The position numbers were made by a program, and so were the translations under genes. DNA of 64,000 nucleotides from Flavobacteriales bacterium (GTDB taxonomy: Bacteria > Bacteroidota > Bacteroidia > Flavobacteriales_E > Vicingaceae). Each line of letters begins with the position of its first letter. Positions within the stretch are counted from its first letter, which is position 1. The notes beneath the pieces were generated by a model. The model did no database searches, was not told the origin of the DNA, and saw nothing but the letters and a program-made list of their open reading frames with translations. The stretch covers positions 62,001-126,000 of the forward strand of contig JADYZM010000019.1 of the NCBI GenBank assembly GCA_020853105.1. Reading direction: 5' to 3'. Of the stretch, positions 1 to 64,000 are shown piece after piece.

Positions 1-531
1 TGTAACCCCTCCGGAGATAACAAATTTCATGATTTCTGCAGAATTCCCCTGAATGGGTGTTATACAATTTTTCGGAACTACTATCAAATTTCCAGTTAAA
101 GCATAGGAAAAAGGAATGTACACCGCTACTTTATCAGATGAAACTCCCAACTCAGATAAATCATGTTGGGTAACAAACCCAAATCGTTCCACATTACTTT
201 CCATTTTAACTAAAACAGGCTCAGTAAATCTTTTTTTATTTCCAACAAAAGCTGCAATTAAGTCTTTGATTGAAGTGTAAACAGTTTTTATTAATGGAAC
301 TTTATCGAGTATTTTATCAACGTTAATTAAGTTGGGAGTAATAAAGGTTGTTCCAATAAATCCAATTAAAGTTAGGGAACATAATATTATCAACAATCCT
401 AACCCCGGAAATTTTACAGGCACAATACCATCTACAATAATTATTGCTTCAACAATAATATACACTGTTGCAGCAACAGGTATCGTATATAAAGCTCCTT
501 GTAAAAAATATCCTAATATTCGCTTTATCAT
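1..531 (-). CDS. DUF502 family inner-membrane protein (3' end outside window)
   Basis: An open frame runs from an ATG at 531-529 to the left window edge (177 codons, no stop), so the C-terminus is missing. The protein starts MIKRILGYFLQGALYTIPVA and has two hydrophobic segments near residues 10-30 and 43-65, followed by a soluble part with VPLIKTVYTSIKDLIAAF and a PFSYALTGNLIVVPK-like segment. This arrangement is typical of the DUF502 family, conserved membrane proteins of uncertain role. The start lies inside the 3' end of the upstream mmcQ-like frame (83-nt overlap as written), suggesting one transcript. The family assignment is by recognition of these motifs; the function is unknown. Confidence 0.8.
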   Translation of the reverse strand, partial: MIKRILGYFLQGALYTIPVAATVYIIVEAIIIVDGIVPVKFPGLGLLIILCSLTLIGFIGTTFITPNLINVDKILDKVPLIKTVYTSIKDLIAAFVGNKKRFTEPVLVKMESNVERFGFVTQHDLSELGVSSDKVAVYIPFSYALTGNLIVVPKNCITPIQGNSAEIMKFVISGGVT

Positions 532-868
532 TTTTTAATTTTATTTTTTTTGTTTTTTGAGAAACCAACTCGTATGAATCGTTTATTAGACTTACCAATA
601 AAGAGTTTGAAACGTCAGAGTCAACAGTAACAGTTATCCAATGTTTTTTGTTCATGTGGTATCCAGGTACAATTCCCATATATTTCTCTTGCAAAAGTAC
701 TGATTCTTCTGGATTGCACTTTAAGTTAACTGACTCATAATTTTCTATATCTGTCAACAGAAACATTTTTCCATTTACTTTGAAAACAAGGGTGTTTTTA
801 TCGAATGGAAATTCCTCGGTAACTTCTTTTTTTGAAAGACAGAAATTCCTTAGATCTTCAATATTCAT
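449..868 (-). CDS. MmcQ/YjbR family protein, probably frameshifted at its 3' end
   Basis: Small alpha/beta protein of the MmcQ/YjbR (CyaY-like fold) family, often called DNA-binding although the cellular role is not established. Visible family features are the N-terminal helix, the EFPFDKNTLVFKVNGKMF strand region, NLKCNPEE, and GYHMNKKHWITV near residues 70-81. As written it has 139 residues, but the family usually ends at about 110-120. The final 32 residues (from KIKLKND on) are read from an out-of-frame part of the DUF502 gene and end in a cysteine-rich run. An A8 tract at 544-551 (minus-strand sense) separates the good part from the tail: one base more or less would give a stop directly after SQKTKK. 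It sits 9 nt downstream of the Lrp-like gene. Confidence 0.8.
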   Translation of the reverse strand: MNIEDLRNFCLSKKEVTEEFPFDKNTLVFKVNGKMFLLTDIENYESVNLKCNPEESVLLQEKYMGIVPGYHMNKKHWITVTVDSDVSNSLLVSLINDSYELVSQKTKKIKLKNDKANIRIFFTRSFIYDTCCCNSVYYC

Positions 869-877
869 TTAACTATT

Positions 878-1342
878 TTAATACTTATAGGGTAATACTG
901 TTGAATATTTATCCTTGTTTATCACAATCATTGAATGCATATTTAGGATTTGCTCTATGGGAGATAATTTTTCCTTTACCAAAACATCAAACTCTTTGAT
1001 ATCTTTCACCATGATTTTTAGTAAGTAATCTGCCTGACCGGTAACATTATAACATTCCATAATCTCATCAATCTTGTTGATTTGAGCAACAAAGTCATTA
1101 ATGGCATTGTCTCTTTGACGAATCAAGGAAATTTGCATATAGGCGGTAATCCCCAATTCCATTTTTTCTTCATCAACCAGTGCATGAAAACTTTTGATAT
1201 ACCCGTTTTTTTCTAATTTCTTTACTCTTTCTAAAGTTGGAGCAGGAGAAAGTCCAATGCTTTTTGACAATTGTAAATTGGTAATTTTCCCATCTTCTTG
1301 TAGCTTTTTAAGAATTTTTAAATCAACGGCATCTAATTTCAT
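878..1342 (-). CDS. Lrp/AsnC family transcriptional regulator
   Basis: Transcription factor with an N-terminal winged helix-turn-helix (residues about 4-60, with DLKILKKLQEDGKITNLQLS and the recognition-helix segment LSPAPTLERVKKLE) and a C-terminal ligand-binding RAM/AsnC domain (about 65-150, with VTGQADYLLKIMV as the conserved beta strand). Its 154 residues are normal for the family. Such proteins form octamers that sense amino acids or other small metabolites. The ligand here cannot be read from sequence. The ATG at 1342 gives the usual MKLDAVDLKIL start. The mmcQ-like gene follows after 9 nt, so the two are probably co-transcribed. Confidence 0.93.
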   Translation of the reverse strand: MKLDAVDLKILKKLQEDGKITNLQLSKSIGLSPAPTLERVKKLEKNGYIKSFHALVDEEKMELGITAYMQISLIRQRDNAINDFVAQINKIDEIMECYNVTGQADYLLKIMVKDIKEFDVLVKEKLSPIEQILNMHSMIVINKDKYSTVLPYKY

Positions 1343-1452
1343 AATATAAAATATTGTTTTGTATAGTCAAAGATATCAAAATATAATTTTAATTTATAGC
1401 AAATTACTGAAAATAATTTACCTAAATTATCATTACTTGTTTGAGTATATTA

Positions 1453-2574
1453 TTAAATAAATAAGTCGGATATAACTGAATCGGCTATAAAAATGCCTTG
1501 TTTAGAGAGGCAGAATCCGGTGTTGGTTTTTATTATTAAGTTTCTTTCTAATAAAATTTGGGATTTTGAGTTAAAATGACGTGCAATTTCAACGTTGAAC
1601 TTTATAATAAGTTCGTTGTAATTGATTCCCCACGAAGTTCGTAGGCGTGTTAATACAAATTCGTTGTAAGCCATATTTTCATTAATCCATTCTTCTTCAT
1701 AAAAGGGTGTGTTTTGTTGAATGGATTTGATATAGATTGCATTGTTTGATAAGTTCCAAAAACGTTTGTTTTCAACGTAACTATGAGCAGAAGGTCCTAT
1801 TCCTAAATATTCTTTACCCAGCCAATAATTGCTGTTGTGTTTAGAGATAAAGCCTTGTTTTGCAAAGTTTGATATTTCATACTGTTCAAACCCAATTGAA
1901 GAAGTATAATCAATTAAAAACTGAAATTGCTGAATTACCAATTCATCAGACATATTATTAATCTTTTTGGTTTTGAGCAGATAATTTAAAGTAGTTTTTG
2001 GTTCAATCGTTAATGTATAGGCTGACAAATGAGGAATTTTAAGTTTTTCTATTTTTTTTAAATTGTTTTCCCATTTCTTTTGAGTTAACATCGAAAAGCC
2101 ATAAATTAAATCAACAGTAATATTTTCAAACCCGGCATCTTGGCTCAATAAGATGGCTTTTGTTGCTTCTTTTGCAGAGTGAGCCCTATTAAAAAAACAC
2201 AAATCTTCGTCGTAGAACGATTGAACACCGATGCTTAACCTATTTATACCTAATTTTTTATATTCCGAAAGTTTAATTTCATTTATATCGTCAGGGTTAC
2301 ATTCAATTGTAATTTCAGCTTCTTTACAAATATCAAAATTGGAATGAATAGAATCGAATAGAATTTTTAAGTCATCGTAATTTAACAACGAGGGAGTTCC
2401 TCCACCAAAATAAATGGTTTCAATTGGTGTTTTCGTCAATGAGCTTCTCAATCTGATTTCACTACAAAGTGCTTGAATTAAAGCCTTTTTATTTTTTAAG
2501 GAAGTAGAAAAATGAAAATCGCAATAGCTGCATTTTTGTTTACAAAATGGAATATGGATATAAAGTCCGGCCAC
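1453..2574 (-). CDS. hemW: Radical SAM heme chaperone HemW (coproporphyrinogen III oxidase-like)
   Basis: Radical SAM protein of the HemW/HemN-like family, which binds a 4Fe-4S cluster and heme and is thought to deliver heme to respiratory enzymes. The N-terminus MAGLYIHIPFCKQKC carries the cluster motif C11-x3-C15-x2-C18. The SAM-binding GGGTPS is at 57-62, RLSIGVQSF near 140, and a HemN C-terminal domain follows. Its 373 residues are typical of HemW and shorter than true HemN. The start is a GTG at 2574: the in-phase protein begins exactly at the family N-terminus, and the nearby ATG at 2576 is out of frame. It begins 2 nt after the histidine kinase stop, so the two form an operon. Confidence 0.93.
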   Translation of the reverse strand: MAGLYIHIPFCKQKCSYCDFHFSTSLKNKKALIQALCSEIRLRSSLTKTPIETIYFGGGTPSLLNYDDLKILFDSIHSNFDICKEAEITIECNPDDINEIKLSEYKKLGINRLSIGVQSFYDEDLCFFNRAHSAKEATKAILLSQDAGFENITVDLIYGFSMLTQKKWENNLKKIEKLKIPHLSAYTLTIEPKTTLNYLLKTKKINNMSDELVIQQFQFLIDYTSSIGFEQYEISNFAKQGFISKHNSNYWLGKEYLGIGPSAHSYVENKRFWNLSNNAIYIKSIQQNTPFYEEEWINENMAYNEFVLTRLRTSWGINYNELIIKFNVEIARHFNSKSQILLERNLIIKTNTGFCLSKQGIFIADSVISDLFI

Positions 2575-2576
2575 AT

Positions 2577-4091
2577 TTATTTGTTCAAAACTATTCTAAA
2601 AGTTGTTCCTGTGGCATCTGATTGTTTCACAAATATTTTACCGTTGTGGTAATTTTCAACAATCCGTTTCACAAGAGATAAGCCTAGCCCCCAACCTCTT
2701 TGTTTTGTTGTATATCCGGGTTCAAAGATGGTTTTATGTTTGTTGCGGTTAATCCCTGTTCCGGTATCTTTTATATCTATATATACAAACTGAGATTGGT
2801 CTGTGATAGTAATTGTAATAACTCCTTCACCCTTCATGGCATCAACCGCATTTTTAATAATATTTTCTAATACCCAGCTTAACAGCGATGGATTTAATTT
2901 TGCTGTTAATGTCGCTTCATTAGACATTAATTCTATACTGACATTTTTAGAAATTCTGGATTTTAAATAATCTATTGTATTTTGAATAACTTCTATCAAA
3001 TTGTTGTCTTCCAATTTTGGGGTTGACCCAATTTTGGAAAACCGCTCTGTGATAACTTCAAGCCTGTTGATGTCTTTTGAAAGTTCCTGAAGGGTGTTAT
3101 CATCAACATTTTTTAATTTTAAATACTCCACCCATGCCATCAAGGAAGAAAGCGGTGTTCCTAACTGGTGTGCAGTTTCTTTAGCCATGCCAACCCAAAC
3201 TTGATTTTGTTCAACTCTTCTTGAGGTGCTGAACATGTAGTAAGCAATAATTAAAAACAAACCAATAATACAGAACTGAAAATAGGGATAATATTTCAAT
3301 TGCATCAACAATTCTGAGTCGGAATAGAAAATATAATTCACGTTATTTTTGTCGATTATCACTCCAATGGGAGAGTTTTGTGTTCTCATTTTCTTAATTG
3401 TGCTCAATAAAAAAGTGGTGTCTTTGCTGAGTTCATTATTCAAATTCCCAAAATCTATAATGTGTTTTTGAGTACTGTCTGTGTATATTACCGGTACAGA
3501 AGCGGAATTGATTACAATTTCAGAGATAAAAGATTTTATTAAATCATCAAGAACTAATTTCAATTCGGAAAAAATCTTAGAGTCTTTGTAGTATAACTTT
3601 TGTTTGATAACATGAGTTTTGGAAAATTTAATTTCCAAATCAATGGGTTGATTAATCTGTTTTATTTGCTCTAATTCAGTTTGTAGATATTCAGGATTTT
3701 TGGTCAGCTCTTCGTCAAAGTTTCTATGATTTATGATGTTGTTTTTTTCGTCAACAACTATAACCGGAATAGTTGTATTTCCGGTAATAATTTCCAAGAA
3801 GAAATTGATATCGTTGTTGTTATCTGAGGTAACTAATCGTTTACTAGCTCCAGCCCAAATTTCTATTTTATTGCGTTCTTCGTTTGCAATTTTTTGAAAC
3901 AATTCGCTTGTGTAACTGACTAACTTTGCTTTGTTTTGAATGGCATCAGCCCATAATTGAACCTTTTTGCGTTCTTCGCTTGCAATTTTTTTCACCAAAA
4001 TATTAGTGTACCACAACGAAGCCATCACTATCAGAGTGGCTAAGGCAGCTAAAAATAATTTCCAACGTTGTTTTTTGGCGTAAAAATTCAA
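2577..4091 (-). CDS. Membrane sensor histidine kinase with repeated extracytoplasmic modules
   Basis: Two-component sensor kinase. One membrane helix is near residues 12-30 and a second near 270-288. The H-box is KETAHQLGTPLSSL (His about 308), followed by N box NIIKNAVDAM, G1 DTGTGI and G2 GWGLGLSL of the HATPase domain at the C-terminus. The periplasmic region contains two duplicated parts: IASEERKKVQLWADA / IANEERNKIEIWAGA, and IPVIVVDEKNNII...NQPIDLEI / VPVIYTDSTQKHII...NSPIGVII. No ATG is usable. A TTG at 4091 gives MNFYAKKQRWK, the natural family N-terminus; a TTG at 4112 would add seven residues. No response regulator is adjacent, so the partner is unknown. hemW follows after 2 nt. Confidence 0.9.
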   Translation of the reverse strand: MNFYAKKQRWKLFLAALATLIVMASLWYTNILVKKIASEERKKVQLWADAIQNKAKLVSYTSELFQKIANEERNKIEIWAGASKRLVTSDNNNDINFFLEIITGNTTIPVIVVDEKNNIINHRNFDEELTKNPEYLQTELEQIKQINQPIDLEIKFSKTHVIKQKLYYKDSKIFSELKLVLDDLIKSFISEIVINSASVPVIYTDSTQKHIIDFGNLNNELSKDTTFLLSTIKKMRTQNSPIGVIIDKNNVNYIFYSDSELLMQLKYYPYFQFCIIGLFLIIAYYMFSTSRRVEQNQVWVGMAKETAHQLGTPLSSLMAWVEYLKLKNVDDNTLQELSKDINRLEVITERFSKIGSTPKLEDNNLIEVIQNTIDYLKSRISKNVSIELMSNEATLTAKLNPSLLSWVLENIIKNAVDAMKGEGVITITITDQSQFVYIDIKDTGTGINRNKHKTIFEPGYTTKQRGWGLGLSLVKRIVENYHNGKIFVKQSDATGTTFRIVLNK

Positions 4092-4159
4092 AATACCAAA
4101 TTTATTGTACAAAAAAGACGTGTGAAATTACCAATTAGTTGTAGAAAAACAACTCTTGC

Positions 4160-4192
4160 AAAAAAAGAAGTCGAATATAATTATTCGACTTC
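4160..4192 (-). terminator. Rho-independent terminator downstream of the T9SS type A relic
   Basis: Perfect 10-bp arms GAAGTCGAAT (4167-4176) and ATTCGACTTC (4183-4192) with a 6-nt loop. On the minus strand the hairpin is followed by a run of T (plus-strand A at 4160-4166). It sits just past the stop of the relic at 4208, so it looks like the surviving terminator of that former gene. Confidence 0.75.
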
Positions 4193-4207
4193 AATATTTT
4201 AATACAC

Positions 4208-4291
4208 CTACATCACCATTACCTTATCGGTTTTAATGGTTTGGTTGTTTTGCATAATGGTATAGAAATACATACCTGCTTTGAGGCCCCC
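4208..4291 (-). pseudogene. C-terminal remnant of a T9SS type A sorting-domain protein
   Basis: The minus strand reads GLKAGMYFYTIMQNNQTIK then TDKVMVM and stop. This is the last beta-strand pair of the T9SS type A C-terminal domain (pattern aGmYfY-i...-i-tdKviv). Directly upstream in frame there is a TGA at 4292-4294, and no further coding continues. The intact gene that once supplied this tail is gone. Only about 27 codons plus its terminator remain, next to a REP-like hairpin that may mark the break point. The family assignment of the tail is by motif. The deletion history is inference. Confidence 0.7.
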
Positions 4292-4293
4292 TC

Positions 4294-4318
4294 ACTCGCT
4301 CGACTGTGCCGACTGAGT
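4294..4318. repeat. REP-like GC-rich imperfect hairpin
   Basis: This 25-nt stretch is much richer in G+C than its surroundings and folds as an imperfect hairpin: arms ACTC/GAGT outside, a two-base internal mismatch, then five further pairs closing on a three-base loop. Length, GC content and mismatch in the stem resemble REP elements mobilised by REP-associated tyrosine transposases (RAYTs). A RAYT N-terminus begins 32 nt downstream. I did not find a second copy in this window. Confidence 0.5.
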
Positions 4319-4349
4319 ACTATTTTTTTGCTATTTTTGATAACACTTT

Positions 4350-4451
4350 ATGTCAGAAAAACGAAAAGCAAATACCGAAAGTCCATATTTCTTAACATTT
4401 ACAGTTGCAGGTTGGATAGATGTTTTTGCCAGGCACTCTGCACCATACTGA
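4350..4451 (+). pseudogene. N-terminal fragment of a REP-associated (Y1/IS200-like) transposase
   Basis: From an ATG at 4350 the frame reads MSEKRKANTESPYFLTFTVA followed by GWIDVFAR, then loses similarity and ends at a TGA (4449-4451). The segment matches the well-known start of Bacteroidota RAYT/Y1_Tnp proteins, where YFLTFTV-GWIDVFTR leads into the HUH catalytic domain. Everything after about residue 28 is missing, including the HUH motif and the catalytic tyrosine, so it cannot be active. It is flanked by a REP-like hairpin, as RAYT genes usually are. Identification rests on about 28 residues. Confidence 0.65.
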
Positions 4452-4628
4452 CTTTGATGTACAAAAATTATCCACTACTAAAAACTCACTACAACTCTCA
4501 CTCTGGAACGGAACCACAAATTCAGGCACTAAAAAGTCCCCGAAGGAACTTATTTTTATGTAATCGAATATACCAAAGTTTCAGGAGAAAAAGAAAGTTT
4601 GAAGGGTTCAATGAGTGTGTTGAGGTAG
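4447..4628 (+). pseudogene. Frameshifted C-terminal tail of a T9SS type B (CHU_C) protein
   Basis: The frame at 4447 reads TTKNSLQLSLWNGTTNSGTK. After the A5 run at 4531-4535 the reading continues in another frame as VPEGTYFYVIEYTKVSGEKE and SLKGSMSVLR, then stops at 4626-4628. Joined, WNGTTNSGTKKVPEGTYFYV is the hallmark end of the gliding-motility-associated (CHU_C) type B sorting domain. Adding one A to the A5 run would restore a single frame. The upstream part of the domain (FTPNGDG...NRWG) is absent, so this is a relic rather than an intact gene with one error. A 139-residue frame at 4241-4660 across this region is spurious. Confidence 0.65.
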
Positions 4629-4649
4629 GGAAGTTATTGCAGCACTTGT

Positions 4650-5876
4650 TTATTGCTTAACTATTCTAAACGTTTTTAGTTGTTGGTTGGCATTCCAAAC
4701 TTTAACAAAATAGAGACCTGTCTGTAAGCTGCCATAATCAAATTCAAAAGAATTTAGGTTGGTAAATGTTTTTTTTGCAACCGACTTTCCCAACACATCA
4801 AACAATTGAAATTCTAATTGCTTTTCGTTAATTTTTGTTTTAAAAACAAATGTATTGTTAGTGTAATAACCGTTCCAGACATTTTCTAATTGAAATTCGT
4901 TTGTGCTCAAAGCTTCGTCAAAATAAAGTTTTGCAAAAACAGGAAGGTGGTCAGACATATAATACAGGGCTTCTAAAACATTGTTTGGCACAGAGTTATT
5001 GGTTGGAGAAGCTAAAATTGATTTATTAAAATGCAATCCATCGTTTCCTATTGCCTGATACGTACCGGGAATGTATTTTATTTTGTTCGTACCCTGCATT
5101 ACATCTTGCCCCATAAAAATAAAGTCAAATCTATCATCTAGTCCACCAACTGAGCCGCCATCAGAAAGAACAGCAGTACGAGTACTTTGAGTATGAATAG
5201 AAGAAAACGAACTGTTTGCCTGCCAATTCCCGGGTGAATTTATTGGGTCCTCAAGCAAAACATTACCTCCGTTTAAAATTGTGTTATAGGCAGCCTCGTT
5301 GCTAGTATAAACATTAAAATCTCCACCCAATAATATATTTGTAACGGGTTGTGTTTTTGAGTCGAGATAATTCTTAAAAGTAACTGCTTCCTGATTTCGT
5401 TGTAGTGAGTCTGCCGAAGAATTACTGGCTTTGAGATGAGCAACATAGCAATGCAAATAGGTTGTATCTTGTGTAACTGCGAGGTTTGGCGACTTATAAT
5501 AGAGCACATACTCACTAATATTTCTCAAAACTGTAGGGATTTCATGCCTGGAAATAAAACCAAATTTATCGCTATTAAAAAAAATCAGATTATCGCTATC
5601 TGGTCCGTTCACATAACTCACGTTTTGATAATGAGTAACTCCATCAACATTTAACGCATCGTTTAAAATTAACGACGCACCCACTGAAGAGGTTAATTCA
5701 GTTACCAAAAAAATATCAGGTTGAGTATATTTTATAATCGCTTTTAGAGTATCTGCTTTTGACGAATTGGAAGTTGGAAAATTTAAAATATTGTAGGAAA
5801 GCACACGAAGGGTATCTTGGGATTTGCTTTCAAAGCAAAAAAAGGTAATAAGTAATAGAATGAATGCGTGTTTCAT
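4650..5876 (-). CDS. Secreted endonuclease/exonuclease/phosphatase family protein with T9SS type A sorting domain
   Basis: Secreted EEP-superfamily enzyme (408 residues). Residues 1-19 form a signal peptide (MKHAFILLLITFFCFESKSQ). The catalytic domain spans about 22-320, with LRVLSYNIL at the start (metal-site Asn), LVTEL, LGGDFNV and the C-terminal SDHLPVFA containing the catalytic His-Asp pair. A T9SS type A sorting domain occupies about 335-408 (LQTGLYFVKVWNANQQLKTF). The combination predicts export across the outer membrane by the type IX system. The enzyme could cut DNA or RNA or act as a phosphodiesterase; sequence alone does not decide. A second EEP gene lies 13 nt upstream on the same strand, pointing to an operon. 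Confidence 0.88.
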   Translation of the reverse strand: MKHAFILLLITFFCFESKSQDTLRVLSYNILNFPTSNSSKADTLKAIIKYTQPDIFLVTELTSSVGASLILNDALNVDGVTHYQNVSYVNGPDSDNLIFFNSDKFGFISRHEIPTVLRNISEYVLYYKSPNLAVTQDTTYLHCYVAHLKASNSSADSLQRNQEAVTFKNYLDSKTQPVTNILLGGDFNVYTSNEAAYNTILNGGNVLLEDPINSPGNWQANSSFSSIHTQSTRTAVLSDGGSVGGLDDRFDFIFMGQDVMQGTNKIKYIPGTYQAIGNDGLHFNKSILASPTNNSVPNNVLEALYYMSDHLPVFAKLYFDEALSTNEFQLENVWNGYYTNNTFVFKTKINEKQLEFQLFDVLGKSVAKKTFTNLNSFEFDYGSLQTGLYFVKVWNANQQLKTFRIVKQ

Positions 5877-5889
5877 AGTATGAAGTATG

Positions 5890-6957
5890 TTATTTTTCTT
5901 TGATTAAAAACAAATAAACAGGAAAGTGATCACTGAATCCGGCTGTATAGGCTCCTCCGGCATGTGTTCTTAATGGATAACCGGCATATTGACACGACTG
6001 TTGTTTTAAATAATTCTTATTGAACACTTTGGCATTATGAAACTTGTATGACGAATAAGATTCTGAAACCAAAGCAGGGGAAAGAATTAACTGGTCGAAT
6101 AAATTCCATGTATCGCGATAAGCCAAAGTACCTATTCCTTTTTTATATAGAAATTCCATCGGGTTATATAACAATCCGTCTTTTGCTAGTTCTTTTTTTT
6201 CAACTGTTTTGAGATGATGTTTTACACTTGTATTTATAGGGTCGTCGTTTAAATCCCCCATGTAAATAATTTTTGCATTTTTATCATTCAAAAGCAAAGA
6301 ATCAATTATCATTCGTCCTAAATCAGCAGCAGCAATACGTTTTGGGGCACTTTTTTTCTCTCCACCGCCTCTAGAAGGCCAATGCGAAACAATAATATGA
6401 ACAAGCTCTCCATTCAAATATCCATTTACCAATAGTTGGTCTCTGGTATGAAGATTTGAATCGCTTTCCATCTTTAACGTGTAAGATTTACTTGAGGCGA
6501 CTTTGAAATAGTTTGGATTATATATCAATCCTACATCAACCCCCCTCCTGTCAGGAGATTCATAATGAACTATTTGATAATTTCTAGACTTTAACTTTTC
6601 TGTATTCACCAAATCTTGAATTACATTTTTATTTTCAATTTCAGATATACCAAGTATTGCCAATCCATCAGGAGTTACTTCTGTTGCCATTTCAGAAATT
6701 ACACGAGATAAATTTTCAAGTTTGTGAAAATATTTTTCAGTGTCCCACTTTTTATCCCCGTTTGGCGTATAATCAACTTGTAATACTTTATTGGTATCTG
6801 CGTCAAAAATGGTATCGTGTAAATTTTCTAAATTGTAGAAGCCGACGGCTGCAACATGATATTGTTTAGTTGAATCAACTTGAGAATAAAGAAAGGTGCC
6901 GCCAAATGCAAAACAAACTATAAATAATAAGTATTTTTTTAAACCAACCATAACCAT
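5890..6957 (-). CDS. Exported endonuclease/exonuclease/phosphatase family protein
   Basis: Second EEP-superfamily enzyme, 355 residues, with a signal peptide (hydrophobic segment then FLYSQVD) and no T9SS domain. Motifs: FYNLENLHDTIFDADT near 39-54, characteristic of the bacteroidotal EEP subgroup; ILGISEIENK (metal-binding Glu); VSHWPSRGGGE (active-site segment); YMGDLNDDP; and FSDHFPVYLF at the C-terminus. It is likely periplasmic or released. ATGs at 6957 and 6951 are both possible; neither has a clear ribosome site. It is divergent from the TonB receptor across 222 nt and upstream of the T9SS EEP gene, so both flanks suggest extracellular nucleic-acid degradation. Confidence 0.87.
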   Translation of the reverse strand: MVMVGLKKYLLFIVCFAFGGTFLYSQVDSTKQYHVAAVGFYNLENLHDTIFDADTNKVLQVDYTPNGDKKWDTEKYFHKLENLSRVISEMATEVTPDGLAILGISEIENKNVIQDLVNTEKLKSRNYQIVHYESPDRRGVDVGLIYNPNYFKVASSKSYTLKMESDSNLHTRDQLLVNGYLNGELVHIIVSHWPSRGGGEKKSAPKRIAAADLGRMIIDSLLLNDKNAKIIYMGDLNDDPINTSVKHHLKTVEKKELAKDGLLYNPMEFLYKKGIGTLAYRDTWNLFDQLILSPALVSESYSSYKFHNAKVFNKNYLKQQSCQYAGYPLRTHAGGAYTAGFSDHFPVYLFLIKEK

Positions 6958-7179
6958 CTATTTTTAAACAAAACTAAACAAAATCGAATATGTATCTTTT
7001 TTTTAACTAAATTGTTAAAATGAGTTATAAAAATTTTCAACAATCCTATCGAGTCCTATTTTTTCTAATTTTTTTACTTTATTTTTGAAAACAGAATCAC
7101 ACACAAAAAGTGAGCACCCTATGAAGCGTCCAAAGTAAGTCTTCTAACCGCTTGATGTTTTTCAAAATTGAATTTATAA

Positions 7180-9702
7180 ATGAGAAATTTTAAGTTAATA
7201 CTTGTCGCTTTTGGGTTATTATCATGTATTGAAGTACAATCACAAAACGACACATTAATTTCATCTGATGATACACTAACCAGATTTGTGCCACAATTTA
7301 GCACAACTATTGAACAATTAGACGACGAAGCTGAAAACCAAGATGTTTCCGGATTATTACAATCATCAAGAGATGTTTATACTTCAATTGCAGGTTTTAA
7401 TTTTGGTGCTGTACGGTTTAGAATCAGAGGATATGATGCTGAAAATTTTACAGCAATGATGAATGGTGTTCCATTGAACGACCAGGAAACGGGTAGAGCA
7501 ATATGGGCATATTGGGGTGGGTTAAACGACATTACTCGTTACCAAGAATCAAGAATAGGAATAACTTCATCTCAATTGAATTTTGGTGGTATCGGTGGAT
7601 ATTCCAATATTATTGCCAGAGCATCAGCACAGCGAAAAGGAAATCGAGTTTCGTATGCTTTTGCTAACCAAACATACGACCATAGGTTAATGGTTACAAC
7701 TTCTACCGGATTGATGAAAAATAATCTTGCAGTTACATTTTCCGGCTCACTCCGATATGCTGATGAAGGCTACGTAGAAGGGACTTTTTTTAGAGGAGCA
7801 AGTTACTTTCTTTCGGTTGAAAAAAAATTCAATGAAAAACACAGCTTAGGCTTTGTAGGTTTTGGTTCTCCAACTGTTTCTGGTGGTCAAAGTATTTCTG
7901 TTCGAGAAGCTTATTACCTTACTGGAAATAACCAATACAATTCTTATTGGGGCTATCAAAATGGAGAAAAAAGAAACAGCCGTGTACGCAACACTCACAA
8001 ACCAATGATGATGTTGAACCATTATTTCAAAATAAATTCAACTACAAACCTCAACACCTCATTGTTTTATACCTTTGGAAAAGGCGGACAAACTCGTTTA
8101 AATTGGTATGATGCTGCTGACCCTCGTCCGGATTATTATAGAAATCTTCCCAGCTATTATTATAACCCGGCTGATATAGCAACCTACGAACTTTATTCAC
8201 AACTCTGGCAAACAGATGTAAATACACAACAATTGAATTTTGACCAGATGTATTTTGCTAACAGTAAGAATTTACACAGTGTTCTTGATGCGAATGGAAT
8301 AAAAGGCAATACAGTAACCGGAAACCGAGCAAAATATATTATTGAAGAATATAGGTCTGACGTCCAGCAATATGGCTTTAATACAACTTTTAATCATCAA
8401 CTAAACGACTACTACACACTTTCAGGAGGAATCTACGGTAGTTTTTATAAAAGCATGAATTTTAAAGTACTTGACGACTTGTTGGGAGCCGACTATTGGG
8501 TAGATGTTGACCGTTTCGCTGAAAGAGATTTTGCAGATGAATCTGCAGCCCAAACCAATCTTGAAATTCCAAATCACATCATTAAAAAAGGAGACAAATT
8601 CGGGTATGATTATGATATTAATGTTCAAAATTTGAATTCGTTCGGGCAGATTGAAGCAAAGTCAGAAAAAATTGACTGGTATGCCGGATTGAACTTTTCA
8701 TCAACTGTTTTTTGGCGAACCGGTAATGTTCAAAATGGTCTTTTCCCCGAATCTTCTAAAGGAGATTCAGACAAAGAATCATTTATCAACTTTGGGGTTA
8801 AAGGTGGAGCAACTTATAAAATTACAGGTCGTCATTTGATTGGTGTTAATGCAACTTACTTTACTGCTGCGCCATCATCAAGAGATGCATTTGTTTCGCC
8901 TAGAACTCGTAATCAAATTGTTGATAATCTCAAAAGCGAAACTACAACTTCAGGAGATGTGAATTACATGATTCGATACCCAAAATTTAAAATGCGATTG
9001 ACTGGATTTTATACTTCAGTGAAAGATAAAACTTGGTCGAGGAGCTTTTTTCACGATGAATATAACACCTATGTTAATTATATGATGACGGGGGTTAATC
9101 AACTTTTTATGGGCACAGAATTGGGACTTGAATTCAATATAAGTCCAACAATAGAAGTAAGCACTGCATTTACTATGGGAAACTACACTTATGTTTCTCG
9201 ACCAAAAGTTACAATTTCTCAAGACAATTCCATAAAATTATTAGCTGAAAACAAATTGGTTTATTTAGAAAATTATAAAATTGGCGGCATGCCGGAAACA
9301 GCAGCTTCTATTGGTGCAAAATACAATGCTCCAAAATTTTGGTTTGCCGGTGCAAATTTTAATTTCTTTATGGATACTTATATTGAGATTAATCCAGACC
9401 GAAGAACCGAAGAAGCTCTTCAAGGTTTTGTTTCCACCGACCCTCAAGTAACAAATCTTTTGTATCAACAACGACTTGATGACAGTTACACGCTTAATAT
9501 TTTTGGTGGAAAATCATGGAAAATCAAAGATTACTTTTTACGAATTAATGTAAACGTTAATAATATTTTGGATACTAAGGATTTTGCAACAGGAGGCTTT
9601 GAACAATTGAGATACGACAAACAAAACATAAATAAATTTCCACCAAAACTAAGCTATATGTATGGCAGAACATATTTTGCCATGATTAGCTTTACTTTTT
9701 AA
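7180..9702 (+). CDS. TonB-dependent outer-membrane receptor
   Basis: 840-residue outer-membrane receptor with an N-terminal signal peptide (LILVAFGLLSCIEVQSQ). A plug domain covers about 45-160 (VRFRIRGYDAENFTAMMNGV, then NFGGIGGYSNII). The rest is a large beta-barrel rich in aromatic strands, ending in YFAMISFTF with the terminal Phe needed for outer-membrane assembly. The carboxypeptidase-like N-terminal domain common in SusC-type receptors is not visible. Such receptors import substrates too large for porins, powered by TonB. It heads an operon with two DUF5689-like lipoproteins and a secreted OB-fold protein, and is divergent from two EEP nucleases, so the cargo may be nucleic-acid fragments; that is inference. 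Confidence 0.92.
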   Translation: MRNFKLILVAFGLLSCIEVQSQNDTLISSDDTLTRFVPQFSTTIEQLDDEAENQDVSGLLQSSRDVYTSIAGFNFGAVRFRIRGYDAENFTAMMNGVPLNDQETGRAIWAYWGGLNDITRYQESRIGITSSQLNFGGIGGYSNIIARASAQRKGNRVSYAFANQTYDHRLMVTTSTGLMKNNLAVTFSGSLRYADEGYVEGTFFRGASYFLSVEKKFNEKHSLGFVGFGSPTVSGGQSISVREAYYLTGNNQYNSYWGYQNGEKRNSRVRNTHKPMMMLNHYFKINSTTNLNTSLFYTFGKGGQTRLNWYDAADPRPDYYRNLPSYYYNPADIATYELYSQLWQTDVNTQQLNFDQMYFANSKNLHSVLDANGIKGNTVTGNRAKYIIEEYRSDVQQYGFNTTFNHQLNDYYTLSGGIYGSFYKSMNFKVLDDLLGADYWVDVDRFAERDFADESAAQTNLEIPNHIIKKGDKFGYDYDINVQNLNSFGQIEAKSEKIDWYAGLNFSSTVFWRTGNVQNGLFPESSKGDSDKESFINFGVKGGATYKITGRHLIGVNATYFTAAPSSRDAFVSPRTRNQIVDNLKSETTTSGDVNYMIRYPKFKMRLTGFYTSVKDKTWSRSFFHDEYNTYVNYMMTGVNQLFMGTELGLEFNISPTIEVSTAFTMGNYTYVSRPKVTISQDNSIKLLAENKLVYLENYKIGGMPETAASIGAKYNAPKFWFAGANFNFFMDTYIEINPDRRTEEALQGFVSTDPQVTNLLYQQRLDDSYTLNIFGGKSWKIKDYFLRINVNVNNILDTKDFATGGFEQLRYDKQNINKFPPKLSYMYGRTYFAMISFTF

Positions 9703-9719
9703 AACGAAACAGACTGATT

Positions 9720-10970
9720 ATGAAAATGACAAAAAATAATATCTTTCTACCATTTGCCGTGGGTTTGTTGATTTTTTCCGGTTGCCTGAAAGAATATGAC
9801 AGTCCACCGGTAGCAGAATTACCGCAAGGAAATATTGTTACTATAGATTCCCTAAGAAAAATATATACTGCATTTGACACCACCTTCACTTCTGATTTAT
9901 CAATTTTTGGTACTGTTACAGCTGATGAAGTAAGTGGTAATTTATATAAAACACTCTATATTCAAGATGCAACAAATGCCATACAACTCAGCATGACAGC
10001 TTCAGCAGATAGATTATTCTTTGAAGGAGATGAGGTTCGAGTAGCACTAAAAGGATTGACCCTAAGCAGACAAAACAATATGATTAAACTCACGAATGTT
10101 AATCCTGAAAAAAACATAATTAAACAAAGAGTAGGAGAAAAAATTACCCCCAAAGTGGTTACTATCCAAAATTTGAATATTAATGGAATTTATTCACCCT
10201 ATCAAGGTCAACTGGTACAACTCAATCATGTTGAATTTATCTGTAACGACATTTGGAGCACTTATGCAGACCCTATTGCCCAATACGACCAAAACAGAAC
10301 GTTGAGTGATACATTGGGAAATACAATTATTGTTCGCTCAAGCGGTTATTCCAGTTTTGCAGGAACAACAGTTGCCGGAGGAAAAGGGAGTGTTACAGCT
10401 ATTGTGTCTCAATACAACAATACTGTTCAGTTGACACTCAGAAAATTAGACGACGTTCAGTTGAATGGTTCTAGAAAAGTTATTTGTCCGATTTATATGA
10501 AAAATTTTGAAGACCAAAGCATCACTTCGGGAGGGTGGACAACCAAAAATATTGTAGGAAATATTAACTGGAGTATTGCAAATATAGGTTCTAACAATAC
10601 TTATTACGCTATGATTTCTAATTATAGTGGAAGCAATACCGCTTGTGAAACTTGGCTTGTTTCGCCTGCTTTTGATTTGACAAATGTTGCTAATCCCATT
10701 TTATACTTCCAGTCGGCATACAAATATTCCGGTGATCCATTAAAATTATATGTTACAACCAACTATACAGGAGATGTTACAACTACAACATGGACAGATA
10801 TTACATCATCTGCAATATGGTCAGCAGGAAGCTTTGTTTGGTCAAATTCAGGTAATATTAACTTGTCGGCATACAAACAAGCCGGCGTTCGTTTTGCATT
10901 CAAATATACCGGTACAAATTCTAACGGAAGTACATGGGAGATTGATGATTTTACAATAAACGACTTATAA
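9720..10970 (+). CDS. DUF5689-like / choice-of-anchor J lipoprotein, first copy
   Basis: 416-residue lipoprotein. The signal ends in a lipobox LIFSGC with Cys22. After it, residues about 35-245 resemble DUF5689, an OB-fold-like domain (ISIFGTVTADEVSGNLYKTL-type pattern here as SIFGTVTADEVSGNLYKTLY; then GDEVRVALKGLTL and QGQLVQLNHVEF). Residues about 265-416 form a choice-of-anchor J module (MKNFEDQSITSGGW through WEIDDFTIND). It starts 17 nt after the receptor stop and is closely similar to the next protein, so they are paralogues from tandem duplication. A surface-exposed partner of the receptor that binds substrate is likely, by analogy with SusD-type lipoproteins; there is no homology to SusD. 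Confidence 0.82.
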   Translation: MKMTKNNIFLPFAVGLLIFSGCLKEYDSPPVAELPQGNIVTIDSLRKIYTAFDTTFTSDLSIFGTVTADEVSGNLYKTLYIQDATNAIQLSMTASADRLFFEGDEVRVALKGLTLSRQNNMIKLTNVNPEKNIIKQRVGEKITPKVVTIQNLNINGIYSPYQGQLVQLNHVEFICNDIWSTYADPIAQYDQNRTLSDTLGNTIIVRSSGYSSFAGTTVAGGKGSVTAIVSQYNNTVQLTLRKLDDVQLNGSRKVICPIYMKNFEDQSITSGGWTTKNIVGNINWSIANIGSNNTYYAMISNYSGSNTACETWLVSPAFDLTNVANPILYFQSAYKYSGDPLKLYVTTNYTGDVTTTTWTDITSSAIWSAGSFVWSNSGNINLSAYKQAGVRFAFKYTGTNSNGSTWEIDDFTINDL

Positions 10971-10980
10971 AATTTTGAAA

Positions 10981-12192
10981 ATGAAAAATTTTAAAAGATT
11001 ACTATATCTATTAGCATTAACAGTAACAATCTGTGGTTGCACCAAAGAATATGATGCTCCTACGGTAAAATCTGTACCCGTTGGAAATGTATTAACCATT
11101 GCTGAAGTCAGAGCCTTACACGTTCCTGGTACAGAAACCCACATTACTCAAGATATTTCAGTTTTTGGTGTAGTTACTGCTGATGAAACAACAGGAAACA
11201 TTTACAAAGAAGCCTATATTCAAGATGAAACAGGAGCTTTGTATCTTAGATTTACAACATCAAGCGGAGTTTACATTGGAGATTCCATACGTGTTTACCT
11301 AAAAGGAACAAAAATACTCCGCTATAACCAAATGCTACAAGTTGATTCTGTTCATCCGGACAACAACATAGTTAAAGTTAAAACTCAACAGTACAGAACC
11401 CCAGAACTGGTAACAATCAGTGCTCTTAATGCAAACAAAGAATTTTATCAAGGAAAATTGGTTCAAATTGATGGTGTTTTCTTTATAGATGCAGGACAAT
11501 CACTCACTTATGCCGACGGAGTGAACAAAGTTTCTATCAGTAGAAAAATTCAAGATGTAAGCACCAACCAAATTGATGTAAGAACAAGCGGTTATGCAAA
11601 CTTTGCTAACGATACATTGCCAGATGGAGGTGGAACTTTTATTGGTATTGCAGGTCAATTTAACTCAACCATGCAACTTATCATCAGAAACCCGAATGAA
11701 CTGCAATTAAATGGCGAAAAACCTTCCATCAAAAACTTTCAAGACCAAAGCTTAACTTCGGGTGGATGGAGCGTTGAAAATGTATCGGGTACAATCAATT
11801 GGGTTACCAGCGATTTAGGCTCTACAGGAAATTTCTACGCAAAAGTTGACAACACAAATGCAAAACTTGTTGGTGAAACCTGGTTTGTTTCTCCTGCTCT
11901 AGATTTTACGAATTCAAATTCACCCTATGCAACCTTTAGAAGTGCAACATTTGCTGGTAACTCTGCTTTACAGGTTTACATTTTAACAAACTATTCCGGA
12001 GGAAATCCTAATAGCGGAACTTTAACTGAAGTTTTTCCAACACTTTCGTCGGGTAGTTGGACTTGGACTAGTTCAGGAAATATAGATTTATCGAGCTACA
12101 AACAATCTAATGTGCGAATTGCATTCAAATACACCGGCTATTCCAGTTCATGGAATACTTGGGAACTTGATGATATAATAATAATTCCATAA
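10981..12192 (+). CDS. DUF5689-like / choice-of-anchor J lipoprotein, second copy
   Basis: 403-residue paralogue of the preceding lipoprotein. The ATG at 10981 gives MKNFKRLLYLLALTVTICGC with lipidation at Cys20; a TTG six bases upstream is unnecessary. It shares with its neighbour the KEYDAPTVKSVPVGN segment, DISVFGVVTADETTGNIYKE, YQGKLVQIDGVFF, then IKNFQDQSLTSGGWSVENVS and the closing WNTWELDDIIIIP. Domain order is the same: OB-fold-like DUF5689 followed by choice-of-anchor J. The gap after the previous stop is 10 nt. The two copies differ throughout, so the duplication is not recent and the pair may bind different ligands. Confidence 0.82.
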   Translation: MKNFKRLLYLLALTVTICGCTKEYDAPTVKSVPVGNVLTIAEVRALHVPGTETHITQDISVFGVVTADETTGNIYKEAYIQDETGALYLRFTTSSGVYIGDSIRVYLKGTKILRYNQMLQVDSVHPDNNIVKVKTQQYRTPELVTISALNANKEFYQGKLVQIDGVFFIDAGQSLTYADGVNKVSISRKIQDVSTNQIDVRTSGYANFANDTLPDGGGTFIGIAGQFNSTMQLIIRNPNELQLNGEKPSIKNFQDQSLTSGGWSVENVSGTINWVTSDLGSTGNFYAKVDNTNAKLVGETWFVSPALDFTNSNSPYATFRSATFAGNSALQVYILTNYSGGNPNSGTLTEVFPTLSSGSWTWTSSGNIDLSSYKQSNVRIAFKYTGYSSSWNTWELDDIIIIP

Positions 12193-12219
12193 TTTTAATA
12201 TTCACTTAAATTTTAAATC

Positions 12220-13575
12220 ATGAAAAAAACCTACTATTTAATTTTTGGATTACTCTTTACAGGAGCATTAAATGCTCAAGTAATTTTTCAAACAAATCTA
12301 AGCTCATGGTCAAATGGTAAACCAACCGATTTTTGGGGCTCAGCAACAAACCTTGCAGCATCTAACATTACTGAAGTTCCTGCCGTTATGTATGGCACAA
12401 GTGCTGCTGCAGTGAAAAACACAGGATTAGGACACAAACGCTTGACAACTCAAACACTAAACGTAGATACCGGTGCCACTTATGAAATAAAAATGTATGT
12501 AAAAGCAATGCAAGGAATGTTAAGAACAAATTACTACAATGTTACAAATGTAGCTTATGGTTCATATAACAGTTATTTTGATTTATCTGTTGAGTCTGCA
12601 GGTCAATTGGTTGAACTTTCACAAATAGTAACTGTATCTTCAACAACAGATAGTGCACAGTTTATTTTATCGTTCCATAGTACAGACAGCTTAGATAAAT
12701 TGGTAATTGATTCAGTTGTTATTTCAAAAACAACACCTCCAGTAGTAACACCATATACAATTAATCAAATTCAATATACAACAACACCACCCTATGATTC
12801 ACCTCACAATGGAGAGTTGGTTCAAACAACCGGTATAGTAACTGCAGCTCATTTTAATGGTTATTTTATTCAAGACGGAGTTGGTGCATTTAACGGAATT
12901 TTCGTTTATGATAACGTAAATACTCCTGTAATTGGAGATAATGTAACAGTAACAGGTTTGGTTGAAGAATTCTTTGGTTATACAGAAATTAAAAATGTAA
13001 CCGTATTCACAACCAATTCAACCGGAAATACCCTTCCGGCAGTAACTAATATTTCGACTCAAGCAGTATTTAATGAAGATTATGAAGGTGTATTGGTTAA
13101 AGTTAGCAATGCTACATGTACTGTTGATACAACTACAAATGGATTTGGAGAATGGACAATTAACGACGGAACCGGCGAGGTTCGAGTTGATAACAAAATG
13201 TATAATTATAACGGGATAGTATCCACTGCATATAATGTAACAGCAGTTGTTGATTATTCTGCAACAGTTATAAAAATTTTACAACCCAGATATTTAGCTG
13301 ATATTGAAATTGCAACTTCAGTAGAAGAAATCAACGAATCTAAGCTCGTTGCATACCCAAATCCTGTTCAAAATCAATTCACCATTGAAACAGCTGTTTC
13401 TAATTTTACTGTTGATTTGTATGATATAACCGGAAAAAACATAAACCAATACTCTGCAAAAGACGGAAAACTAACCATAAACACTACAAACTTAAATAAC
13501 GGAGTTTATTTCTATTCTATCTTGAACGCTGAAAACCAAGTAGTTGAAAGCAATAAATTTATTATTTCAAAATAA
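12220..13575 (+). CDS. Secreted OB-fold (YhcR-like) protein with T9SS type A sorting domain
   Basis: 451-residue exported protein: signal peptide 1-19 (ending ALNAQ); a beta-sandwich, carbohydrate-module-like region at about 22-170 (GATYEIKMYVKAM, DSVVISK); an OB-fold region at about 180-360 (YTINQIQYTTTPPYDSPHNG, GELVQTTGIVTA, GYFIQDG, IGDNVTVTGLVEEFFGYTEI); and a T9SS type A sorting domain at about 370-451 (YPNPVQNQFTIE ... NNGVYFYSILN). The OB part resembles the YhcR/ExeM-type OB-folds found beside extracellular nuclease domains, but no nuclease domain is present here. It is the last gene of the receptor operon, 27 nt after the second lipoprotein and followed by a terminator. Binding to extracellular nucleic acid is a plausible role. 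Confidence 0.8.
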   Translation: MKKTYYLIFGLLFTGALNAQVIFQTNLSSWSNGKPTDFWGSATNLAASNITEVPAVMYGTSAAAVKNTGLGHKRLTTQTLNVDTGATYEIKMYVKAMQGMLRTNYYNVTNVAYGSYNSYFDLSVESAGQLVELSQIVTVSSTTDSAQFILSFHSTDSLDKLVIDSVVISKTTPPVVTPYTINQIQYTTTPPYDSPHNGELVQTTGIVTAAHFNGYFIQDGVGAFNGIFVYDNVNTPVIGDNVTVTGLVEEFFGYTEIKNVTVFTTNSTGNTLPAVTNISTQAVFNEDYEGVLVKVSNATCTVDTTTNGFGEWTINDGTGEVRVDNKMYNYNGIVSTAYNVTAVVDYSATVIKILQPRYLADIEIATSVEEINESKLVAYPNPVQNQFTIETAVSNFTVDLYDITGKNINQYSAKDGKLTINTTNLNNGVYFYSILNAENQVVESNKFIISK

Positions 13576-13599
13576 GACCAAACACACGTAACAATTTGA

Positions 13600-13633
13600 A
13601 AATAGTCGGAAAATTTCCGGCTATTTTTTTTTT
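13600..13633 (+). terminator. Rho-independent terminator of the TonB-receptor operon
   Basis: Inverted repeat AATAGTCGGAAA / TTTCCGGCTATT (one G-T wobble) followed by a run of eleven or so T, 25 nt after the stop of the OB-fold protein. It cleanly separates that operon from acs. Confidence 0.88.
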
Positions 13634-13670
13634 GTTTAGATTAAATTTACCTTTAAATAAAAAATAGCGT

Positions 13671-15563
13671 ATGTCATTTAAAATAAATACGATAGAAGAG
13701 TATCATCGAAAATACAATGAAAGCATCGAAAATCCAGAACAATTTTGGGAAAATATAGCTGCCCACTTTCACTGGAAAAAAAAATGGGATAAAGTGCTAG
13801 AATGGAACTTTGATGAACCAAAAATCAATTGGTTTATTAATGGAAAACTGAACATTACTGAAAATTGTTTAGACCGTCATTTGGAAAAAAATGCTGATAA
13901 AATTGCACTCATTTGGGAACCAAATGACCCTAATCATGCAAACAAGAAATTTACCTATAAAGATTTGCATACAGAAGTTTGCAAATTTGCTAACGTATTA
14001 AAAAACAACGAAGTAAAAAAAGGCGACCGAGTATGTATTTATATGCCTATGATACCCGAGTTGACAATTGCAGTATTGGCTTGTGCCAGAATCGGGGCGA
14101 TCCATTCTGTTGTTTTTGCAGGGTTTTCAGCAAAAGCACTTTCTGACAGGATTAACGATGCTCAATGTAAACTGGTGATAACTACAGATGAATCCTACAG
14201 GGGCGACAAAACAATTCCTATAAAATCGATAGTAGATGAAGCTTTGGACAACTCTCCGAGTGTTACAAAAACATTAGTTTTTCAATACACAAGAAATCCA
14301 ATAAACATAGTGAATACAAGAGATGTTTGGTGGCACGACGAAGTCAAAGATGTTTCTCCAACTTGTGAGGCAACTGAAATGGATTCAGAAGACACATTGT
14401 TTATTTTATACACTTCAGGCTCTACCGGAAAACCAAAAGGAATTGTTCATAGTGTTGGTGGTTATATGGTATATACTGCTTACTCATTTGTAAATGTTTT
14501 TCAGTATAATGATAATGATATTTTTTGGTGTACGGCAGATGTGGGCTGGATTACAGGACATTCATACGTTGTTTATGGTCCTCTTTTATCAGGAGCAACT
14601 AGTGTAATTTTTGAAGGAATTCCTACCTATCCTGATGCAGGCAGATTTTGGGAAATAGTTGATAAGCACAAAGTAACAACTCTTTACACTGCCCCAACAG
14701 CAATTCGAGCTCTTCAAGCATTTAGCTTGGATTATGTGAAAAAATACAAATTAAATTCACTAAAAGTCCTTGGTAGTGTAGGAGAACCCATTAATGAAGA
14801 AGCTTGGGAATGGTATTATAAAAACATCGGCAAAGAAAAATGTCCGATAGTTGACACATGGTGGCAAACAGAAACAGGTGGGATTCTAATTTCTCCACTT
14901 GCAGGTATTACTCCATTAAAACCAACATTTGCAACATTACCATTACCCGGAATTATCCCATGTATTGTCGATACTGAAGGAAATGAACTTCAACACAACA
15001 ATGTGGAAGGTAATTTATGTATTACATTTCCTTGGCCATCAATGCTTAGAACCTTATACGGCGACCAAAACCGTTGCAAACAAACCTACTTCTCAACTTA
15101 TAAAGGCAAATACTTTACAGGTGATGGTTGCAGAAGAGACGAAAACGGCATGTATAGAATTACCGGTAGAGTTGATGACGTAATAAATGTTTCCGGTCAT
15201 AGAATGGGAACAGCAGAAGTAGAAAATGCTTTAAATGAACACCCTTGTGTAGTTGAATCGGCAGTTGTTGGTTTTCCACACCCCATTAAAGGACAAGGTA
15301 TTTATGCTTATGTTATTTGTACAAAAGAAGTGAGCGTTGAAGAAATTAGAAAAGAATTACTGGAACAAGTTACAAAAGAAATTGGACCTATAGCAAAACC
15401 GGATAAAATACAAGTTGTAAAAGGATTACCCAAAACTCGTTCCGGAAAAATTATGCGACGAATTTTGAGAAAAATAGCAGAAGGCGATTCATCAAACTTG
15501 GGTGATATTTCCACCCTTTTAGACCCATCTGTTGTTGATGAAATTAAAAAAGATGCTTTGTAA
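13671..15563 (+). CDS. acs: Acetyl-CoA synthetase
   Basis: AMP-forming acetate-CoA ligase, converting acetate, ATP and CoA to acetyl-CoA in the cytoplasm. Its 630 residues are normal for the family. Motifs: an N-terminal ACAS segment with FWENIAAHFHWKKKW; P-loop YTSGSTGKPKG at about 247-257; WCTADVGWITGHSY; DTWWQTETGG; the hinge region GRVDDVINVSGHRMGTAEVE; and the C-terminal SGKIMRRILRKIA carrying the Lys that is the usual acetylation control site. It is a single gene between the upstream terminator and an AT-rich hairpin, and fits growth on acetate or recycling of fermentation products. Confidence 0.97.
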   Translation: MSFKINTIEEYHRKYNESIENPEQFWENIAAHFHWKKKWDKVLEWNFDEPKINWFINGKLNITENCLDRHLEKNADKIALIWEPNDPNHANKKFTYKDLHTEVCKFANVLKNNEVKKGDRVCIYMPMIPELTIAVLACARIGAIHSVVFAGFSAKALSDRINDAQCKLVITTDESYRGDKTIPIKSIVDEALDNSPSVTKTLVFQYTRNPINIVNTRDVWWHDEVKDVSPTCEATEMDSEDTLFILYTSGSTGKPKGIVHSVGGYMVYTAYSFVNVFQYNDNDIFWCTADVGWITGHSYVVYGPLLSGATSVIFEGIPTYPDAGRFWEIVDKHKVTTLYTAPTAIRALQAFSLDYVKKYKLNSLKVLGSVGEPINEEAWEWYYKNIGKEKCPIVDTWWQTETGGILISPLAGITPLKPTFATLPLPGIIPCIVDTEGNELQHNNVEGNLCITFPWPSMLRTLYGDQNRCKQTYFSTYKGKYFTGDGCRRDENGMYRITGRVDDVINVSGHRMGTAEVENALNEHPCVVESAVVGFPHPIKGQGIYAYVICTKEVSVEEIRKELLEQVTKEIGPIAKPDKIQVVKGLPKTRSGKIMRRILRKIAEGDSSNLGDISTLLDPSVVDEIKKDAL

Positions 15564-15582
15564 AAAAAACTTAATAATTGTT

Positions 15583-15617
15583 AAAGTATAAAAAACACAA
15601 TATGATTTTTATACTTT
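15583..15617 (+). terminator. AT-rich hairpin between acs and the glycosyltransferase gene
   Basis: Perfect 12-bp arms AAAGTATAAAAA (15583-15594) and TTTTTATACTTT (15606-15617) with an 11-nt loop. The stem has only two G-C pairs and the following sequence is T-rich but broken (TACATTTAATT). It may attenuate read-through from acs; a strong terminator is doubtful. Confidence 0.4.
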
Positions 15618-15630
15618 TACATTTAATTAT

Positions 15631-16362
15631 ATGTCTGATTCAATAGTAATAATACCAACGTATAACGAAAAGGAGAATGTGGAAGCCATGATTCGAAAGG
15701 TTTTTTCATTACCTCAAGAATTTGATGTGCTTATAATTGATGACGGTTCACCTGACGGAACAGCAGATATTGTGAAGCGACTTCAAAAGGAATTCCCATC
15801 TAAACTATTTATAGAAGAAAGAAAAGGAAAACTCGGACTTGGAACTGCTTATATTCATGGGTTTAAGTGGTCTATGGCACATAATTACGAATATACGTTT
15901 GAGATGGATTGTGATTTTTCTCACAACCCGGAAGACTTGATGAAACTGTATGATGCTTGCTCGAATAATGGGGCAGACTTAGCAATTGGTTCACGTTATA
16001 TAAAGGGAGTTAATGTTGTAAATTGGCCCATGGGCAGAATTCTTATGTCGTATTACGCGTCAGCCTATGTTCGATTTATAACAGGGTTAAAAATCAGAGA
16101 TACAACCTCAGGTTTCAAATGTTATACACAAAAGGTTTTATCTGCAATTGATTTGTCCAAAATAAAATTTAAAGGATACGCCTTTCAAATCGAAATGAAA
16201 TTTGCAGCAGTTAAATTGGGATTCAAAGTAATTGAAATTCCGATTATTTTCACAGACAGACAGCAAGGTGCTTCAAAAATGAGTGGTGGGATTTTTAAAG
16301 AGGCTGTTTTTGGAGTAATTCAGATGAAATTTTTGAGTTGGTTTAAATCTTACAAGAAATAA
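15631..16362 (+). CDS. Polyprenol (dolichol-phosphate-mannose synthase-like) monophosphate glycosyltransferase, GT2
   Basis: 243-residue GT-A glycosyltransferase of family 2, DPM1-like. Features: N-terminal IVIIPTYNEKENVEAMI; nucleotide-binding IIDDGSPDGTADIV at 34-47; FEMDCDFSHNPEDL carrying the DxD metal site near 90; AIGSRYIKG; and DTTSGFKCY. It should move a sugar from a nucleotide donor to a polyprenyl phosphate carrier at the inner face of the membrane. No C-terminal membrane helices are present, unlike ArnC/GtrB types. The sugar cannot be read from sequence. It lies between acs and a convergent TPR gene whose stop is 4 nt away. Confidence 0.9.
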   Translation: MSDSIVIIPTYNEKENVEAMIRKVFSLPQEFDVLIIDDGSPDGTADIVKRLQKEFPSKLFIEERKGKLGLGTAYIHGFKWSMAHNYEYTFEMDCDFSHNPEDLMKLYDACSNNGADLAIGSRYIKGVNVVNWPMGRILMSYYASAYVRFITGLKIRDTTSGFKCYTQKVLSAIDLSKIKFKGYAFQIEMKFAAVKLGFKVIEIPIIFTDRQQGASKMSGGIFKEAVFGVIQMKFLSWFKSYKK

Positions 16363-16366
16363 CGTT

Positions 16367-17158
16367 TTATTTCTCTTTTTCTATTTTCTCCAATAACTTT
16401 TTAACTTGTAACAAATCAAAAGTATCTTCCAAAAGCAAATCTCTACGCAATGGTATTTGTTCTGCTTTTTCCAAAATTAATTTTGATTCTCTAATCCTTT
16501 TTACTTCGTATAAAAATTCGGCATAGTAATACAAATTGGAAATAGATTTTGGATTTACAGACAGTGCTTTTTTCAAATAGATTTCTGCATTTTTTTTTGA
16601 TGGCCAAGTGAGTATTATTGGAATGTATGGAGCTTTATAATTCATTACACCCAAAATTTTGAATGCCGCTCCGTCAAAAAATAATGAATCGAGTTTTAAC
16701 AATTTTTCTGAACTTGATTTCATCTTGGAAACCAGTCCTTCTTTAGCTGCAGCAACAGCACCTTTGGATTCAGCATATTTTCCTAAATTTCCGATATACC
16801 AAAAAAGAATTTCTGCATCTAGAGGATATTTGCGAATAGCTTCTTCACCTAAAATTTTACCTTCCCAGTATAATTTATTCTGTTCGGCTTTAGATGAAGA
16901 AGCAAAAGAGGCTTTGTAATTTATACTTTTTAATAAAAAAACATACGATGATTTATTATCGGCTTTGGAATGAAGAGCAGAATAAAAGTGAGTTATTGCT
17001 TTTGAAATATTTACCGAATCGGCTTTTAATCCTTTGTGGTTTTCGGCTCTAAGTTTAAAATACTCCATACCCAATTGAAAGCTGGATTGGGCATTACTAA
17101 AACTCAATCCATTTAAAATGAAAACAACAACTAAGTATCTGGTTAAGATTAAGTGCAT
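16367..17158 (-). CDS. Exported tetratricopeptide-like protein
   Basis: 263-residue protein with a cleavable signal (YLVVVFILNGLSFSNAQS) and an all-helical remainder of TPR-like pairs: FQLGMEYFKLRAENH near 27, ITHFYSALHSKADNK near 60, LLKLDSLFFDGAAFKILGVM near 155, EIYLKKALSVNPKSISNLYY near 185, and AEFLYEVKRIRESKLILEKA near 207. TPR proteins act as protein scaffolds; the partner is not indicated. The location is likely periplasmic. The gene stands alone, convergent with the glycosyltransferase gene. I do not recognise a more specific family. Confidence 0.7.
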   Translation of the reverse strand: MHLILTRYLVVVFILNGLSFSNAQSSFQLGMEYFKLRAENHKGLKADSVNISKAITHFYSALHSKADNKSSYVFLLKSINYKASFASSSKAEQNKLYWEGKILGEEAIRKYPLDAEILFWYIGNLGKYAESKGAVAAAKEGLVSKMKSSSEKLLKLDSLFFDGAAFKILGVMNYKAPYIPIILTWPSKKNAEIYLKKALSVNPKSISNLYYYAEFLYEVKRIRESKLILEKAEQIPLRRDLLLEDTFDLLQVKKLLEKIEKEK

Positions 17159-17256
17159 TTATTTCAAAATTAACTTGAAAATTCTATATTAACTCTTTTA
17201 TCTTGAAATAGAGTTAATTAAAATGAGGAAACTTGTTTCAGAAAAGGTACCCTTTT

Positions 17257-20200
17257 TCACGACCTCAATTTACGTAATTTTCCTTTCAAGTTTTCAGAAA
17301 TTAGATACATCGCTGGTATTAAGACTAAGGTTAAAAAAGTAGTAAACGTTAGTCCAAAAATTATTGTCCATGACATCGGACCCCAGAATACCACATTATC
17401 TCCGCCAAAATATATTTGTGGATCTAGTTCAGTAAAAAGTGTGAAAAAATCAATATTCATTCCAACAGCTAGAGGAACTAATCCTAAAACCGTAGTAATT
17501 GCAGTTAACAATACTGGTCTAAGTCTTGTTTTTCCTGCAATAATCAATGCTTTACGAATTTCTTCAGTTGGCAAACTTTCTTTTTCAGTTAAGCCAAGCT
17601 CATTTTTCTTATCTTCCATCAGCAATTTTGAATAATCTATCAAAACAATGGCATTATTTACAACAATACCAGCTAATGAAATAATACCAATCATAGTCAT
17701 CATAACAACAAAGTCCATTTGAAACACAACCAGTCCAAGCAACACCCCTATCAAACTAAACACTACCGTTGTTACAATAATCACAGGTGCAGAAACAGAA
17801 TTAAATTGTGCAACAATGATTAGGAAAATCAAGAAAATAGCAATCATGAGTGCAGAGCTTAAAAACTTCATTTCTTTGGCTTGATCTTCTTGTTGACCGG
17901 TAAATTTCCACGAGTGATTTTCATTTACTTTATATCCACTCAACGATTCTTTGATGTCCGAAACAACTTCATTTGCATTGTAATTTTCTAACACATTTGA
18001 TTGAAGGGTAACCACACGCTTTTGGTCTTTTCTGTTGATTGAACTGTATGTTGAGGTTTTTTGGGTTGATGCAACAGCAGAAATAGGCACTTGAACAATC
18101 CTACCTGTAGAAGGGTCTCTGAAAGTAATTAATTGATCCATAATTTTTTCTTCGTCATAGCGAGAGACATCATTCATTCGTAGAATAATTTTATAGTCAT
18201 CTTCCCCTTCTTTGTATCTTGAAATTTCTTTTCCAAATAATGCAGTTCGTACAGCCATACCAATTTGAGCAGTTGAAAGGTTAAGTCTTCTGGCTTTTTG
18301 TCTATCAATATTTATTAATAACTCCGGTTTTCCGGTTTGAATATTTAGTTTTAATTCTTCGATGCCCGGTATATTTTTTTGATTGATAAATTGCTTCATT
18401 TTTTCTGCATCATCAATGAGTAATTCATAATCATCACCGGCAATTTCAATATTTATTGGTTTTCCTGTTGGGGGTCCCGCTGCATCTTTATCTACGGTAA
18501 TTTGGGCTCCGGGAATGTTTGATAATAAATGTCTTAAATCATTCATTATCTCATTTGTGCTTACTCCGTTTCTTTCATTGAATGGTACAAAAGAAACCGT
18601 AATTCTGGCTTTCTCCGGCGATTCTCCCATAGACACACCTTGAGCAGGGTCTGAGGTGCCCTCGCCCACTTGTCCAATTAACGATTCTACAATAAACTCT
18701 CTGGATAATTTTTCTCCCTTAACATTAATTTCTTCTTTAAAGTAGTTCATCACTTTATTTTCTACTTCAATAGCCAATCGGTTAGTAGATTCTATATCAG
18801 TTCCAATAGGTTGCTCTATGAAAATATTCAAATAATTCGGCATATTCACAGGGAAAAACTGAACTTTTGGTGTGGCTACTCCCATTAAAATGAATGAAAA
18901 TATAAGAAGAGCAAATGTTCCAAGAAGTAAGTTTCTAGGATTTTTTCTTGCCAATACCCCTGTTAAAAATCTTTCATAAAAATTATCCAGTTTGGGCAGC
19001 ATGTTGGCTTGAAAATATTTTGTAGCAGGATTGTAGAAATATGTAGTTGTTAAAATTGTTAATCCTGCGGCTGTAAACAAATTTCCAATTCCCATTGACC
19101 AAAAGATACTAATAATTAATCCAACAAAAATGAATCCAAGTGAAATTGTCATAATTTTCTTTTTGTTCGATGGTTTTTCTTCAAGTTGTAGAAAAGTTGC
19201 TGTCATAACAGGATTTATAATCAATGCGACAAACAACGAAGAGCCAAGAACAATAATTAAGGTAATAGGTAAATACCTCATGAATTCTCCCATTAACCCA
19301 GGCCATAGAGCCAATGGAATGAATGCAGCCAACGTGGTTGCTGTAGATGAAATCACAGGCCAAGCAATTTCACCTGCACCATAAATACTAGCTTTTGACA
19401 ATGATTTACCTTCGCTGTGGAATCTGTATATATTTTCAACGATGACAATTCCATTATCAACCAACATACCAAGAGCCAAAACCAATGAAAATAACACCAT
19501 CATATTCAGCGTTACTCCCATTGCGTGAAGAATCATGAACGACATAAACATGGATAATGGAATTGCTGTTCCAACAAACATAGCGTTTCTTAATCCCATA
19601 AAAAACAACAAAACTCCAATTACTAATAACATACCGAAAATAATACTGTTCTCAAGCTCACTCACTTGTGTTCTAGTTTTTTCGGATTGGTCGCTAGTTA
19701 TTGTTACAGATAAATTTTCTGGAAATTGCGTTTTTTTCAAATCGGCTATAATTTGATTAACCGCATCAGAAACCTCAATGAGGTTCTCTCCACTTCTTTT
19801 AAACACATCACACATAACAACCGGCTTTCCAAATTCACGTGCATAAGAGGTTCTGTCTTTCCCTTCGAAGCTGACATCAGCAATATCTCTCAGATAAACT
19901 ATTTCTTGTTTTTCTTGTTTTACGATTAAATTTTCAACGTCTTTCCAGTTTTTAAAATCTCCTACTGTTCTTACACTTCTTTTAATATCATCAACTAAAA
20001 TATCGCCTCCGGAAATGGTCATGTTTTCATAAGCAACAGCATTTTCAATGTCATGAAAGCTAATATTCATACTTTCCATTTTCTGAACATCAACCTTAAT
20101 TTTCACTTCTTTTTCTTGTGTTCCTCTAATGTCAACCTTAGTTACTTGCGGAAGTGCTTCGATTTTATCTTCAATCATTTCTGCATAATCTTCAAGCATT

Positions 20201-20688
20201 TTTGATGAAAAATCTCCCGACAAATTCACATTCATTATCGGTGTTAGCTCAGAAAAATTTAATTCAAAAATATTAGGATCCATTGGTAAGTCTGAAGGAA
20301 AATCAGGATCGCTCTTGGCTTTATCAACGGCATCTTTAACTTTTTGTAATGCTTTTTCCGGACTGATGCTAAAATCAAATACAACTCGGATTGTTGAATA
20401 TCCCTGAATTGAATTCGAAGTCATTTTGTCTATACCTGTAATTGTTTTTATTTCTTTTTCAATTGGACGGGTAATCAATTTTTCAATATCAACAGGTGAA
20501 TTACCGGGGTATGCTGTACCCACATATATTTCAGGTGTTATCACCTCAGGAAAAGCCTCTCTTGGCATAGAGACATAAGATATCAATCCGGCAATCAGAA
20601 TGATAAAAGTAATTACATATACCGTAGTTTTATTTTTAACTGCGAGTGTTGTTAAACCAAACTCAATCAATCTATTTTTTTCTTCCAT
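17257..20688 (-). CDS. RND-family efflux permease
   Basis: 1143-residue inner-membrane RND transporter (AcrB/MexB-type superfamily), the proton-driven pump of a tripartite efflux system. Visible are the first membrane helix after residue 18, the porter-domain start MPREAFPEVITPEIYVGTAY, GMLVDNGIVIVENIYR (TM4 segment with the conserved Asp), the second half beginning near NPRNLLLGTF, and a late GIVVNNAIVLIDYSKL (TM10). The length is about 80-100 residues above E. coli AcrB, mostly loops between the halves. Substrate (drug, bile, metal) is not deducible. It is the last gene of a TetR-TolC-adaptor-pump operon, 32 nt after the adaptor gene. Confidence 0.93.
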   Translation of the reverse strand: MEEKNRLIEFGLTTLAVKNKTTVYVITFIILIAGLISYVSMPREAFPEVITPEIYVGTAYPGNSPVDIEKLITRPIEKEIKTITGIDKMTSNSIQGYSTIRVVFDFSISPEKALQKVKDAVDKAKSDPDFPSDLPMDPNIFELNFSELTPIMNVNLSGDFSSKMLEDYAEMIEDKIEALPQVTKVDIRGTQEKEVKIKVDVQKMESMNISFHDIENAVAYENMTISGGDILVDDIKRSVRTVGDFKNWKDVENLIVKQEKQEIVYLRDIADVSFEGKDRTSYAREFGKPVVMCDVFKRSGENLIEVSDAVNQIIADLKKTQFPENLSVTITSDQSEKTRTQVSELENSIIFGMLLVIGVLLFFMGLRNAMFVGTAIPLSMFMSFMILHAMGVTLNMMVLFSLVLALGMLVDNGIVIVENIYRFHSEGKSLSKASIYGAGEIAWPVISSTATTLAAFIPLALWPGLMGEFMRYLPITLIIVLGSSLFVALIINPVMTATFLQLEEKPSNKKKIMTISLGFIFVGLIISIFWSMGIGNLFTAAGLTILTTTYFYNPATKYFQANMLPKLDNFYERFLTGVLARKNPRNLLLGTFALLIFSFILMGVATPKVQFFPVNMPNYLNIFIEQPIGTDIESTNRLAIEVENKVMNYFKEEINVKGEKLSREFIVESLIGQVGEGTSDPAQGVSMGESPEKARITVSFVPFNERNGVSTNEIMNDLRHLLSNIPGAQITVDKDAAGPPTGKPINIEIAGDDYELLIDDAEKMKQFINQKNIPGIEELKLNIQTGKPELLINIDRQKARRLNLSTAQIGMAVRTALFGKEISRYKEGEDDYKIILRMNDVSRYDEEKIMDQLITFRDPSTGRIVQVPISAVASTQKTSTYSSINRKDQKRVVTLQSNVLENYNANEVVSDIKESLSGYKVNENHSWKFTGQQEDQAKEMKFLSSALMIAIFLIFLIIVAQFNSVSAPVIIVTTVVFSLIGVLLGLVVFQMDFVVMMTMIGIISLAGIVVNNAIVLIDYSKLLMEDKKNELGLTEKESLPTEEIRKALIIAGKTRLRPVLLTAITTVLGLVPLAVGMNIDFFTLFTELDPQIYFGGDNVVFWGPMSWTIIFGLTFTTFLTLVLIPAMYLISENLKGKLRKLRS

Positions 20689-20720
20689 CTTTAATTTTTC
20701 TTGAATGTTCTTCTATCAGA

Positions 20721-21884
20721 CTATTTATCTAAAGTTGAAATCGGTTCAGCTTCTTCATTAATAATTTCAACATAATCTCCATCGTTTACACTTCGAGAGC
20801 CCTTGTCAATATATATTTCACCTCCTTGAAGTCCTTCATAAACAATAGTTTGGTTGTTGAATGACCGTCCAACTTTTATAATCACTTTTTTCACCAAACT
20901 TTTACCTGAATTTGAATTAACAATATAAACGTAATCGTTGCCCTTACGGTCTTGTTGAACTAAACTGGCAGGAAGTACAACAGCTGAGTCAGCAGTATAA
21001 TCACGAACGGCAATATCTGCAATCATATTTGGTTTCAAATCTGCTTTTATGCCAGTTAAATCAATATAAATTTTAAAAGAACGGTTGTGAGGGTTTATAA
21101 AATCAGCAACTCTTTTTACTTTGGTTTGAAATTCCTGCCCTATATTTGGGAATGTTACATTTACTAATGTTCCTTCCTTTAATACCCCAACGTATCTCTC
21201 GGAAACATCAGCTTTTATATACGTTTCATTGTAGTTTATAACTCTAGCAACCGGAAATGATGGAGCGGCTGCTTCACCTAATTTGGGCAAAATTTCGTCA
21301 ACAAACCCTGAAATAGGAGATTTAACAACATACATATCTATCTGTTGCTTAATGGTTTTTATTTTAAGTTCTAGTGCTTCTTTATTATTTTTAGCTTGCA
21401 AATACTGCACTTCAGACCCAATTTTTTCTTTCCATAATCGTTCTTGTTTTTCGTATATATCCTTGGCTAATTTATGTTGAGATTCAACCTCTGTTAATGT
21501 TGAATTTAAAACATCAGACTCCAACTTCATGATGATATCACCTTGGTTAACAGCACTCCCTTCCTTAACCAAAATTGAAGTAATTCTCCCCGGTGCTTCA
21601 GGATAAATTAAGGCATTTCCTGCTGTTTCAACAGCCCCCTGAATTTCAACAAAATGATTAAATGCTTTTACTTCAACCGTATTTGTTGTAACCAACTGCA
21701 ATCGTGTTGTTGTGTCGGCAGCCATTATTTGCTGGTCAATCAAAACAATTTGTGCTGCAATGTCATCATACAACGTTTTGAGCGAATCTTTTGTTTGCTT
21801 GAGTTCAGAAAGGCTATCATTATTTTTTGTTCCACATGAGTAGATTATAATTCCGGCACTGATTAATACTAATTTGGTTTTCAT
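20721..21884 (-). CDS. Efflux RND periplasmic adaptor (membrane fusion) lipoprotein
   Basis: 387-residue HlyD/AcrA-type adaptor. The signal ends in a lipobox IIIYSCG with Cys17, so it is anchored by lipid. A helical segment (SLSELKQTKDSLKTLYDD) precedes the main body; the lipoyl/barrel-sandwich half appears as GRITSILVKEGSAVNQGDII, then the alpha-hairpin (SQHKLAKDIYEKQERLWKEK), the second half VVKSPISGFVDEILPKLGEA, and a beta-barrel with KPNMIADIAV. It bridges the RND pump and the TolC channel encoded on either side. The spacing is 22 nt after the tolC-like gene, consistent with one transcript. Confidence 0.93.
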   Translation of the reverse strand: MKTKLVLISAGIIIYSCGTKNNDSLSELKQTKDSLKTLYDDIAAQIVLIDQQIMAADTTTRLQLVTTNTVEVKAFNHFVEIQGAVETAGNALIYPEAPGRITSILVKEGSAVNQGDIIMKLESDVLNSTLTEVESQHKLAKDIYEKQERLWKEKIGSEVQYLQAKNNKEALELKIKTIKQQIDMYVVKSPISGFVDEILPKLGEAAAPSFPVARVINYNETYIKADVSERYVGVLKEGTLVNVTFPNIGQEFQTKVKRVADFINPHNRSFKIYIDLTGIKADLKPNMIADIAVRDYTADSAVVLPASLVQQDRKGNDYVYIVNSNSGKSLVKKVIIKVGRSFNNQTIVYEGLQGGEIYIDKGSRSVNDGDYVEIINEEAEPISTLDK

Positions 21885-21906
21885 TTCTTATATAATTTTC
21901 TATTGA

Positions 21907-23244
21907 TTATTTTGTTCCAATTGCTTTTTTAAGTTCTGAACTTGAATTGAATAAATCCAGAAGTGATTTTATGTATTTTGCTTGAGTTTCTAGATATTGT
22001 GTTTGTGATTGAGTCATTTCCATACTAGAAATCATTCCTTCTGTATATTTTCGAGTAGAATTGTTGTTGATTTTTTCTGCAATACCCAATCCTTCTTTTT
22101 GATTGAGGTAAACACTATAAGAGGTTGTGTAATCTGATTTAGCTTTTTGAACTTTTAGTTTTAAGCCTTGTTCAACTTGAATGCTGTTTGCTTTAGCTTT
22201 TTCATATTCCAATCGAGCCTGTCCCATTTTTGCCAATCTCATTCCACCGGAAATTATGGGTAGTTTTATTGAAATTCCCCATAAGGTTGACGGATACCAT
22301 TTATCGCCATTGGTTAATTCGATTTTATCACCCATATTTTGTTGTTGATGCGTAAAAAATGCAGCAATTGAAGGGGCAAATGCATATTTTTCTTTTCTGA
22401 GATTTAATTTCATCAAGCTCTCATTTACTTTTATCAATTGAAAATCGACATTATTATCTACCTTATACTCTTTTGATAAAACATCTTCAGCACTAACTTC
22501 TCCCAAAAGCATTTCAATATTGTCAGACAACAGTATTTTTGTATCTAACTCTAATCCCATCTGAAATTTTAAAAAATTTAATGCAATTTCTTTTTGGCGG
22601 TTGGCTTCAGCCAACGAGTTTAAAATGTTTTTGTGAGTAAGTTGCAATTGGTCAACATGTTGTTCTTCAACAAATCCTTCTTTAAATGTTTTTTTGGTCT
22701 CTTCGAGTAGTTTCTCTGTTGATGTAGCTATTTTCTGTAATATGCCCTTATTTTCTTCTGCAACCAAACATAAATAGTAGGCTTGAGCTATTTCTTCACG
22801 AACAGTTACTTCCGTTTTTTCTAAGTTTTTTTCTGCAAAACTTTTATATGTTCGTGAGGCTTGTAACCCCACAATATAGGAACCGTCAAAGAGTAATTGA
22901 GAAGCATTTAATCGAGCAGTTGTGTTATAATCTGTCCCGAATTTTAATTCAGCATATTGGTCTTTGGGGGCTCTTGGGTCAAAAACATTTGCCGGAATTA
23001 AACTAACCGGTAATTCCAAGAAATTTTGAAATTGTGCTTCAGCACTTACGTGTGGCAATCCTATGCCCGTAGTTTCCATCACTTTTTTCTTGGCTATTAA
23101 TACATCTTTTTCTGCATTTACTCTGTTGTAGTTGTTCTTCAACGCATATTCTTGTGCTTGTTTTAATGTAAATGTTTGCTCATTTTGTGAAAACAGTTGT
23201 CCTAAACCCAACGTAGTACATAATAACAGTGTTACGAATTTCAT
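21907..23244 (-). CDS. TolC-family outer-membrane efflux channel
   Basis: 445-residue outer-membrane protein with a signal peptide (VTLLLCTTLGLGQLFSQ) and the internally repeated structure of TolC proteins: FTLKQAQEYALKNNYNRVNA at the start of the first repeat, and the second-half helices near SIQVEQGLKLKVQKAKSDYT through SSMEMTQSQTQYLETQAKYI. Long amphipathic helices and TSYSVYLNQ-type segments form the periplasmic tunnel. It is encoded 5 nt after the TetR gene and upstream of the adaptor and pump, so it is the dedicated exit duct of this system. Confidence 0.92.
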   Translation of the reverse strand: MKFVTLLLCTTLGLGQLFSQNEQTFTLKQAQEYALKNNYNRVNAEKDVLIAKKKVMETTGIGLPHVSAEAQFQNFLELPVSLIPANVFDPRAPKDQYAELKFGTDYNTTARLNASQLLFDGSYIVGLQASRTYKSFAEKNLEKTEVTVREEIAQAYYLCLVAEENKGILQKIATSTEKLLEETKKTFKEGFVEEQHVDQLQLTHKNILNSLAEANRQKEIALNFLKFQMGLELDTKILLSDNIEMLLGEVSAEDVLSKEYKVDNNVDFQLIKVNESLMKLNLRKEKYAFAPSIAAFFTHQQQNMGDKIELTNGDKWYPSTLWGISIKLPIISGGMRLAKMGQARLEYEKAKANSIQVEQGLKLKVQKAKSDYTTSYSVYLNQKEGLGIAEKINNNSTRKYTEGMISSMEMTQSQTQYLETQAKYIKSLLDLFNSSSELKKAIGTK

Positions 23245-23249
23245 TCTCG

Positions 23250-23873
23250 TTAAAAATTTAATTTTTCGTCTATCAATTTTTTCTGTAAATATTTCAATCC
23301 TTTATCGCTTGCGATACCTCTAATGTGATATCCGGCAATTTCAATATACAACTCTTCAAATGATTTTTTGGCAAGAAGAAAAAAATCAGGTTCAAACATT
23401 TTGTCAACCAAACCGATATATATTTTTGCAACTATTTCAGCGTTAATGGTTTCTCTATAAAGTCCTTCAGATTTTCCTTTCTCAATGTTGTCTTTTACCA
23501 CTTCCAATATTGTACAATATTTATGATTCTCAATTTCTTTCCATGCTTCAGGAAAATATTTTTGTAAATCAAAAAGTACAGCAGGTTGAATTTTTTGAAA
23601 TTTCATACCGATGTGCACATTTATCAGTAACATTTCATCAATTGCATTCCCATTTATTTTTTGATATTCACAAAGCATTTTATTCTCCATGTTTATCATT
23701 AAATCAATGCATTGTTTAACCAAATCTTTTTTATCGGTGGTAATTTGGTATAAAGTTTTTTTGGATATTCCTAAATTGCGAGAAATATCATCCATAGTAA
23801 GGCTCTTAATTCCGAATTTCATAAACAATTCAGAAATAGAAATTAGTAATAATTCTTTTTCTTGGGTTTCCAT
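23250..23873 (-). CDS. TetR/AcrR-family regulator of the efflux operon
   Basis: 207-residue repressor-type protein. The N-terminal helix-turn-helix covers about 10-55 (ISELFMKFGIKSLTMDDISR, then NLGISKKTLYQ as recognition part), followed by an all-helical ligand-binding domain. It is the first gene of the operon tetR-tolC-adaptor-pump with a 5-nt gap to tolC, so it should control its own transcript. Directly upstream is a promoter-like TACTTTTG box (23878-23885, minus sense) and a 17-bp inverted repeat (23893-23940) that is its probable operator. The inducer is unknown. Confidence 0.92.
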   Translation of the reverse strand: METQEKELLLISISELFMKFGIKSLTMDDISRNLGISKKTLYQITTDKKDLVKQCIDLMINMENKMLCEYQKINGNAIDEMLLINVHIGMKFQKIQPAVLFDLQKYFPEAWKEIENHKYCTILEVVKDNIEKGKSEGLYRETINAEIVAKIYIGLVDKMFEPDFFLLAKKSFEELYIEIAGYHIRGIASDKGLKYLQKKLIDEKLNF

Positions 23874-23892
23874 GATGCAAAAGTAAAAACAA

Positions 23893-23940
23893 AATAAACT
23901 TTGGAAACATTTTAAACCATATTTGTTTCCAAAGTTTATT
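23893..23940. promoter_or_regulatory. Large inverted-repeat operator upstream of the TetR-efflux operon
   Basis: Arms AATAAACTTTGGAAACA (23893-23909) and TGTTTCCAAAGTTTATT (23924-23940) are perfectly complementary over 17 bp, with a 14-nt spacer. The left arm begins 8 nt upstream of the TACTTTTG -7-like box at 23878-23885 (minus sense), so it covers the place of the -33 element, and the tetR ATG is at 23873. A protein bound here would block transcription. TetR dimers normally bind inverted repeats with the core of each half such as TTTGGAAAC. Binding is inferred, not shown. Confidence 0.75.
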
Positions 23941-24031
23941 CAAATTCTTTCAACTAATTGATATTGTGTGATATAAAATTTTTAATTGTTTTAAAAACAT
24001 AAAGAATTTTTAGTAAACTTGTTTTATATTT

Positions 24032-24595
24032 ATGAAAATCAAATCCTTACTTTATATATTTTCTGTTTTACTAATTCACTGTTCTCCAAAAGAAATGAGT
24101 AAATTAATAGTTAATGATGCAGCAGGTTTTAATGGTGGGTTTGAAACCATTCAAAACAATTATCCTGTAAACTGGCAAATTTATGACGAACAAACTACAG
24201 AGAGTGGTAGTTTTACTATTTCAATTGATTCAACTCTCTTTTCTGAAGGGAAACAGTCTTTAAAATTTGATGTAAAAAACTGCGATTCAACGGGTGGTTG
24301 GCTATCTCCAGGAATTTCAAAAGAATGGCAGGTAAATCCGGGTGAAGCCTATTTGATAAGTTTTAACTACATAAATAATAATTCCTATTTTCAAGCCAGA
24401 ATTGGAGGAGTAACCCCTAAAAGTGGAAAACTAACTAATATAATAAAATCTGCTGAAAACTCTCCAGGGTGGAAAACAATTGAATATTCCTACACAATAC
24501 CTAAAGAAATGAATACTTTACGATTTGAATTGAATATTTTAAGTGCCGGTACATTTTGGGTTGATGACATTAAATTTGAAAAATTGAAACCCTAA
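24032..24595 (+). CDS. Putative lipoprotein with a carbohydrate-binding-like beta-sandwich
   Basis: 187-residue exported protein. The N-terminus MKIKSLLYIFSVLLIHCSPK ends in a lipobox-like LLIHC with Cys17. The remainder resembles a galactose-binding-like/CBM beta-sandwich: NGGFETIQNNYPVNWQIYD near the start (the GFE...W-N pattern of CBM4/9-type modules), SEGKQSLKFDV, and the closing FWVDDIKFEKL typical of these folds. No enzyme domain is attached. It stands between the efflux operator region and a small cytosolic gene, with no clear partner. Ligand unknown. Confidence 0.6.
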   Translation: MKIKSLLYIFSVLLIHCSPKEMSKLIVNDAAGFNGGFETIQNNYPVNWQIYDEQTTESGSFTISIDSTLFSEGKQSLKFDVKNCDSTGGWLSPGISKEWQVNPGEAYLISFNYINNNSYFQARIGGVTPKSGKLTNIIKSAENSPGWKTIEYSYTIPKEMNTLRFELNILSAGTFWVDDIKFEKLKP

Positions 24596-24667
24596 ATTTG
24601 TTATAATTTTATAGTTTAGATTTCACAAAAAAATAGTACTTTCAATAAAATTTTACAATTATTGGTA

Positions 24668-25090
24668 ATGGTAAAAGATGAAATACATAACAAACAGAAA
24701 GTGCATGTAAGTCCTGGTGCTTTTACCATTACTCTATTATCCAATGGAATAATTGAGGTAGATTGGAACGCAGATATTGGCGAAATTCAACTAAGTCACA
24801 TGAAAGAAATTGTAGAAATTGTGAAAGAATTTGGAAATGGTAAAAAAATGCCTATTTATGTAACCACACTCCCTTTCCTACAAATTACAATTGAAGCCAA
24901 ACAGTATGTAGCAACCGAAGAAAGTCAAAAATATACTCTTGCCAATGCTGTTCTTATTGATAATTTGGCTAAAAAACTGTTGTTTACATTTTTTATCAAT
25001 ATAAACAAACCAATTACACCAACCAAAGCATTTAAATCAAGAGAAGACGCTCATAAATGGCTTCTTAATCTCAAAAAAGAATCAAAATAG
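24668..25090 (+). CDS. Small STAS/SpoIIAA-like (DUF7793-type) protein of unknown function
   Basis: 140-residue cytosolic protein without signal or membrane segments. The alternating strands and helices (FTITLLSNGIIEVDWNADIG, LSHMKEIVEIVKEFGNGKK, PIYVTTLPFLQI, AVLIDNLAKKLLFTFFI, then FKSREDAHKWLLNL) fit the STAS/SpoIIAA-like fold described for small Bacteroidota proteins. The ending 'F-s-r-e-d-A--WL' is a family-like feature. An ATG at 24668 is preferred over a TTG six bases earlier. No operon partner is close on the plus strand. Function unknown; the fold assignment is tentative. Confidence 0.55.
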   Translation: MVKDEIHNKQKVHVSPGAFTITLLSNGIIEVDWNADIGEIQLSHMKEIVEIVKEFGNGKKMPIYVTTLPFLQITIEAKQYVATEESQKYTLANAVLIDNLAKKLLFTFFININKPITPTKAFKSREDAHKWLLNLKKESK

Positions 25091-25106
25091 CCGGGAATTA
25101 TTTTGA

Positions 25107-26645
25107 TTAAACAAACAATTTAATCGCCCACAAGAAAAAAGCGGCAAGAGTAGCACTAACGGGTATTGTTAGTACCCATGCCCACAATAAGTTAATTGTT
25201 ACACCCCAGCGAACAGCACTCAAGCGTTTGGTAGCTCCAACACCAATTATAGAACCGGTAATGGTATGAGTAGTTGATACTGGAATCCCAAATTGACTAA
25301 CAGTAAAAAGTGTTAAGGCTCCTGCAGTTTCTGCACAAACCCCTTCCAACGGAGTTACCTTAGTAATTTTTGTACCCATAGTTTTCACTATTTTCCATCC
25401 TCCCATAAGTGTCCCCAAACCTATCATTAAATAGCAACCGAATGAAATCCAAATAGGCATTGTTTCGGATTTAACCTTTGTTTTTAGTTTATATCCGCTC
25501 TTTAATTCCATCGTGTTTTCATCAACATAAGGTAAAAAAATTGCTGATTTTGGATACTCAATATTTAATTTTTTACCTTTAAAAATCACTTCATCTGTTT
25601 GATTGTCAACTATTTCTTTTCCTTTAGTGTATATATTTAAATGTGTAAAATCTCCATTAAAATCACTTTTTTCCATTAAGGTATCTCCGGTAGTTAAACT
25701 CACCATTTTATTATTAACCGATGAATATAGCTCCCCGTTAAAAGAAGAATATTCTGGTTTAAATTTATGTAGTTTACCTTCTTGATCTTTGTACTCAATT
25801 TGCATGACTTCAGCTATTTTCAAAGCATCTGGAACTTGTTGTATCATATTATTCTCACGACAGTAGTTGTCATACACCATTAATGCAGCACAAATGATTC
25901 CCATTACTTTTTGTGAATCTGCACCACCGTGTCCAAGAGAAAAGGCAGCAGAAGATAACAACTGTAGTTTTTTGTGCATGTTGCTTTCTCTGTTTGCCGA
26001 AGGTTTTTTATGATTTCTGATTTCAAAAATTGTATAGGTAAATATAAACACACACAACATTGAAACTACAATGTGCATCATGATAGGTTTCATGTCTTGA
26101 TATTCTATCATATAATTCATTGCCCAATAGATGAGTAACGTTGTAAGTATCCAAACCGATATTTTTGCAAAAAAGTTACGTGAAATTGTTATTAGAGTAA
26201 TAAAAAATGAGATTAATCCGCCGATTAATGGTGCAAAGAAAATAAAAATAACAACCAAAATTATTTCTTTAGAGGCGATAACCCCAAACCCGGCATGTGC
26301 AACAGCAGCTCCGGCAAACCCTCCAATTAATGTATGTGAAGATGATGAGGGAATGCCAAACCACCACGTAAGCAGGTTCCATACAGTAGCTGCTAATAAT
26401 CCTGCTAATATTACCCATAAATCTATTGCAGAGGAATCCACTGTTTTTGCAACAGTATTTCCTACGCTCATATCAAATACCCAAAATGCTAAAACGTTAA
26501 ACAAAGCAGCCCATACTACGGCTTGAAAAGGTGTTAATACTTTAGTTGAAACAACTGTGGCAATAGAATTTGCTGCATCATGAAATCCATTCACCAAATC
26601 AAACAATAATGCTATTGCGATTACTACTATTAATAATGTTAACAT
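25107..26645 (-). CDS. Inorganic phosphate transporter, Pit family
   Basis: 512-residue inner-membrane phosphate carrier. The duplicated family signature is present twice: NGFHDAANSIATVVSTKVL at 19-37 and GIPVSTTHTITGSIIGVGAT near the C-terminus, with GIPSSSSHTLIGGFAGAAVA in the first half. About ten membrane helices are visible. An unusually long soluble segment (about residues 282-396, beta-rich, with KFKPEYSSFNGE and DFTHLNIYTKGKE) lies between the two halves. It follows the DUF47 gene by 9 nt; Pit and DUF47/PhoU-like pairs are a known module in which the small protein controls the carrier. Symport with H+ or divalent metal-phosphate is the family mode. Confidence 0.93.
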   Translation of the reverse strand: MLTLLIVVIAIALLFDLVNGFHDAANSIATVVSTKVLTPFQAVVWAALFNVLAFWVFDMSVGNTVAKTVDSSAIDLWVILAGLLAATVWNLLTWWFGIPSSSSHTLIGGFAGAAVAHAGFGVIASKEIILVVIFIFFAPLIGGLISFFITLITISRNFFAKISVWILTTLLIYWAMNYMIEYQDMKPIMMHIVVSMLCVFIFTYTIFEIRNHKKPSANRESNMHKKLQLLSSAAFSLGHGGADSQKVMGIICAALMVYDNYCRENNMIQQVPDALKIAEVMQIEYKDQEGKLHKFKPEYSSFNGELYSSVNNKMVSLTTGDTLMEKSDFNGDFTHLNIYTKGKEIVDNQTDEVIFKGKKLNIEYPKSAIFLPYVDENTMELKSGYKLKTKVKSETMPIWISFGCYLMIGLGTLMGGWKIVKTMGTKITKVTPLEGVCAETAGALTLFTVSQFGIPVSTTHTITGSIIGVGATKRLSAVRWGVTINLLWAWVLTIPVSATLAAFFLWAIKLFV

Positions 26646-26654
26646 TTAATTTGA

Positions 26655-27302
26655 TTATGAGTATTTAACAACTATTGTTTCTATAACATTTGCAGCATCT
26701 TCGCATTTGTCGGTTACATTTTCCAACAATTGATACAACTCCCTTTTTTTGATTAGTTCTTTTGCATCAACATCAGAATTAAATAGTTTTTCGATGCTTA
26801 AATCAAAAATTTCGTCAGCTACATTTTCTGCACTATTAATTTTTATAATACACTCAACAATTTTTTGTGTGTTTTTTAAATTTCTAAGTTCTAAAACCGC
26901 TTGTTTAACTGCTTTTACTGCATCTGAAATTGCGTTAGCAGATTTTAAAATCCCTTGGTCTAGGGTTGGGTCAATACCATAAAAGTTCATTTTTTTACCG
27001 GAAGCATATATGTAGTCGGCAATATCATCTAAAGCAATTGCTAGACTGTGAATATCTTCTCTGTCAAATGGAGTGATAAAGTTTCTACCCAATTCAACAA
27101 AAATTTGGTGTGTCAATTCATCATTTGCATGTTCTAAGTCTTCCATTTCTTTTATGATAGCTATTCGCTTGCCCGAATCTGATTCATGAACCACTTTTAT
27201 CAACAATTCTGATAACTTTTCTATGTTTACACTTGCATTTTCAAACAAGGTGTAAAACACTCTGTCTTTGGGTACAAAAAACTTAAATATTCCTTTTGCC
27301 AT
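26655..27302 (-). CDS. DUF47 (PhoU-like) phosphate-transport regulator
   Basis: 215-residue all-helical DUF47/PhoU-like cytosolic protein that usually pairs with Pit carriers. Visible motifs are FKFFVPKDRVFYTLFENASV at the N-terminus, EMEDLEHANDELTHQIFVEL near 55, TPFDREDIHSLAIALDDIAD near 82 (conserved metal-binding acidic/His cluster), and the C-terminal LLENVTDKCEDAANVIETIV. The ATG at 27302 gives MAKGIFKFF. A TTG at 27332 would place the start upstream of the promoter-like box at 27319-27326, so it is rejected. The Pit gene follows after 9 nt. Confidence 0.92.
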   Translation of the reverse strand: MAKGIFKFFVPKDRVFYTLFENASVNIEKLSELLIKVVHESDSGKRIAIIKEMEDLEHANDELTHQIFVELGRNFITPFDREDIHSLAIALDDIADYIYASGKKMNFYGIDPTLDQGILKSANAISDAVKAVKQAVLELRNLKNTQKIVECIIKINSAENVADEIFDLSIEKLFNSDVDAKELIKKRELYQLLENVTDKCEDAANVIETIVVKYS

Positions 27303-27318
27303 AATTATTTTTTTTGTG

Positions 27319-27326
27319 CAAATATA
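27319..27326 (-). promoter_or_regulatory. TAnnTTTG -7 box upstream of DUF47-pit
   Basis: The minus strand reads TATATTTG, matching the Bacteroidota -7 consensus TAnnTTTG, 17 nt upstream of the DUF47 ATG. No good TTTG -33 element is seen at the usual 19-21 nt distance. Confidence 0.45.
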
Positions 27327-27488
27327 TTTCAATACTTTTTTGGTATTTCACTCCTACCAATTTCTTAACAAAAAGATAATTTTAAAAATACTCAACACAT
27401 TTATTATCAATATATTATATTGTATTTTTTTGTTAATACAATAAGAATTAGAATAAATATTAAGTAATTGTTAAGATATACTTTTTTG

Positions 27489-27521
27489 CAAAAAAAAAGG
27501 CTGACAACAATCTGTCAGCCC
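27489..27521 (-). terminator. Rho-independent terminator of sucC
   Basis: Perfect 8-bp arms GGCTGACA (27499-27506) and TGTCAGCC (27513-27520) with a 6-nt loop. In the minus sense a run of T follows (plus-strand A at 27490-27498). It lies 22 nt past the sucC stop. Confidence 0.9.
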
Positions 27522-27542
27522 TATCTTTTATACTAGTTTTCG

Positions 27543-28754
27543 CTATTGTAGTACTTGTTTAACACGTTCTGCAGCTTCTTTTAACAAAACGGCTGATAAT
27601 ACTTTTAAGCCGGAATCATCGATTAATTTTTTAGCTTCTTCGGCGTTTGTTCCTTGTAAACGTACAATAATCGGAACAGAAATATTTCCAATATTTTTAT
27701 ATGCATCTACAATCCCTTGAGCAACTCTGTCGCATCTAACAATACCACCAAAAATATTAACCAAAATGGCTTTAACATTTGGGTCTTTAAGAATGATTCG
27801 AAATGCTTTTTCAACTCTTTCAGCATTTGCAGTTCCTCCGACATCTAAAAAGTTGGCTGGAGAACCTCCTGAAAATTTGATAATATCCATTGTTGCCATC
27901 GCCAATCCGGCTCCGTTAACCATACAGCCAACATTACCATCAAGTTTAACGAAATTTAATCCTGCTGCTTTTGCTTCCAATTCGGTTGGATCTTCCTCAG
28001 ATTTGTCATGCATTTCAGCAATATCTTTATGTCTGAATAAAGAGCTGTCGTCTATATTTACTTTTGCATCAACAGCAATAATACGGTTATCAGAAGTTTT
28101 TAAAACAGGATTAATTTCAAACATTGATGCGTCAGTTCCTTCATAAGCAGCATAAAGTGAACTTACAAATTTTACCATTTGTTTAAATGCTTCACCAGAT
28201 AATCCTAAATTGAAAGCAATTCTTCTAGCTTGAAACCCTTGTAAACCAACTTTTGGGTCTATCTCTTCTTTAAAAATTAAATGTGGTGTATGTTCTGCAA
28301 CATGTTCTATATCCATTCCACCTTCGGTTGAGTACATAATTATGTTTCTTCCGGTTTCTCTATTCATTAAAACCGACATATAAAATTCTTCGGGTTGAGC
28401 CTCTCCAGGGTAATATACGTCTTGAGCAATCAAAACTTTATTTACTTTTTTGCCATTTCCTTTTGTTTGTAGAGTAACTAGGTGCCCACCTAATATTCCT
28501 TTAGCAACCTCCTCAACCTTGTCAATACCTTTTGCCAGAACAACACCTCTTGAACCAGTTTCAGTAACAGTACCTTTCCCTCTACCTCCGGCATGAATTT
28601 GAGCCTTAACTACATACCATGATGTACCTGTTTGTTCTGTTAATTGCTTAGCTACATCAACTGCTTGCTGTGGGGTTTCTGCAACAATTCCTTCTTGAAT
28701 TGCAACACCGTATTTTTTTAATAATGATTTGCCTTGATATTCGTGTATATTCAT
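27543..28754 (-). CDS. sucC: Succinate-CoA ligase (ADP-forming), beta subunit
   Basis: 403-residue TCA-cycle enzyme subunit, forming succinate, ATP and CoA from succinyl-CoA with the alpha subunit SucD. The ATP-grasp domain starts [20 protein letters not shown] and includes [15 protein letters not shown]. The C-terminal CoA-ligase domain shows [43 protein letters not shown] and the terminal [14 protein letters not shown]. Length matches the family. It has its own promoter (28774-28805) and terminator, so it is a single-gene unit. sucD is not in this window. Confidence 0.97.
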
Positions 28755-28773
28755 TTTATAAATTTTTGAGTTT

Positions 28774-28805
28774 CAAAAGTAAAGGATTTGATTGTGAAAT
28801 TCAAA
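28774..28805 (-). promoter_or_regulatory. Flavobacterial-type promoter of sucC
   Basis: In the minus sense TTTG (28805-28802) is followed after 20 nt by TACTTTTG (28781-28774), matching the Bacteroidota primary-sigma consensus TTTG-N19-21-TAnnTTTG. The box ends 19 nt before the sucC ATG. Confidence 0.7.
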
Positions 28806-28884
28806 TGGTATTTTTGTTCTGTTAAAAAATTCTTTTGGGATTCTTTACTTTTACAGTAATCTTCAATATTCATAATGAATTATA

Positions 28885-29535
28885 ATGATAAAAATCGAAA
28901 ATATTCACAAAACATTTGGCAATCTTGAGGTTCTAAAAGGTGTCAATTTAACTATAGAACAGGGTAAAATTGTTTCTATTGTTGGTGCATCTGGTGCAGG
29001 AAAATCAACTTTACTACAGATTATCGGAACGCTAGATAAGCCAAATTGCGGTTCTATTTTAATTAATGATATTGATGTTTTTAAATTAAATGACAGGGAT
29101 TTGTCATTATTTAGAAACAAACATATTGGTTTTGTTTTTCAATTTCATCACCTACTTCCGGAATTTACTGCTCTAGAAAATGTTTGTATTCCTGCATTTA
29201 TTAATAAAATTTCAAAAGCTGAGGCGGAAAAAAGAGCAATTGAATTGCTTTCTTCACTCGGATTAAAAGACAGAATGAATCACAAACCATCTGAACTATC
29301 TGGCGGAGAAGCTCAGAGAGTTGCAGTTTGTCGAGCTCTAATCAACAAGCCAACAGTTGTTTTGGCTGATGAGCCATCAGGAAACTTAGATTCAAATTCT
29401 GCAAAAGAATTGCATGAATTATTTTTTAAACTAAGAGAATTGTATAATCAAACTTTTGTTATAGTAACCCATAACGAAGATTTGTCAAATATGGCAGACG
29501 TTAAACTCATCATGAAAGACGGAATAATTTTATAA
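28885..29535 (+). CDS. LolD-type ABC transporter ATP-binding protein
   Basis: 216-residue cytosolic ATPase of the MacB/LolD/FtsE group. Walker [10 protein letters not shown] is at 34-42, the Q-loop in [20 protein letters not shown] near 84-103, signature [15 protein letters not shown] near 137-151, Walker [14 protein letters not shown] near 158-170, and the H-loop IVTHNEDL. The combination [13 protein letters not shown] is typical of LolD, which drives release of lipoproteins from the inner membrane. No LolC/E permease gene is adjacent, so the assignment to Lol rather than MacB/FtsE is a family-based inference. A bidirectional terminator follows. Confidence 0.88.
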
Positions 29536-29544
29536 GTATAAAAA

Positions 29545-29580
29545 AATAAATCCTCAGTTGAGGACTTATTTTTTTTCTTT
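29545..29580. terminator. Bidirectional terminator between the LolD-like gene and rny
   Basis: Hairpin TAAATCCTCA / TGAGGACTTA with one mismatch, flanked by A-rich sequence on the left and T9 on the right, so each convergent transcript ends in a T run. The stops of both genes are within 15 nt of it. Confidence 0.8.
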
Positions 29581-29593
29581 AACCAATTATCAA

Positions 29594-31135
29594 CTATTTA
29601 GCATAGTTAATGGATCTTTTTTCTCGAATAACGGTTACTTTAACTTGACCGGGATATGTCATTTCTGTTTGAATTTTTTGTGCTAAATCAAACGATAATG
29701 TATCAGCCTCTGCATCGCTTATTTTGTTACTCTCAACTATTACTCTCAATTCTCTACCGGCCTGAATTGCGTATGCTTGTTCAACACCCGGATAAGACAT
29801 ACCAATACCTTCAAGTTCTTTAATACGTTTGATATATGACTCCATAATCTCTCTTCTTGCACCCGGTCTTGCTCCAGAAATAGCATCGCAAACCTGAACT
29901 ATTGGAGAAATTAAAGTAGTCATTTCTATTTCATCATGATGGGCTCCAATTGCATTACATATTTCAGGTTTTTCATTGTATTTTTCAGCCATTTTCATTC
30001 CGAGAATAGCATGTGGCAATTCAGGATCTTCATCTGGAACCTTACCTATATCGTGTAGAAGCCCTGCTCTTTTAGCAACTTTTGCGTTTAAGCCTAGTTC
30101 AGATGCCATTGTTGCACACAAGTTAGCTACTTCTCTGGAGTGTTGCAATAAATTCTGACCGTAGGAAGAACGATATTTCATTCTACCAATCATTCGCATC
30201 AGTTCAGGGTGTAAACCATGTATTCCTAAGTCTATACAAGTTCTTTTTCCGACCTCAATTATTTCTTCTTCGAGTTGTTTTTTAGTTTTATTAACTACTT
30301 CTTCAATTCTAGCGGGGTGTATTCTTCCGTCTGTAACTAATTGATGCAATGAAAGTCTGGCAATTTCTCTTCTTACGGGGTCAAAACACGAAAGAATTAT
30401 GGCTTCCGGTGTATCATCAACTATTATTTCGACACCTGTTGCTGCTTCTAATGCTCTGATGTTTCTTCCCTCTCTTCCGATAATCCTTCCCTTGATTTCA
30501 TCGCTCTCTATGTTAAAAACAGAGACTGCATTTTCTACAATCTGCTCAGTTGCTACTCGTTGAATTGTTTGAACAACAATCTTTTTTGCCTCTTTGTTTG
30601 CATTAATCTTAGCCTCATCCATAATGTCTTTGATATGAGACATTGCTTCGGTTCTGGCTTCAGCTTTTAAAGCATCCATCAATTGATTCTTCGCCTCTTC
30701 TACACTAAGTCCGGAAATTACCTGAAGTTGCTCTACTTGTTTGCGGTGGGCTTTGTCAATTTCTGCCTCCTTTTTGGAAGTGTTTTCAATTTGATTGTTT
30801 AGTTGTTCTCTTGTTTTTTCAAGTTCCAACTCTTTACGTTTTACATCTTCTATTTGTTTAGAAGCTGCGTCGTTTCTTTGTTTTGCACGGTTTTCTAAAT
30901 CATTAATTTTTCTTTCTCGTTCAGTAATAACCTTTTCATGTTCTTCTTTCAGTTGAAGAAACTTTTCTTTTGCTTGTAGCAATTTTTCTTTTTTCTGAAC
31001 TTCACCTTCATTTTTTGCATCTTCTATAATTTGCTTGCTTTTTTTGTCAAGTCCTTTTCGATAAATGATGCTAACTATTACTGCAGCTATAGCTGCTCCA
31101 ATAATAACTCCGATTACAATACTTAATACATCCAT
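29594..31135 (-). CDS. rny: Ribonuclease Y
   Basis: 513-residue membrane-anchored endoribonuclease that initiates mRNA decay. One N-terminal membrane helix ([19 protein letters not shown]) is followed by a long coiled coil (about 30-190), a KH domain ([20 protein letters not shown] near 213-232) and an HD domain with [20 protein letters not shown] holding the catalytic His-Asp pair. Length and order are standard. Downstream is the bidirectional terminator. Upstream on the same strand lie the 6S RNA candidate and zapA. Confidence 0.97.
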
Positions 31136-31203
31136 TTTTAATTTTTTTTATTATTCAACTTTGGAAGTTGTTAACTTTTACTTAGTGTTCGGACATAAAA
31201 AAA

Positions 31204-31397
31204 CCCGTACAATATTGGCTTGGATAAACCCAAGAAATAATAACTGGAGCTGCCATGCATGGTCAAACTTCCCGCGTCTGCCTCGAATTAACGAAACAAA
31301 TTCTCCGAAGAGGTTACAAGGGGCCTGTTTTATTTAGCTTTGAGCTTTGCTCCAACTAAGTAAAGTGTTAGTTTATCAAACAAAAGAATTGTACGGG
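31204..31397 (-). ncRNA. ssrS: 6S RNA (SsrS) candidate
   Basis: The 337 nt between zapA and rny hold no credible protein gene but a structured RNA. The outer ends pair perfectly: CCCGTACAAT (31204-31213) with ATTGTACGGG (31388-31397), giving about 194 nt, the usual size of 6S RNA. Inside are a stem of CTGGAGC (31244-31250) with GCTCCAA (31349-31355) and a small hairpin CTTGG/CCAAG (31219-31223 with 31230-31234) between the outer and inner stems, as expected for a 6S central bubble. Position next to zapA is also the position of ssrS in gamma-proteobacteria. 6S RNA binds primary-sigma RNA polymerase. A different structured RNA cannot be excluded. Confidence 0.7.
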
Positions 31398-31472
31398 AAT
31401 ACCATTTTCAATAACTCGTAGTGTTTTTGAAAAAAATTCTGTAATTATATTGTCTAAAAAATTTAAAGAACG

Positions 31473-31757
31473 TTACAAATATTTGCTAAGGGCTTGGTCT
31501 ATCTCAGATAAACTTTCCTTTATTTGGGACTCTAAACCAATGTTTTGAACATTGGCTTGAGAATTTTTCGAAGTAAACTTTAATGCAACCATTGCTAATA
31601 AATCTTGATAATCTTTAACAGAATACAGACGTTCAAATTCAGCAATTGCCTTGTTTATCTCATCTGCAGCTTTTCTAACACCTTCTTCTTCTGTGGTGTT
31701 AACCGTTAACGGATACACTCGGTTTGCAATTTTTAATTTTATCGATAACTCTCCCAT
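31473..31757 (-). CDS. zapA: Cell division protein ZapA
   Basis: 94-residue ZapA, which bundles FtsZ filaments at the division ring. The N-terminal beta strand with the typical ELSIKLKIANRVYPLTVNTT is followed by EEEGVRKAADEINKAIAEFE and a C-terminal helix that dimerises. It stands 14 nt after a small coiled-coil gene of the same strand, with the 6S RNA candidate downstream; zapA next to a coiled-coil partner is common in Bacteroidota. Confidence 0.92.
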   Translation of the reverse strand: MGELSIKLKIANRVYPLTVNTTEEEGVRKAADEINKAIAEFERLYSVKDYQDLLAMVALKFTSKNSQANVQNIGLESQIKESLSEIDQALSKYL

Positions 31758-31771
31758 TTTTCAGGACTTAA

Positions 31772-32056
31772 CTATTTGTTAATTAGAGCAATACATTTAT
31801 CAATCTCCCGTACCATTTCGTTTATTTTCAACTTCACGTCTTTGGTACTTTCTTCGCCAACACTTTTAGAAATTTTTAAAATTTTAATTTTTCCTTCTAA
31901 TTCCTCTAACTGTTGGCTTTTCAAATTAAGTTGTTTTCTCGATTCTTCTATCTGTGATTTTAGTATATTGATTTGTTCTTCAGCAGCTTTATACTTTTCA
32001 GACAATCGTTCTGATTTGTGTTTTATTACTGCTATTAAATCAATTAAATCTTTCAT
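31772..32056 (-). CDS. Small coiled-coil protein upstream of zapA
   Basis: 94-residue protein consisting of an almost uninterrupted coiled coil (about 15-65: KHKSERLSEKYKAAEEQINI and onward, with leucine heptads) and a short helical C-terminus ending EMVREIDKCIALINK. No membrane segment. The ATG at 32056 is used (MKDLIDLIAVIKHKS); the TTG two codons earlier is superfluous. Its place just upstream of zapA, 14 nt apart, suggests a role in cell division, perhaps similar to ZapB, but sequence homology to ZapB is not evident. Confidence 0.7.
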   Translation of the reverse strand: MKDLIDLIAVIKHKSERLSEKYKAAEEQINILKSQIEESRKQLNLKSQQLEELEGKIKILKISKSVGEESTKDVKLKINEMVREIDKCIALINK

Positions 32057-32203
32057 CAACAATATGCTAAATTTTCAAAAAACTCAATTTTTACAAAGTT
32101 ACAATTTTTAAACACAACAATTGTGAATATTATTTTTAATTTTTTTCAAAACTCCAATAAAGTGAAAATAGTTTTGCAAGAAAAAAATTTCTAATACTAG
32201 TTG

Positions 32204-33919
32204 ATGCAAAAATTACTTGTATTTCTATGTTTAATACTATCATTTCAGACCGGTAGTACTCAAAAAGATAGTCTTTATCCTAAAGATTATTTTCGTTCGC
32301 CACTAGATATCCCTTTGTTGTTATCGGGAAACTTTGGTGAGCTTAGAAACAATCATTTTCATTCGGGGCTAGATATTAAAACTCAAGGTGCTGAAGGGAA
32401 AAATGTGTATGCGGTTGCCGATGGTTATGTTTCACGAATACGAATAATGCCTAATGGATACGGTAAAATTATTTATATCAATCATCCAAATGGCTACACT
32501 TCAACTTATGCCCACCTCCAGCAGTTTAAAGGTAAAATTGCAGAGGAAATCAAATGTTATCAATACGAAAATGAAACTTTTGAGATGGATTTTTATCCGC
32601 AAGAAACGTTACTTCCTGTTAAAAAAGGCGAAATTATAGCATTGTCAGGAAATTCAGGCAGTTCTGGAGGACCTCACTTGCACTTTGAAATACGAGATAC
32701 CAAAACTGAGTTTGCATTAAATCCACTTTTTTTTGGATTTGATATTAAAGATAATATAACTCCCATAATAAAAAGTATAATGGTTTTTCCTGTAAATGAC
32801 ACCAGTTATGTCAACAATAGGAATGTAGCTCAAGAATTTGGAGTTATTAAATCAAACGGAAATTATCTGGTTCCTGCCGAAATCAATGCTTATGGACAAA
32901 TTGGGATAGGGATAAATACGTATGACCAACAAAACGGTGCATCAAACTTAAATGGTGTTTATACAGTTTTACTGTTCAGCGACAACCAAATTATATACAA
33001 AACAGAACTTTCTTCATTTAGTTTGGAGCATTCAAAGGCTTTAAATTCTCTGATTGACTACGAATGGTTCCATAGAAAAAAAACTAGAATTCAACGATGT
33101 GTTATAGAGCCTAATAATCCTCTAACCATTTACAAAGAAGAAAAAAATAAAGGTGTGATTGCTATTGCTGATGGAAACACAAAACTATTAAACTTTATAA
33201 TTGGTGATTTTCATAACAACACCAGTATGCTTGCATTAACAATTCATGGAAAAAAACCTGATTTGACCGGAATTTCAACACTAAAAGAAAAAATTGATAC
33301 TGTTTTAAAGTACTCAGAAACAAACATTGTTGACAAGCACAATATCATCATTAAATTCCCAAAAGGTTCATTGTATGACGACTTAAATATGCTCTATTCT
33401 GAAAAGCCTGCGCTCAAAAGTTCACTCACCCCCATTTATCAGGTTCATAACGGATACACCCCTATTCATGAGCCTATAGAAGTATCAATAAAACCGGGAA
33501 GGATTTCTGACGAGCTAAGAAAAAAAGCCATTATAGCAAATATTGACCAAAATGGAACTATTTTCTCCAGAGGTGGCGAATGGCGTAATAATTATTTGAC
33601 AGCAAAGTCGAAAATACTGGGAGGATTTACTATCATGATTGATACTGTTTCTCCAATTATAAATTTGGTAAACATTTTTGCCAACAAAAATATGTCGGCA
33701 AATTCATCTATTGTTGCTACAATGTCTGATAATTTGAGTGGAATTAAAACTTATAGAGGTGAGATTGATGGAAAATGGATTTTAATGGATTACGATGCAA
33801 AATCAGCACGACTAACTCATTATTTTGACAACCTACCCTCAGGAAATCATACCTTCAAATTGGTTGTTACTGACTTTGTTGGAAATTCCAAAATCGTTGA
33901 AATTCCGTTTATTCGCTGA
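32204..33919 (+). CDS. M23-family metallopeptidase (peptidoglycan endopeptidase)
   Basis: 571-residue exported protein with a signal peptide (LLVFLCLILSFQTGSTQ). The M23 lysostaphin-like domain covers about 30-190: GNFGELRNNHFHSGLDIKTQ holds the Zn ligands His and Asp (HxxxD), then ADGYVSRIR, and GGPHLHFEIRDT holds the HxH pair. The remaining 370 residues have no obvious catalytic domain and may be beta-sandwich repeats. Such enzymes cut peptide cross-bridges of peptidoglycan or act as division amidase activators. Its 3' end overlaps the convergent T9SS gene by 11 nt. The ATG at 32204 follows a TTG that is not needed. Confidence 0.92.
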   Translation: MQKLLVFLCLILSFQTGSTQKDSLYPKDYFRSPLDIPLLLSGNFGELRNNHFHSGLDIKTQGAEGKNVYAVADGYVSRIRIMPNGYGKIIYINHPNGYTSTYAHLQQFKGKIAEEIKCYQYENETFEMDFYPQETLLPVKKGEIIALSGNSGSSGGPHLHFEIRDTKTEFALNPLFFGFDIKDNITPIIKSIMVFPVNDTSYVNNRNVAQEFGVIKSNGNYLVPAEINAYGQIGIGINTYDQQNGASNLNGVYTVLLFSDNQIIYKTELSSFSLEHSKALNSLIDYEWFHRKKTRIQRCVIEPNNPLTIYKEEKNKGVIAIADGNTKLLNFIIGDFHNNTSMLALTIHGKKPDLTGISTLKEKIDTVLKYSETNIVDKHNIIIKFPKGSLYDDLNMLYSEKPALKSSLTPIYQVHNGYTPIHEPIEVSIKPGRISDELRKKAIIANIDQNGTIFSRGGEWRNNYLTAKSKILGGFTIMIDTVSPIINLVNIFANKNMSANSSIVATMSDNLSGIKTYRGEIDGKWILMDYDAKSARLTHYFDNLPSGNHTFKLVVTDFVGNSKIVEIPFIR

Positions 33920-35015
33920 TTATCAACTTTTGAAGAAGAAACTTTTCCTTGCCTTTTAATTCAACAAAATAAATTCCTGAAGCCAAATTAATTTCCTTTA
34001 GGTTCAATATATATTTATTTTCTCCTTGTTTTGACTGTATTTTCTTAAACAAAAGAACTCGTCCTTTTAAGTCAATCATGTTTAAATTTAATAATCCTCC
34101 TTTTACTGAATTAAAATTAATTTGAACAAATTCATTTGCAGGATTAGGAAAAACAGATACATTACCAAATTCCATAATCTCTTCAACACCAACAACTCTA
34201 ACAGAATCTTGATATTCAATTTTGGTTGGAATTCCTGCAGTAGTTATAATTTTCAACAACGGTGCTCCATGATTGTTTGCCAACCATTTGTATTCAACTT
34301 CTTGTGGAAGTGGAAATGTTAACCCTCCACCTAAAGTATCCAGATAAATTGTATCTAATTTCGTTAAGACAGACTTAACCCTTAAAACATCAAAAGTTCC
34401 AAAAGGTGTTATCAATTGTCCCCAGCCGTCAGCAGTAGTTTCTCTATCCATAATCTGCCCATAATGAGCTACATTAGGAAAACTCATGGCAAATGCCGAA
34501 GACGAAAAGCTCGAATCTGTATAATCAAGAGGAAATTCATATTCAACATCTATGGGTTGTTTTCGTGTTGGGAGGGTAAACCCATTTACACTAGAACCAA
34601 AGCCAACATTTTCAAGTTTCGACGAAGATTTTTTTACAAAATTCAATACATTGGTTATTGAAATGGGGACATTTGGAATTTGAGGAAGTATATCGTCTCC
34701 TCTTGAAGAATAACTTGATTTGTATGCAGGATACTGAATGTTATTATTAAAATAATATTGGTAGGCAACAGGAGATGACGAAACTGAAAAAAAAGTATCA
34801 AGACGTTGATTGTCTGCTTCTAATAAAGAAAAATCCCAATTAAAATTTGCACCTGTGAGAGCAGGGTCAATTCCTTGTAAATTATTAGTTATGCTGTATC
34901 TTATTGTATCACCAGACTTAGGCATATCGTTGTCTGTGATTGTAATTTGTGCATAAGAACCAAAACAAACAATTAAACCTAAATATAAAAGAAAGTATCT
35001 TTTTTTCATATACAT
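33909..35015 (-). CDS. T9SS type A sorting-domain protein of unknown function
   Basis: 368-residue secreted protein: signal (RYFLLYLGLIVCFGSYAQ), a central region of about 260 residues without recognisable catalytic motif (PKSGDTIRYSITNN ... GVEEIMEFG), and a type A sorting domain at about 285-368 (VSVFPNPANEFVQINF ... LASGIYFVELKGKEKFLLQK). Its fate is export through the outer membrane with anchoring or release. The ATGs at 35015 and 35009 are both usable; the second gives MKKRYFLLY. The 5' end is 66 nt from the tmRNA 3' end on the same strand. Function unknown. Confidence 0.82.
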   Translation of the reverse strand: MYMKKRYFLLYLGLIVCFGSYAQITITDNDMPKSGDTIRYSITNNLQGIDPALTGANFNWDFSLLEADNQRLDTFFSVSSSPVAYQYYFNNNIQYPAYKSSYSSRGDDILPQIPNVPISITNVLNFVKKSSSKLENVGFGSSVNGFTLPTRKQPIDVEYEFPLDYTDSSFSSSAFAMSFPNVAHYGQIMDRETTADGWGQLITPFGTFDVLRVKSVLTKLDTIYLDTLGGGLTFPLPQEVEYKWLANNHGAPLLKIITTAGIPTKIEYQDSVRVVGVEEIMEFGNVSVFPNPANEFVQINFNSVKGGLLNLNMIDLKGRVLLFKKIQSKQGENKYILNLKEINLASGIYFVELKGKEKFLLQKLIISE

Positions 35016-35080
35016 GATTTTTTAATCAAATGTAATGAATTTAAATTACTGTTAAAAAAGTACCTTCAACTATTTTAAAG

Positions 35081-35482
35081 TGGAGCCGGAGGGATTCGAA
35101 CCCTCGTCCAAACAAGGAATTAATAAGATTTCTTCATGCTTAGCTTTTATTCGATTGTTAGGTCAAAAACAAGCTAAAAGCTACCAATTTCTGACTTAAG
35201 CTTTAAAATTTTCGTCAATAAACCAAAGCAATTTATCAACTAGTTCAAAAGATGATACCTCATATTCAAGAATTAATGAACTGAACTCTTGAGAGATAAT
35301 GGTTCCGCACTACTGTTATTCATGCTGGAATTAAGGTTATCCGACTTGGTCGAGATTACGCAGCCATTGCATAGTTATTTTCGCCAGTTAGCGATTTGAG
35401 AGCCAATATTAACGAGCCAACTCACAATGCTCGACATGCTTACTTATCACTTCATCTTGATGTCAAAACCAAAAACGACCCC
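35081..35482 (-). ncRNA. ssrA: tmRNA (ssrA)
   Basis: Transfer-messenger RNA rescuing stalled ribosomes. In the minus sense the 3' end carries a T-arm GGGTTCGAATCCC and the acceptor strand CGGCTCC plus A at 35081; the 5' end is GGGGTCG at 35482, pairing with it over 7 bp (two wobbles). CCA is not encoded. The tag frame at 35385-35356 reads GGC GAA AAT AAC TAT GCA ATG GCT GCG TAA, i.e. GENNYAMAA, close to the GENNYALAA tag usual in flavobacteria. Length 402 nt is normal. Its T-arm could be mistaken for a tRNA gene. Confidence 0.96.
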
Positions 35483-35569
35483 AATATTTTCAAAGAACAA
35501 TACAAAATTACTTTTTTTAGTGTTAAAATACTTGCTTTATTTATTAATTTCGTCGCCAAGTATAACAAG

Positions 35570-36784
35570 ATGATTAAAATTGGTTTAATAAGAGAAGGGA
35601 AAAACCCACCGGATGAAAGAATACCTTTTTCTCCTGAACAAGTGCGTTATATTAATGTAAACTATCCCGATATTCAAGTTGTAGTTCAGACTAGTACTGT
35701 TCGAAGATTTAAAGACGAAGAATACATAAAACAAGGTGTTGAAGTTGTTGATAGTATTGAAGATTGTGATATTCTGATGGGTATTAAAGAAGTTCCAATC
35801 AATGATTTAATTGCAAATAAAACATACTACTTTTTTTCACATACAATTAAAAAGCAGATTTACAATAGAAAACTGTTGCAAGAATTAATTTCAAAAAAAA
35901 TTAAAATGGTTGACTATGAAACTTTGGTTGACCATAATGGTGCAAGGTTAATTGGGTTTGGTAAATACGCAGGCATTGTAGGTTGCTACAATTCGTTTTA
36001 TGCGTTCGGTCAACGCACCAAACAATTTGAGCTAAAAAGAGCCTATCAATGTAATGATAAAGCTGAAATGATTAAAGAAATGTCTAAAATCAAATTACCA
36101 AACAATTACAAAATAGTGATAACCGGTGGTGGAAGAGTTGCTTCAGGGATTTTAGAAATCTTAGACCATTTAAAAATTGAAAAAGTAAACCCTTCCGATT
36201 TTTTGACAAAGCAATACAACTATCCGGTTTTTACTCAACTTTTTCCTGACGACTACAATAAAAGAAAGGATAATCAACCTTTCACCCTACGAGAGTTTTA
36301 TGCAAATGCTTCAGGATTTGAGTCAAACTTCATGCAATATGCAAAAGTTTCAGACATGTATATCTCCGGGCATTTTTGGGGAAAGGGTTCTCCATTTATT
36401 ATTTCAAAAAATGACCTAAAGTCTCCTGACTTCAAAATAAAAGTTGTTGGAGACGTTAGCTGCGATATTGATGGACCAATTGCATGTACAATTAGACCTT
36501 CTAGCATTAAAGAGCCTTTATATGGTTATGATCCGACAACTGAAAAAGAAACAATAATTGACAACCCAAGCTCTATCACGGTAATGGCAATTGATAATTT
36601 GCCCTGTGAGTTACCAAAAGATGCTTCAATCAATTTTGGAAAAGAGTTTATCGAAAAAATATTACCTCATTTGATTAATGACAAAGAGAAAGTAATTGAA
36701 CGCGCTACCATCTGCAAAAACGGTGATTTAACTCCGCGTTATGAGTACCTTAGAGATTATGTAAATGGTGAAGTGAAAATATAA
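35570..36784 (+). CDS. NAD(P)-dependent oxidoreductase, alanine dehydrogenase/saccharopine dehydrogenase-like
   Basis: 404-residue cytosolic dehydrogenase. Begins MIKIGLIREGKNPPDERIPF, the N-terminal AlaDH/PNT/LYS1 catalytic domain (Arg and Lys pattern binding the substrate carboxylate), then VDYETLVDHNGARLIGFGKY near 115-134 and the Rossmann loop VITGGGRVASGILEIL near 180. The C-terminal part has VVGDVSCDIDGPIACTIR. The substrate is uncertain: alanine, saccharopine or another amino acid. An upstream in-frame extension from 35396 would run into the tmRNA gene and is rejected. The ATG at 35570 fits the family N-terminus. It stands alone on the plus strand. Confidence 0.82.
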   Translation: MIKIGLIREGKNPPDERIPFSPEQVRYINVNYPDIQVVVQTSTVRRFKDEEYIKQGVEVVDSIEDCDILMGIKEVPINDLIANKTYYFFSHTIKKQIYNRKLLQELISKKIKMVDYETLVDHNGARLIGFGKYAGIVGCYNSFYAFGQRTKQFELKRAYQCNDKAEMIKEMSKIKLPNNYKIVITGGGRVASGILEILDHLKIEKVNPSDFLTKQYNYPVFTQLFPDDYNKRKDNQPFTLREFYANASGFESNFMQYAKVSDMYISGHFWGKGSPFIISKNDLKSPDFKIKVVGDVSCDIDGPIACTIRPSSIKEPLYGYDPTTEKETIIDNPSSITVMAIDNLPCELPKDASINFGKEFIEKILPHLINDKEKVIERATICKNGDLTPRYEYLRDYVNGEVKI

Positions 36785-36807
36785 TTTTCACAAGAGATAC
36801 AATAGTG

Positions 36808-37767
36808 TTATTTTCCTATTATTGACTTTATTTTATACAGCCATCTCAACAATGTTGAGTTGTTTTTATGAATTTCAAAATAAGGAATTTGTTTGCCACC
36901 AAAAGCCCTAAAATACCGTTCAATAGATTCAATCATACTACCTTCAAAATTAAAAGCCTTTGTTCTATGTTTTGATCTTTTAATTGCTTCCCACAATAAC
37001 AAGCTCATAGAACCGGTAGTTTTAAAATTCGAGTTTGTTGCTCCGGTTAAATAATATGCCGATTCACTATCCCAAACATAAAACAAAACAGAATGGATTT
37101 GATTGTCAGTATCTTTTGCAATTAATATTTCACCACAGTTATTTTTTTTACAGTATTCGGCTATCCTCGTTAAAAGGTCTTTTGATATCAGATTTTTTTC
37201 ACTTTTTTCAGTAAAAAAATCTAAAAGGAATTGAAATAAATCTTCAATTTTTTCAGTATTTTCAATAGTTAGAACCAATTCTGCTTTTTTAATTTCTCTT
37301 CTGATATTACCCCTGAATTCATAATATATTCTTTCTAAATCTGTTAATTCTTCAATTATATAGGTATATCGAGTGGTTTGACTGTATCCTTTCCAATAAA
37401 ACGGCAGCCAATTAGTAAAGCTTGGAAAAAATTTCTGTCTGAAATCGTCAACATTGGGTAATTTTTCAATCAAAGTTGTGATTGCTTCTTTTTCAAAACT
37501 TAACTGATTTGTGTATTTCAGTTCATCTGGATATTTTAACCAAATCCCTTGATAAGGAGTTAATGGTGGAATAACAATCAATTTAAAATTGTGCTTAACA
37601 ACAATATAATAGGGTAAAAATCCAATAACTTCATTCCCAGATTCTAATAATGAAACTCCCCAACAATCATTATCAAAAATCGTATCATACCAATCATAAC
37701 GTTGAAACAAAGGAATAGTTGGATTTTCTAAACACAGTTTTTTATATTTTTCTTTCTCAAGTTTCAT
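36808..37767 (-). CDS. FemAB/GNAT-like acyl- or aminoacyltransferase
   Basis: 319-residue cytosolic protein with the two-lobed GNAT-like fold of the FemAB/BioF2-type group: FQRYDWYDTIFDNDCWGVSL and EVIGFLPYYIV in the first half, FRGNIRREIKKAELVLTIEN in the middle (the RRxIkkA pattern of this group), and a second half with ILIAKDTDNQIHSVLFYVWD, AYYLTGATNSN and FNFEGSMIESIERYFRAFGG near the end. Members build peptidoglycan bridges or modify sugars and lipids. The substrate is not deducible. The ATG at 37767 (MKLEKEKYKKLC) is preferred over a TTG at 37779. No operon partner. Confidence 0.75.
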   Translation of the reverse strand: MKLEKEKYKKLCLENPTIPLFQRYDWYDTIFDNDCWGVSLLESGNEVIGFLPYYIVVKHNFKLIVIPPLTPYQGIWLKYPDELKYTNQLSFEKEAITTLIEKLPNVDDFRQKFFPSFTNWLPFYWKGYSQTTRYTYIIEELTDLERIYYEFRGNIRREIKKAELVLTIENTEKIEDLFQFLLDFFTEKSEKNLISKDLLTRIAEYCKKNNCGEILIAKDTDNQIHSVLFYVWDSESAYYLTGATNSNFKTTGSMSLLLWEAIKRSKHRTKAFNFEGSMIESIERYFRAFGGKQIPYFEIHKNNSTLLRWLYKIKSIIGK

Positions 37768-37824
37768 AAAGTTTTCCAAAAATAGTTTAAAAATTAAAAA
37801 CCATGATAAACAGTATTTATTTTA

Positions 37825-37832
37825 TAATTTTG
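37825..37832 (+). promoter_or_regulatory. TAnnTTTG -7 box upstream of pdhB
   Basis: TAATTTTG ending 23 nt upstream of the ATG matches the Bacteroidota -7 consensus. No matching -33 TTTG is visible, so the strength is uncertain. Confidence 0.5.
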
Positions 37833-37855
37833 CCCATTATCAAACTCAAATAGAA

Positions 37856-38836
37856 ATGAGAGAAATTCAATTTAGAGAAGCATTAAACGAAGCCATGTGC
37901 GAAGAGATGAGAAGAGATAACTCAATTGTTTTATTGGGTGAAGAGGTTGCAGAATATAATGGTGCATATAAAGTTAGCAAAGGTATGCTAGACGAATTTG
38001 GTCCGAAAAGAATAATTGATACGCCGATAGCAGAAAATGGATTTTCAGGGATTGCTGTTGGTGCTGCTATGAATGGTTTAAGACCTATTGTAGAGTTCAT
38101 GACATGGAACTTTTCATTGGTAGCAATAGACCAAATAGTAAATAACGCTGCTAAAATGTATAACATGTCAGGCGGTCAGATAAATATTCCAATTGTGTTC
38201 AGAGGAGCTACTGGCTCTGCAGGTCAGCTTGCTGCTACTCACTCTCAAGATTTTGCAAATTGGTATGCCAATTGTCCCGGTTTAAAAGTAATACAACCGT
38301 CAAACCCTGCAGATGCTAAAGGTTTACTAAAATCAGCCATTAGAGATAACGATCCAGTTGTTTTTATGGAGTCTGAGCAAATGTATGGCGATAAAGGCAT
38401 GGTACCGGACGGAGAATATATTATACCAATTGGTGTTGCAGATGTTGTAAAAAAAGGAAAAGATGTTACAATTGCCGGATTTGGTAAGATGATGAAGATA
38501 GTAAAAACAGCGGCAGAAGAATTAGAAAAAATGGGAATTAGTGCTGAAGTAATCGACTTAAGAACACTTCGCCCAATTGATTATCCAACAATTATTGAAT
38601 CTGTAAAGAAAACAAACCGATTGGTATTTGTTGAAGAATCATGGCCTTTAGGAAGCTTTTCGTCTGAAATTACATATAAAGTTCAACGAGAAGCATTTGA
38701 TTATTTAGATTCTCCGGTTATAAGAGTAACAGGAGCTGATGTTCCAATGAGTTTCTCAATGCCATTGATAGAAGCTTATCTTCCTAATACTGAGAAAATA
38801 ATTAAAGCAGTAAAACAAGTGCTTTATAAAAATTGA
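37856..38836 (+). CDS. pdhB: Pyruvate dehydrogenase E1 component, beta subunit
   Basis: 326-residue thiamine-diphosphate-dependent subunit. Begins MREIQFREALNEAMCEEMRR; key segments are LLGEEVAEYNGAYKVSKGML, DTPIAENGFSGIAVGAAMNG, VEFMTWNFSLVAIDQIVNNA and FVEESWPLGSFSSEI. Together with the alpha subunit it decarboxylates pyruvate for acetyl-CoA formation. Alpha and E2 genes are not in the window, so the complex is encoded in scattered units. The PDH rather than branched-chain assignment rests on overall resemblance. It is preceded by a TAnnTTTG promoter box and followed by a hairpin at 38877-38901. Confidence 0.92.
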   Translation: MREIQFREALNEAMCEEMRRDNSIVLLGEEVAEYNGAYKVSKGMLDEFGPKRIIDTPIAENGFSGIAVGAAMNGLRPIVEFMTWNFSLVAIDQIVNNAAKMYNMSGGQINIPIVFRGATGSAGQLAATHSQDFANWYANCPGLKVIQPSNPADAKGLLKSAIRDNDPVVFMESEQMYGDKGMVPDGEYIIPIGVADVVKKGKDVTIAGFGKMMKIVKTAAEELEKMGISAEVIDLRTLRPIDYPTIIESVKKTNRLVFVEESWPLGSFSSEITYKVQREAFDYLDSPVIRVTGADVPMSFSMPLIEAYLPNTEKIIKAVKQVLYKN

Positions 38837-38876
38837 CTCTGTAAAGCTCATCAATAAATGTTATTTTATAATTCAC

Positions 38877-38901
38877 TGATACCTTGAAATTTCAGGTATC
38901 A
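38877..38901 (+). terminator. Hairpin between pdhB and hppA
   Basis: TGATACCT (38877-38884) pairs perfectly with AGGTATCA (38894-38901), and the loop itself contains GAAATTTC. No T run follows, so it is a weak terminator or mRNA-stabilising structure. Confidence 0.4.
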
Positions 38902-38952
38902 ATTACCATGAAATAATTTCTACTTAACTGTGCTTTATAAATTATAATTCTA

Positions 38953-38960
38953 TATTTTTG
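38953..38960 (+). promoter_or_regulatory. TAnnTTTG -7 box upstream of the pyrophosphatase gene
   Basis: TATTTTTG matches the Bacteroidota -7 consensus and lies 52 nt upstream of the ATG at 39013. The -33 region has CTTT in place of TTTG. Confidence 0.45.
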
Positions 38961-39012
38961 CCGACTTTAAAAATTTTAATAAAGAAAAACTCATAAAATA
39001 TATACTTAAATT

Positions 39013-41736
39013 ATGGAATCAAATCTAGTGTTAATACCGATTGCTTTAGCTATTCTTGGCTTGTTGTTCATGTTTATTAAAATGGCATGGGTAAAAAAAC
39101 AAAACCCAGGTAATGAAAAAATGCAAGAAATTTCCAAAAACATTAAAGAAGGAGCTATGGCATTTTTGAGTGCCGAATATAAATTGCTTGCAATTTTTGT
39201 GCTTATAGCATCGGTAGCTTTGTTTGGTGTTTCTACTGTTGTAGAAACCACAAGTTGGTTGATAGTTCCAGCTTTTATAATTGGTGCTATATTTTCAGCA
39301 CTTGCCGGTAATATCGGAATGCGTATTGCCACCGACTCTAATTCAAGAACAACTGAAGCAGCAAAAACCAGTTTACCAAACGCATTAAAAGTTTCTTTTG
39401 GCGGTGGTACTGTCATGGGATTAGGTGTTGCAGGACTGGCAGTTTTAGGTCTTAGCTTATTTTTTATGGCTTTCATGAAAATGTTCATCACGGGAACAGA
39501 AAATTTCTACATTGAAATGACAATTGTATTGGAAGCTTTAGCCGGTTTTTCACTTGGTGCAGAATCAATTGCTTTATTTGCACGTGTGGGTGGTGGTATT
39601 TATACAAAAGCTGCAGATGTTGGTGCAGACTTAGTTGGAAAAGTAGAAGCAGGAATACCAGAAGACGACCCAAGGAACCCAGCAACAATTGCTGACAATG
39701 TTGGTGATAACGTTGGCGATGTGGCTGGTATGGGAGCAGATTTATTTGGTTCATACGTTGCAACCGTTTTAGCTTCAATGGTTTTAGGGAATTATATTAT
39801 AAAAGACATGAGCGATACCGCAGGTAGTCAATTCACTGATGCTTTTGGCGGAATTGGACCTATATTGTTGCCAATAATGATTGCAGGTGTTGGAATCGTA
39901 GCATCTATTATAGGTACATTCTTTGTAAGCATCAAAAACAACGATGCAAAAGAAGCTCAAGTACAACGAGCTTTAGATTTAGGCAATTGGACAGCCATAA
40001 TAATCACATTAATAGCAAGCTATTTCTTAATAGATTATATGTTGCCAAATACTATTTCAATGAAATTCTTTGGTGAAGGAATAAAAGAAATTCCATCAAT
40101 ACATGTATTTTACTCATCAATTATAGGCTTAGCTGTTGGTGCGCTAATCTCAATGGTTACAGCACATTTTACAAGCTTAGGAAAAAAACCTGTTCTAGAC
40201 ATAGTTCAAAACTCATCAACTGGAGCTGCAACTAATATTATTGCCGGATTAGCAGTAGGAATGAAATCTACATTCTCATCGGTATTATTATTTGCTGCTG
40301 CAATTTATGGTTCGTATGAATTAGCCGGTTTTTATGGAGTTGCTTTAGCAGCATCTGCCATGATGGCAACAACAGCCATGCAATTAGCTATTGATGCTTT
40401 TGGACCAATAGCCGACAACGCAGGTGGAGTTGCTGAAATGAGTGAACTGCCAAAAGAAGTTAGACAAAGAACAGATGTACTCGACTCTGTTGGAAATACT
40501 ACTGCTGCTGTAGGAAAAGGTTTTGCAATTGCATCAGCTGCTTTAACAGCACTTGCACTTTTTGCTGCTTACGTAACATTCACAGGAATAGACGGCATCA
40601 ACATATTTAAAGCAGACGTATTAGCTGCTCTGTTTGTAGGTGGAATGATTCCAGTTGTTTTTTCTGCACTTGCAATGAAATCCGTTGGAAAAGCAGCAAT
40701 GGATATGGTGATGGAAGTTAGAAGACAATTTAAAGAAATCCCTGGAATCATGGAAGGCACAGGAAGACCTGAATACGGTAAGTGTGTAGAAATTTCAACA
40801 AAAGCAGCACTAAGAGAAATGATGTTGCCGGGAGCTCTTACAATACTTACACCTATAATAATAGGACTCTTATTTGGTGCAGAACCACTTGGTGGATATA
40901 TGGCAGGTGTTTGTGTTTCAGGTGTAATGTGGGCTATTTTCCAAAATAATGCAGGTGGTGCTTGGGACAACGCAAAAAAATCATTTGAAGCAGGTGTTTT
41001 AATTAATGGACAAATGACATTTAAAGGATCTGATGCACATAAAGCTGCTGTAACAGGTGACACAGTGGGCGACCCATTCAAAGACACTTCAGGTCCTTCA
41101 ATGAATATTTTAATTAAATTAACTTGTCTTGTTGGATTAGTAATAGCTCCTATTTTAGGAAATCATTCAACTATAGAACCTACACAAGATATAAAAACTG
41201 AAGAGACTGTAATTGTTGAACCTGCAGTTACTGCAAACTCAACTAATATAATCAAATGGGTTGGTAGAAAAGTAGGAGGTGCTCATGATGGAACAGCAAG
41301 CGTAAAGAATTATACCTTTGAAATAAAAGATGGAAAATTACTTGGTGAATTCGTTATAGATATGAATTCAATAGTATGTTTAGATGTAAAAGACGCAAAT
41401 GACAACAAAGATTTGGTTGATCATTTAAAAAATGAAGATTTCTTCAATACAACCACTTTTCCTGAAGCAAAATTTGTAATTACAAATTCTGAAATAGACA
41501 AAGAAGATACTACTTATTATCAAGTCAAAGGAAATTTAACAATCAAAAACATAACCAATGAAATTGAATTTCCTGTGCAAGTAACCAATAATAATGGTAA
41601 ATATACTGTTGCGGCTGCATTTGCATTTGACAGAACCCAATTTGATATCAAATACGGTTCAAAATCAATAATAAGTAAAATTGCAGGCAAATTTATTTAC
41701 GATGAAATAGAAATTTCGGGTGAATGGAACTTTTAA
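39013..41736 (+). CDS. hppA: Membrane-bound ion-translocating pyrophosphatase fused to a C-terminal YceI domain
   Basis: 907-residue protein. Residues 1 to about 715 are a complete membrane pyrophosphatase (about 16 helices) with the PPi site [37 protein letters not shown] and DNAGGVAEM. The motif [10 protein letters not shown] has Ala where K+-independent enzymes have Lys, so a K+-dependent type is likely. Whether it moves H+ or Na+ is undecided. A Glu/Thr-rich linker (about 716-742) leads to a YceI domain (743-907: [51 protein letters not shown]). YceI proteins bind polyisoprenoids in the periplasm, and the pyrophosphatase C-terminus faces that side, so the topology is consistent. The frame is continuous. 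I am not sure this fusion has been described. Confidence 0.93.
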
Positions 41737-41934
41737 TTTGATAAAAGACAAGAAAAATAAAGAAGAAAAAAGCCAAAAATTGATACAATTAATGTTAAAT
41801 ATACGTTATTTTCAAAAAAATAATTCTTGCAACAGTTAAATTAAAAACACCAAGAACGAGTAGAATCAAATGGGTTGTGAGTTATCAACAGTGTGTTAAT
41901 ATCTTTCAACAATTGTTAATAAAATAAAAAAAAA

Positions 41935-41967
41935 TTTGCACAGATTAAAAAAAATGTTGTAAGTTTG
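41935..41967 (+). promoter_or_regulatory. Consensus flavobacterial promoter of the outer-membrane protein gene
   Basis: TTTG at 41935-41938 and TAAGTTTG at 41960-41967, 21 nt apart, match the Bacteroidota promoter consensus fully. The box lies 55 nt upstream of the ATG in an AT-rich 286-nt leader region, consistent with high expression of an abundant outer-membrane protein. The rest of 41737-41934 contains no gene. Confidence 0.75.
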
Positions 41968-42022
41968 TCGCAAACTAAAAATTAAATTAAAAATTAAAAA
42001 GTTTAACTAAAAACAATTAAAA

Positions 42023-42871
42023 ATGAAAAAAAGATTATTATTCGTAGCTGCTATTTTTACTGCTACAGCAACATTCGCTCAGGATGGATTAACATCTAAA
42101 AAAGGTGAAGCTTATTTACCAGAAGCTGGTGATTGGGCTTTAGGTTTTGATGCTAACCCATTTATTAACTACGCTGGTAACCTATTTAATGGTAATACTG
42201 GTAATGGTATCGGTGCAGGTGCTACTTGGTTTGCTCCAAACGCTGCTATCTATGGTAAAATGTTTAAAGATGAAAAAACTGCTTATAGAGCAATGCTTAG
42301 ATTAGGATTTGGTTCTACAACAGTGGGTACAATAGTGGATTTATATGCTAACCCATCTGATTTAGATACTAAAGAATACACTAACGAAACTTCTACATCT
42401 TACAACCAAATTATTTTAGGTGGTGGTATCGAAAAAAGAAGAGGTAATACAAGAATTCAAGGTATCTACGGTGGTCAATTATTTATTGGCTTCGGTGGTG
42501 GTTCTACTGAAAACACTTACGGTTTAGCACTAAGTGATTCATCAGTATTAGCTAACATGAGTGACCCTAATTTTCCAACAACTAGAATTACTAAAGTTGA
42601 AAATGGTTCTACATTTATGTTAGGAATTCAAGGTTTCATCGGTGTTGAATGGTTCTTTGCTCCAAAAGTATCTTTAGGTGCTGAATATGCTTGGGGATTA
42701 TCAATGTCTTCAACAGGAGAAGGTAAAACAACTACTGAAACTTGGGGAATTGCACCAGGTGCATCAACTACATCTTTGATTACTAAAACATCTACTACTG
42801 GAAAATCAAGTACTTTTGGTCTTGACAACTCAGTTTCTGGTGGTAGAATTTCAATCAACTTCCACTTCTAA
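42023..42871 (+). CDS. Outer-membrane beta-barrel protein
   Basis: 282-residue protein with a clear signal peptide (LLFVAAIFTATATFAQ) and a barrel of alternating, Gly/aromatic-rich strands: GDWALGFDANPFINYAG, YRAMLRLGFGSTTVG, GIYGGQLFIGFGGGS, FIGVEWFFAPKVSLGAEYAW, and the terminal strand GRISINFHF ending in Phe. No plug, OmpA or TonB-box domain. Codon use is simple and repetitive (GGT, GCT, ACT), as in highly expressed genes. A consensus promoter precedes it and a strong terminator follows, so it is a monocistronic, abundant porin-like or structural barrel. Specific function unknown. Confidence 0.85.
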   Translation: MKKRLLFVAAIFTATATFAQDGLTSKKGEAYLPEAGDWALGFDANPFINYAGNLFNGNTGNGIGAGATWFAPNAAIYGKMFKDEKTAYRAMLRLGFGSTTVGTIVDLYANPSDLDTKEYTNETSTSYNQIILGGGIEKRRGNTRIQGIYGGQLFIGFGGGSTENTYGLALSDSSVLANMSDPNFPTTRITKVENGSTFMLGIQGFIGVEWFFAPKVSLGAEYAWGLSMSSTGEGKTTTETWGIAPGASTTSLITKTSTTGKSSTFGLDNSVSGGRISINFHF

Positions 42872-42900
42872 GATTAACTCTTAGTTAAAGAATTAAAAAA

Positions 42901-42925
42901 CCCTCGCAATGCGAGGGTTTTTTTT
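42901..42925 (+). terminator. Strong Rho-independent terminator
   Basis: Perfect hairpin CCCTCGC-AAT-GCGAGGG (42901-42917) followed by T8, and preceded by A6, so it can stop transcripts of the barrel gene and possibly the convergent kinase gene. Confidence 0.95.
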
Positions 42926-43060
42926 GTTATAAAATTTCGTGAAAATTTTTAAAGAAAATAATTGTGCTTGTTGCTAACGTAAAAAAGATTAAACATTCCA
43001 TCATCAAATCCACGATAGAATAAAATCTAATTATTCGCTAGAGAAGTTATTTGATAATCT

Positions 43061-43684
43061 TTATTTCGATTTGAAAAGTCCGTGCAACTGGGCGTCTATG
43101 CTATTAATAATAATACCCAAATCTTCCGGTTTTTCAGAAAAGTTATTAGTATCTACATCCACCACAAGAATCTTTCCTTGGTCATACGTTGATATCCACG
43201 CTTCATACCTGTCGTTCAATCTTTTTAAATAATCCAAACGAATACTTTCTTCATAATCTCTACCTCTTTTCTGTATTTGATTAACCAGAGTTGAAACAGA
43301 AGCTCGTAGATAAATTAACAAATCCGGTGGATTGATAAAAGATTCTTGAAGTTTGAATAACGAAAAATAGGTTTCAAAATCTCTTGAAGTCATCAACCCC
43401 ATAGAATGAAGATTAGGTGCAAAAATATATGCATCTTCATATAGAGTTCTATCCTGAATAGTTGGTTTTTTTGATTTTGAAATTTCTTGAATTTTACTAA
43501 TTCTACTGGTTAAATAATATACTTGAAGGTTGAATGACCATCGTTGCATATCGTTATAAAAATCATTCAGATACGGGTTGTCATCAACATCTTCAAAATG
43601 AGTTTCCCAATGGTAATGTTTTGCTAATAAGTTGGTGAGAGTTGTTTTTCCCGAACCTATATTTCCAGCTACCGCTACTAACAT
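43061..43684 (-). CDS. Deoxynucleoside kinase
   Basis: 207-residue cytosolic kinase of the dCK/dGK/dAK family that phosphorylates deoxynucleosides in the salvage pathway. P-loop GNIGSGKTTL at 7-16, the ERS/DRTLYEDAYIFA catalytic segment (QDRTLYEDAYIF near 77-88), and the LID-like RKRGRDYEESIRLDYLKRLN-type region, here QKRGRDYEESIRLDYLKRLN. Which base it prefers is not deducible. It might recover deoxynucleosides from DNA taken up by the scavenging locus; that is only an idea. It stands alone behind the terminator at 42901. Confidence 0.92.
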   Translation of the reverse strand: MLVAVAGNIGSGKTTLTNLLAKHYHWETHFEDVDDNPYLNDFYNDMQRWSFNLQVYYLTSRISKIQEISKSKKPTIQDRTLYEDAYIFAPNLHSMGLMTSRDFETYFSLFKLQESFINPPDLLIYLRASVSTLVNQIQKRGRDYEESIRLDYLKRLNDRYEAWISTYDQGKILVVDVDTNNFSEKPEDLGIIINSIDAQLHGLFKSK

Positions 43685-43770
43685 AATTCTAATTTTTTTG
43701 AAAGACTAAAAATACAAAAAAAATACAGAACAATATCTTATAAAATTAACGATTGAAAAAAAAGAAATAA

Positions 43771-44553
43771 TTATTGAATCGACTCAATTGTTAACTCATT
43801 GTTTTCATTTACAATATAAATGGTATTGTTTTCAATTCTAACTGATTTTACAAAGTCGTAAATTTCAGGTTTATACGTGCTTTTTTCTAGAGTTAAAAAA
43901 TCATAGCTTTCAATTTGTTTTGCAGAATTCACGTAAATCAAAAATTTTTCTTTTACCTGGAATGTTTTAAGACCAAGTATTGGTATTGTTTTTATATACG
44001 TGCCATAAATATCAAAAACCAATATACCTTTCCCAAAGTCATTTAAGTATAATCTATTGTTGTATTCTGTCATAAAATTCGGCTGAATATCAATATTTAA
44101 CAAATTTTTGATATGAGGAGATGAATTGGTAATTGTATTATTTTCTATTCTGTACAGTTGAAATTTAAGTGGATTATAAAACCAAATAGAATTATTGTAT
44201 GAAGCACAAACCAAAGAGGTTTCTTCTAAACTAACTTCATTTATTTCTGCTTCCTTAATCCATTCCGAAAGATTATTATCCAATAGAGTTATTTTTGAAA
44301 AATCTTTATAAAAAACTATAATTTTTAGTGGATTAGATGCATCAACACTCGAAATTTTACCAAGTAAATTGTTGCTGTATGAATATAATTTGTGGCTATT
44401 CTTGTCGTATTTTATAACTTGATTGTTAGTGATGTCGAAAAAATTACCGTTGATATCAGTTGTAAAAATCTCACCTTTTAATATAGTTTCGTTGGATTGG
44501 GTAAACCCAAAAAAACTTTTAAAAATTAATGTTAAAACTATAAAATGTTTCAT
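43771..44553 (-). CDS. Exported protein of unknown function, beta-propeller-like
   Basis: 260-residue protein with a signal peptide (MKHFIVLTLIFKSFFGFTQ) followed by repeated short strands such as NQVIKYDKNSHKLYSYSNNL, LLDNNLSEWIKEAEI, NTITNSSPHIKNLLNID, RLYLNDFGKGILVFDIYGTY and NTIYIVNENNELTIE, resembling an NHL/YncE-like propeller. No catalytic motif and no sorting domain, so it is probably periplasmic. It is 31 nt downstream of the GH3-like gene on the same strand, which suggests a shared transcript. I do not recognise a family. Confidence 0.65.
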   Translation of the reverse strand: MKHFIVLTLIFKSFFGFTQSNETILKGEIFTTDINGNFFDITNNQVIKYDKNSHKLYSYSNNLLGKISSVDASNPLKIIVFYKDFSKITLLDNNLSEWIKEAEINEVSLEETSLVCASYNNSIWFYNPLKFQLYRIENNTITNSSPHIKNLLNIDIQPNFMTEYNNRLYLNDFGKGILVFDIYGTYIKTIPILGLKTFQVKEKFLIYVNSAKQIESYDFLTLEKSTYKPEIYDFVKSVRIENNTIYIVNENNELTIESIQ

Positions 44554-44584
44554 GTCTGGCTAATATTTGTGTGTATATCAATAG

Positions 44585-46093
44585 TTATTCCATTTTTAAA
44601 AGTTCATCAACAATTTTACGGTCGTTTGATAACCTTGGTACTTTGTGTTGACCCCCAAGTTTATTATTCTTTTTTAACCATTTGTAAAACGTATTTTCAG
44701 GAACAACAATAATTTCGGGGAATCCTAAAACCATGTTTTTATATCTTTTAGCTTCATAGTCGGAATTCAAACTTTTTAAATTGGTATCAAATACTTCTGC
44801 AAAATATTCCAAATTCTCCGGAGGGTGGTTAAATTCAATTATCCATTGATGTTTCCCACTTTGATTGTTAGAAAAATAGATGGGGGCAGCAGAATAATCA
44901 CGGATAGTTGACTTTGTTTTGTTACATGTATTTTCAAATGCCATTTCAACATTTTCAATGATTAACTCCTCACCAAAAGCATTAATAAAATGTTTGGTTC
45001 TTCCGGTTACTTTTATTCGAAAAGGATTCAATGAAGTAAATTTAATGGTATCCCCAATAACATATCTCCATAGTCCAGCGTTTGTAGTAATAACCAACGC
45101 ATAATTTGTGTTTAGTTTTACGTTTTCAAGTGTTATCGTTGGTGGATTTTCTTGATGAAAAAATTCCATCGGAATGAATTCATAATAAATTCCGTAATCC
45201 AACATCAACAGCATTTCATCAGAATTCGATTGATCTTGAATCCCAAAGTAACCTTCAGAAGCGTTGTAATTTTCATAATAATTAACTTTTCCTTTATCAA
45301 ATATTTCGTCAAACTGAGTCTTGTAGGGTAAAAAATTAACTCCTCCGTGCATATACAATTCAAGATTGGGCCACACTTCGTGAATAGATGATTTATTCGT
45401 TAAACTTAATATCTTATTCAGTAAAATTAGTGTCCAAGAAGGAACCCCAGAAATATTTGAAACATCTTCATTTATAGTCATTTGAGCCATTTTATCAATT
45501 TTGGATTCCCACTCAGCCATCAAAGCCACCTCAAGTGCAGGTACTCTCCTGTGTTCAACCCAAAACGGAAAGTTTTTCATGATAATTGCAGATAAATCAC
45601 CATAGTAGGACGTTTGATTAAATTCATTAATTTGACTACTACCTCCAACTACCAAGGTTTTACCAAGAATTAACTTGCTGTCGATGTGGTTGTTATGATA
45701 AATGGAGAGCAAATCTTTTCCACCTTTGTAGTGACAATCTTCTAATGATTCATTGCTAATAGGAATAAACTTACTTTCTCCGCTAACTGTACCCGAAGAT
45801 TTTGCAAACCATTTAATATCTGAAGGCCAAAAAATATTTTGCTCTCCGCAACGAGTTCTAAAAATATCTTTTTTCATGCTTTCATATTCTTGTAACGGAA
45901 TTCTGCTCGAAAACTCTTTTGGATTTGATATGCTTTGAAAATCATATTTTCTTCCCCACTCCGTGTCCTTTGCTTCGTACAATAATTTTTGGAGTAAGTC
46001 ATTCTGTACATCAATAGGGTATTTGATAAACAAATCCATTTGATGAATTCGCTGTTTGATTATCCAAGAAAAAACTGAATTGATTAATTCCAC
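44585..46093 (-). CDS. GH3-like adenylating enzyme
   Basis: 502-residue protein of the GH3 auxin-responsive promoter family (acyl-adenylate/firefly-luciferase superfamily). ATP-binding motif KWFAKSSGTVSGESKFIPIS near 111-130, the YENYNASEGYFGIQDQ segment near 272, GLWRYVIGDTIKF near 341, and a GRTKHFINAFGEELIIENVE hinge near 363. Plant GH3 enzymes conjugate amino acids to acyl acids; bacterial substrates are unknown. The only fitting start is a GTG at 46093, since a stop lies upstream and the next ATG would remove the family N-terminal helix (INSVFSWIIKQRIHQ). The propeller-like gene follows after 31 nt. Confidence 0.88.
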   Translation of the reverse strand: MELINSVFSWIIKQRIHQMDLFIKYPIDVQNDLLQKLLYEAKDTEWGRKYDFQSISNPKEFSSRIPLQEYESMKKDIFRTRCGEQNIFWPSDIKWFAKSSGTVSGESKFIPISNESLEDCHYKGGKDLLSIYHNNHIDSKLILGKTLVVGGSSQINEFNQTSYYGDLSAIIMKNFPFWVEHRRVPALEVALMAEWESKIDKMAQMTINEDVSNISGVPSWTLILLNKILSLTNKSSIHEVWPNLELYMHGGVNFLPYKTQFDEIFDKGKVNYYENYNASEGYFGIQDQSNSDEMLLMLDYGIYYEFIPMEFFHQENPPTITLENVKLNTNYALVITTNAGLWRYVIGDTIKFTSLNPFRIKVTGRTKHFINAFGEELIIENVEMAFENTCNKTKSTIRDYSAAPIYFSNNQSGKHQWIIEFNHPPENLEYFAEVFDTNLKSLNSDYEAKRYKNMVLGFPEIIVVPENTFYKWLKKNNKLGGQHKVPRLSNDRKIVDELLKME

Positions 46094-46193
46094 AGCCTTA
46101 CATTAATAAGTTATGTTAAAGTTAACGGTTGAATTTTAAAAAATTTCATTCTTTAATTTTTTTTTTAGAAAATAGAAAAATAAATTTGGTAGA

Positions 46194-46988
46194 ATGTATA
46201 TAGGAACTCTAAATAAAATGCAAACCCAATTAACCGATTCGGTTACTTATTCACTTCCAATCGGAGAAGAATTAATTGGGTTGAACAAATGTATTGGAAA
46301 TGAAATTAGCTTTAAATTCACAAATCGGATTGTTTGTGTAGAATGTGGAAAAGACACAATTAAGTCATTCAATCAAGGGTTTTGTTACTCGTGTTTTAAA
46401 AAATCTCCTGCTGCTGCAGACTGGATTATTCACCCGGAATTATCTAAAGCACATTTGGGAATAGAAGATAGAAATTTAGACTACGAAAAAGAGGTTCAAC
46501 TTAAACCTCATATTGTATATCTATCTAAAACCAGTGGGATTAAAGTTGGAATGACCCGTGAAAGTCAAGTCCCCACCCGATGGATTGATCAAGGAGCAGT
46601 TGAAGCAATTCCCATTGCAAGAACTTCTAACAGATATTTAGCAGGAATGATTGAAGTGGATTTAAAAAATCATTTTGCCGATAAAACCAACTGGAAACAA
46701 ATGTTAATGAATTTTTGTGGAAACGAAGACATACTTCAAGAAAAAGAAAAAATTAAAACCTTTCTTCCTAAAGAATATCACCCGTATCTTTTACCTGAGA
46801 ATAACATTACAAAAATAAACTATCCCGTACTAAAATATCCAACATCAATTGTGAGTTTTAGTTTTGATAAAAATCCAGAATATTCCGGAAAATTAATCGG
46901 TATAAAAGGGCAGTACCTCTATTTTGAAAATGGTATTGTTTTAAATATTAGAACTTTTACCGGGTATGAAGTAGAACTCTGTATTTAA
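46194..46988 (+). CDS. DUF2797 family protein
   Basis: 264-residue cytosolic protein. The N-terminus MYIGTLNKMQTQL fits the DUF2797 start; a Zn-ribbon-like pair CVECGKD ... CYSCFKK spans about 50-70, then HLGIEDRNLDYEKE, KVGMTRESQVPTRWIDQGA and YLAGMIEVDLKNHFADKTNW. The middle part looks like a GIY-YIG-like segment (VYLSKTSGIKVGMTR), but catalytic residues are not certain. Function unknown. A TAnnTTTG motif just 6 nt upstream of the ATG is too close to be convincing. The gene is convergent with the M42 peptidase gene (11 nt). Confidence 0.85.
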   Translation: MYIGTLNKMQTQLTDSVTYSLPIGEELIGLNKCIGNEISFKFTNRIVCVECGKDTIKSFNQGFCYSCFKKSPAAADWIIHPELSKAHLGIEDRNLDYEKEVQLKPHIVYLSKTSGIKVGMTRESQVPTRWIDQGAVEAIPIARTSNRYLAGMIEVDLKNHFADKTNWKQMLMNFCGNEDILQEKEKIKTFLPKEYHPYLLPENNITKINYPVLKYPTSIVSFSFDKNPEYSGKLIGIKGQYLYFENGIVLNIRTFTGYEVELCI

Positions 46989-46999
46989 TTCTAATAAAC

Positions 47000-48109
47000 T
47001 TATTTCAGATACCTGAAATCGTGGTTATTTTTTATGTTCTGAAGTGCCTGATAAATTAATTTAATTACATTTTCAACATCGTCTCTGTGAACCATTTCAA
47101 CAGTTGTGTGCATATATCTCAAAGGTAGAGATATTAATGCTGAAGCAACTCCTCCCGTTGCATAGGCAAAAGCATCTGTATCTGTACCTGTAGCTCTACT
47201 AGCAGCCGCTCGTTGAAACGGAATTTTATTTTTCTTAGCTGATTCTTGAATTAATTTGAGTAGATTGTTCTGAACAGCTGGACCAACAGTTAAGACAGGA
47301 CCTTTACCTGCATGATTATCGCCGCTGTCAATTTTATTAATCATAGGAGTTTGAGTATCGTGGCAAACATCAGTTACAATAGCAACATTGGGTTTAATGT
47401 TTTGAACCATCATCTCCGCTCCACGTAAGCCCACTTCTTCTTGAACTGAATTTGTTATATATAACCCGAATGGAAGTTTGATTTTATTTTCTTTTAATAA
47501 TCGGGCAACCTCAGCAATCATAAACCCGCCAATTCTATTGTCTAATGCTCTGCCAACAAAATATTTATTGTTTAAAATCATAAATTCATCTTCATAAGTG
47601 GCAACACAGCCCACATGAATACCAAGTGCTTCAACCTCTTCTTTTGTACTGCAACCACAATCCAAGAAAATATTATTTAACTGTGGAGCTTCTTCTTTTC
47701 CGGAAGTTCTGGTGTGAATAGCAGGCCAACCAAAAACAGCTTTAACCATACCTTTTTCAGTATGAATATTAACTCGTTTAGAAGGGGCAATTTGATGGTC
47801 TGAGCCTCCGTTTCTTCTCAAGTAAATAAATCCTTTATCAGTAATGTAATGAACAAACCAAGAAATTTCATCAGCATGTGCTTCAATGACAATTTTATAT
47901 TTCGCCTTTGGGTTTATTATGGCGGCAACAGAGCCATACGTATCAACCATATACTCATCAATATAGGGTTTAATGTATTCCAACCAAAGCTTTTGTCCTT
48001 TTGATTCAAAACCGGTTGGTGATGGATTGTTTATGTAATTTTTTAAAAAAGTGAGCGACTTATCTGTTAAAATAGACTTTTTGTTCGTTTTTGAAGATTT
48101 TTTAGCCAT
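47000..48109 (-). CDS. M42-family metallopeptidase
   Basis: 369-residue cytosolic aminopeptidase-like enzyme (M42/glutamyl-aminopeptidase group) using two metal ions. Motifs: EAHADEISWFVHYI (first His-x-Asp ligand), FVGRALDNRIGGFMIAEVA (bridging Asp), NSVQEEVGLRGAEMM (catalytic Glu pair) and AIVTDVCHDT (third Asp ligand), then SRATGTDTDAFAYATGGV and LRYMHTTVEMVH (final His). The ATG at 48109 (MAKKSSKTNKK) is the real start; an 81-residue upstream extension to 48352 runs into divergent ribD and has no resemblance to the family. Confidence 0.93.
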   Translation of the reverse strand: MAKKSSKTNKKSILTDKSLTFLKNYINNPSPTGFESKGQKLWLEYIKPYIDEYMVDTYGSVAAIINPKAKYKIVIEAHADEISWFVHYITDKGFIYLRRNGGSDHQIAPSKRVNIHTEKGMVKAVFGWPAIHTRTSGKEEAPQLNNIFLDCGCSTKEEVEALGIHVGCVATYEDEFMILNNKYFVGRALDNRIGGFMIAEVARLLKENKIKLPFGLYITNSVQEEVGLRGAEMMVQNIKPNVAIVTDVCHDTQTPMINKIDSGDNHAGKGPVLTVGPAVQNNLLKLIQESAKKNKIPFQRAAASRATGTDTDAFAYATGGVASALISLPLRYMHTTVEMVHRDDVENVIKLIYQALQNIKNNHDFRYLK

Positions 48110-48178
48110 ACGTATTCTTTTTAATTTGAAGAACGTAAAGTTAACCTCTTTTTTATAAAAAGAGTATTTTTGATTCTG

Positions 48179-49237
48179 ATGAATTTTGATGAAAGTTATA
48201 TGTCCAGATGCCTTGATTTGGCAAAACTTGGAATGGGAAAAGTTGCTCCAAATCCGATGGTTGGTTGTGTAGTTGTACATAATGGTAATATCATCGGTGA
48301 GGGTTTTCATCAACAATACGGGGGCAATCATGCTGAAGTAAATGCAATTCAAGCAGTAAAAAATAAATCTCTTTTAAAAGAATCCACCCTTTATGTAAAT
48401 CTTGAACCTTGTGCTCACTTTGGTAAAACCCCACCTTGTGCCAATTTAATTGTTGAACACAATATTCCAAGAGTGGTTATAGGTTGTGTCGATTCATACT
48501 CTGAAGTTTCAGGTAAAGGAATTGAAAAATTACAAAATGCCGGAATTGAATTAACGGTGGGTGTTTTAGAAAACGAATCGCTGGAATTAAACAAACGTTT
48601 TTTCACTTTTCACAACAAAAAAAGACCTTATATAATTTTGAAATGGGCAGAAACTAAAGATGGTTTTTTTGATGTAGATAGGGGTAATGAGATTGCTGGT
48701 TTGACCCGAAATAATGTTGACAACTGGATTACAAACGACCTGAGTAAAAAATTGGTTCACAAATGGAGAAGTGAAGAAATGGCAATCATGGTTGGAACAA
48801 ACACAGCGTTAAACGATAACCCAAGACTTACTGTTAGAGAATGGAAAGGGGAAAATCCTACACGGATAGTGATTGACTTACACGATAGACTTCCTCAATC
48901 GCTAAATATTTTTGATAAAAGCATACCAACTATTGTTTTTTCTCTAAATAAAGAAACCTCAACCAACAACTTAACTTATGTGAAAATTAATGATACAAAA
49001 ACGCTTTTAAAAGAAGCACTAAACGAATTACACAAGAGAAACATTCAATCAGTAATTGTTGAAGGTGGCGCTACTTTATTGCAATCGTTTATCGACCAAC
49101 AATTATGGGACGAAGCACGAGTTTTTATTGGAAACAAAAAGTTTACTACAGGATTAAAAGCTCCAAGTTTAAAAGGTAATTTAGTGGCTGAAGAACAGAT
49201 TGACGTTGACCACCTAAAATGGATAGTTAATAACTGA
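48179..49237 (+). CDS. ribD: Bifunctional riboflavin biosynthesis deaminase/reductase RibD
   Basis: 352-residue enzyme of two riboflavin steps. The N-terminal deaminase (about 1-145) carries GGNHAEVNAIQ (zinc His and catalytic Glu) and NLEPCAHFGKTPPCANLIV (zinc Cys pair). The C-terminal reductase (about 150-352) shows FILKWAETKDGFFD-type start here as YIILKWAETKDGFFD, MVGTNTALNDNPRLTVREW, and SVIVEGGATLLQSFI. The ATG at 48179 (MNFDESYMSRCLDLA) is preferred to a TTG nine bases before. An IMPACT-family gene starts 9 nt after the stop, so both are likely in one operon. Confidence 0.95.
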   Translation: MNFDESYMSRCLDLAKLGMGKVAPNPMVGCVVVHNGNIIGEGFHQQYGGNHAEVNAIQAVKNKSLLKESTLYVNLEPCAHFGKTPPCANLIVEHNIPRVVIGCVDSYSEVSGKGIEKLQNAGIELTVGVLENESLELNKRFFTFHNKKRPYIILKWAETKDGFFDVDRGNEIAGLTRNNVDNWITNDLSKKLVHKWRSEEMAIMVGTNTALNDNPRLTVREWKGENPTRIVIDLHDRLPQSLNIFDKSIPTIVFSLNKETSTNNLTYVKINDTKTLLKEALNELHKRNIQSVIVEGGATLLQSFIDQQLWDEARVFIGNKKFTTGLKAPSLKGNLVAEEQIDVDHLKWIVNN

Positions 49238-49246
49238 TAATGAAAC

Positions 49247-49852
49247 TTGGACACCTACCTAACCATATCTTCAGCTTCTCAAGGAATTTACAAAGAAAAA
49301 GGAAGTAAGTTTTTGGCTTTTGCTTTTCCCATTTTTAGCGAAGAAGAATTTAAAAATCACCTAAGTCATTTAAAAAAAGAATACCACGATGCCCGACACC
49401 ATTGTTATGCTTTTAAATTGGGTTTAACCGAAAACGAATACCGCTATAGCGATGACGGTGAACCTAACAATTCGGCTGGAAAACCTATTTATGGGCAGAT
49501 TCTATCAAAAAACCTGACTAACGTTGGTATTGTGGTGGTTCGTTATTTTGGTGGAACTAAATTGGGTGTTGGAGGACTTGTTACCGCTTACAAAGAAGCT
49601 GCTGCAGATACATTACAAAATGCAACTATTATAAATCGAACAGTCAATAACTTTTATCAAATTTTGTTCGATTACGCAATAATGAGTGATGTGATGAATT
49701 TTATTAAGAAACAAAATTTAAAGGTTTCTAAACAAATTTTTGAGGAGCATTGTCTAGTTGAATTTGGAATAAGAAAGACCGAAGCTAATTCTGTGGTAAA
49801 TGAGTTAGAAAAAATAAATGGTATAAATATAAAACTTGTGAGGAATCAATAA
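49247..49852 (+). CDS. IMPACT/YigZ-family protein
   Basis: 201-residue YigZ/IMPACT protein, a family linked to translation control or RNA-related functions in other organisms but not settled in bacteria. The N-terminus YLTISSASQGIYKEKGSKFL and segments HDARHHCYAFKLG, DDGEPNNSAGKPIYGQI and VRYFGGTKLGVGGLVTAYKE are family hallmarks. The start is a TTG at 49247: the frame is closed by a TGA two codons upstream, an ATG at 49240 is out of frame, and the next in-frame Met would be deep inside the domain. It follows ribD by 9 nt. Confidence 0.9.
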   Translation: MDTYLTISSASQGIYKEKGSKFLAFAFPIFSEEEFKNHLSHLKKEYHDARHHCYAFKLGLTENEYRYSDDGEPNNSAGKPIYGQILSKNLTNVGIVVVRYFGGTKLGVGGLVTAYKEAAADTLQNATIINRTVNNFYQILFDYAIMSDVMNFIKKQNLKVSKQIFEEHCLVEFGIRKTEANSVVNELEKINGINIKLVRNQ

Positions 49853-49938
49853 CTTTTAGAAAAGCAACTATTTATTGTTAAGTTTCGTCTAACTTATATC
49901 TGTTTTGTACTATGTTTCAATACTTTGCCTTATAGTCT

Positions 49939-52900
49939 ATGAGAAAAATATTTCTACTCATATTTGTCTTACTATCATCCATTGATTGTTTTTCGCAAAA
50001 CTGGATAAATTCTGCAGGAGGAAACAGTAATGATGAATCGTATGACGTTGAAGTTGATAACTCAGGTTTTATATACACTACAGGCTATGTTACTAGTTCA
50101 ACTGTATTTGGAGGAACGATAAACTTAACTACTAATGGATTTAGCGATATTTACGTATCTAAAAGCGATTCCAATGGCAATTTTTTATGGGCAAAAGTTT
50201 TTGGAGGTACTCAAGCCGATAGAGGTTATGATATAGCAATTGATAATTCTGGAAATATTTATGTAACAGGTTATTTTATAGGTACAGCCAATTTTGGAAG
50301 TGTTACTCTTACTTCTGTTGGCAATTCTCAAGATATATTTATTTTAAAATTAGATACTAATGGCAATGTGATTTGGGCAAAATCAGAGGGAGGGAATGAA
50401 GGAGATACTGGATATGGTGTTACTGTAGATAATTTAGGCAATGTAATAATTACAGGTCAATTTAAAGGGAATGCACAAATTGGTTTGAACAATTTTTCCA
50501 GTTCAATTGATCCAATTACAGGATTACCAACCTTTGATATGTTTGTTTCAAAATATGATTCTATTGGAAACAATCTTTGGTCATTACAAGGTGTTGCAAA
50601 ATATGATGACAGGGGATTAGCTTTAAAAACCGACCAAAATAATAACATTTACATAACAGGTCAGTTTTCAGATACATTAACAATAGCCGGGGCAACACAT
50701 AATAACACTATTTTTAATGCCGGCATGTTATTAAAGTTAGATGCCTTAGGAAATGAAGTTTGGTTTAAAAGACTTGGGGCAACACAAACATTAGTTTATG
50801 ATGTTGAAATTGATAACAATGGAGATGTTTACATTACCGGAGATTTTATGGGACAGATGGCAATCATTTCATCGAATGGTATCAACTTTTTAAATGGCAA
50901 TTATACCTATCGAATCTTTCTAATAAAGTTTACTCCTTCAGGTGATATTATTTGGATGCAGGAAGATGATTCTGATTCACCCGTTTCATCTTCGGCATTA
51001 ACACTTGATTCAAATCAAGACCCATATATATCTGGAACCTTTAAATGTGTTTTTAATGAATATGCTGATACGTTAGGTTCAGGTCTGTTTAATTCTGTAG
51101 GGTATAATGATGTTTTTATTACTAAATATGATAAATTAGGTAAAAGAAAATGGATGAAACAATATGGAGGGCCACTCGATGATTATTGTTCAGGCATTGC
51201 AATATCACATATAAATAATCCAATTATTTCCGGTGGATATACTGAATATTTTAATTATCCCATTGGATCAACTTTTTCTACTTTTTCTGGTATAAATCAA
51301 ATTTTTCCAGTCTATAATTGGAGCACAACTTGTCCAAAATCTAATTATAAATATTTAAATGCAGTTGGCTCAAAAGATGTTTTTGTAGGGAAACCAGTTG
51401 ATTTAACTATCCCTCATTATTATTATTATGAAAAATCATCTTGTTTCAACTCAAGTATTCCTTGTCTTGAAAATACTTGTCCAGATTCCTTAACTTTTTG
51501 TGGAAATGGTAGTATTAGAGATTATACGAACACCGTACGCGATGGGTATCATTTAGATGTTTATAACGCTAATCCTAATTATCATCACGGACCCTATTTT
51601 GATTTTTTATGGAGTAATGGAGATACACTTAATTCAACAAATATATACACTACAGGCAATTATTGGGTTAAAACTGAAAGAATAGATGGATGTTTAATAA
51701 AAAAAGATACCGTATTTGTAACTGTAAATCCAATACCACAATTACCTCACTTAACAGATGATCATAATTTTAATATACAAAAGTATCCTAACTACAACAA
51801 AATCACATTGTGTTTTCCTGATACAGCAACAACATGGTTTGGAAACTTAGACACAACATATCAATTTTCTTTTACTACACCATCAGGTACTACTTTTACT
51901 GATTCTCTACCACACCAAATATTTGAAGCAGGAAATTATACTGTTTCGGTTTTAGATACTAATAATTGCACTAAATCAGCAACTTTAATCTTAAAATACG
52001 ATTATCCAAATACCGATACAATTATTCCTTATATATTACAACTTGATGACACCATTTGTAAAGGTAAACAAATTAGCTTTATTGTTGCTGACTCAATAAC
52101 AAATCCATCAGGGAACCCAACTGCTTATTGTTCAAATATAGTGTCTCAAAATTGGAATATTAGTTCTGGATTTTCATGTTTGACAGGCAGTTTCTATCCG
52201 ACAGTTTCAGGGTGGTATAACATTAATGTTGAATTTGTAATAGGTTATTCAAACCAATGTGGAATTGATACTACACATTATTTTTTACAAGATTCATTTT
52301 ATATTCATGTAAATCCTTTACCAACAGTTAGTTATAATTTAGGAGGCGATCCTTTGATGTGTCCAGGAGATACTTTTAATGTATGGACAAATAATGTAAT
52401 TCCAGGCTTTACTTGGGGAGGTCCAGGAATTGTATTGGTAACCTTAGACGGTGATTCTATTTTTGCTAACCAACAAGGGAATTACAGTTATAGTGGAACA
52501 TTTACTGATTCAATTACTGGTTGTTATAAATATTTCAATAAAAATTTTCATGTTTCAGTTAAACCTAATCCAACTATTATAAGTAATGTTCCTGACAATA
52601 TTATTTGCCCTGGCGATTCTATTCTTTTAACTTGTCAGCAAAGTGGTGTTTCTTATGAGTGGGTTGGACCCCAAGGAAACGTTATAGGAAATACACAATC
52701 GATTTGGGTTGATGTTCCGGGCTTTTATCATTGTATTTTAACAGATAATGATTTATGTGTTCTAACATCGAATACCATTGAGTTGAAGGAGTATAACACA
52801 CCATTTATACTAGTAGATCCAGGAACTGAATTGTGTCACTCAGGTTCTATAGAATTAACAGTATTTTATACGGGATCACCTACGATTCAATGGCAACCAA

Positions 52901-55380
52901 TTCCAGCAAATTCATCAAATGACCCATCAATTGTAGTTAATCAACCTGGAGTATATTATGTTGAAGTTACCCAATGTGGGTTTACTGTACGAGATAGTGT
53001 TACAATTACTACTGCAAACATTAATGCGTCAATTACACTCATTACTGATTCAATAATTTGTCCTGGAGATACTGCAATTTTAACTACTAACTCTGGTATG
53101 GCTGGGTATGAATGGCAACCTTCAAATTTTTATGGACAAACGCTTTTAACCACTGATACAGGCTATTATTATGTAACTCTTACTGAACCTTCAACAGGAT
53201 GTACTGCTGTTTCTGATACAGTTCATATCACATTTCATCCGGGAGGAATCCCTCCAAACATTCAAAATATTACAATATGTTATGGTGATACGGCATTCTT
53301 AGAAAACATTAATAATGGATTGAATACCAATTGGTTTGTTGATTCTTTGTCCCCTATTCCATTTGCTACAGGAAATCAAATTTCCCTACTAAACATAGTT
53401 GGTGATACGACTATTTATGCTGAAAATTTTGATACCAATTGTACTAGTTTAAGAGTTCCAGTTTCTATATCAATAAGTAAGGCTTCTTTTGTTCCTGAAA
53501 TTTACGGAAACAATATAATATGTTATGGCGACACACTTTTGTTATCTACTAGTTTTATTCAAAATGGAATTTACGAATGGAATGGACCTAATGGCTTTGT
53601 TTCAAATCAAAATCCACTAATTATTTATCCTTCAGATACAAGCGATGCTGGAATTTATAGTTTATGTGTTTCTGACGGAATTTGTTCTAGCAACGACACA
53701 AGTATTTTAATTTCAGTTTTAAATCCATCGCAACTTTTACTTAATTATCAAGATACTATTTGGAAATGTACTACAGATTCTGTACTAATTACAGCTTCTG
53801 GAGACATTCAAAATATTAATTGGAACAATGGTTTTAGTAGTGATTCAACCTATGCTTATTATCCAGGTATGTATTATGCTATTGGAATTGACTCAAATGG
53901 ATGTTCAGTTTATTCTGACACATTGTATGTTTTTAACTTTTTTGTTCCACTACCAATTCATACAGACACTACTATATGTTACGGTGATAGTGTACTATTA
54001 ACTTCATCTAATAATGCTATTTTATATTGGTATGATTCCAATTATAACTTGATTGATATTGATTCAACTTATCAAACACCAGCACTTTTTAGTTCAACTT
54101 ATTATTTTTCAACTATTACAGATAGTAATGGTTGTGAAAGCCCAGAAACGATGGTAACCATTTATGTTACACCTGCAAATGGGATTCCAACTATTTATGG
54201 AGATACTATATTATGTGAGGGAGAAGCACTCTATCTAGGTACAGATATTCTTCCTGGTGCAACATACCAATGGAGCAATACTGTTTCCATTTTAAGTAAT
54301 TTAGACAATCTCTATATTTCGCCTGTTTCAACATCTCATTCCGGCTATTATTATCTTACGGTTTCAGGTGTAAACTGCATCAATTCACAAGGGGTGGTTT
54401 ATATTGAAGTAATTGAGAAAGCTATATCACCAACAATATTAGGAGACACTATCTATTGTACTTCAGATACTTTAATATTATTTTCGAGTGATACGTTGAA
54501 CAACAGTATTTGGTATGATTCCCAATTTAATTGGTATAATCAAGATAGTCTGGTTTTATTCAATTTAAGTACTAACAATTCTGGAAACTATTATTTATTT
54601 AGTGAAGATAGTAATGGATGTATTTCTTATCCTGACACAATTGCCATTACAATATTGGAAGCCCCACCAACGCCTATAATTTACGCTAATCAATATTATT
54701 GTTCGGGCGATTCTATTTCCATTTCAACAGATTCAACAGCCTATTTATTAAATTGGACTGGACCGAACTCTTTTTCTAGTGCTAGTTTTAGTAATATAAT
54801 ACTAAATTCTACAGAAAATAATTCTGGCATTTATTTCGTAACGCTTACTGATACTAATGGTTGTAAATCAACAGGTTTTAAGGAAATTACTGTTAGTAAT
54901 TATCCTTCGATTAATCTCGGAAACGATACTGTTTTTTGTTACGACTCCCTAAATAATTATATTTTGATGGTTGACACCATTTATGATAATTATCTATGGC
55001 AAGACGGTTCTACAAATTACTTTTATTCAGTAAATGAACCTGGTAATTATTTTGTTACTGTTCAACTTGGCTCGTGTATTACAACAGATACAATTAATAT
55101 TCAAATTGACAGTTGTTTAATAAATATTGTTCCAAATATTTTTACTCCAAATGGAGATGGAATAAATGATTATTTTATAATTGAAAATGTTGAACGCTAT
55201 CCAAATAATCAGTTAGAAGTTTTTAATAGATGGGGAAAAATTGTTTACAAAACCAACAATTATAAAAATGATTGGAGTGGTAGCGGACTAGCAACGGGTA
55301 CTTATTATTATGTATTTGTTCCAAACGATCCTTTAGGGAAAATAAGTATTAAAAAAGGTTATGTTTCCATAATGTATTAG
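49939..55380 (+). CDS. Giant T9SS type B (CHU_C) protein with SBBP-like propeller and Ig-like repeats
   Basis: 1813 residues. Signal 1-20 (RKIFLLIFVLLSSIDCFSQ). About 22-470: repeats of the kind GYDIAIDNSGNIYVTGYFIG, the SBBP/Kelch-like propeller pattern. About 500-1700: many Cys- and Asp-rich modules (ICPGDSILLTC, GYYYVTLTEPSTGC, ICYGDT) that resemble PKD/Ig-like domains of surface adhesins. About 1715-1813: type B sorting domain with FTPNGDGINDYFIIENVERY, EVFNRWGKIVYKTNNY, TGTYYYVFVPNDP and KKGYVSIMY. It is expected to be secreted by T9SS and attached at the surface or released, and may mediate adhesion or gliding. It stands alone on the plus strand. Confidence 0.93.
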   Translation: MRKIFLLIFVLLSSIDCFSQNWINSAGGNSNDESYDVEVDNSGFIYTTGYVTSSTVFGGTINLTTNGFSDIYVSKSDSNGNFLWAKVFGGTQADRGYDIAIDNSGNIYVTGYFIGTANFGSVTLTSVGNSQDIFILKLDTNGNVIWAKSEGGNEGDTGYGVTVDNLGNVIITGQFKGNAQIGLNNFSSSIDPITGLPTFDMFVSKYDSIGNNLWSLQGVAKYDDRGLALKTDQNNNIYITGQFSDTLTIAGATHNNTIFNAGMLLKLDALGNEVWFKRLGATQTLVYDVEIDNNGDVYITGDFMGQMAIISSNGINFLNGNYTYRIFLIKFTPSGDIIWMQEDDSDSPVSSSALTLDSNQDPYISGTFKCVFNEYADTLGSGLFNSVGYNDVFITKYDKLGKRKWMKQYGGPLDDYCSGIAISHINNPIISGGYTEYFNYPIGSTFSTFSGINQIFPVYNWSTTCPKSNYKYLNAVGSKDVFVGKPVDLTIPHYYYYEKSSCFNSSIPCLENTCPDSLTFCGNGSIRDYTNTVRDGYHLDVYNANPNYHHGPYFDFLWSNGDTLNSTNIYTTGNYWVKTERIDGCLIKKDTVFVTVNPIPQLPHLTDDHNFNIQKYPNYNKITLCFPDTATTWFGNLDTTYQFSFTTPSGTTFTDSLPHQIFEAGNYTVSVLDTNNCTKSATLILKYDYPNTDTIIPYILQLDDTICKGKQISFIVADSITNPSGNPTAYCSNIVSQNWNISSGFSCLTGSFYPTVSGWYNINVEFVIGYSNQCGIDTTHYFLQDSFYIHVNPLPTVSYNLGGDPLMCPGDTFNVWTNNVIPGFTWGGPGIVLVTLDGDSIFANQQGNYSYSGTFTDSITGCYKYFNKNFHVSVKPNPTIISNVPDNIICPGDSILLTCQQSGVSYEWVGPQGNVIGNTQSIWVDVPGFYHCILTDNDLCVLTSNTIELKEYNTPFILVDPGTELCHSGSIELTVFYTGSPTIQWQPIPANSSNDPSIVVNQPGVYYVEVTQCGFTVRDSVTITTANINASITLITDSIICPGDTAILTTNSGMAGYEWQPSNFYGQTLLTTDTGYYYVTLTEPSTGCTAVSDTVHITFHPGGIPPNIQNITICYGDTAFLENINNGLNTNWFVDSLSPIPFATGNQISLLNIVGDTTIYAENFDTNCTSLRVPVSISISKASFVPEIYGNNIICYGDTLLLSTSFIQNGIYEWNGPNGFVSNQNPLIIYPSDTSDAGIYSLCVSDGICSSNDTSILISVLNPSQLLLNYQDTIWKCTTDSVLITASGDIQNINWNNGFSSDSTYAYYPGMYYAIGIDSNGCSVYSDTLYVFNFFVPLPIHTDTTICYGDSVLLTSSNNAILYWYDSNYNLIDIDSTYQTPALFSSTYYFSTITDSNGCESPETMVTIYVTPANGIPTIYGDTILCEGEALYLGTDILPGATYQWSNTVSILSNLDNLYISPVSTSHSGYYYLTVSGVNCINSQGVVYIEVIEKAISPTILGDTIYCTSDTLILFSSDTLNNSIWYDSQFNWYNQDSLVLFNLSTNNSGNYYLFSEDSNGCISYPDTIAITILEAPPTPIIYANQYYCSGDSISISTDSTAYLLNWTGPNSFSSASFSNIILNSTENNSGIYFVTLTDTNGCKSTGFKEITVSNYPSINLGNDTVFCYDSLNNYILMVDTIYDNYLWQDGSTNYFYSVNEPGNYFVTVQLGSCITTDTINIQIDSCLINIVPNIFTPNGDGINDYFIIENVERYPNNQLEVFNRWGKIVYKTNNYKNDWSGSGLATGTYYYVFVPNDPLGKISIKKGYVSIMY

Positions 55381-55387
55381 CAGATCA

Positions 55388-55728
55388 TTAATTTGCAGTA
55401 TAATCCACCACTTTTAAATCCAGATATGCAGCAACTTGATTGGCTAAGTATTGTGTTTCTTCATAATCTCCTTTAAAAACAAATACTTTCTTTTTTGCAT
55501 CTTCACACAAAAACAAACAAAATTTGTAATCACTAAAGTTGCTTGTACAGCTTTTATTTCCCATTAATTTAGGAGAGCTTACTGTTTTAGCAAATTTTAC
55601 TTTGGTTAAGGCAATGTAATTTAAATTCGGTAAGGGTTTCCATTCACCCACATTCAGACCAAAGAAACGAACAACAATTCTATAGCATTTTTTTCTTTGT
55701 CTAACCAAAGGTATTTTGATTTAAACAT
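55388..55728 (-). CDS. Small hypothetical protein, apparently frameshifted
   Basis: Unrecognised soluble protein. The long frame (106 codons) from a TTG at 55708 contains KKCYRIVVRFFGLNVGEWKP, LPNLNYIALTKVKFAKTV and the C-terminal ETQYLANQVAAYLDLKVVDY. Directly upstream another frame begins at an ATG (55728) as MFKSKYLWLDKEK and would join CYRIVV if the A7 tract at 55688-55694 (minus sense) had one more base. This makes a natural ~114-residue protein, so either the gene is broken or the tract length is wrong in this sequence. It lies 4 nt after the PorE-like gene on the same strand and may belong to its operon. Function unknown. Confidence 0.6.
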
Positions 55729-55732
55729 TGTT

Positions 55733-57358
55733 TTATTCTCGATCTAAAACAATATTTTTTACCATAATAAAAGTTGCTTGCTCGCCAATAGGCAATTCAA
55801 ATTCAAAACTATGGGATTTATACCCCACAGCAGAAACAGTAGTAGAATATTTGATATTTCCAGGCAATGTAACTAAAAACTCTCCGGTTTCTTCGGTTGA
55901 AACTTTTGCAATCACTTCACCTTTAGCATCTTTAAACTCAAGCTCAGCCTCAATTTTTTCTCCATCTAAACTTGCAGAAATATTTCCTTTAACAATAGAT
56001 AAGTTTTTTTGTGTTCCTTTTAGTAAATCATAATTTTTCATTTCAATTCGGTAGATATCTCTCTCTCCCAACCCGTCTTCTCTCACTGTAGAGTAGTGAG
56101 CTATTTTGCCATCAGTACTTAAAACAAAGTGCACATCATCATCAACTGTATTTATCGGATATCCTAAATTTTCAGGGGTTGACCATGTTCCATCAGCTTG
56201 AAGTTTAGATGAAAAAATATCATACCCTCCCATAGAAAGGTGCCCTTTTGAACTAAAAAACAAGGTTTTTCCGTCGGGATGAATAAAAACTGAGATTTCA
56301 TCTTCGAGCGTGTTGATGACAGATCCCAAATTTTTTGGTTCACCCCATAAGGTCCTAGAAATTTTATCTACAACATAAATATCTCCCTTACCTAAAGCTC
56401 CATATTTTTTACCTTCTCTTTCGCTTACAAAGTACATCTTTTTTCCATCTGAAGATAAAGTTGCAGAACTCTCAAAGTAGGAAGAGTTTATTTGTTTGTC
56501 TAGAGCAACCGGTTCACCCCATGCTCCTGACCTTCTTTTCTTTGACACAAAAATATCTCCGATATATACACTGCCATCATTTCTGTAAATATAAATCTGA
56601 TTTCCATCGGGTGAAATGCTTAAACTGGCATCGTGTGCTTCTGAGTTTAGTTTTCCTTCAATTGGGTTGGCTTTTGTCCATTCGTTGTTTGCTGAATCCC
56701 AGTTTGATAAATATATATCTTCAAAGTACTTGTAATCTCCGGCTTTGTCAACACCACCGCCTTTTGTGTCTGATCTTCTTGATGTAAATATCATGGTTTG
56801 ACCATCGAGTGTAATTGATGGAGAGTAATCTCCACCTCTGGAATTGATGTTTTTTCCAACGTTAACAATGCTAACATCAACAGGTGCCAACATCATTTTT
56901 TTTGCAAATTCAACTTGAGCAATAATTCGGTCAGCATTATACAATGGATTTACTTTTTTAACACTGCTTTTGTATTCTTTTAACGCTTCTAAAGCTTTAT
57001 CCAGTTGATTATTTCTGTGTAGAGCGTATCCCAATTTGTAGTTTATTTCTGGAGTTATTTTGGTGTTAATTTTTTTTGCATTTTCAATATATTCAACTGC
57101 CAATTGCCATTCTTTTAAATCTAAATAACATTCACCAATGCGGTAGTTTATCATGGCATCGTTTGTAAATGATTTGAGCAATTCTCTGTAGATGTTTAAT
57201 CCTCCCCTGATGTTACCGTTTAAGTATTGATGACGGGCTTCACTCATCTTCATTTTATAGATAACCTTATTGGGTTTACTTGAATTGCCTTCTTGGGCAA
57301 GAATATTTAATGATGTGATTACAAAAATCAGTATGAATATTCGGCTAATAAGTTTCAT
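55733..57358 (-). CDS. PorE-like TPR/PD40 protein lacking the OmpA C-terminal domain
   Basis: 541-residue exported protein with a signal peptide (IFILIFVITSLNILAQ). TPR helices at about 35-160 (LNIYRELLKSFTNDAMINYR, LGYALHRNNQLDKALEALKE), a PD40/WD40-like propeller at about 170-430 (GGDYSPSITLDGQTMIFTSR, LSPDG-type repeats SISPDGNQIYIY, SSDGKKMYFVSE, FIHPDGKTLFFSSKG), and a carboxypeptidase regulatory-like domain at about 455-540. The order TPR-propeller-CRD-OmpA is that of PorE, a T9SS component, but here the protein ends (FIMVKNIVLDRE) where the peptidoglycan-binding OmpA domain should begin. A T9SS or surface-organisation role is inferred. It faces the giant type B gene. Confidence 0.85.
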   Translation of the reverse strand: MKLISRIFILIFVITSLNILAQEGNSSKPNKVIYKMKMSEARHQYLNGNIRGGLNIYRELLKSFTNDAMINYRIGECYLDLKEWQLAVEYIENAKKINTKITPEINYKLGYALHRNNQLDKALEALKEYKSSVKKVNPLYNADRIIAQVEFAKKMMLAPVDVSIVNVGKNINSRGGDYSPSITLDGQTMIFTSRRSDTKGGGVDKAGDYKYFEDIYLSNWDSANNEWTKANPIEGKLNSEAHDASLSISPDGNQIYIYRNDGSVYIGDIFVSKKRRSGAWGEPVALDKQINSSYFESSATLSSDGKKMYFVSEREGKKYGALGKGDIYVVDKISRTLWGEPKNLGSVINTLEDEISVFIHPDGKTLFFSSKGHLSMGGYDIFSSKLQADGTWSTPENLGYPINTVDDDVHFVLSTDGKIAHYSTVREDGLGERDIYRIEMKNYDLLKGTQKNLSIVKGNISASLDGEKIEAELEFKDAKGEVIAKVSTEETGEFLVTLPGNIKYSTTVSAVGYKSHSFEFELPIGEQATFIMVKNIVLDRE

Positions 57359-57384
57359 TGTTCTAATTAATTATTGTTGGGAAA

Positions 57385-57392
57385 CAAAAATA
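57385..57392 (-). promoter_or_regulatory. TAnnTTTG -7 box upstream of the PorE-like gene
   Basis: TATTTTTG in the minus sense, 26 nt upstream of the ATG at 57358. No TTTG -33 partner is evident. Confidence 0.4.
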
Positions 57393-57437
57393 ATGAATAA
57401 GATGGAATAGAAAAATTATAGTTTACACTTCAATAGC

Positions 57438-58193
57438 TTAAATATTAACATTTTCAGATAAAAATTCTAAAAATAAATTCAATGCTCTTCGTTTTTCGGC
57501 AGTAAAATGATAACTGATATCGTTGGTCAAATAATTTAACATTTGCTCGTTGGTTAATTGAGTAGATTCGTTTAAAGATATTGATTCTGAGATGTGTTCT
57601 ACTCCAAAATTTAGTGCCTGATTCAATTCCGATACAAATTCATCAGGAATTTTTTTATTGGATACCCAGCAAGCAAAAGCAAATGGTAGTCCGGAAAATT
57701 TATTCCATTCTTCAGCCAAATCATAGGTATATTGAAATTTCCCGTCTAAATTAAAGGTTCTATCCCCAATTATAATAGCAGCTGTACTGCCTTTTACTAA
57801 ATCTTCATAACCAGGCTCTGCATGAGAAAAATTAGGATTGATGTTCCAAAATTTTCTAGCTAAAATTTGAACTAAATTTATTGATGTTTTCGATTGATAA
57901 TCGAGCAAAACATTGGTTATTTCATTCAAAGGAACTTTACTTACCAAAAGAACCGACTTTACTTTTTGTTTTGCTCCAATACAGTAATCGGTTAAAATAT
58001 GATAATTTTTTAATTGAGGGAGTATTGCAACAGGAACCAAACCAATATCCACTTCATTACTCAACAGTTTTTTTGCACATATTGAGGGAATGTCATTGCA
58101 TAAATCGATTTTTGAAAATATTGAACTATTCATTAATCCATATAAAAATGGAAGTGTGTTTGAATACGAAACTATCGAAATTTTTATTTTCAA
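57438..58193 (-). CDS. mqnA: Menaquinone biosynthesis enzyme MqnA/MqnD family (chorismate dehydratase)
   Basis: 251-residue periplasmic-binding-like enzyme of the futalosine menaquinone pathway; MqnA dehydrates chorismate to 3-enolpyruvyl-benzoate. Visible: KISIVSYSNTLPFLYGL at the N-terminus, DIGLVPVAILPQLKNYHILT near 60, CIGAKQKVKSVLLVSKVPLN, GYEDLVKGSTAAIIIGDRTF and GLPFAFACWVSNKKIPDEF. These fit MqnA better than MqnD. The start is uncertain: no ATG is in place, so a TTG at 58193 (LKIKISIVSY) is chosen; a TTG at 58244 would add 17 unlikely residues. Its presence suggests futalosine-type menaquinone synthesis in this organism. Confidence 0.88.
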   Translation of the reverse strand: MKIKISIVSYSNTLPFLYGLMNSSIFSKIDLCNDIPSICAKKLLSNEVDIGLVPVAILPQLKNYHILTDYCIGAKQKVKSVLLVSKVPLNEITNVLLDYQSKTSINLVQILARKFWNINPNFSHAEPGYEDLVKGSTAAIIIGDRTFNLDGKFQYTYDLAEEWNKFSGLPFAFACWVSNKKIPDEFVSELNQALNFGVEHISESISLNESTQLTNEQMLNYLTNDISYHFTAEKRRALNLFLEFLSENVNI

Positions 58194-58266
58194 CTTAACT
58201 TTAGATGAGTTGGCAAATTTACAATTTTGAAAACCAGAGTACAAAAAAATTAGATGTCAAGATTCT

Positions 58267-59055
58267 TTAATTCTTTGCATCATTATCTAAAGCATTTTGA
58301 GTTGAAATTGTAGCAGCTACAACTGAAACTATTGATACAAACCCTGCAAGGGTTACACCACAAAATGGAATTAACATAAATAATGAAAATAAAAATCCGT
58401 TAGCAATTGCAATTCCTTTATGGTTACGAATAAACTGAACACTTTGACTGATGTTGAATCTTTTTTGTTCTAAGGTATAATCCATAAATGAAAACCCATA
58501 AAAATAAGAAGAAACAAAAAACAAAAAAATAGCCCCCAATTGCCCGACAATTGGTATAAAGCTCAACACAAAAACTGCTATCATATACCCAATTTCTATG
58601 AATAGATTACGTGTTGCAATCAAAACACCACGAACAATGTCCCGCATAAGTTGGTCTGCATCAAAAGGTGTAGATATTCCGGTTAAAATTTCAGTTGTTT
58701 TTTCAGATAATATTGAAAACACTGGAGACATCAACACGATAACAATGAAACCACCCAAATATGAAAAGATAAAGAAAAATAAGATTTTAAAAACCAACCA
58801 AATAAATCCTGACAAAAAGCCTTGAACATAAGCCGCTCCAAAATATTCTGCATTTTCATTGTTTAGGTATCCGAAAACCCAGTCCTTCACAAGTTCAGTT
58901 AGATGATTAACAGCCGAAAAACCACCAAAAAACAACAATACATTCAAAACAATCGGGAAAACAAAAAACCACCAAAGTCCTTTTGAAAAAATGATTTCAA
59001 TGGCTTTTCCGTATGTAGAAATTCCTGTACCAAAATCTTTAAAAAAATTAGCCAT
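58267..59055 (-). CDS. EI24-domain (CysZ-like) membrane protein
   Basis: 262-residue inner-membrane protein of the EI24/CysZ family with several membrane segments: SKGLWWFFVFPIVLNVLLFF near 24, GFIWLVFKILFFFIFSYLGG, VLMSPVFSILSEKTTEIL, GVLIATRNLFIEIGYMIAVF, LGAIFLFFVSSYFYGFSFM, and GIAIANGFLFSLFMLIPFCG near the end. CysZ proteins transport sulfate; family members elsewhere have other roles. The ATG at 59055 (MANFFKDFGTGIST) is used rather than a GTG at 59109. It is divergent from purB and 73 nt upstream of mqnA. Confidence 0.88.
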   Translation of the reverse strand: MANFFKDFGTGISTYGKAIEIIFSKGLWWFFVFPIVLNVLLFFGGFSAVNHLTELVKDWVFGYLNNENAEYFGAAYVQGFLSGFIWLVFKILFFFIFSYLGGFIVIVLMSPVFSILSEKTTEILTGISTPFDADQLMRDIVRGVLIATRNLFIEIGYMIAVFVLSFIPIVGQLGAIFLFFVSSYFYGFSFMDYTLEQKRFNISQSVQFIRNHKGIAIANGFLFSLFMLIPFCGVTLAGFVSIVSVVAATISTQNALDNDAKN

Positions 59056-59130
59056 ACACGATTGTTTTTTCAAAGTTAAGAAAGATTGAAGCAACAACTT
59101 TCCTTTCACTCAATTTTCGATTTAAAATAA

Positions 59131-59138
59131 TACTTTTG
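59131..59138 (+). promoter_or_regulatory. TAnnTTTG -7 box upstream of purB
   Basis: TACTTTTG ends 20 nt before the purB ATG. The -33 position has TTTC instead of TTTG. Confidence 0.5.
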
Positions 59139-59158
59139 CATTCAATAATTTTTTTAAA

Positions 59159-60514
59159 ATGAACCTCTCAACATTAACGGCAATTTCACCCATCGATGGA
59201 AGATATAGAAAATCAACAGAACTGTTGTCAGCTTACTTTTCAGAAGCGGCATTAATACAGTATCGTATTCGAATAGAAATTGAATATTTTATAGCTCTTT
59301 GTGAACTTCCGTTACCTCAATTAAAAAATTTTGATAAAAAAAACTATCCTTCTCTCAGAGCTATTTTCCAAAATATTTCTGAGGCTGATGTTTTGTCTGT
59401 TAAAGAAATTGAAAAGGAAACCAATCACGATGTTAAAGCTGTAGAATATTTTATCAAAAGAAAATTTTCGGAAATCGGTATAGACTCATCTTATCACGAG
59501 TTTATTCATTTTGGACTAACCTCACAGGACATTAACAACACTTCTGTTCCACTTTTATTAAAAGAAGCCGTTGAATCTGTATATTTTCCTACTTTGAACA
59601 AAATAATAGAAAAATTAAAGTTACTTTCCACAGAATGGTCGGAAATACCAATGTTAGCCAGAACCCATGGGCAGCCTGCATCGCCAACAAAACTAGGGAA
59701 AGAATTTTATGTGTTTGTTGAACGAATTGAAAAGCAATTAGAACATTTTAGAACTATTCCCTATTCAGCTAAATTCGGAGGAGCTACAGGTAACTTAAAT
59801 GCTCATCAAGTAGCATATCCTGAAACAGACTGGATTGGCTTCTCAAATAGATTTGTGAATCAGCAATTGGGGTTAAACCGCTCTAAAACAACAACTCAAA
59901 TTGAACATTATGACAACCTGGCTGCCATGTTTGACGGATTCAAACGTATAAATACCATTTTAATGGATTTAAACCGAGATGTTTGGACTTATATTTCAAT
60001 GGACTATTTCAAACAAAGAATCAATAAAAATGAAATCGGCTCATCTGCCATGCCTCATAAAGTAAATCCAATAGATTTTGAAAACTCCGAAGGCAATTTG
60101 GGTATTGCTAATGCGATTTTTGGACATCTTTCTGAAAAACTTCCTATTTCCAGACTTCAAAGAGATTTAACTGATTCAACTGTCATGAGAAATATTGGAG
60201 TTCCAATTGGACACACTATTATAGCATTTACATCATTGTTAAAAGGGCTAAACAAGTTGATTATAAACGAATCAAAAATACATACTGATTTGGAAGAAAA
60301 TTGGTCGGTTGTGGCAGAAGCAATCCAAACAGTTTTAAGAAGAGAGGGATATCCAAAACCTTACGAAAAATTGAAAGAATTGACCCGAAAAAATGAAAAA
60401 ATTACCCACTCATTAATTTCAGAATTTATCGATACATTAGAAGTTAGCACTTCTATCAAAAATGAGTTAAAAGAAATCACACCTTTTAATTATACAGGAG
60501 TGAAGTTGATTTAA
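59159..60514 (+). CDS. purB: Adenylosuccinate lyase
   Basis: 451-residue cytosolic lyase acting twice in purine synthesis: SAICAR to AICAR and adenylosuccinate to AMP, each releasing fumarate. The N-terminus LTAISPIDGRYRKSTELLSA, HFGLTSQDINNTSVP, ARTHGQPASPTKLGKE and the signature GSSAMPHKVNPIDFENSEGN are all present. The fold is the fumarase/aspartase type and length is that of the E. coli-like subgroup. It begins after the promoter-like box at 59131 and is followed 5 nt later by the ABC exporter gene, possibly in one transcript. Confidence 0.97.
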   Translation: MNLSTLTAISPIDGRYRKSTELLSAYFSEAALIQYRIRIEIEYFIALCELPLPQLKNFDKKNYPSLRAIFQNISEADVLSVKEIEKETNHDVKAVEYFIKRKFSEIGIDSSYHEFIHFGLTSQDINNTSVPLLLKEAVESVYFPTLNKIIEKLKLLSTEWSEIPMLARTHGQPASPTKLGKEFYVFVERIEKQLEHFRTIPYSAKFGGATGNLNAHQVAYPETDWIGFSNRFVNQQLGLNRSKTTTQIEHYDNLAAMFDGFKRINTILMDLNRDVWTYISMDYFKQRINKNEIGSSAMPHKVNPIDFENSEGNLGIANAIFGHLSEKLPISRLQRDLTDSTVMRNIGVPIGHTIIAFTSLLKGLNKLIINESKIHTDLEENWSVVAEAIQTVLRREGYPKPYEKLKELTRKNEKITHSLISEFIDTLEVSTSIKNELKEITPFNYTGVKLI

Positions 60515-60519
60515 GTTTG

Positions 60520-62346
60520 ATGAAAAGCTTTTATAAAATAATCAGGTACGCCGTTAATTACAAAAGATATGCTTTGTTAAATATTGTGTTTAACATTTTA
60601 GCAGTAGTTTTTGAATTGCTTTCGATGTTGTTGTTTGTTCCTTTTTTGAACATTCTTTTTCAACAAACCAGCGAAACAATCACCGAAAAGCCAGTTTTTG
60701 GTTTAACAAAAGATTATTTTGAAAGTTATTTTAACTATACCATTAATCAGATAATCGTAGATAATGACAAAACAAAAGTTTTGCTTTTCGTTTGCACACT
60801 TGTTGGCGTATTGTTTTTCCTAAAAAATGTATTCAGGTATTTAGCAATTTACTTTATTGCAGTTTTAAGAACAGGTGTGGTGAAGGATATAAGAAATGAA
60901 CTGCATACTAAAATTTTATCGTTACCACTTCTGTTTTATTCAGAAGAAAAAAAAGGAGATATTATTTCTAGGGTAACGACTGATGTTCAAGAAGTAGAAT
61001 GGTCGATTTTAAACTCGTTGGAGCTGCTATTCAAAGAACCTATTTCAATCATTTTATCATTAACAGTGATGATAACTATGAATCCAGAACTTACCTTATT
61101 TTCATTGATTTTATTACCCAGTAGTGGATTTCTAATAGGCAAATTGGGTAAGAGTTTGCGACGCACATCTGGAAAATTGCAATCTCAAATGGGAGAATTA
61201 TTATCAAGCGTTGAAGAAACATTGGGTGGATTAAGAATTATAAAAGCCTTTCATGCCGAACAAAAAATTGATTCAAAATTTCAAAACTTAAACAGCGACT
61301 ACACATCACTGCATCTTAAAATGATTCGAAAAAGAGATTCAGCCTCTCCCATGAGTGAGTTTTTAGGTTCAACTGTAATGGTAATTTTAGCATATTACGG
61401 TGGCAGCTTGGTTTTAAACGGTGAAGAAAACTTCAGTGGCGGTGAATTTATCGGTTATATTATCATTTTTGCACGCTTGTTAAGCCCAATAAAAGCTATT
61501 TCCAGTGCATATTCAATCATTCAAAAAGGAGCTGCCTCAGTTGAACGAATAGAAGATTTAATGCAGGCTGAAAACAATATAAAAAATGTAGATAATCCGA
61601 AAGTGATAAACCAATTTAACTCAAGCATTTTATACAACAATGTGAGTTTTGCATATACCAATGAAAATGTTCTTCAAAACATAACCATTACTATAGAGAA
61701 AGGTAAAACCATTGCACTTGTGGGCGAATCTGGTGGTGGAAAATCAACTTTTGCTGATTTACTCCCTAGGTTTTATGATGTTTCTTCCGGAAGTATCGAA
61801 ATAGATGGAACCAACATTAAAAATATTTCAATTGATAGTTTAAGAAAACTTATTGGAGTAGTTACACAAGAATCAATATTGTTTAACGACACTATTTACA
61901 ACAATATAGGTTTTGGTGCTGAAAATCCTACTGAAGAACAAATTATTGAAGCTGCAAAAATTGCCAATGCACATGAATTTATCTGTGCTCAAGAAAAAGG
62001 CTACCAAACAAATATTGGAGATAGAGGTAATAAATTATCCGGCGGTCAACGGCAACGCATCAGTATCGCCAGAGCCGTATTAAAAAATCCTCCAATTTTA
62101 ATTTTAGACGAAGCTACTTCAGCTTTGGATACGGAATCAGAAAAACTTGTGCAAGATGCCTTATTCAATTTGATGAAGAGCAGAACATCAATCGTCATAG
62201 CTCATAGGCTTTCAACCATACAAAATGCAGACGAAATTATTGTACTCCAAAAAGGAGCAGTGGTTGAAAGAGGAACTCATACAGAACTAATTAACCAACA
62301 GGGAGTTTATAAAAGATTGTATGATTTACAAGTTTTTTCTAACTAA
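60520..62346 (+). CDS. ABC transporter, fused permease and ATPase (MsbA-like exporter)
   Basis: 608-residue half-transporter. Residues about 15-330 form the six-helix domain (LLNIVFNILAVVFELLSMLL, VLLFVCTLVGVLFFLKNVFR, and later segments). The ATPase is at about 360-608: Walker A GESGGGKSTFADLL, Q-loop GVVTQESILFNDT, signature LSGGQRQRISIARAV, Walker B ILILDEATSALDTESE and the H-loop IVIAHRLSTI. It acts as a homodimer; substrates could be lipid A, lipids or peptides. The ATG at 60520 follows a TTG that is not needed. It starts 5 nt after purB; a small lipoprotein gene follows after 27 nt. Confidence 0.93.
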   Translation: MKSFYKIIRYAVNYKRYALLNIVFNILAVVFELLSMLLFVPFLNILFQQTSETITEKPVFGLTKDYFESYFNYTINQIIVDNDKTKVLLFVCTLVGVLFFLKNVFRYLAIYFIAVLRTGVVKDIRNELHTKILSLPLLFYSEEKKGDIISRVTTDVQEVEWSILNSLELLFKEPISIILSLTVMITMNPELTLFSLILLPSSGFLIGKLGKSLRRTSGKLQSQMGELLSSVEETLGGLRIIKAFHAEQKIDSKFQNLNSDYTSLHLKMIRKRDSASPMSEFLGSTVMVILAYYGGSLVLNGEENFSGGEFIGYIIIFARLLSPIKAISSAYSIIQKGAASVERIEDLMQAENNIKNVDNPKVINQFNSSILYNNVSFAYTNENVLQNITITIEKGKTIALVGESGGGKSTFADLLPRFYDVSSGSIEIDGTNIKNISIDSLRKLIGVVTQESILFNDTIYNNIGFGAENPTEEQIIEAAKIANAHEFICAQEKGYQTNIGDRGNKLSGGQRQRISIARAVLKNPPILILDEATSALDTESEKLVQDALFNLMKSRTSIVIAHRLSTIQNADEIIVLQKGAVVERGTHTELINQQGVYKRLYDLQVFSN

Positions 62347-62373
62347 AAAACACTATCTTTAAACAAAAAAATT

Positions 62374-62823
62374 ATGTTAAAAAAATTTCCAATTTATCTT
62401 ATCATTTCTGTTGCTTCTTTTTCATGCAGCACAGACACAACTCCTGATGTGGAATTAACTGATTCAACTGTGGTTAAAACAGACGATCCAAATGCTGAGT
62501 TTACTGCTGCTGATACTAGTGCCACAGGAGTTTACCAGGAAGAAGTTGACGAATCAAAAGAAATGACTCTCCAAGAGGCTATGAAAACTGAAAACTCAAC
62601 CCCAAAAGTTGAAGAAGGAGGAATGTCGTTTTGTGACTGCGTTAAAAAACAGAAGAAACTTGAAAAAATTGTACTTGAATCTGAAGACGAAGCTGAATCT
62701 GACAAAGCTCTTGAAGAACTAAATACAATGAAAACAGGCGAATGTAAAATCTTGTTTGAAGGAAATCAATCTACTTTAGAGGCTAAAAAAGCCCACGAGA
62801 AAAAAGTAAAAGCGTGTTTATAA
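62374..62823 (+). CDS. Putative lipoprotein with a C-terminal Cys-containing helical domain
   Basis: 149-residue exported protein. The signal ends in a lipobox SVASFSC with Cys18. Then an acidic, Thr-rich low-complexity spacer (about 20-80) and a helical domain FCDCVKKQKKLEKIVLESED through GECKILFEG and KVKACL, with four Cys that could pair. A similar CDCVKK...GEC...KV-CL pattern is common in small Bacteroidota lipoproteins, but no function is known to me. It lies 27 nt after the ABC exporter gene. Its stop is 4 nt from the stop of the convergent helicase gene. Confidence 0.7.
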   Translation: MLKKFPIYLIISVASFSCSTDTTPDVELTDSTVVKTDDPNAEFTAADTSATGVYQEEVDESKEMTLQEAMKTENSTPKVEEGGMSFCDCVKKQKKLEKIVLESEDEAESDKALEELNTMKTGECKILFEGNQSTLEAKKAHEKKVKACL

Positions 62824-62827
62824 ATTT

Positions 62828-64000
62828 TTAACTAAGGAGTTCTTCGTTAAAATTTACTAAATAAAGTTGCTTTTTAGCCCTTGTAACTGCTGTATATAAC
62901 CATCTTACATATTCAGTATTAATCATCTCCTCGGAAAGATATCCTTGCTCAACAAACACAACGTCCCATTGCCCTCCTTGAGATTTATGACAAGTAACAG
63001 CATAAGCAAATTTTACTTGCACAGCTTGATAATATGGATTTTTACGAATCAACTCATTCCTTTTTTTCTTATTGGGTTCATACATATATTCTTCTGTAAT
63101 TGCTTCGTAAAGCTCTTTAAACTTATCCTGTGGAAGTGAAGGAGATTCTGCCAAAATACTCTCCATTAAAATTTTAACTTCTAAATCTTTTTCATCAGGA
63201 TAGTCAATCATTCGAATAACAGCAGTAATAAACCTAAATCCATAGCATTCCTCTTCACCTCTGATTTTTAGAATTTCAACTATATCTCCATTTGCTATAA
63301 ATCCCGCTTTTGATGAGTCGTCTAGCCAGAAATAGTTGTTTTTAACTACCATCATATAATCTCCGGTGGCAATTTCTTCATCTAACCATTTTATTCTTGC
63401 TCTAATTTGGAGATTAAACAGGTTTGCTCGTTTGTTGCTTCGACAAATTACCATCACATTTTCTTGACCAAATTTATCGTATGTAGAGTTAAGTTCATCT
63501 TCAAGTTCAACCCCAGAAATTACCCGAACATCTTTTTCTGATTTCTTTAAACTAAACAATGGAAATTCAATGTTTTTTGATTCATTTTTGGTTCGTAATT
63601 CTGTTGCTAGCCTCAAAATACCCGATTTTTTTTCCTGACGTACAACCTCAGTTAGCACATTTCCAGATAAATTCAGTGAATAGGTTTGATATAAAAAGTC
63701 TTCATCAAGGGCAGGACTAGAATCTGCGCCAACCGGAGGAAGCTGGGCTTCATCTCCAATCAACATCAACTTGCAATTTTTACCCGAAAAAACAAATGTT
63801 AGTAAGTCGTCCAACAAACTTCTTTGATTTCCCCATGTATTACTAGGTATTCCACTTTCTAACCCTAGCATTGATGCCTCGTCAACTATAAAAAGTACAT
63901 TTTGGAATTTATTTTCCTTAATTTGAAAGCGTGTGTAACCATCATTTCCTGATTTTAGCTGATAAATCATTTTATGAATGGTAAAAGCAGGCTGTTTTGA
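62828..64000 (-). CDS. RecD-like/PIF1-type ATP-dependent DNA helicase, 5' end outside window
   Basis: The frame is open from the right window edge (391 codons, no start inside; the Met at 63970 is internal) to the stop at 62828. Visible helicase motifs: Walker B LFIVDEASMLGLESG (motif II), LIGDEAQLPPVGADS (motif III), VCRSNKRANLFNLQIR, and the C-terminal UvrD-like AYAVTCHKSQGGQWDVVFVE with WLYTAVTRAKKQLYLVNF (motifs V and VI). Walker A must lie to the right of the window. Superfamily 1B helicases of this kind unwind 5'-3' in recombination and repair. Probably a RecD2-like or stand-alone helicase; the exact subgroup is unclear. Confidence 0.9.
   Translation of the reverse strand, partial: SKQPAFTIHKMIYQLKSGNDGYTRFQIKENKFQNVLFIVDEASMLGLESGIPSNTWGNQRSLLDDLLTFVFSGKNCKLMLIGDEAQLPPVGADSSPALDEDFLYQTYSLNLSGNVLTEVVRQEKKSGILRLATELRTKNESKNIEFPLFSLKKSEKDVRVISGVELEDELNSTYDKFGQENVMVICRSNKRANLFNLQIRARIKWLDEEIATGDYMMVVKNNYFWLDDSSKAGFIANGDIVEILKIRGEEECYGFRFITAVIRMIDYPDEKDLEVKILMESILAESPSLPQDKFKELYEAITEEYMYEPNKKKRNELIRKNPYYQAVQVKFAYAVTCHKSQGGQWDVVFVEQGYLSEEMINTEYVRWLYTAVTRAKKQLYLVNFNEELLS

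Follow-up and report, generated by a model that had tools for sequence, protein, structure and literature searches.

The locus at positions 4650-13575 of the window, by which we mean the whole 64,000-nucleotide stretch of Flavobacteriales DNA analysed here, is probably a variant of the module through which Bacteroidota take up DNA across the outer membrane in natural transformation, as judged from sequence comparison with a genetically studied relative. Its most likely substrate is extracellular DNA, and DNA import by the module is supported by homology. Some Bacteroidota depend on an outer-membrane gateway, so far little studied, to take up free DNA for transformation, and the module would be one version of it.

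Pfam and NCBIfam searches of the window proteins supplied the domain calls, and six open reading frames were confirmed, two EEP genes on the minus strand and four genes on the plus strand:

4650..5876, minus strand: EEP-fold exported enzyme with a T9SS type A tail (PF03372, PF18962, TIGR04183)
5890..6957, minus strand: EEP3, a PF19580 exported enzyme (421 bits) with a signal peptide and without a T9SS tail
6958..7179, no strand: divergent intergenic region of 222 nt with candidate Bacteroidota -7 boxes on both strands
7180..9702, plus strand: TonB-dependent receptor (TBDR) with a Plug domain, a putative outer-membrane DNA gate
9720..10970, plus strand: lipoprotein A, DUF5689 plus choice-of-anchor J (PF18942, NF038128)
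10975..12192, plus strand: lipoprotein B, DUF5689 plus choice-of-anchor J (PF18942), a paralogue of A
12220..13575, plus strand: T9SS-secreted protein with an ExeM/NucH-like OB-fold region (partial NF033681) and a T9SS tail, without a catalytic domain

The EEP genes, separated by 13 nt, diverge across the 222-nt gap from the receptor operon, whose internal gaps are 17, 4 and 27 nt. The divergent region carries TAnnTTTG boxes on both strands, which are candidate promoters by consensus match only. The original prediction had described this layout, and all of it was confirmed: the TonB receptor, the paired DUF5689 lipoproteins, the T9SS OB protein, the two EEPs and the divergence. The coordinate 10975 is a TTG start; an ATG at 10981 yields the same lipoprotein B, correcting an earlier start call.

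The genetic evidence comes from Riemerella anatipestifer, where markerless deletion of either RA0C_RS04915, the receptor, or RA0C_RS04920, the DUF5689 gene, abolished natural transformation (<4e-10 in both mutants vs 5e-5), as did loss of comEC, dprA or recA, while the drop was only 6-128-fold for the other loci whose markerless mutants were impaired (PMC8459023). TonBA and TonBB are also required for transformation (PMC8383284), and we join these receptor and TonB requirements, from two separate reports, into one TonB-driven mechanism. For outer-membrane DNA passage in secretin-less Bacteroidota, the main genetic lead found is one transposon screen, which reported no mutant of the PF19580 neighbour and did not discuss it (PMC8459023). 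The requirement for transformation is known only for R. anatipestifer and would extend to the window module by homology; Flavobacterium johnsoniae has homologues, yet could not be transformed in the laboratory (PMC7965970, PMC8459023).

We recognised the Riemerella locus through its exact gene order, not by name. A 2,164,087-bp contig carries recA-dinB-sdhB-sdhA-sdhC-comEC-x-x-EEP3(-)/TBDR(+)-DUF5689(+), with recA, dinB and sdh assigned from N-terminal sequences, and this order matches tags 04870, 04895, 04910, 04915 and 04920 one for one. The receptor matched in this way is 65-66% identical to Chryseobacterium receptors, for which PMC8459023 gives 65.9%. The PF19580 enzyme adjoining it, by position RA0C_RS04910, is 41% identical to EEP3. 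The window receptor is an orthologue of RA0C_RS04915: the two are reciprocal best hits at E 1e-119 to 1e-120 and about 33-36% identical, and the next-best Riemerella match lies a wide margin away at E 4e-39. The CarboxypepD_reg domain described for RA0C_RS04915 is found at the receptor N-terminus in Riemerella and Chryseobacterium and is absent from the window receptor and from L036; being variable over the wider family, it was not taken as defining. Directly 3' of the window receptor, across the 17-nt gap, lies the DUF5689 plus choice-of-anchor-J/DUF5017 lipoprotein.

Across 30 divergent receptor lineages, the TBDR, DUF5689 and PF19580 were found in the neighbourhood in 30, 29 and 26, respectively, compared to 5 for the next commonest family; the arrangement is therefore beyond chance, and receptor, DUF5689 and EEP form a genuine conserved module, as had been proposed. 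The single DUF5689 miss is an ORF-overlap artefact, so that receptor and DUF5689 occur together in all lineages. The co-occurrence check suggested with the prediction held fully for DUF5689, directly after the receptor in 126/126 loci, and for most loci in the case of EEP3, divergent beside the receptor in 102 of the 123 with readable upstream sequence and in 23/29 dereplicated lineages. The 21 loci that lack an adjacent divergent EEP gene include L027, a close relative whose short contig carries other genes there, L037, a further genome from the family to which the window belongs, and a Flavobacterium subclade, at least some members of which have the gene at another site (at a distance of 57 kb in F. 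hydatis). An EEP gene next to the receptor is thus common, not obligatory, and the refuting condition set with the prediction, relatives that conserve the receptor operon without nuclease genes, receives a mixed answer. At least seven families of the class carry the module, at G+C contents of about 31 to 68%, and its core is ancient; receptor homologues had been reported solely from Flavobacteriaceae (PMC8459023). 'Absent' in 41/60 relatives in a first genome-wide receptor search at E<=1e-60 may hide diverged copies. We also considered comEC adjacency as a general marker: three Riemerella-like genomes have comEC at a distance of ~7 kb, and the marker fails in Chryseobacterium, Kaistella and the window genome.

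Lipoproteins A and B each score 155 bits for DUF5689 and are 43-44% identical in alignments. The lipobox of A (SGC) is followed by CLKEYD and that of B by CTKEYD; the surface-export signal is C-X-K-(D/E)2 (PMC5080379), which CLKEYD of A resembles. We propose that A is a surface DNA-binding lid of the receptor. Structure prediction, another suggested check, gave an AlphaFold model of A with pLDDT 89, and most Foldseek matches of the DUF5689 model fell on its C-terminal jelly-roll. The telomerase OB protein Teb1 matched at E 2e-5 with poor superposition, and for both reasons an OB fold for the DUF5689 domain may be suggested only tentatively. PDB sequence and profile searches matched just the jelly-roll part. 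The idea of two OB halves inside DUF5689 was dropped, as profile comparison gave no internal repeat. On NF052645, the M949_1556 family of lipoproteins, the window proteins score 179 and 123 bits against a curated 475 and fall outside the family, and Chryseobacterium and Kaistella members score 706-761 bits.

The secreted protein at 12220-13575 is remotely similar to DUF5689 (hhalign 71%, E 4e-5). Its predicted YhcR/ExeM-like character stood in part: it matches positions 1-131 of the 546 of NF033681 (ExeM/NucH), the N-terminal OB part, at E 4e-12, while its 45.7 bits lie far below the cut-off of 300 and exclude it from the full-length OB+EEP family. Proteins of this type were found in 4 of the 30 receptor lineages, and the protein is a lineage-specific addition.

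EEP3 belongs to Exo_endo_phos_3 by family score and by its EEP catalytic residues, N42, E106, H192, D235, N237, D343 and H344, which do not vary in 40 homologues. It is a core gene of the module and is predicted to be periplasmic. Its model (pLDDT 88) is closest to EEP nucleases and phosphodiesterases, namely the Bacteroides EEP 3mpr, Nocturnin, TDP2 and CNOT6L, and searching PDB sequences, with the single sequence and with a profile, returned no close solved relative. In the T9SS-tailed enzyme, predicted to be a secreted or surface nuclease or phosphodiesterase, N29, E60, H147, D186, N188, D309 and H310 do not vary in 10 homologues. The EEP catalytic residues are intact in both enzymes. The T9SS-tailed gene adjoins EEP3 in 9/18 of the relatives' loci fetched, all from the window's genus or nearby genera of the same family, and is a lineage-specific addition to the module. 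The EEP fold also covers sugar-phosphate and other phosphatases (4c1r is among the structural matches); for this reason the nuclease activity of these enzymes, like the role of EEP3, is presumptive.

The window genome (estimated 100% complete) encodes ComEC, DprA and a membrane-anchored ComEA-like HHH protein, and neither it nor two Riemerella-like genomes searched gave a match to a secretin (PF00263). ComEC, DprA and HHH proteins are present in many non-competent genomes, which counts against the competence reading, as do the low identity of the window receptor to that of Riemerella and its lack of CarboxypepD_reg, the F. johnsoniae result, the 21 loci without an adjacent EEP3 and the presence of phosphatases in the EEP fold. 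Collectively, the knockout phenotypes, the gene-order match, the reciprocal best-hit receptors, the TonB requirement, the conservation of DUF5689 and EEP3, and a genome with ComEC, DprA and HHH proteins and no secretin match point to transformation.

The original prediction had the locus use extracellular DNA or RNA as nutrients, and of these two extracellular DNA stands as the most likely substrate. In the nutritional reading, DNA or RNA would be captured, cleaved outside the cell by the T9SS enzyme, taken in through the receptor and degraded by EEP3 to supply P, N or C, with Riemerella transformation as a by-product; we regard this as unlikely. The pair of EEP enzymes, catalytically intact by their residues and one of them secreted, the secreted OB-fold protein and the co-conservation of EEP3 with the receptor would all suit such a use, but homologues have a single known uptake phenotype, transformation, which their mutants lose (PMC8459023) and which needs TonB genes as well (PMC8383284), and neither a nucleotidase nor a nucleoside transporter or phosphatase is a recurrent neighbour of the module. 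We consider it still less probable that the receptor serves another ligand and that the EEPs, as phosphatases or phosphodiesterases, have sugar phosphates, lipids or nucleotides for substrates, the Riemerella phenotype being an indirect nutrient or envelope defect. A Bacteroides EEP relative, Bt3783, is a mannosyl-6-phosphatase (4c1r), the jelly-roll domain resembles carbohydrate-binding modules, and M949_1556 of Riemerella, which names the DUF5689 lipoprotein family, is linked to antigenicity/LPS and virulence; against this, the loss of transformation is total, as in comEC, dprA and recA mutants, and other defective loci showed far smaller drops.

If the locus is a DNA-uptake module, the surface lipoproteins, with DUF5689 (probably OB-like) and jelly-roll domains, would bind DNA above the receptor, a lipoprotein/receptor step that is genetically essential in a homologue. 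The TonB-energised receptor would pass the DNA to the periplasm, replacing the type IV pilus secretin, and the periplasmic HHH protein, then ComEC/DprA, would carry it onward. For the PF19580 enzyme, the most likely role is that of a periplasmic nuclease which processes incoming DNA, perhaps by degrading a strand, by trimming or clearing, or by salvaging untransformed DNA. Outside the cell, loosening or cutting of DNA is probably the task of the two T9SS-secreted proteins, the OB protein and the second EEP enzyme. The PF19580 gene, not previously linked to the gateway, accompanies the receptor in most lineages and is a candidate for DNA processing. It is possible, at slightly less than an even chance, that this is a widespread secretin-independent, TonB-driven DNA import with an OB-fold lipoprotein lid and its own PF19580 periplasmic nuclease, extended in the window's lineage by T9SS-secreted DNA-handling proteins and serving both transformation and DNA foraging. 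The module could supply markers from which competence and horizontal gene transfer might be predicted.

With type IV pilus/PilQ competence the window would share ComEC and DprA fed via a periplasmic HHH protein, whereas that system is secretin-based. BtuB-BtuG and SusC-SusD likewise pair a TonB receptor with an operon-encoded, predicted surface lipoprotein, a works-like analogy, although the window lipoprotein domain is unrelated as far as tested. The predicted likeness to a polysaccharide-utilisation locus is loose, and a SusCD reading was rejected: Pfam and NCBIfam searches found no SusD family, and the receptor has no SusC/RagA assignment. ExeM/NucH and YhcR combine an OB-like region with an EEP catalytic domain, which the window has as separate secreted polypeptides, its OB protein matching ExeM/NucH in part only. 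The R. anatipestifer locus has one DUF5689 gene where the window has two, lies beside comEC, unlike the window module, encodes a diverged receptor with CarboxypepD_reg, and lacks the two added proteins, the second EEP and the T9SS-secreted OB protein; the two loci share the receptor followed by the DUF5689 lipoprotein, and the PF19580 gene divergent upstream.

Domain scans placed all six genes of the predicted scavenging locus exactly where they had been reported:

4650-5876, minus strand: EEP domain with a T9SS type A tail
5890-6957, minus strand: PF19580 EEP enzyme (421 bits) without T9SS tail
7180-9702, plus strand: TonB receptor plug
9720-10970, plus strand: DUF5689 and choice-of-anchor J protein
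10975-12192, plus strand: DUF5689 and choice-of-anchor J protein
12220-13575, plus strand: T9SS tail and the N-terminal OB part of ExeM/NucH

The plus-strand genes are separated by 17, 4 and 27 nt, the two EEP genes by 13 nt and the two groups by 222 nt, a spacing that suggests two divergent operons. The second DUF5689 lipoprotein is listed from a TTG at 10975; the ATG at 10981 is the more natural start. Elsewhere, after a TetR-type regulator/efflux operon of the opposite strand, 24032-24595 encodes a small exported protein that matches the carbohydrate-binding family CBM_4_9.

We found no published mention of DUF5689 other than in a study that screened transposon mutants of Riemerella anatipestifer for natural transformation (PMC8459023). 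There, markerless deletion of RA0C_RS04915 (receptor) or RA0C_RS04920 (DUF5689 and DUF5017) abolished transformation, the same loss being observed for insertion mutants of comEC, dprA, comF and recA (PMC8459023). In a Weeksellaceae genus with 2.0-2.6 Mb genomes, comEC of some members lies ~7 kb from the DUF5689 gene, and a single contig of 2,164,087 bp reads recA, dinB-like, sdhB, sdhA, sdhC, comEC, two genes, PF19580 (minus strand), receptor (plus) and DUF5689 (plus). This order fits the tags RS04870 (recA), RS04895 (comEC), RS04915 and RS04920, numbered at steps of five; RS04910 is therefore the PF19580 enzyme. Gene order and percent identities were the basis for assigning the contig to Riemerella: its receptor shares 65-66% identity with those of Chryseobacterium, for which the published figure is 65.9% (Table 4 of PMC8459023). 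Searched in either direction, the window and contig receptors are each other's best hit (E ~1e-120, against 4e-39 for the next receptor of Riemerella); the PF19580 enzymes are 41% and the DUF5689 proteins 26-29% identical. Downstream of the DNA-uptake module, the Riemerella-like genomes carry genes that, judged from sequence only, are CRISPR-Cas-like (L178:17991-19001, L180:18211-19001): a Cas2-like ORF, a Cas1-like ORF and a Cas9-like N-terminus MKIILGLDLGTNSIGWALV.

Relatives of the window keep PF19580, receptor and DUF5689 amid differing flanking genes. A receptor-profile scan of named genomes (Chryseobacterium, Kaistella, Epilithonimonas, Flavobacterium, Polaribacter, Formosa and others) gave 80 loci, all with DUF5689 downstream. 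In the proposed check of co-occurrence of receptor, DUF5689 and EEP genes across Bacteroidota, DUF5689 lay directly after the receptor in 126/126 loci, and PF19580 was divergent in 102 of the 123 loci with readable upstream sequence and in the majority of loci in 23 of 29 lineages dereplicated at 55% receptor identity. Among 30 representative loci, the receptor family was present in 30, DUF5689 in 29 (the miss, L035, reflects ORF overlap) and PF19580 anywhere in the neighbourhood in 26, the next commonest neighbour reaching 5; many loci were picked via one or other module gene, PF19580 at no time being a selection criterion. Families with the module include f1 (the window's), f3, f9, f22 (Weeksellaceae, assigned from named relatives), f26, f27 and f28. 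A Flavobacterium subclade has receptor and DUF5689 but no adjacent PF19580 (L130, L141, L147, L150, L153, L156, L158, L162, L166, L168); in F. hydatis the gene lies 57 kb from the module instead. F. johnsoniae, a species beyond those covered here, is reported to be non-transformable in the laboratory (PMC7965970, PMC8459023). A second type of receptor occurs in some Chryseobacterium and Kaistella species (L106-L111). It is 44-46% identical, likewise has a divergent PF19580 gene, and is paired with a lipoprotein of ~690-720 aa that the DUF5689 lipoprotein family matches twice. Several Flavobacteriaceae carry a shorter PF19580 paralogue (~312-323 aa, 320-365 bits) a few kb from the module (L077, L080, L081, L086, L119, L122, L139, L143, L146, L161).

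Residues N42, E106, H192, D235, N237, D343 and H344 of the PF19580 enzyme are unchanged across 40 homologues, as are N29, E60, H147, D186, N188, D309 and H310 of the T9SS enzyme across 10. These residues, which define the chemistry of the EEP/DNase I fold, are intact in both enzymes. The nearest folds to the PF19580 model (pLDDT 88) are a Bacteroides EEP protein, Nocturnin, TDP2 and CNOT6L. Since enzymes for other phosphoesters, such as Bt3783, are also among the matches, we regard the predicted nuclease activity as only likely.

Fold search with a confident DUF5689 lipoprotein model (pLDDT 89) matched mostly the jelly-roll half; hhalign relates DUF5689 remotely to the secreted OB protein (71%, E 4e-5), which suggests that the DUF5689 domain may be OB-like. 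Both lipoproteins continue from the lipobox as CLKEYD or CTKEYD, near the surface-export signal C-X-K-(D/E)2 (PMC5080379). The receptor's DUF5689 partner in Chryseobacterium and Kaistella belongs to NCBIfam M949_1556, named for an R. anatipestifer gene (706-761 bits); the window proteins score 179 and 123 bits, under its cut-off.

The window genome, estimated 100% complete, encodes ComEC and DprA, as well as a membrane-anchored protein of 306 aa that contains two or more HHH motifs and resembles RA0C_RS02645, the essential HHH protein of R. anatipestifer. At the E-value limits used, no secretin was found in this genome or in the two Riemerella-like genomes searched, and the usual outer-membrane DNA gate is therefore missing from them. 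A secretin domain does occur in one congener (G002:C106:11025-11525, E 2e-39), whereas two other genomes of the genus, like the window genome, have none. Full transformation of R. anatipestifer depends on TonBA and TonBB, and iron does not account for the effect of TonBA; the authors left this requirement unlinked to the receptor (PMC8383284).

The predicted import of extracellular nucleic acid is supported for DNA by homology: in R. anatipestifer, receptor and DUF5689 homologues are essential for transformation (PMC8459023) and TonB mutants transform less (PMC8383284). We propose that the DUF5689 lipoprotein would bind DNA at the cell surface and the receptor would act as its gate; the PF19580 enzyme, exported without a T9SS tail, may work on incoming DNA in the periplasm, after which the HHH protein and ComEC would take over. 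It is possible that one locus serves both transformation and nutrition.

We would class the locus as a variant of the Riemerella-type competence module; it is neither a PUL nor an ExeM nuclease. What is new is that the PF19580 partner is widely conserved beside the receptor, that the module extends past Flavobacteriaceae/Weeksellaceae, and that the window's lineage has added a secreted extension, namely the T9SS OB protein and T9SS EEP enzyme, which together resemble a split version of an ExeM-type nuclease.

Follow-up and report, generated by a model that had tools for sequence, protein, structure and literature searches.

6S RNA is an RNA decoy for RNA polymerase, and in E. coli its short product RNA (pRNA) arises from the strand made up of the 5' side of the central bubble and of the second stem, P2. 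The described systems closest to the locus considered here are families of this kind, together with the boxA elements of rRNA leaders. For 6S/SsrS (Rfam RF00013), passages of PMC7641849 describe the gene order zapB-zapA-ssrS in beta- and gamma-proteobacteria, and in the passages of PMC2245857 that mention ZapA and 6S their adjacency does not come up. A second family, 6S-Flavo (RF01685), is treated in passages of Weinberg 2010 (PMC2864571). A third, Bacteroidales-1 (RF01693), is annotated by Rfam as "6S-Bacteroidales RNA suggested". A 6S RNA with two pRNA classes is reported for Bacteroides thetaiotaomicron in passages of PMC7366714, which do not tie it to RF01693, and part of PMC9723704 reports 6S as detected in Flavobacterium psychrophilum.

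The window, that is the whole stretch of 64,000 nucleotides that was analysed, carries between zapA and rny an RNA that is very probably a divergent 6S RNA gene of this Vicingaceae bacterium. The identification is made because the stems covary among relatives, because a covariance model built around this locus (R1) recovers known RF01685 and RF00013 loci, and because a broader model (R2) recovers Bacteroidales-1. The kind of RNA is already known; it is divergence that hides the window copy from the public models.

A structured RNA between zapA and rny

The gap between the two genes (31136–31472, 337 nt) is flanked on both sides by minus-strand genes. A sequence-only reading of the window had held that no protein gene fits there, and the sole open reading frame of at least 70 amino acids that enters the gap from outside is an antisense one over the start of rny (31065–31337, plus strand). 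It had also described a 194-nt element with a perfect 10-bp closing stem, an inner stem and a bubble, all of which can be recognized again in the arms of P1, which pair perfectly, and in P2 and the central bubble of the consensus folds (Table 1). The strand, which had been left open, can now be added, as the RNA runs on the minus strand from 31397 to 31204, like zapA and rny, lying 3' of the former and 5' of the latter, and its closing stem runs straight into seven U. The small open reading frame before zapA is kept there in relatives, and its sole Pfam match is a weak one to PF06810, under the cut-off of that family. The rny gene is closest to records from Vicingaceae/Flavobacteriales, the nearest metagenome-assembled genome being H5_BAC5, whose rny is 94% identical. 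About 3.7 kb from the 6S locus there is a tmRNA gene (35078–35482, minus strand; 135.9 bits to RF00023; tag peptide GENNYAMAA), the end of which is overlapped by an open reading frame on the opposite strand (35396–36784).

Table 1. Positions of the RNA, its parts and the neighbouring features in the window
Feature	Position	Strand	Remarks
rny (RNase Y)	29594–31135	-	downstream gene; Pfam PF12072, PF01966, PF00013
Divergent 6S RNA (very probable)	31204–31397	-	R1 match 31197–31400, 178.4 bits (a training row of R1); mature part as suggested by the closing stem
U7 run after P1, terminator-like 3' end	31197–31203	-	sequence; U run kept in relatives
P1 (closing stem), 3' arm AUUGUACGGG	31204–31213	-	pairs with 31388–31397
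P2 (second stem), 3' arm GGGUUUAUCCAAGC	31218–31231	-	helices 2 and 3 of A4
Central bubble, 3' strand	31232–31243	-	mostly unpaired in the consensus except a weak two-pair helix
P3, 3' arm GCUCCAG	31244–31250	-	A4 helix
Conserved GGGAAGUUUGAC, terminal arm	31262–31273	-	pairs with AAAACAGGCC; A2, A4
Conserved AAAACAGGCC, terminal arm	31322–31331	-	largely invariant in A2
P3, 5' arm UUGGAGC, start of terminal arm	31349–31355	-	helix 4 of A4
Central bubble, 5' strand	31356–31369	-	unpaired between P2 and P3 in the consensus
P2 (second stem), 5' arm GUUUGAUAAACU	31370–31381	-	helices 2 and 3 of A4
P1 (closing stem), 5' arm CCCGUACAAU	31388–31397	-	perfect pairing with 31204–31213
boxA-like motif CGTTCTTTAAA	31462–31472	-	directly after the zapA stop
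zapA	31473–31757	-	upstream gene; Pfam PF05164, E 1.1e-16
Small coiled-coil-like ORF before zapA	31772–32062	-	zapB-like by position only

The minus-strand fold reaches -57.3 kcal/mol (z -3.63), and none of 200 dinucleotide shuffles folds as well. In an alignment of 24 sequences made with MAFFT (A2), pair-keeping changes on both sides are seen in 19 of the 39 consensus pairs, and not one of 500 shuffles reaches any of five covariation measures; 96.6% of the cells are paired, against 88.8% in the shuffles, and sliding the partner lowers the figure to 25–52%. In A1, a set of 22 nearer sequences, 15 of 54 pairs show double-sided changes. A further set, A3, of 99 loci hand-chosen to thin close relatives, was dropped and remade with a stricter cut-off because antisense shadows had entered it (10 of 103 rows). 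The resulting A4 keeps 92 of the 99 loci, leaving out six RF01693 loci that R1 does not match (L132–L136 and L139) and one locus of 32.8 bits (L085). Among its 92 sense matches, 37 of the 39 pairs show double-sided changes and 93.4% of the cells are paired, compared with 73.1%; again none of 500 shuffles is as good. The pair counts lean towards the model, because the rows of A4 were fitted to R1. Helix 1 of A4, which is P1, has both-side changes in 9/9 modelled pairs and 97.3% of its cells paired, helix 4 (P3) has them in 5/5, and one CG pair of the conserved AAAACAGGCC is kept in all 92 rows. The sequence-only reading had staked its proposal on covariance support for the stems in relatives, and such support is found in A1, A2 and A4 alike.

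R1 was built from A2 only, that is from 24 zapA-rny gap sequences, nearly all of one bacterial family and including no RF01685 hit. An RNA on the plus strand was considered and rejected, since its fold is less distinctive (z -2.09, with 7 of 200 shuffles as good), it has no U run, and R1 gives it 23.9 bits against 178.4 bits for the minus strand, where the window copy (L001) is itself one of the 24 training rows; the plus-strand match is a near-palindromic shadow of the model.

The consensus layout consists of P1, a short internal loop, P2, a bubble of about 14 + 12 nt and an interrupted terminal arm with AAAACAGGCC and GGGAAGUUUGAC. The closing stem, second stem, central bubble and interrupted terminal arm of the window RNA are what we take to be the 6S plan, and the consensus folds and the covariation agree on a closing stem, a central bubble, an interrupted terminal arm and a length of about 180–200 nt, as in the 6S class. 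By analogy, the central bubble would be the open-promoter mimic and the 5' arm of P2 would supply the template side for the pRNA. The RNA would then bind the RNA polymerase that carries the primary sigma factor, as an open-promoter decoy, and its release would come with the synthesis of a short product RNA, for which the strand of the 5' bubble and P2 would serve the polymerase as template.

Relation to the recognised 6S families

A scan of the window with Rfam returned nothing at the gathering cut-offs except the tmRNA. On the zapA-rny gap at E<=10 there was no 6S match, and the single match, to PhotoRC-I, reached 13 bits and was rejected as an identity, being taken as chance; a match to another RNA family, which would have spoken against the proposal of the sequence-only reading, amounts to this one chance-level hit. 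RF01685, RF01693 and RF00013 gave no match at E<=0.001 in the bacterium's own genome. RF01685 (gathering cut-off 85 bits) matched neither the own genome nor, at E<=10, this region of the window; RF01693 (60 bits) matched neither the genome nor the window, and RF00013 (46.4 bits) did not match the window at E<=10. The check that had been proposed, a search with RF00013 and RF01685, therefore failed to bring out the RNA, as neither model matches the window even at E<=10.

The connection becomes apparent when the search is run in the other direction. R1 finds each of the seven RF01685 hits in the class sample (E 1.2e-14 to 4e-6), only one of which is over the Rfam cut-off, and all 20 fetched RF00013 loci of the wider phylum (E 3.1e-8 to 0.002), mostly at the same zapA-rny position as the window RNA, without training on either group. 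These recoveries and the covariation uphold the earlier proposal of a 6S RNA candidate. R2 finds 5/5 over-cut-off RF01693 loci at the same coordinates, and R1 matches, weakly, four of the six Bacteroidales-1 loci given to it. RF00013 itself hits 42 of 296 phylum-sample genomes, in none of them over 46.4 bits, and none of 149 Bacteroidia genomes; at 30 of its 42 places a separately found R2 hit coincides with it, and at the remaining 12 the two do not conflict. Of 20 loci scanned, 10 have an RF01685 match under the cut-off that spans the whole model and falls on the zapA-rny gap (L016, L017, L047, L049, L052, L066, L070, L072, L085 and L090), the scores of most relatives being 27–36 bits and that of L085 being 49. 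In this way RF01685, RF01693 and the weak RF00013 hits are tied into one series, and a model anchored at this locus picks up 6S in genomes of Bacteroidia where those of Rfam fail. One of the loci just listed, L047 (genome G018), holds a shortened RNA of the same family at 1297–1463 (167 nt, 77 bits to R1).

The window RNA is nearest in setting to 6S-Flavo, six of whose seven hits are flanked by zapA and rny in the same orientation; in the family, the two share a P2 core of the UAAACUCAAC / GAGUUUA type. They differ in the start of the closing stem (GCCUAC in 6S-Flavo, CCCGUAC in the window RNA) and in length (about 160–180 nt in L095–L099 against 194 nt), and RF01685 does not match the window RNA. 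Bacteroidales-1 stands apart in gene order, as none of 10 examined RF01693 loci (L132–L139, L143 and L144) adjoins zapA or rny, although in two other genomes among the 13 hit (G057 and G206) the locus does. With 6S/SsrS the window RNA shares the layout and, by the passages of PMC7641849 on beta- and gamma-proteobacteria, a zapA gene directly upstream; the proteobacterial RNA has fau/ygfA as its downstream neighbour rather than rny, and the boxA-like motif upstream is a feature of the present locus.

The failure of RF00013 and RF01685 to match the window would also be expected of a structured small RNA that merely resembles 6S, such as a binder of core polymerase like the actinobacterial Ms1, which shows that a 6S-like shape can bind the core enzyme. 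Such a look-alike is very improbable in view of the homology to RF01685 and RF01693 and the agreement with RF00013 at 30 of its 42 places, to which may be added the 6S with pRNAs of B. thetaiotaomicron, not linked to RF01693 in those passages of PMC7366714.

Gene order and distribution

Homologs of the element occupy the corresponding position in relatives: of the 60 searched, 19 have a DNA match, which is nearly full-length in 15, counting the own genome. ZapA was found in 72 of 80 relatives searched. Among 76 loci, not all from different genomes, 74 allowed the gap behind zapA to be measured (two have no zapA match), and it was under 160 nt in 20 and 206 nt or longer in 54. Three of the long gaps are on contigs without an rny match, and one of 959 nt extends into rny, to which the match began late. 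Two long gaps (L058 and L075) have no such RNA by R1. In three genomes of the same family (G008, G013 and G022) the zapA-rny gap is always short, and an R1 search of G008 and G013 found no copy, from which it follows that the RNA has been lost, has moved or has diverged in some genomes. The RNA is missing from three gaps of 92–102 nt (L055, L061 and L067), which hold just a short stretch bearing a CCCG-type hairpin, with weak R1 matches of 15–17 bits in L055 and L061; these stretches look like remnants or replacement terminators.

Across the class, R1 hits were obtained in at least 74 of 295 genomes, the tallies of the large searches being lower bounds because only 6–8 candidates per genome were scored. 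A single hit lies in the own genome. In 56 of these 74 hits zapA lies directly upstream in the same orientation, in 53 rny lies downstream, and 18 have neither gene beside the RNA. The 20 fetched RF00013 loci all have rny downstream and a short open reading frame upstream, which proved to be a PF05164 ZapA in 7/7 cases tested. The order zapA-6S is common to different phyla, because it is found here in Bacteroidota and in the passages of PMC7641849 for beta- and gamma-proteobacteria, and the adjacency across phyla that the sequence-only reading had anticipated holds at the level of gene order. The adjacency is widespread in Bacteroidota. It may predate the split of the phyla, and the zapA-6S-rny order in Bacteroidota may have been reported earlier in the literature.

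A position after zapA in 56 of 74 hits, in 53 of them also before rny, together with the terminator-like U run at the end, would also suit a cis-acting structure, either a long 3'-UTR or terminator of zapA or a 5' leader of rny (e.g., for autoregulation of RNase Y), rather than a trans-acting RNA, and the three gaps that hold only a short hairpin-bearing stretch fit that idea. It is nevertheless highly unlikely, as 18 of 74 genomes have the same RNA at a site apart from both genes, a promoter-type box (TAnnTTTG) at the start of the RNA in 8 of those 18 copies fits a stand-alone gene, and the fold is 6S-like, with matches to a 6S model in other parts of the phylum.

The boxA-like motif and the expression of the RNA

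The boxA of rRNA leaders stands before an untranslated structured RNA and has a GTTCTTT core that is common to the motif found here, which differs from it in following a coding gene and in its next base, A in this family and G in the leaders. The motif presumably resembles the boxA of E. coli. In the form CGTTCTTTA (pattern G[TC]TC[AT]T[AT]) it occurs within 160 nt upstream of the RNA in 55 of 56 linked loci, with 3.8 expected, and in 2 of 18 unlinked copies, with 2.1 expected, the expectations coming from mononucleotide shuffles of the same upstream stretches, in which dinucleotides are not kept. The first pattern, G[TC]TCTTT[AG], had given 39 of 74, and it was widened post hoc after the misses had been inspected. 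The reverse distribution is seen for TAnnTTTG, described in passages of PMC7366714 as the -7 element of Bacteroidota: it stands 25 nt or less from the start of the RNA in none of 56 linked loci (0.5 expected) and in 8 of 18 unlinked ones (0.4 expected). Since members of one family cannot be treated as independent, the count was also made by family: all 14 linked families have the motif, and 4 of the 8 unlinked ones have the -7 box. This split of the linked and unlinked copies suggests two modes of expression, one of them by Nus-type anti-termination.

The own genome's 16S gene was not found in the assembly, and the leaders of relatives were used for this reason. Their core is that of the motif, with GTTCTTTG in 26 of 30 16S leaders of relatives and CGTTCTTTAAA in the window; of the other four leaders, one has GTTCATTG, two are cut to 36 and 138 nt, and one has none. 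A nusB gene is present in the genome. On this likeness, CGTTCTTTAAA is read as a putative boxA antitermination element. The two features do not always go together, as one genome (G040; L073/L110) has the RNA and no boxA, and a 219-nt gap in another (L063, G075) has a boxA-like start and no R1 match.

The motif follows the zapA stop at offset 1 in 32 of 49 cases and lies at a variable distance from the RNA, as might be expected if it were an RNA processing site or an element of the zapA 3' end instead of a boxA. The next gene encodes an endonuclease, and one family (f78) has a different conserved sequence, TTACATT, at that place. This reading is a substantial possibility that we would place appreciably below an even chance. 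Set against it are the same core in 26 of 30 16S leaders of relatives and the chance level of the motif in moved copies (2 of 18, 2.1 expected), as expected if it were needed only for read-through. The motif is in any case not an element of zapA or rny alone, because it is nearly absent (1 of 20) from short zapA-rny gaps without the RNA.

The zapA-linked RNA would have no promoter of its own and would be transcribed from the zapA operon. If the motif after the zapA stop is a boxA, as its sequence likeness suggests, it might allow a NusB/S10-type complex to carry the polymerase through the untranslated structured stretch. The 3' end of the RNA would be formed at the U run after the closing stem, and the 5' end would need processing. 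The broader proposal, put forward tentatively and at only a little under an even chance, is that in much of Bacteroidota 6S is a promoterless passenger of the zapA operon, expressed by boxA/Nus anti-termination followed by processing, that moved copies lost boxA and gained TAnnTTTG, and that the zapA-6S order may be older than the phylum split. If so, the output of 6S would be tied to a cell-division operon and to the rRNA anti-termination machinery. No report of boxA anti-termination as a mode of expression for 6S RNA was found in the literature searched. The boxA/promoter split provides a testable proposal for the expression of operon-embedded 6S and for its coordination with rRNA synthesis.

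Other sequences are also seen after zapA. Where Bacteroidia have GTTCTTTA, TTACATT follows the zapA stop in 14 loci (L313, L316, L317, L319, L321 and L324–L332), and in L322, one of the 20 fetched RF00013 loci, GTTCTTTGAAAA lies between the zapA-like open reading frame and the 6S hit.
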